Source: CBDUXZ01 sp965371325 [NCBI: uncultured bacterium]
GTDB lineage: Bacteria; JAUYMQ01
Length of the DNA: 6,657 bases
Assembly (NCBI GenBank): GCA_965371325.1
Contig: CBDUXZ010000105.1
Coordinates: 1 to 6,657 of the forward strand
Reading direction: 5' to 3'
A program made the position numbers and the translations under genes. The notes under the pieces are model-generated. The model was not told where the DNA came from. It was given only the letters and a program-made list of their open reading frames with translations, and made no database searches. Position 1 is the first letter of the stretch, and the number at the start of each line of letters is the position of its first letter. Of this stretch, positions 1 through 6,657 are shown one piece after another.

Positions 1-370
1 CCACGGAATGGTACGGTCCGATCGAAACGGGTGCCTCCCGCATTATTTCCTGAATGCGAACCCGATCGAGGGCTCCCTCATCGCGCCCCTCGATTGCATC
101 CTGAATCGGGCGAGACAGGAACAGATGTGTGCCGCAGCCGCAAAGAATGCCGATAAGCCGGTCCCCCTTCAGGACGGGAAAGTAGGGCGTCTTTGCGGAT
201 CTCAAAAACTTGATGGCCTTCCTGATGCTGTCGTCCACCTGGAGGGTCCAGACCGGTGACTGCATCACGCCTAGCACGGTTTTCGAAGACGTTATCGGGC
301 TCGTCTTTCCCCGCGAGGCTTCCCCTTCCTTTGCACGCTCGTCCGTCATACCCGCACCCCGGAAACCCAT
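1..370 (-). CDS. CBS-domain protein, 3' end cut off by the window edge
   Basis: This reading frame is open from an ATG at 370 down to the left edge with no stop, so about 123 residues are visible. Residues from about 35 (VMQSPVWTLQVDDSIRKA) to about 77 (TPYFPVLKGDRLIGIL) read as a CBS motif: a VMxxPV-type start, a DDSI helix cap, and the PVLKGDRLIGIL strand. A second CBS motif starts near residue 105 (RIQEIMREAPVSIG) and is cut off. Paired CBS motifs form a Bateman module, which commonly senses adenine nucleotides; whether this one does is unknown. Cys77 and Cys79, with His82, sit in an unusual CGCGTH stretch after the first motif. The start is supported by a GGAGGGGG ribosome-binding sequence about 8 bases upstream; an in-frame ATG at 349 is weaker. 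A sigma-54 promoter lies about 80 bases upstream, so transcription is probably controlled by the neighbouring NtrC-type regulator. Any domain beyond the second CBS motif cannot be seen. Confidence 0.85.
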   Translation of the reverse strand, partial: MGFRGAGMTDERAKEGEASRGKTSPITSSKTVLGVMQSPVWTLQVDDSIRKAIKFLRSAKTPYFPVLKGDRLIGILCGCGTHLFLSRPIQDAIEGRDEGALDRVRIQEIMREAPVSIGPYHSV

Positions 371-450
371 TGATCCGTCCCCCTCCTCTGAAACGTCGTG
401 CTCCCTTCGCGAAACAGGTCGTCACCCCGGAATTCGCCCTTGGAGTTGTT

Positions 451-465
451 GCAACTCACGTGCCA
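451..465 (-). promoter_or_regulatory. Sigma-54 (-24/-12) promoter of the CBS-domain gene
   Basis: On the minus strand the sequence is TGGCACGTGAGTTGC. It has the full TGGCAC -24 element, a 5-base spacer and the TTGC -12 element, giving the invariant GG-N10-GC spacing of RpoN promoters. It points to the CBS-domain gene. The expected transcription start is near 439, leaving an untranslated leader of about 69 bases before the ATG at 370. Two dyad sites lie upstream at about -76 and -117. Confidence 0.85.
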
Positions 466-507
466 TACGGGTTTTTCACGGGAAATCCGGGGATGGTCAT
501 GCTTCCT

Positions 508-522
508 GCGCAGACGCTGCAC
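508..522. promoter_or_regulatory. Possible activator (UAS) half-conserved dyad, proximal
   Basis: The minus-strand sequence GTGCAGCGTCTGCGC is an imperfect dyad. It matches the stronger site at 549-563 at 11 of 15 positions. Its centre is 41 bases from that site, close to four helical turns, and about 76 bases upstream of the predicted start of the CBS transcript. Spacing and resemblance suggest a second dimer site for an NtrC-type activator. It does not contain the exact GCAAATnnTGC core, so the call is tentative. Confidence 0.4.
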
Positions 523-548
523 AACCCACCATGTACATTGCTACCTTC

Positions 549-563
549 GCGCAAATGTTGCGC
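549..563. promoter_or_regulatory. Probable activator binding site (UAS), perfect dyad
   Basis: GCGCAAATGTTGCGC is a perfect inverted repeat (GCGCAA / TTGCGC, 3-base spacer). It is centred about 117 bases upstream of the predicted sigma-54 transcription start of the CBS-domain gene. The same GCAAATnnTGC core recurs twice upstream of the regulator gene's own sigma-54 promoter (2263-2277 and 2292-2306). Sigma-54 activators bind dyads of this size about 80 to 200 bases upstream. The likely ligand is the response regulator encoded at 622-2043, whose gene begins after the site; that assignment is inference. Confidence 0.65.
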
Positions 564-621
564 TTTTACGCTATTGCTTTAATCGACTTCGGGGGCAGGG
601 TCCGGCGGATAGGGCCGGCGG

Positions 622-2043
622 TCAGGAACTCTTTTCGTTTTCGACCCGACCGTATTCCTTGAGGCGGTAGTAAATTTTTCGGGGCGAGATTCCGAGCAAC
701 TCTGCGGCACGCGGGACATGTCCGTCGACGGCCTCCAGGGTTCGGAGTATAAGTTCCCGCTCCGCGTCGTCCAGTTTGACGCCGGGCGTAAATTCGAGGT
801 GCCTGTCGGACCCATCAGGCTCTCGCGCCAGCTCCGGCAGGTTCTCCCGCGTGATCCGCTTGCCCGCCGCCAGAACGACCGCGCGTTCGATGATGTTCTC
901 AAGCTCCCGAATATTCCCGGGCCAGTTGTAGCGGATTAGATCCTGGAGCGCGGTTTCCTCAACGCCCGTTACGTCCTTCTCATTTTCGGACGCGTATTTG
1001 CGAATGAAGTGATCGCCAAGCGCGGGAATGTCTCCCTTCCGCTCCCGCAAGGGGGGAAGGGCAATCTGGATGACGTTCAGGCGGTAATAGAGGTCTTCCC
1101 GGAAAGTCCCCTCCTCGATGAGATGTTTCAAATCACGATGGGTAGCCGTTACGACGCGGACATCTAGCTTCAAAACATCGTTTCCCCCCACGCGCTCCAC
1201 CTCGCGCGATTGAAGGAACCGAAGAAGCTTGACCTGCGTTGCAGCCGGAATTTCGCCGACCTCATCCAGAAAAAGCGTTCCCCCGTCTGCCAGCTCGAGG
1301 CGTCCTCGGCGCCGGGCAACCGCCCCCGTGAAGGAGCCCTTTTCATGCCCGAAAAGCTCGCTCTCTAGCAGGGTTTCTGTAAGGCTCGCACAGTTGAGCA
1401 CGACGAAAGGCTGATCTTTACGGGCGCTGTGCTGATGGATTGCCTCGGCGACAAGCTCTTTCCCGGTTCCAGTCTCTCCGGTAATCAGGATGTTCGATCG
1501 GCTCGGCGCGACCTGCTCCACAGTCTTGAAGACCAGCTGCATCTGGGGACTGTTTCCGATGATGTTTTCAAAGCGATACTTCTGATCGAGCCTCCTCCGT
1601 AACCCGCGGGTCTCCTCGACCAACCGTCGGCGTTTGAGGCATCGCTCGATGGTGATCTGTACTTCCTCGAGGTTGACCGGCTTGACGAGGTAGTCTTCGG
1701 CGCCGAGCTTCATGGCCTCCACGGCTGTTTTGATCGTTCCGAAGGCCGTCATGAGAACAAAACGCAAATCGGGATCCACCCCGAGCGCCTTGCGCAGAAG
1801 ATTCAACCCATCGAGCCTCGGCATCTTGAAGTCGGAGAGCACCACCTCCGGCGCCTCGGACTGAACCTTCTCGAAACCCTCGACACCATCGGCGGCTACG
1901 GACACGGCGTAACCGTCCTCAGCGAGAATTTCGGCAAGCGCCTCCCGGGGTCCCTTTTCGTCCTCGACGACGAGAATTCGCCCCATCCGGGCCGCTGCGC
2001 TCTTGTTCAGATCCTCCGGGACTGCGATGGGCCTACCCTCCAT
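622..2043 (-). CDS. Sigma-54-dependent response regulator, NtrC family
   Basis: This is a 473-residue activator that uses ATP hydrolysis to open sigma-54 promoters once phosphorylated. A receiver domain (about 20-137) has the acidic pair E27/D28, phosphoacceptor D71 in LSDFKMP, switch T99 and K121. The AAA+ domain (about 159-400) has Walker A GETGTGKE at 189-196, the sigma-54 contact loop as GSFTGA at 236-241 (usually GAFTGA) and Walker B TLFLDE at 256-261. A Fis-type helix-turn-helix (about 426-464, [20 protein letters not shown]) ends the protein. All residues needed for phosphorylation and ATPase activity are present. I chose the ATG at 2043 because GAGG lies 8 bases upstream. An in-frame GTG at 2112 (496 residues) has GGAGGT about 12 bases upstream, and an ATG at 1986 sits right at the receiver but has no ribosome-binding site. 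A sigma-54 promoter, an IHF site and two dyads lie upstream, so autoactivation is likely. No sensor kinase gene is adjacent. The exact ortholog (AtoC, ZraR or another) cannot be told. Confidence 0.96.
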
Positions 2044-2053
2044 CTTCCCACCC

Positions 2054-2119
2054 TCAACTGCATTGCGTGCGTAAGCTGACAACGACCACTCCCCCCGGAG
2101 CGCAACGGGCACATCTCAC
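2054..2119 (-). other. Possible 21-codon leader ORF before the response regulator
   Basis: A GTG at 2119 lies only 5 bases after the strong ribosome-binding sequence GGAGGT (2130-2125). It opens a 21-codon frame (MRCARCAPGGVVVVSLRTQC plus S) ending in TGA at 2056-2054, ten bases before the ATG at 2043. Spacing to this GTG is better than to the in-frame regulator GTG at 2112. It could be a translated leader coupled to the regulator, or the ribosome-binding site may simply serve the 2112 GTG. No homology is recognised. Confidence 0.2.
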
Positions 2120-2154
2120 CGTTTACCTCCGGAATTGAACGGTATAGTTATGCA

Positions 2155-2169
2155 GCAAACTTCGTGCCA
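2155..2169 (-). promoter_or_regulatory. Sigma-54 (-24/-12) promoter of the response regulator gene
   Basis: The minus-strand sequence TGGCACGAAGTTTGC has a complete TGGCAC -24 element, a 5-base spacer and TTGC at -12, again with GG-N10-GC spacing. The predicted start is near 2143, about 13 bases before the GGAGGT ribosome-binding sequence. Because the downstream gene itself encodes a sigma-54 activator, this implies positive autoregulation or control by a related activator. Confidence 0.85.
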
Positions 2170-2195
2170 CGCAGCGAGGGTTGTCTATCCGTCTC

Positions 2196-2208
2196 TAACT
2201 AGTTGATA
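2196..2208 (-). promoter_or_regulatory. IHF binding site, perfect consensus
   Basis: The minus-strand sequence TATCAACTAGTTA fits the IHF consensus WATCAANNNNTTR at every position. A run of six adenines (minus strand, complement of 2217-2222) lies just upstream, as at strong IHF sites. The site is centred about 59 bases upstream of the predicted sigma-54 start and between the promoter and the dyads at 2263-2306. This is the standard place for IHF to bend DNA so that a bound activator can touch the polymerase. It also contains the 8-base palindrome AACTAGTT. Confidence 0.7.
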
Positions 2209-2262
2209 GTTCACCATTTTTTGTAAGGCTCCCAGACGCCACAGGATGGCAGCCGAGAAGTA

Positions 2263-2277
2263 CCGCAAATTATGCAA
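2263..2277. promoter_or_regulatory. Probable activator binding site (UAS), proximal
   Basis: CCGCAAATTATGCAA matches the perfect dyad at 549-563 at 10 of 15 positions and contains the shared core GCAAATnnTGC. Its centre is about 127 bases upstream of the predicted sigma-54 transcription start of the response regulator gene and 29 bases from the next dyad. It is probably one of a pair of activator dimer sites. Confidence 0.5.
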
Positions 2278-2291
2278 CAAGTAGTGGAGAA

Positions 2292-2306
2292 GTGCAAATA
2301 TTGCGC
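2292..2306. promoter_or_regulatory. Probable activator binding site (UAS), distal
   Basis: GTGCAAATATTGCGC matches the dyad upstream of the CBS-domain gene (549-563) at 13 of 15 positions and is itself nearly palindromic. It is centred about 156 bases upstream of the predicted sigma-54 start of the response regulator gene, beyond the IHF site. The close match between two separate sigma-54 promoter regions is the main evidence that both are controlled by one protein. Confidence 0.6.
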
Positions 2307-2353
2307 GAGCCCAGTCTGCAGGTCAGCTCCCCGGGAAGCCCGCGAGCCCCCGA

Positions 2354-3946
2354 TCAGGACCGCCTTGCGCCCTTGGCGAGGGGCGCCAGCGTCCTGTCGA
2401 CGCGGCGACGCAGAAAGGCGGCCGTGCGTGTCGTATCCAGAAATGTCACCACTTCCGGGCGCAGCTCCCGGGGCGGGTCGTGCTGTTTCCGTTGCTCGAG
2501 GTAAACGCGCCAGCTTCCGTCTGAAATCGAGGGTCGCCCGCGGCGGATCCCGAGGCGCTGCCGAATAACTGCCGGAGGGGCATCGCACCAGAAAAAATGC
2601 ACCGGCACCCCCAGGCGGCCGGCCAGCTTCGATACCGCCACACGATCATCCCGGCGCTGAAAAGTGCCATCGAGGACCACGGGTCGCCCCGCGCGAAGAA
2701 GCCCCGTAGCTTCCCGCATCACCGCGCGCATCGTGGCGCGGCGGTGCGCGGGGGCGTAAAGCCCCCTCCCGACACCGGGCGATACCGCAGCGTAGGGGTC
2801 GATACCGGCCGTGAGTTTTCGCAGAACGTCCGTGGCCACCCACTCGAGTCCGTACCGCCGGACGATGTCGCGCGCGATCCGCGTCTTCCCCGTCCCCGTG
2901 AGTCCCCCCATGACGAGAAGGGCCGGCCCTCCGCGCCATCGGGCGATCCGTTCCGCCAGGCGAACGTAGCGTTGCGCCCTGCCCGCGCTCGACTTCCGAA
3001 TGTCTCGAGGTACCTCGGTCTCTTCAGACAGAAGGGCGTTTACCTTGGCGCGCACCAGCGCGCGGTAAACCTTGTAGCAGGGGAGAAGTCGCGGGAGTTC
3101 CGGATCGCCCAGGCGCCGGGAAAGGATCCTTATGAAGTGCCGCGAGAGGTCATGGCGGTCACGCGCATCGAGATCCATCGCCAGGAAGGCCAAATCACGC
3201 GCCACGTCGCCGGTGCGAAAGCGCCTGGAGAACTCCGTCCCGTCAAGGATCTCCACCTCTCCGTTCACGTAGATGTGGGCGAGATGAAGATCGCCGTGCC
3301 CCTCCACCGCCCTCCCCTCCCGCGCCCGGCGGCGCAGCAGCGACGCCTGCGCCTTCAGCGAGGACTCGCTCCAGGCTCGCAGGGACGAGAGGACCTCCGC
3401 GTCAAAAAGGCTCCCGGAGAACTTCCCAAGAACGAGGAAGTTGTCGCGCACAAGCCGCGCGATAGCTTCCGGCCCGATGTCCGGATCTCGGGGTCCGAGC
3501 CCGACCGTCCTGTAGAAACGCGCGAGTCTGTCGGCAACCCGGGCTATACGCGGATAGTCGCCGGGGCCTCGACGAAGGCGGCGCCCGAGCAGGCGGTAGT
3601 CTGGCACGCGCTTCATGACAACCGCGTACTCGATGACCGCGCCACTCCTCCCCCCCACAACGGGTTTGCCCCCCTCCATCGCGATGGGGATCACGCCGAG
3701 ATACACCCGCGGCGCGAGCCGGCGGTTGATCTCCACCTCGACGCGGCACAGCCGCCGCCTCTTTGCGAGTGTCGAGAAGTCGGCGAATCCGAGATCCACC
3801 GCCTTCTTGATCTTGTAGACGCGGTTGTGTGTGAGGAAAACGTAGGACAGATGCGTCTGAACAAGGCGCACACGGGAGGGATGATCGGGAAACGCACGCG
3901 AGCACAAGAGCGTGCGAATGAGGGAAATCTGGTCCATGAGATCCAT
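2354..3946 (-). CDS. Fused aminoglycoside-phosphotransferase-like / P-loop kinase protein
   Basis: This 530-residue protein matches the two-part family often annotated as bifunctional aminoglycoside phosphotransferase/ATP-binding protein. The N-terminal half (about 1-330) is kinase-like: VYKIKKAVDLGFADFST (from about residue 43) and an NRRLAPRVYLGVIPI stretch are family signatures. HGDLHLAHI at 217-225 is the catalytic loop, with D219, and ILDGTEF around D235 is the metal-binding position. The C-terminal half (about 340-520) is a P-loop kinase with Walker A GGLTGTGKT at 347-355 (K354) and VVLDGTF around D426. The substrate is unknown, and the name does not imply antibiotic resistance. Both active sites look intact. 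It follows the aldehyde dehydrogenase gene by about 50 bases and is probably cotranscribed with it. The ATG at 3946 was chosen because an in-frame GTG at 3967 lies inside a hairpin; neither has a clear ribosome-binding site, and an ATG at 3937 is also possible. Confidence 0.9.
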   Translation of the reverse strand: MDLMDQISLIRTLLCSRAFPDHPSRVRLVQTHLSYVFLTHNRVYKIKKAVDLGFADFSTLAKRRRLCRVEVEINRRLAPRVYLGVIPIAMEGGKPVVGGRSGAVIEYAVVMKRVPDYRLLGRRLRRGPGDYPRIARVADRLARFYRTVGLGPRDPDIGPEAIARLVRDNFLVLGKFSGSLFDAEVLSSLRAWSESSLKAQASLLRRRAREGRAVEGHGDLHLAHIYVNGEVEILDGTEFSRRFRTGDVARDLAFLAMDLDARDRHDLSRHFIRILSRRLGDPELPRLLPCYKVYRALVRAKVNALLSEETEVPRDIRKSSAGRAQRYVRLAERIARWRGGPALLVMGGLTGTGKTRIARDIVRRYGLEWVATDVLRKLTAGIDPYAAVSPGVGRGLYAPAHRRATMRAVMREATGLLRAGRPVVLDGTFQRRDDRVAVSKLAGRLGVPVHFFWCDAPPAVIRQRLGIRRGRPSISDGSWRVYLEQRKQHDPPRELRPEVVTFLDTTRTAAFLRRRVDRTLAPLAKGARRS

Positions 3947-3947
3947 G

Positions 3948-3978
3948 CAACCCCAGCCGGGCGTCACCGCCGGGGTTG
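3948..3978 (-). repeat. Inverted repeat between the dehydrogenase and kinase genes
   Basis: CAACCCC (3948-3954) and GGGGTTG (3972-3978) are perfect 7-base inverted repeats. Between them the transcript could also pair GGCG with CGCC around a GTGA tetraloop. There is no following T-run, so it is not a standard intrinsic terminator. It lies immediately before the ATG at 3946 and covers the alternative GTG at 3967. It could affect RNA processing or translation of the kinase gene, or be chance in GC-rich DNA. Confidence 0.4.
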
Positions 3979-3996
3979 ATCCGCACCTGCCGAGGA

Positions 3997-5358
3997 CTAC
4001 GCGATACAGACCGTCTTCGTGTTCACGAAAGCCTGGATCCCCTGGCGCGAGAGCTCCCGCCCGTAGCCCGATTTCTTGATCCCGCCGAAGGGAGGTCTCG
4101 GGTCGCTCTTCACCAGGGCATTCACGAAAACGCTGCCCGCCTCGATCTGCGCGGCAATGGACTCCGCGTTTTCGAGATCACGCGTCCATAGACTGGAGCC
4201 GAGGCCGAAGCGACTGTCGTTCGCAATCCGCACGGCTTCGTCGGAATCCTTCACCCGGATCACGCCGGCCACGGGCCCGAAGAGCTCCTCATCGTAGGCC
4301 GGCATCCCGGGCCCGACGTCCGTCAGAACCGTCGGCGGGTAGAAGTACCCCTTTGATTTGGGGATCTCCCCGCCGAGCACGCACCGTGCGCCTGCTGCGA
4401 TCGACTTTTCGACCTGCTCGTGAAGCTCATCCCGAAGATCGCCCCGCGCCTGAGGCCCGATCACGGTCTGCTCGTCGAGCGGATCGCCCATGACAAGAGC
4501 AGCCATCTCTCTCTTGAAGGATGACGTGAAGGCATCCGCCACTCCCTCGACCACGATAAAGCGCTTTGCGGCTATGCAGCTCTGCCCGGAGTTCACCGTG
4601 CGTGCCGCTGCACCGACGCGCGCCGCCTCCTCCACATCCGCATCCGCGAGGACAATGAAGGGGTCGGATCCCCCGAGTTCCAGAACCGACGGTTTGAGTG
4701 ATCGACCGGCCTGCGAGCCAACCGCGATGCCGGCCCGCTCGCTTCCTGTAAGTGTCGCAGCCGCGATGCGATCATCATCTATCACGCGCGCTACCCGGGA
4801 AGATCCTATGACCAGGGTCCGGAACAGGTTCTCGGGAAAGCCCGCGCGCCGGAACACGTCTTCGATCGCGAGGGCGCATCCCGTCACGTTCGAGGCGTGC
4901 TTCAGCACCCCTCCGTTTCCCGCCATGAGCGCCGGCGCCGCAAAGCGAAAGACCTGCCAGTAGGGAAAATTCCAGGGCATCACGGCCAGCACCACGCCGA
5001 GGGGGTCGTAGCGAACGTAGCTCCTGGTGGCCCCGGTTTTGACATCTTCGACGGCCAGATGGGATGCGGCGGTGTCTGCGTAGTAGTCGCAGGCGTCCGC
5101 GCATTTCTCCACCTCGGCCTTCGCGCCCGTGATTGGCTTTCCCATCTCCAGCGATGCTATGCGGGCGTACTCATCTCGCCTTTCACGAAGCACGCGTCCG
5201 GCCCTGCGCATGAGATCCGCGCGATGGCCAAAGGAGGTCTTCCGCCATTCGAGCCAGGCCGAGTGGGCGAGCTCCAGAGCCGCCTCGATCTCCGCGTTGG
5301 TCCATTCTTCGTAAACCTTGATCCGAACCTCGGTGGCCGGATTGATCGATTCCATCAT
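3997..5358 (-). CDS. Succinate-semialdehyde dehydrogenase-type aldehyde dehydrogenase (GabD1/Sad-like)
   Basis: This 453-residue NAD(P)-dependent aldehyde dehydrogenase most likely oxidises succinate semialdehyde to succinate, in 4-aminobutyrate or related amine breakdown. Visible catalytic features are N130 in MPWNFPYWQ, K153 in VLKHASNV, the nucleotide-binding TGSERAG from 204, general base E227 in LELGG, nucleophile C261 in NSGQSCIAAKR, and E358 in EELFGP. The short N-terminus starting with MESINPAT, the KHASN stretch and the total length fit the GabD1/Sad branch rather than the roughly 480-residue GabD branch. Substrate is inferred from the family; other small aldehydes are possible. The start at 5358 has GGAGG nine bases upstream and matches the usual N-terminus. 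An in-frame extension to 5481 would overlap the end of aat and adds sequence foreign to the family. It lies 98 bases after aat, and the kinase fusion gene follows closely. Confidence 0.93.
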   Translation of the reverse strand: MMESINPATEVRIKVYEEWTNAEIEAALELAHSAWLEWRKTSFGHRADLMRRAGRVLRERRDEYARIASLEMGKPITGAKAEVEKCADACDYYADTAASHLAVEDVKTGATRSYVRYDPLGVVLAVMPWNFPYWQVFRFAAPALMAGNGGVLKHASNVTGCALAIEDVFRRAGFPENLFRTLVIGSSRVARVIDDDRIAAATLTGSERAGIAVGSQAGRSLKPSVLELGGSDPFIVLADADVEEAARVGAAARTVNSGQSCIAAKRFIVVEGVADAFTSSFKREMAALVMGDPLDEQTVIGPQARGDLRDELHEQVEKSIAAGARCVLGGEIPKSKGYFYPPTVLTDVGPGMPAYDEELFGPVAGVIRVKDSDEAVRIANDSRFGLGSSLWTRDLENAESIAAQIEAGSVFVNALVKSDPRPPFGGIKKSGYGRELSRQGIQAFVNTKTVCIA

Positions 5359-5438
5359 GCGGGGGTTCCTCCCTGGAGTGTCGTGTCGCCAAAGATGATG
5401 CCCGCGGGTAGAGCGGTCCGCAAGAGAGCACGAGACAT
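5355..5438 (-). CDS. Possible 27-residue small ORF coupling aat to the dehydrogenase gene
   Basis: AGGAGG follows the aat TAA stop directly (5456-5451). Twelve bases later an ATG at 5438 opens a 27-codon frame (begins MSRALLRTALPAGIIFGDTT) whose TGA overlaps the ATGATG start of the dehydrogenase gene. Stop-start overlap of this kind is typical of translational coupling. The spacing from AGGAGG to ATG is longer than ideal and the peptide has no recognised family, so it may be chance. Confidence 0.25.
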   Translation of the reverse strand: MSRALLRTALPAGIIFGDTTLQGGTPA

Positions 5439-5456
5439 TTCGCGCGAGGGCCTCCT

Positions 5457-6200
5457 TTACCCGCGCCTGGAGTGCGCGCACGGGGGAGTTCCGGCAAGCG
5501 TGCCCGAGAGCACCCGCTCATCGAAGGTCCACCGGCCGCGTATCGTGCTCTTCTCGAGGCTGCGCTCCAACGCCCGAAGGAACCGGCGGCGCCCCCATTT
5601 GCCTGCGCCAAAGCGGGCGAGATTTTCGGTGTAAACCTGGCAGTCGACCAGATCGAAGTCCCAGGCCTCGAGTTGCTTCACCAAAGCCACCAGAGCGACC
5701 TTCGATGCGTTGGGAACCGATGTGTACATGGACTCGGCGAAGAAGCAGCCGCCCAGAGCCACGCCGTAGATCCCGGCCACGAGCCGCCCGTCCCGCCAGC
5801 TCTCGGCGGAGTGCGCGTAGCCCAGCGCGTGTAGTTTCGTGTACGCACGGATCATGTCGGCGGTAATCCATGTTCCCCCACCTCCCGGGCGCCGCGCCGC
5901 GCCGCAGCCGCGAATGACCTCTTCGAAGGCCGTATCCAGCCGTAGCTCGAGGCGTGTGCGCCGCATGAATTTCTGCAGGCTCCGGGATACCCGAAGCGCT
6001 GACGGAAGCAGGATCATTCGGGGATCAGGCGAGAACCAGAGAATGGGCTCGCCTTCGGAGTACCAGGGGAAAATGCCGCTCGCGTACGCAAGAAGAAGCC
6101 GCTCGGGCTCCAGATCTCCGCCTACGGCGAGGACCCCGCCGGGTTCGGCCTCATCGGGGGAGGGGAAGATAAGCCTCTGTCCTAAGTAGTAGACCGGCAT
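5457..6200 (-). CDS. aat: Leucyl/phenylalanyl-tRNA--protein transferase
   Basis: This cytoplasmic enzyme transfers leucine or phenylalanine from tRNA to proteins with an N-terminal arginine or lysine, marking them for ClpS-ClpAP degradation (bacterial N-end rule). The 247-residue length is close to the 234 residues of E. coli Aat. Family signatures run in order: GGVLAVGGDLEPERLLLAYA (21-40), GIFPWYSEGEPILWFSPDPR (42-61), TWITADMIRAYTKLHALGYA (110-129), YGVALGGCFFAESMY (145-159), ASKVAL (165-170) and DCQVYTENLARFGA (186-199). E156 and Q188 fall at the same numbers as the proposed catalytic residues of the E. coli enzyme. The usual His of the DCQ..T.HL motif is Asn193 here. The ATG gives MPVYYL, a usual start for the family, but has no obvious ribosome-binding site. 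It lies 60 bases after cysE; the two have no known functional tie. Confidence 0.97.
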   Translation of the reverse strand: MPVYYLGQRLIFPSPDEAEPGGVLAVGGDLEPERLLLAYASGIFPWYSEGEPILWFSPDPRMILLPSALRVSRSLQKFMRRTRLELRLDTAFEEVIRGCGAARRPGGGGTWITADMIRAYTKLHALGYAHSAESWRDGRLVAGIYGVALGGCFFAESMYTSVPNASKVALVALVKQLEAWDFDLVDCQVYTENLARFGAGKWGRRRFLRALERSLEKSTIRGRWTFDERVLSGTLAGTPPCAHSRRG

Positions 6201-6240
6201 CGCAAAAGGAGGATCGTTTCAGAGTTTCGCCGGATTACGG

Positions 6241-6256
6241 CGCCTTCCGGGAGGCG
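6241..6256 (-). repeat. Short hairpin after the cysE stop codon
   Basis: CGCCT and AGGCG form a 5-base GC-rich stem with a 6-base loop, five bases after the cysE stop. No T-run follows, so it is not a convincing intrinsic terminator; it may be a weak RNA structure or chance. Confidence 0.2.
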
Positions 6257-6260
6257 TTCG

Positions 6261-6657
6261 TCATATCCCGCCGCCATTCTCGTGGCTCGTGCGAAGACGG
6301 TGATCCATGGCGCGGGCAGGCTCCGACACACCGGGTTTCCCCACGACGACCGCGGGAATACCGGCAACCGTCGAGTGGGGAGGAACATTATCGAGAACCA
6401 CGCTCCCTGCCCCTACCTTGGCGCCTTCTCCGATTTCCACGTTGCCGAGTATCTTCGCGCCGGCGCCAATAAGCACGCCATGGCGGACCTTCGGATGGCG
6501 ATCCCCCTTCTCCTTCCCGGTCCCGCCAAGCGTGACCTCCTGGAGCATCGACACGTGATCCTCCACGACCTCGTTCTCACCGATGACCACCCCGGTTCCG
6601 TGATCGATGAAGATGCCGGTGCCAAGACGCGCCGCCGGATGGCTATCCACAGCGAAC
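6261..6657 (-). CDS. cysE: Serine O-acetyltransferase, C-terminal part (5' end outside window)
   Basis: CysE acetylates L-serine with acetyl-CoA to O-acetylserine, the first step of cysteine synthesis. About 131 C-terminal residues are visible; the frame is open to the right edge (FAVDSHPAARLG before the GTG at 6650), so that GTG is not the start and the N-terminal helical domain is missing from the window. The left-handed beta-helix is clear: VDSHPAARLGTGIFIDHGTG contains the Asp and His equivalent to the catalytic Asp143/His158 of E. coli CysE. It is followed by QEVTLGGTGKEKGDRHPKV and hexapeptide repeats IGAGAKILGNVEIGEGAKVG, then VPPHSTVAGIPAVVVGKP. The protein ends in ENGGGI, close to the EYGDGI end of E. 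coli CysE. That terminal isoleucine inserts into the CysK active site to form the cysteine synthase complex, so the interaction is probably kept here. aat follows 60 bases downstream. Confidence 0.95.
   Translation of the reverse strand, partial: FAVDSHPAARLGTGIFIDHGTGVVIGENEVVEDHVSMLQEVTLGGTGKEKGDRHPKVRHGVLIGAGAKILGNVEIGEGAKVGAGSVVLDNVPPHSTVAGIPAVVVGKPGVSEPARAMDHRLRTSHENGGGI

Follow-up and report, generated by a model that had tools for sequence, protein, structure and literature searches.

A probable self-activating sigma-54 regulator with a predicted GCGCAA-N3-TTGCGC operator and a CBS-domain target gene

The gene order and regulatory sequences of a 6,657-nucleotide stretch of bacterial DNA (contig CBDUXZ010000105.1, positions 1 to 6,657; hereafter the window) make it likely that it encodes a self-activating sigma-54 regulator, which would reach a CBS-domain target gene through the dyad GCGCAA-N3-TTGCGC and would belong to a clade using the same operator, in answer to what is likely a low-oxygen or low-energy signal. 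The initial annotation of this DNA had proposed that an NtrC-type regulator and a CBS gene each have a sigma-54 promoter and that the two promoters share an operator. Our analysis supports this arrangement, which is conserved in the relative L001, and indicates that the regulator very probably activates both itself and the CBS gene.

Promoters and operator dyads in the window

The window holds six genes, each on the minus strand. The gene of the NtrC-family response regulator (622..2043; receiver, AAA+ domain with a GSFTGA loop, Fis-type HTH) has an open frame that reaches a GTG at 2112. It is followed by the CBS-domain gene, the predicted target (2..370; Pfam CBS, 29.7 bits), which is truncated at the window edge; the whole CBS protein has 164 aa in L001, and the window copy matches this homologue in two stretches with 55.8 bits. 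On the other side lies a gene for an AAA_33 ATPase with a long N-terminal part (2354..3967), a context neighbour that also adjoins the regulator in L001. An aldehyde dehydrogenase gene and a leucyl/phenylalanyl-tRNA transferase gene within the window, and a serine acetyltransferase-like gene truncated at its edge, complete the set. Together, the two gaps flanking the regulator gene make up 7.4% of the window.

Each of these gaps had been said to contain a sigma-54 promoter, and this was borne out at the correct coordinates. Exact matches to TGGCAC-N5-TTGC are found at 451..465 (minus strand; TGGCACGTGAGTTGC) for the CBS gene and at 2155..2169 (minus strand; TGGCACGAAGTTTGC) for the regulator gene, each oriented into the next gene. 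Dinucleotide shuffles of the window gave a mean of 0.008 exact copies, and two copies in 0/1000. Between the operators and the regulator promoter, at 2196..2208 (minus strand), lies the window's only exact match to the IHF consensus; it is weak evidence for a possible bend and is not clearly kept in L001.

The operator had originally been built on the core GCAAATnnTGC, of which the window has three exact copies, at 551, 2265 and 2294. Allowing at most one mismatch raises the count to 5, compared to an expectation of 0.98, and 2/200 shuffles reach this number. The AT of this core is free spacer, changed in L001, and the core as first defined is not supported; the predicted operator is a 15-bp dyad, GCGCAA-N3-TTGCGC, with no fixed bases in the spacer. 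Four such dyads, none assigned a strand, were placed relative to the presumed transcription starts. The main candidate operator of the CBS promoter (549..563) is a perfect GCGCAA-ATG-TTGCGC centred at about -117, and the second (508..522; GCGCAGACGCTGCAC), which the initial annotation had missed, is centred at about -76, so that this promoter combines a strong site with a weaker one 41 bp away. For the regulator promoter there is a good site at about -156 (2292..2306; GTGCAA-ATA-TTGCGC) and, 29 bp closer at -127, a doubtful one (2263..2277). These positions, from about -76 to -156, are ordinary enhancer distances.

We scored the window with matrices built on sites of other genomes, excluding those of the window and of L001. 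Two versions were used, a first selection of 17 sites, which omitted six of the 17 distinct pattern-derived sites, and the full set of 23. The order was identical in both, with the 549 site first (20.6 and 19.6 with the 17- and 23-site matrices, respectively), the 2292 site second (17.3 and 16.4) and the 508 site third (11.6 and 13.0), and all three fall inside the two gaps flanking the regulator gene. With the 23-site matrix, the first score was reached by 1/1000 shuffles, the second was matched by the second-best score of the shuffles in 0/1000 and the third by their third-best in 0/1000. Agreement in the core is partly by construction, because the patterns by which the sites were found had been seeded on the dyads of the window and L001. 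The 2263..2277 site scored 5.1 and 5.4, ranked fourth, fifth and seventh across three scorings (seventh with the 23-site matrix), and was equalled by the third-best score of 481/1000 shuffles. The three GCAAATnnTGC copies noted earlier are where they were reported, and one of them is weak.

Conservation and the regulator clade

L001, from a metagenome-assembled genome (MAG) labelled Deltaproteobacteria, is the sole close relative found. Its regulator is 80% identical to that of the window, and the order AAA_33-regulator-CBS is kept. Among the matches listed for 145 relatives of its genome (G001), identity above 52% was seen, apart from L001 itself, only in G025 (58%). Both promoters and the dyads are retained in L001, with a dyad spacing that resembles the window's, while the remaining gap sequence is 44-50% identical. 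The CBS promoter shares 14/15 bases with L001 (3/287 alignment windows equally or better conserved), the 549 dyad 13/15 (8/287) and the 508 dyad 12/15 (23/287). In the other gap, the regulator promoter (TGGCATGATGCTTGC in L001) shares 12/15 (9/322), the 2292 dyad (TTGCAAAACTTGCAC) 11/15 (30/322), and the half-kept 2263 dyad, which aligns with GTGCAAAGTCTGCTT, 9/15 (114/322, not significant). These comparisons point to strong conservation of both promoters and the 549 dyad, and to modest conservation of the 508 and 2292 dyads. Conservation upstream of orthologous genes, the lack of which would by the initial annotation have spoken against its proposal, was found in L001 and, for operator plus promoter, in much of the clade described below.

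The regulator has the domain order of a sigma-54 response regulator. Its receiver (PF00072, 89.5 bits) contains the phosphorylatable Asp and the conserved Lys in VVLSDFKMP and DYLVKP, and its AAA+ domain (PF00158, 246 bits) has the Walker A motif GETGTGK and the sigma-54 contact loop GSFTGA, a one-letter variant of GAFTGA that is present in 5/8 other clade rows inspected. The C-terminal Fis-type HTH matched PF02954 (50.1 bits, cut-off 22), and the regulator also matched PF25601. Among the best 25 of 109 NCBIfam models matched, the regulator stayed under the cut-off of every one; the nearest was AtoC (NF008469; 503.4 bits vs cut-off 714), and NtrC proper (TIGR01818) gave 425.4 bits vs a cut-off of 558.6. 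A tree of 37 rows grouped 14 of them with support 99/97; these clade rows had been designated before the tree was built, on recognition helix and identity, and long rows, L010 included, are unsurely placed in it. The group consists of the window, L001, ten acidobacterial rows (or unnamed kin), a proteobacterial MAG (L010) and G025, and shares the recognition helix S.RK[IV].Y[KR]LK[ED][YF].

In 9/14 clade loci the gene upstream of the regulator encodes a histidine kinase, all nine having been tested with Pfam (L176, L179 and L180 lay outside this test). GAF kinases precede the regulator in seven acidobacterial loci (L002-L006, L177 and L178), a Protoglobin kinase in L010 and a solute-binding-PAS kinase in G025. 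No kinase adjoins the regulator in the window or in L001, and a search of G001 at E<=1e-40 found none of the L177 type, a search that is blind to other kinase types, since G151, which bears the L010 kinase, likewise gave none. A kinase encoded elsewhere is probable, because the receiver retains the Asp and Lys of phosphorylation. The circuit had been called self-contained; the intact receiver, and the many genes that the same operator precedes in relatives, speak against this description.

The operator across clade genomes and its predicted targets

Nine of the 14 clade loci, the window included, have a dyad with a promoter ahead of the regulator gene or its operon. The promoter is of the form TGGCAY-N5-TTGC in the window, L001, L177, L178 and L179, GGGCGC-N5-TTGC in L005, L006 and L180, and CGGCAC-N5-TTGC in L010; those of L005, L006 and L010 were identified by eye. 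We found no clear operator before the own operon in L002, L003 and L004, or in G025 (L108/L137), where the L137 kinase frame begins at the contig end, and the one in L176 is doubtful. The roughly 20 bp between dyad and -24 box in L005, L006 and L180 leave too little room for ordinary looping, and another mode of action is possible there.

We then searched 12 clade genomes for the pattern GCARNNNYTGCR, 13-72 bases, TGGCAYNNNNNTTG, counting matches regardless of gene boundaries. There were 18 matches (17 promoters), compared to 0 for the reversed control. Widening the gap to 73-130 bases gave 7 matches vs 2 reversed; the G001 locus accounts for two of these 7 and the pyruvate:ferredoxin oxidoreductase (PFOR) site of L177 for one. 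In 12 related genomes that lack a close regulator there was 1 match vs 2 reversed. Among 198 relatives of the clade genome G149, the 10 bearing the regulator (threshold E<=1e-142) had 17 matches and the other 188 had 35, while the reversed pattern gave 31 matches, 0 of them in the regulator-bearing 10; these counts per genome group were tallied by hand, and the regulator may be missed in some of the 188, because eight candidates were scored per genome. At least one match was present in 7/10 regulator-bearing genomes vs 27/188 others (Fisher p = 0.0002). Counted per match, p was about 4e-10, or 5e-7 without four previously known matches (three own kinases and one PFOR); since the 198 genomes are related, none of these p-values is that of independent trials. 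The three regulator-bearing relatives in which the pattern was absent are G146, G147 and G148, and in two of them (L002 in G146, L003 in G147) a dyad with a weaker promoter stands before PFOR. These sequence counts indicate that the dyad-plus-promoter pattern tracks the presence of the regulator.

G001, which served as a stand-in for genome-wide scans, had 26 exact promoters vs 7 reversed, and only the CBS promoter among them had a good dyad within 350 bases upstream. The pattern found nothing in G001 beyond the regulator locus itself, and YGCAA-N3-TTGCR dyads showed no excess there (19 places vs 18 in the control). Two weak extra dyad candidates were seen in this genome, L146 and L162, the latter upstream of a HemN-type gene. 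In G025, the L139 dyad, which adjoins a divergent PAS-type activator, was rejected as a site of this regulator.

The genes behind the 17 promoters, mostly named by Pfam, include the own kinase in three cases (L186 judged from its start alone), hypF in four cases from three genomes (two by Pfam and two by near-identical starts), and a membrane gene of a sulfur-transport family in two. One promoter each precedes genes for PFOR, a universal stress protein (USP), PPK2, an iron-sulfur protein, a TonB-like protein and a PAS-LuxR regulator, and the remaining two precede unnamed genes (L189 and L199). The two hypF promoters of G149 may stem from a single locus that was assembled in duplicate. Outside this set, operators recognized by score or by eye stand before PFOR in L177 and L003 and before an Hsp20 gene in L177; the downstream gene in L002 was taken as PFOR from its similar size and upstream sequence. 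A NapC/NirT-type cytochrome gene lies behind the operator in L005 (Pfam), with L006 arranged alike, and in L010 genes for FixG, FixH and a cation ATPase precede that of the Protoglobin kinase. In L178 a gene near lxa_BCAM0308 (90.7 bits; family cut-off 100) adjoins the regulator, lxa being a low-oxygen-activated locus of Burkholderia cenocepacia (PMC9733578). The names of these genes suggest a wider regulon that responds to limited oxygen or energy. Only two targets are predicted in the window, the regulator gene and the CBS gene, and the same role is inferred for it by kinship.

Could the dyads serve a different protein, be it a repressor or a further enhancer-binding protein, with the regulator acting elsewhere and the promoters merely co-regulated? 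NtrC-family paralogues are numerous (G001 has 8 matches at E<=1e-100), and a similar TTGCAA-N3-TTGCAA dyad in G025 adjoins an unrelated activator. We nevertheless regard this reading as unlikely, given that most clade loci have the dyad ahead of the regulator gene or its operon and that the genome-wide pattern follows the regulator. It is also improbable that promoter-near dyads are repressor sites by which the regulator damps its own operon, activation passing through other sites. The short distances in L005, L006 and L180 are in keeping with such damping, as is a further dyad in L005 and L006 that abuts a promoter-like sequence (by eye) and in L005 lies before the cytochrome gene; against it, the sites of the window stand at enhancer distances, with similar spacing in L001, and sigma-54 promoters require an activator regardless. 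A functionless chance resemblance in the two gaps, to which only the 2263 copy, by itself no better than chance, would lend itself, is extremely unlikely in view of the absence of two exact promoters from 1000 shuffles, the rarity of a dyad equal to 549 (0 or 1/1000 shuffles with the two matrices), the conservation in L001 over the 44-50% background and the enrichment in 10 regulator-bearing genomes of 198.

For the self-activating circuit that we favor, we infer the following course of events. The regulator would be switched on, presumably through phosphorylation by a kinase encoded elsewhere, and would then bind the GCGCAA-N3-TTGCGC dyads, which lie some 75-160 bp ahead of the two -24/-12 promoters. 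It would loop to the sigma-54 polymerase, and its AAA+ ATPase would open both promoters, raising the level of the regulator itself in a positive feedback that could act as a steep switch, and turning on the small CBS-domain protein. Elsewhere in the clade, in Acidobacteriota and the proteobacterial MAG and mostly with kinase-regulator pairs, the same putative operator fronts genes of hydrogenase maturation, PFOR, stress proteins and electron carriers, and the likely signal would be low oxygen or low energy.

Comparison with known systems

The kind of system is already known. In Desulfovibrio vulgaris, 36 sigma-54 regulons are described and several activator genes adjoin sigma-54 promoters, according to the main text of PMC4641369, which makes them systems of the same kind as the window's. 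Neither TTGCGC nor GCGCAA occurs in that main text, the motifs of which stand in figures and supplements, nor in the passages of PMC3333781 considered. A description of the clade-wide operator or regulon was not found in literature searches whose scope left out figures, supplements and most subscription journals. The lxa and DosR literature, in the passages considered, served as background only (PMC9733578, PMC6127331, PMC9104464).

AtoC of the E. coli AtoSC system is, like the regulator, a sigma-54 response regulator, and its verified sites GCTATGCAGAAATTTGCACA and GCTATGCAGAAAATTGCGCA likewise pair GCA with TGC in the passages of PMC3118216 considered. The distance between GCA and TGC is 6 bp in these AtoC sites compared to 5 in the clade operator, and atoDAEB, the main target of AtoC, is not among the targets found for the clade. 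NtrC of the NtrC/NtrB pair has the same domain order as the regulator and, as here, paired distal sites before sigma-54 promoters, but its half-site is of the GCACCA type and differs from GCGCAA. HupR and HoxA, sigma-54 response regulators linked to hydrogenase genes, recall the clade in that hypF is a predicted target in its members, whereas their site, TTG-N5-CAA, has the opposite orientation to the clade operator.

More tentatively, the clade may represent an undescribed sigma-54 regulon for low oxygen or energy saving in Acidobacteriota and some proteobacteria, a counterpart of DosR in which regulator and operator are fixed while kinases are swapped (GAF, Protoglobin, solute-binding-PAS, or no kinase close by), and of which the window would be a reduced, self-activating form. 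The DosR regulon of mycobacteria comprises similar kinds of genes (USP, Hsp20, CBS and AAA/phosphotransferase), although DosR is a LuxR-type regulator and not a sigma-54 AAA+ activator, and the regulator's HTH is of the Fis type (HTH_8), unlike the LuxR-type HTH of DosR. Where a DosR-type regulon has a heme-based oxygen-sensor kinase, the clade shows GAF kinases in seven acidobacterial loci and a Protoglobin kinase in L010, with none beside the regulator in the window or L001. The CBS protein of L001 resembles Rv2626c weakly (E 2.6e-6), its best match being MJ1225 (1.1e-13). From sequence alone, a regulator clade of little-studied bacteria gains a predicted operator, a target list (hypF, PFOR, USP, PPK2 and CBS) and a probable signal. 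If this list holds, hydrogen, pyruvate and stress genes would stand under a single sigma-54 switch, and the role that DosR has in mycobacteria would be performed by a different transcription machinery.

An additional predicted operator in the window

The list of operator sites in the initial annotation lacked one site, a predicted operator at 508-522. This site is the third-best operator match of the window and lies between the main operator (549-563) and the CBS promoter (451-465, minus strand).

Sigma-54 promoters and possible minor targets in related genomes

In G001, the genome of the nearest relative, 26 exact sigma-54 promoters were found compared to 7 for the reversed pattern, and the organism therefore seems to use sigma-54 widely. 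In the same genome, single dyads with weak promoter matches were seen at L162 (position 1880), upstream of a HemN-type gene, and at L146 (1436), upstream of a gene without a Pfam match; both genes are possible minor targets.

Among the loci of the regulator's clade, exact sigma-54 promoters at L005 9793, L006 9701, and L180 7355 precede a gene identified in L005 as glutamyl-tRNA reductase (hemA). At the thresholds applied, none of these 3 promoters had a dyad of the GCGCAA-N3-TTGCGC family. In L178, a BCAM0308-like gene that is divergent from the pyruvate:ferredoxin oxidoreductase gene is preceded, at 2332-2475, by two weak dyads with a spacing of 30 bp and by a sequence that matches the promoter poorly.

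A probable separate circuit in G025 and the upstream neighbour

In L139, a separate locus of the clade genome G025 (coordinates 1501-1602 and 1599-3044), a weak sigma-54 promoter is accompanied by a dyad of the form TTGCAA-N3-TTGCAA. On one side of these elements lies an iron-sulfur-type gene and on the other a divergently oriented sigma-54 activator of the PAS type (both gene kinds judged by eye). L139 is probably a separate local circuit using a similar operator.

Upstream, the regulator is adjoined in both the window (2354-3967) and L001, the nearest relative's locus, by an AAA_33 ATPase whose N-terminal part is long; the window protein may resemble the mycobacterial Rv2004c type.
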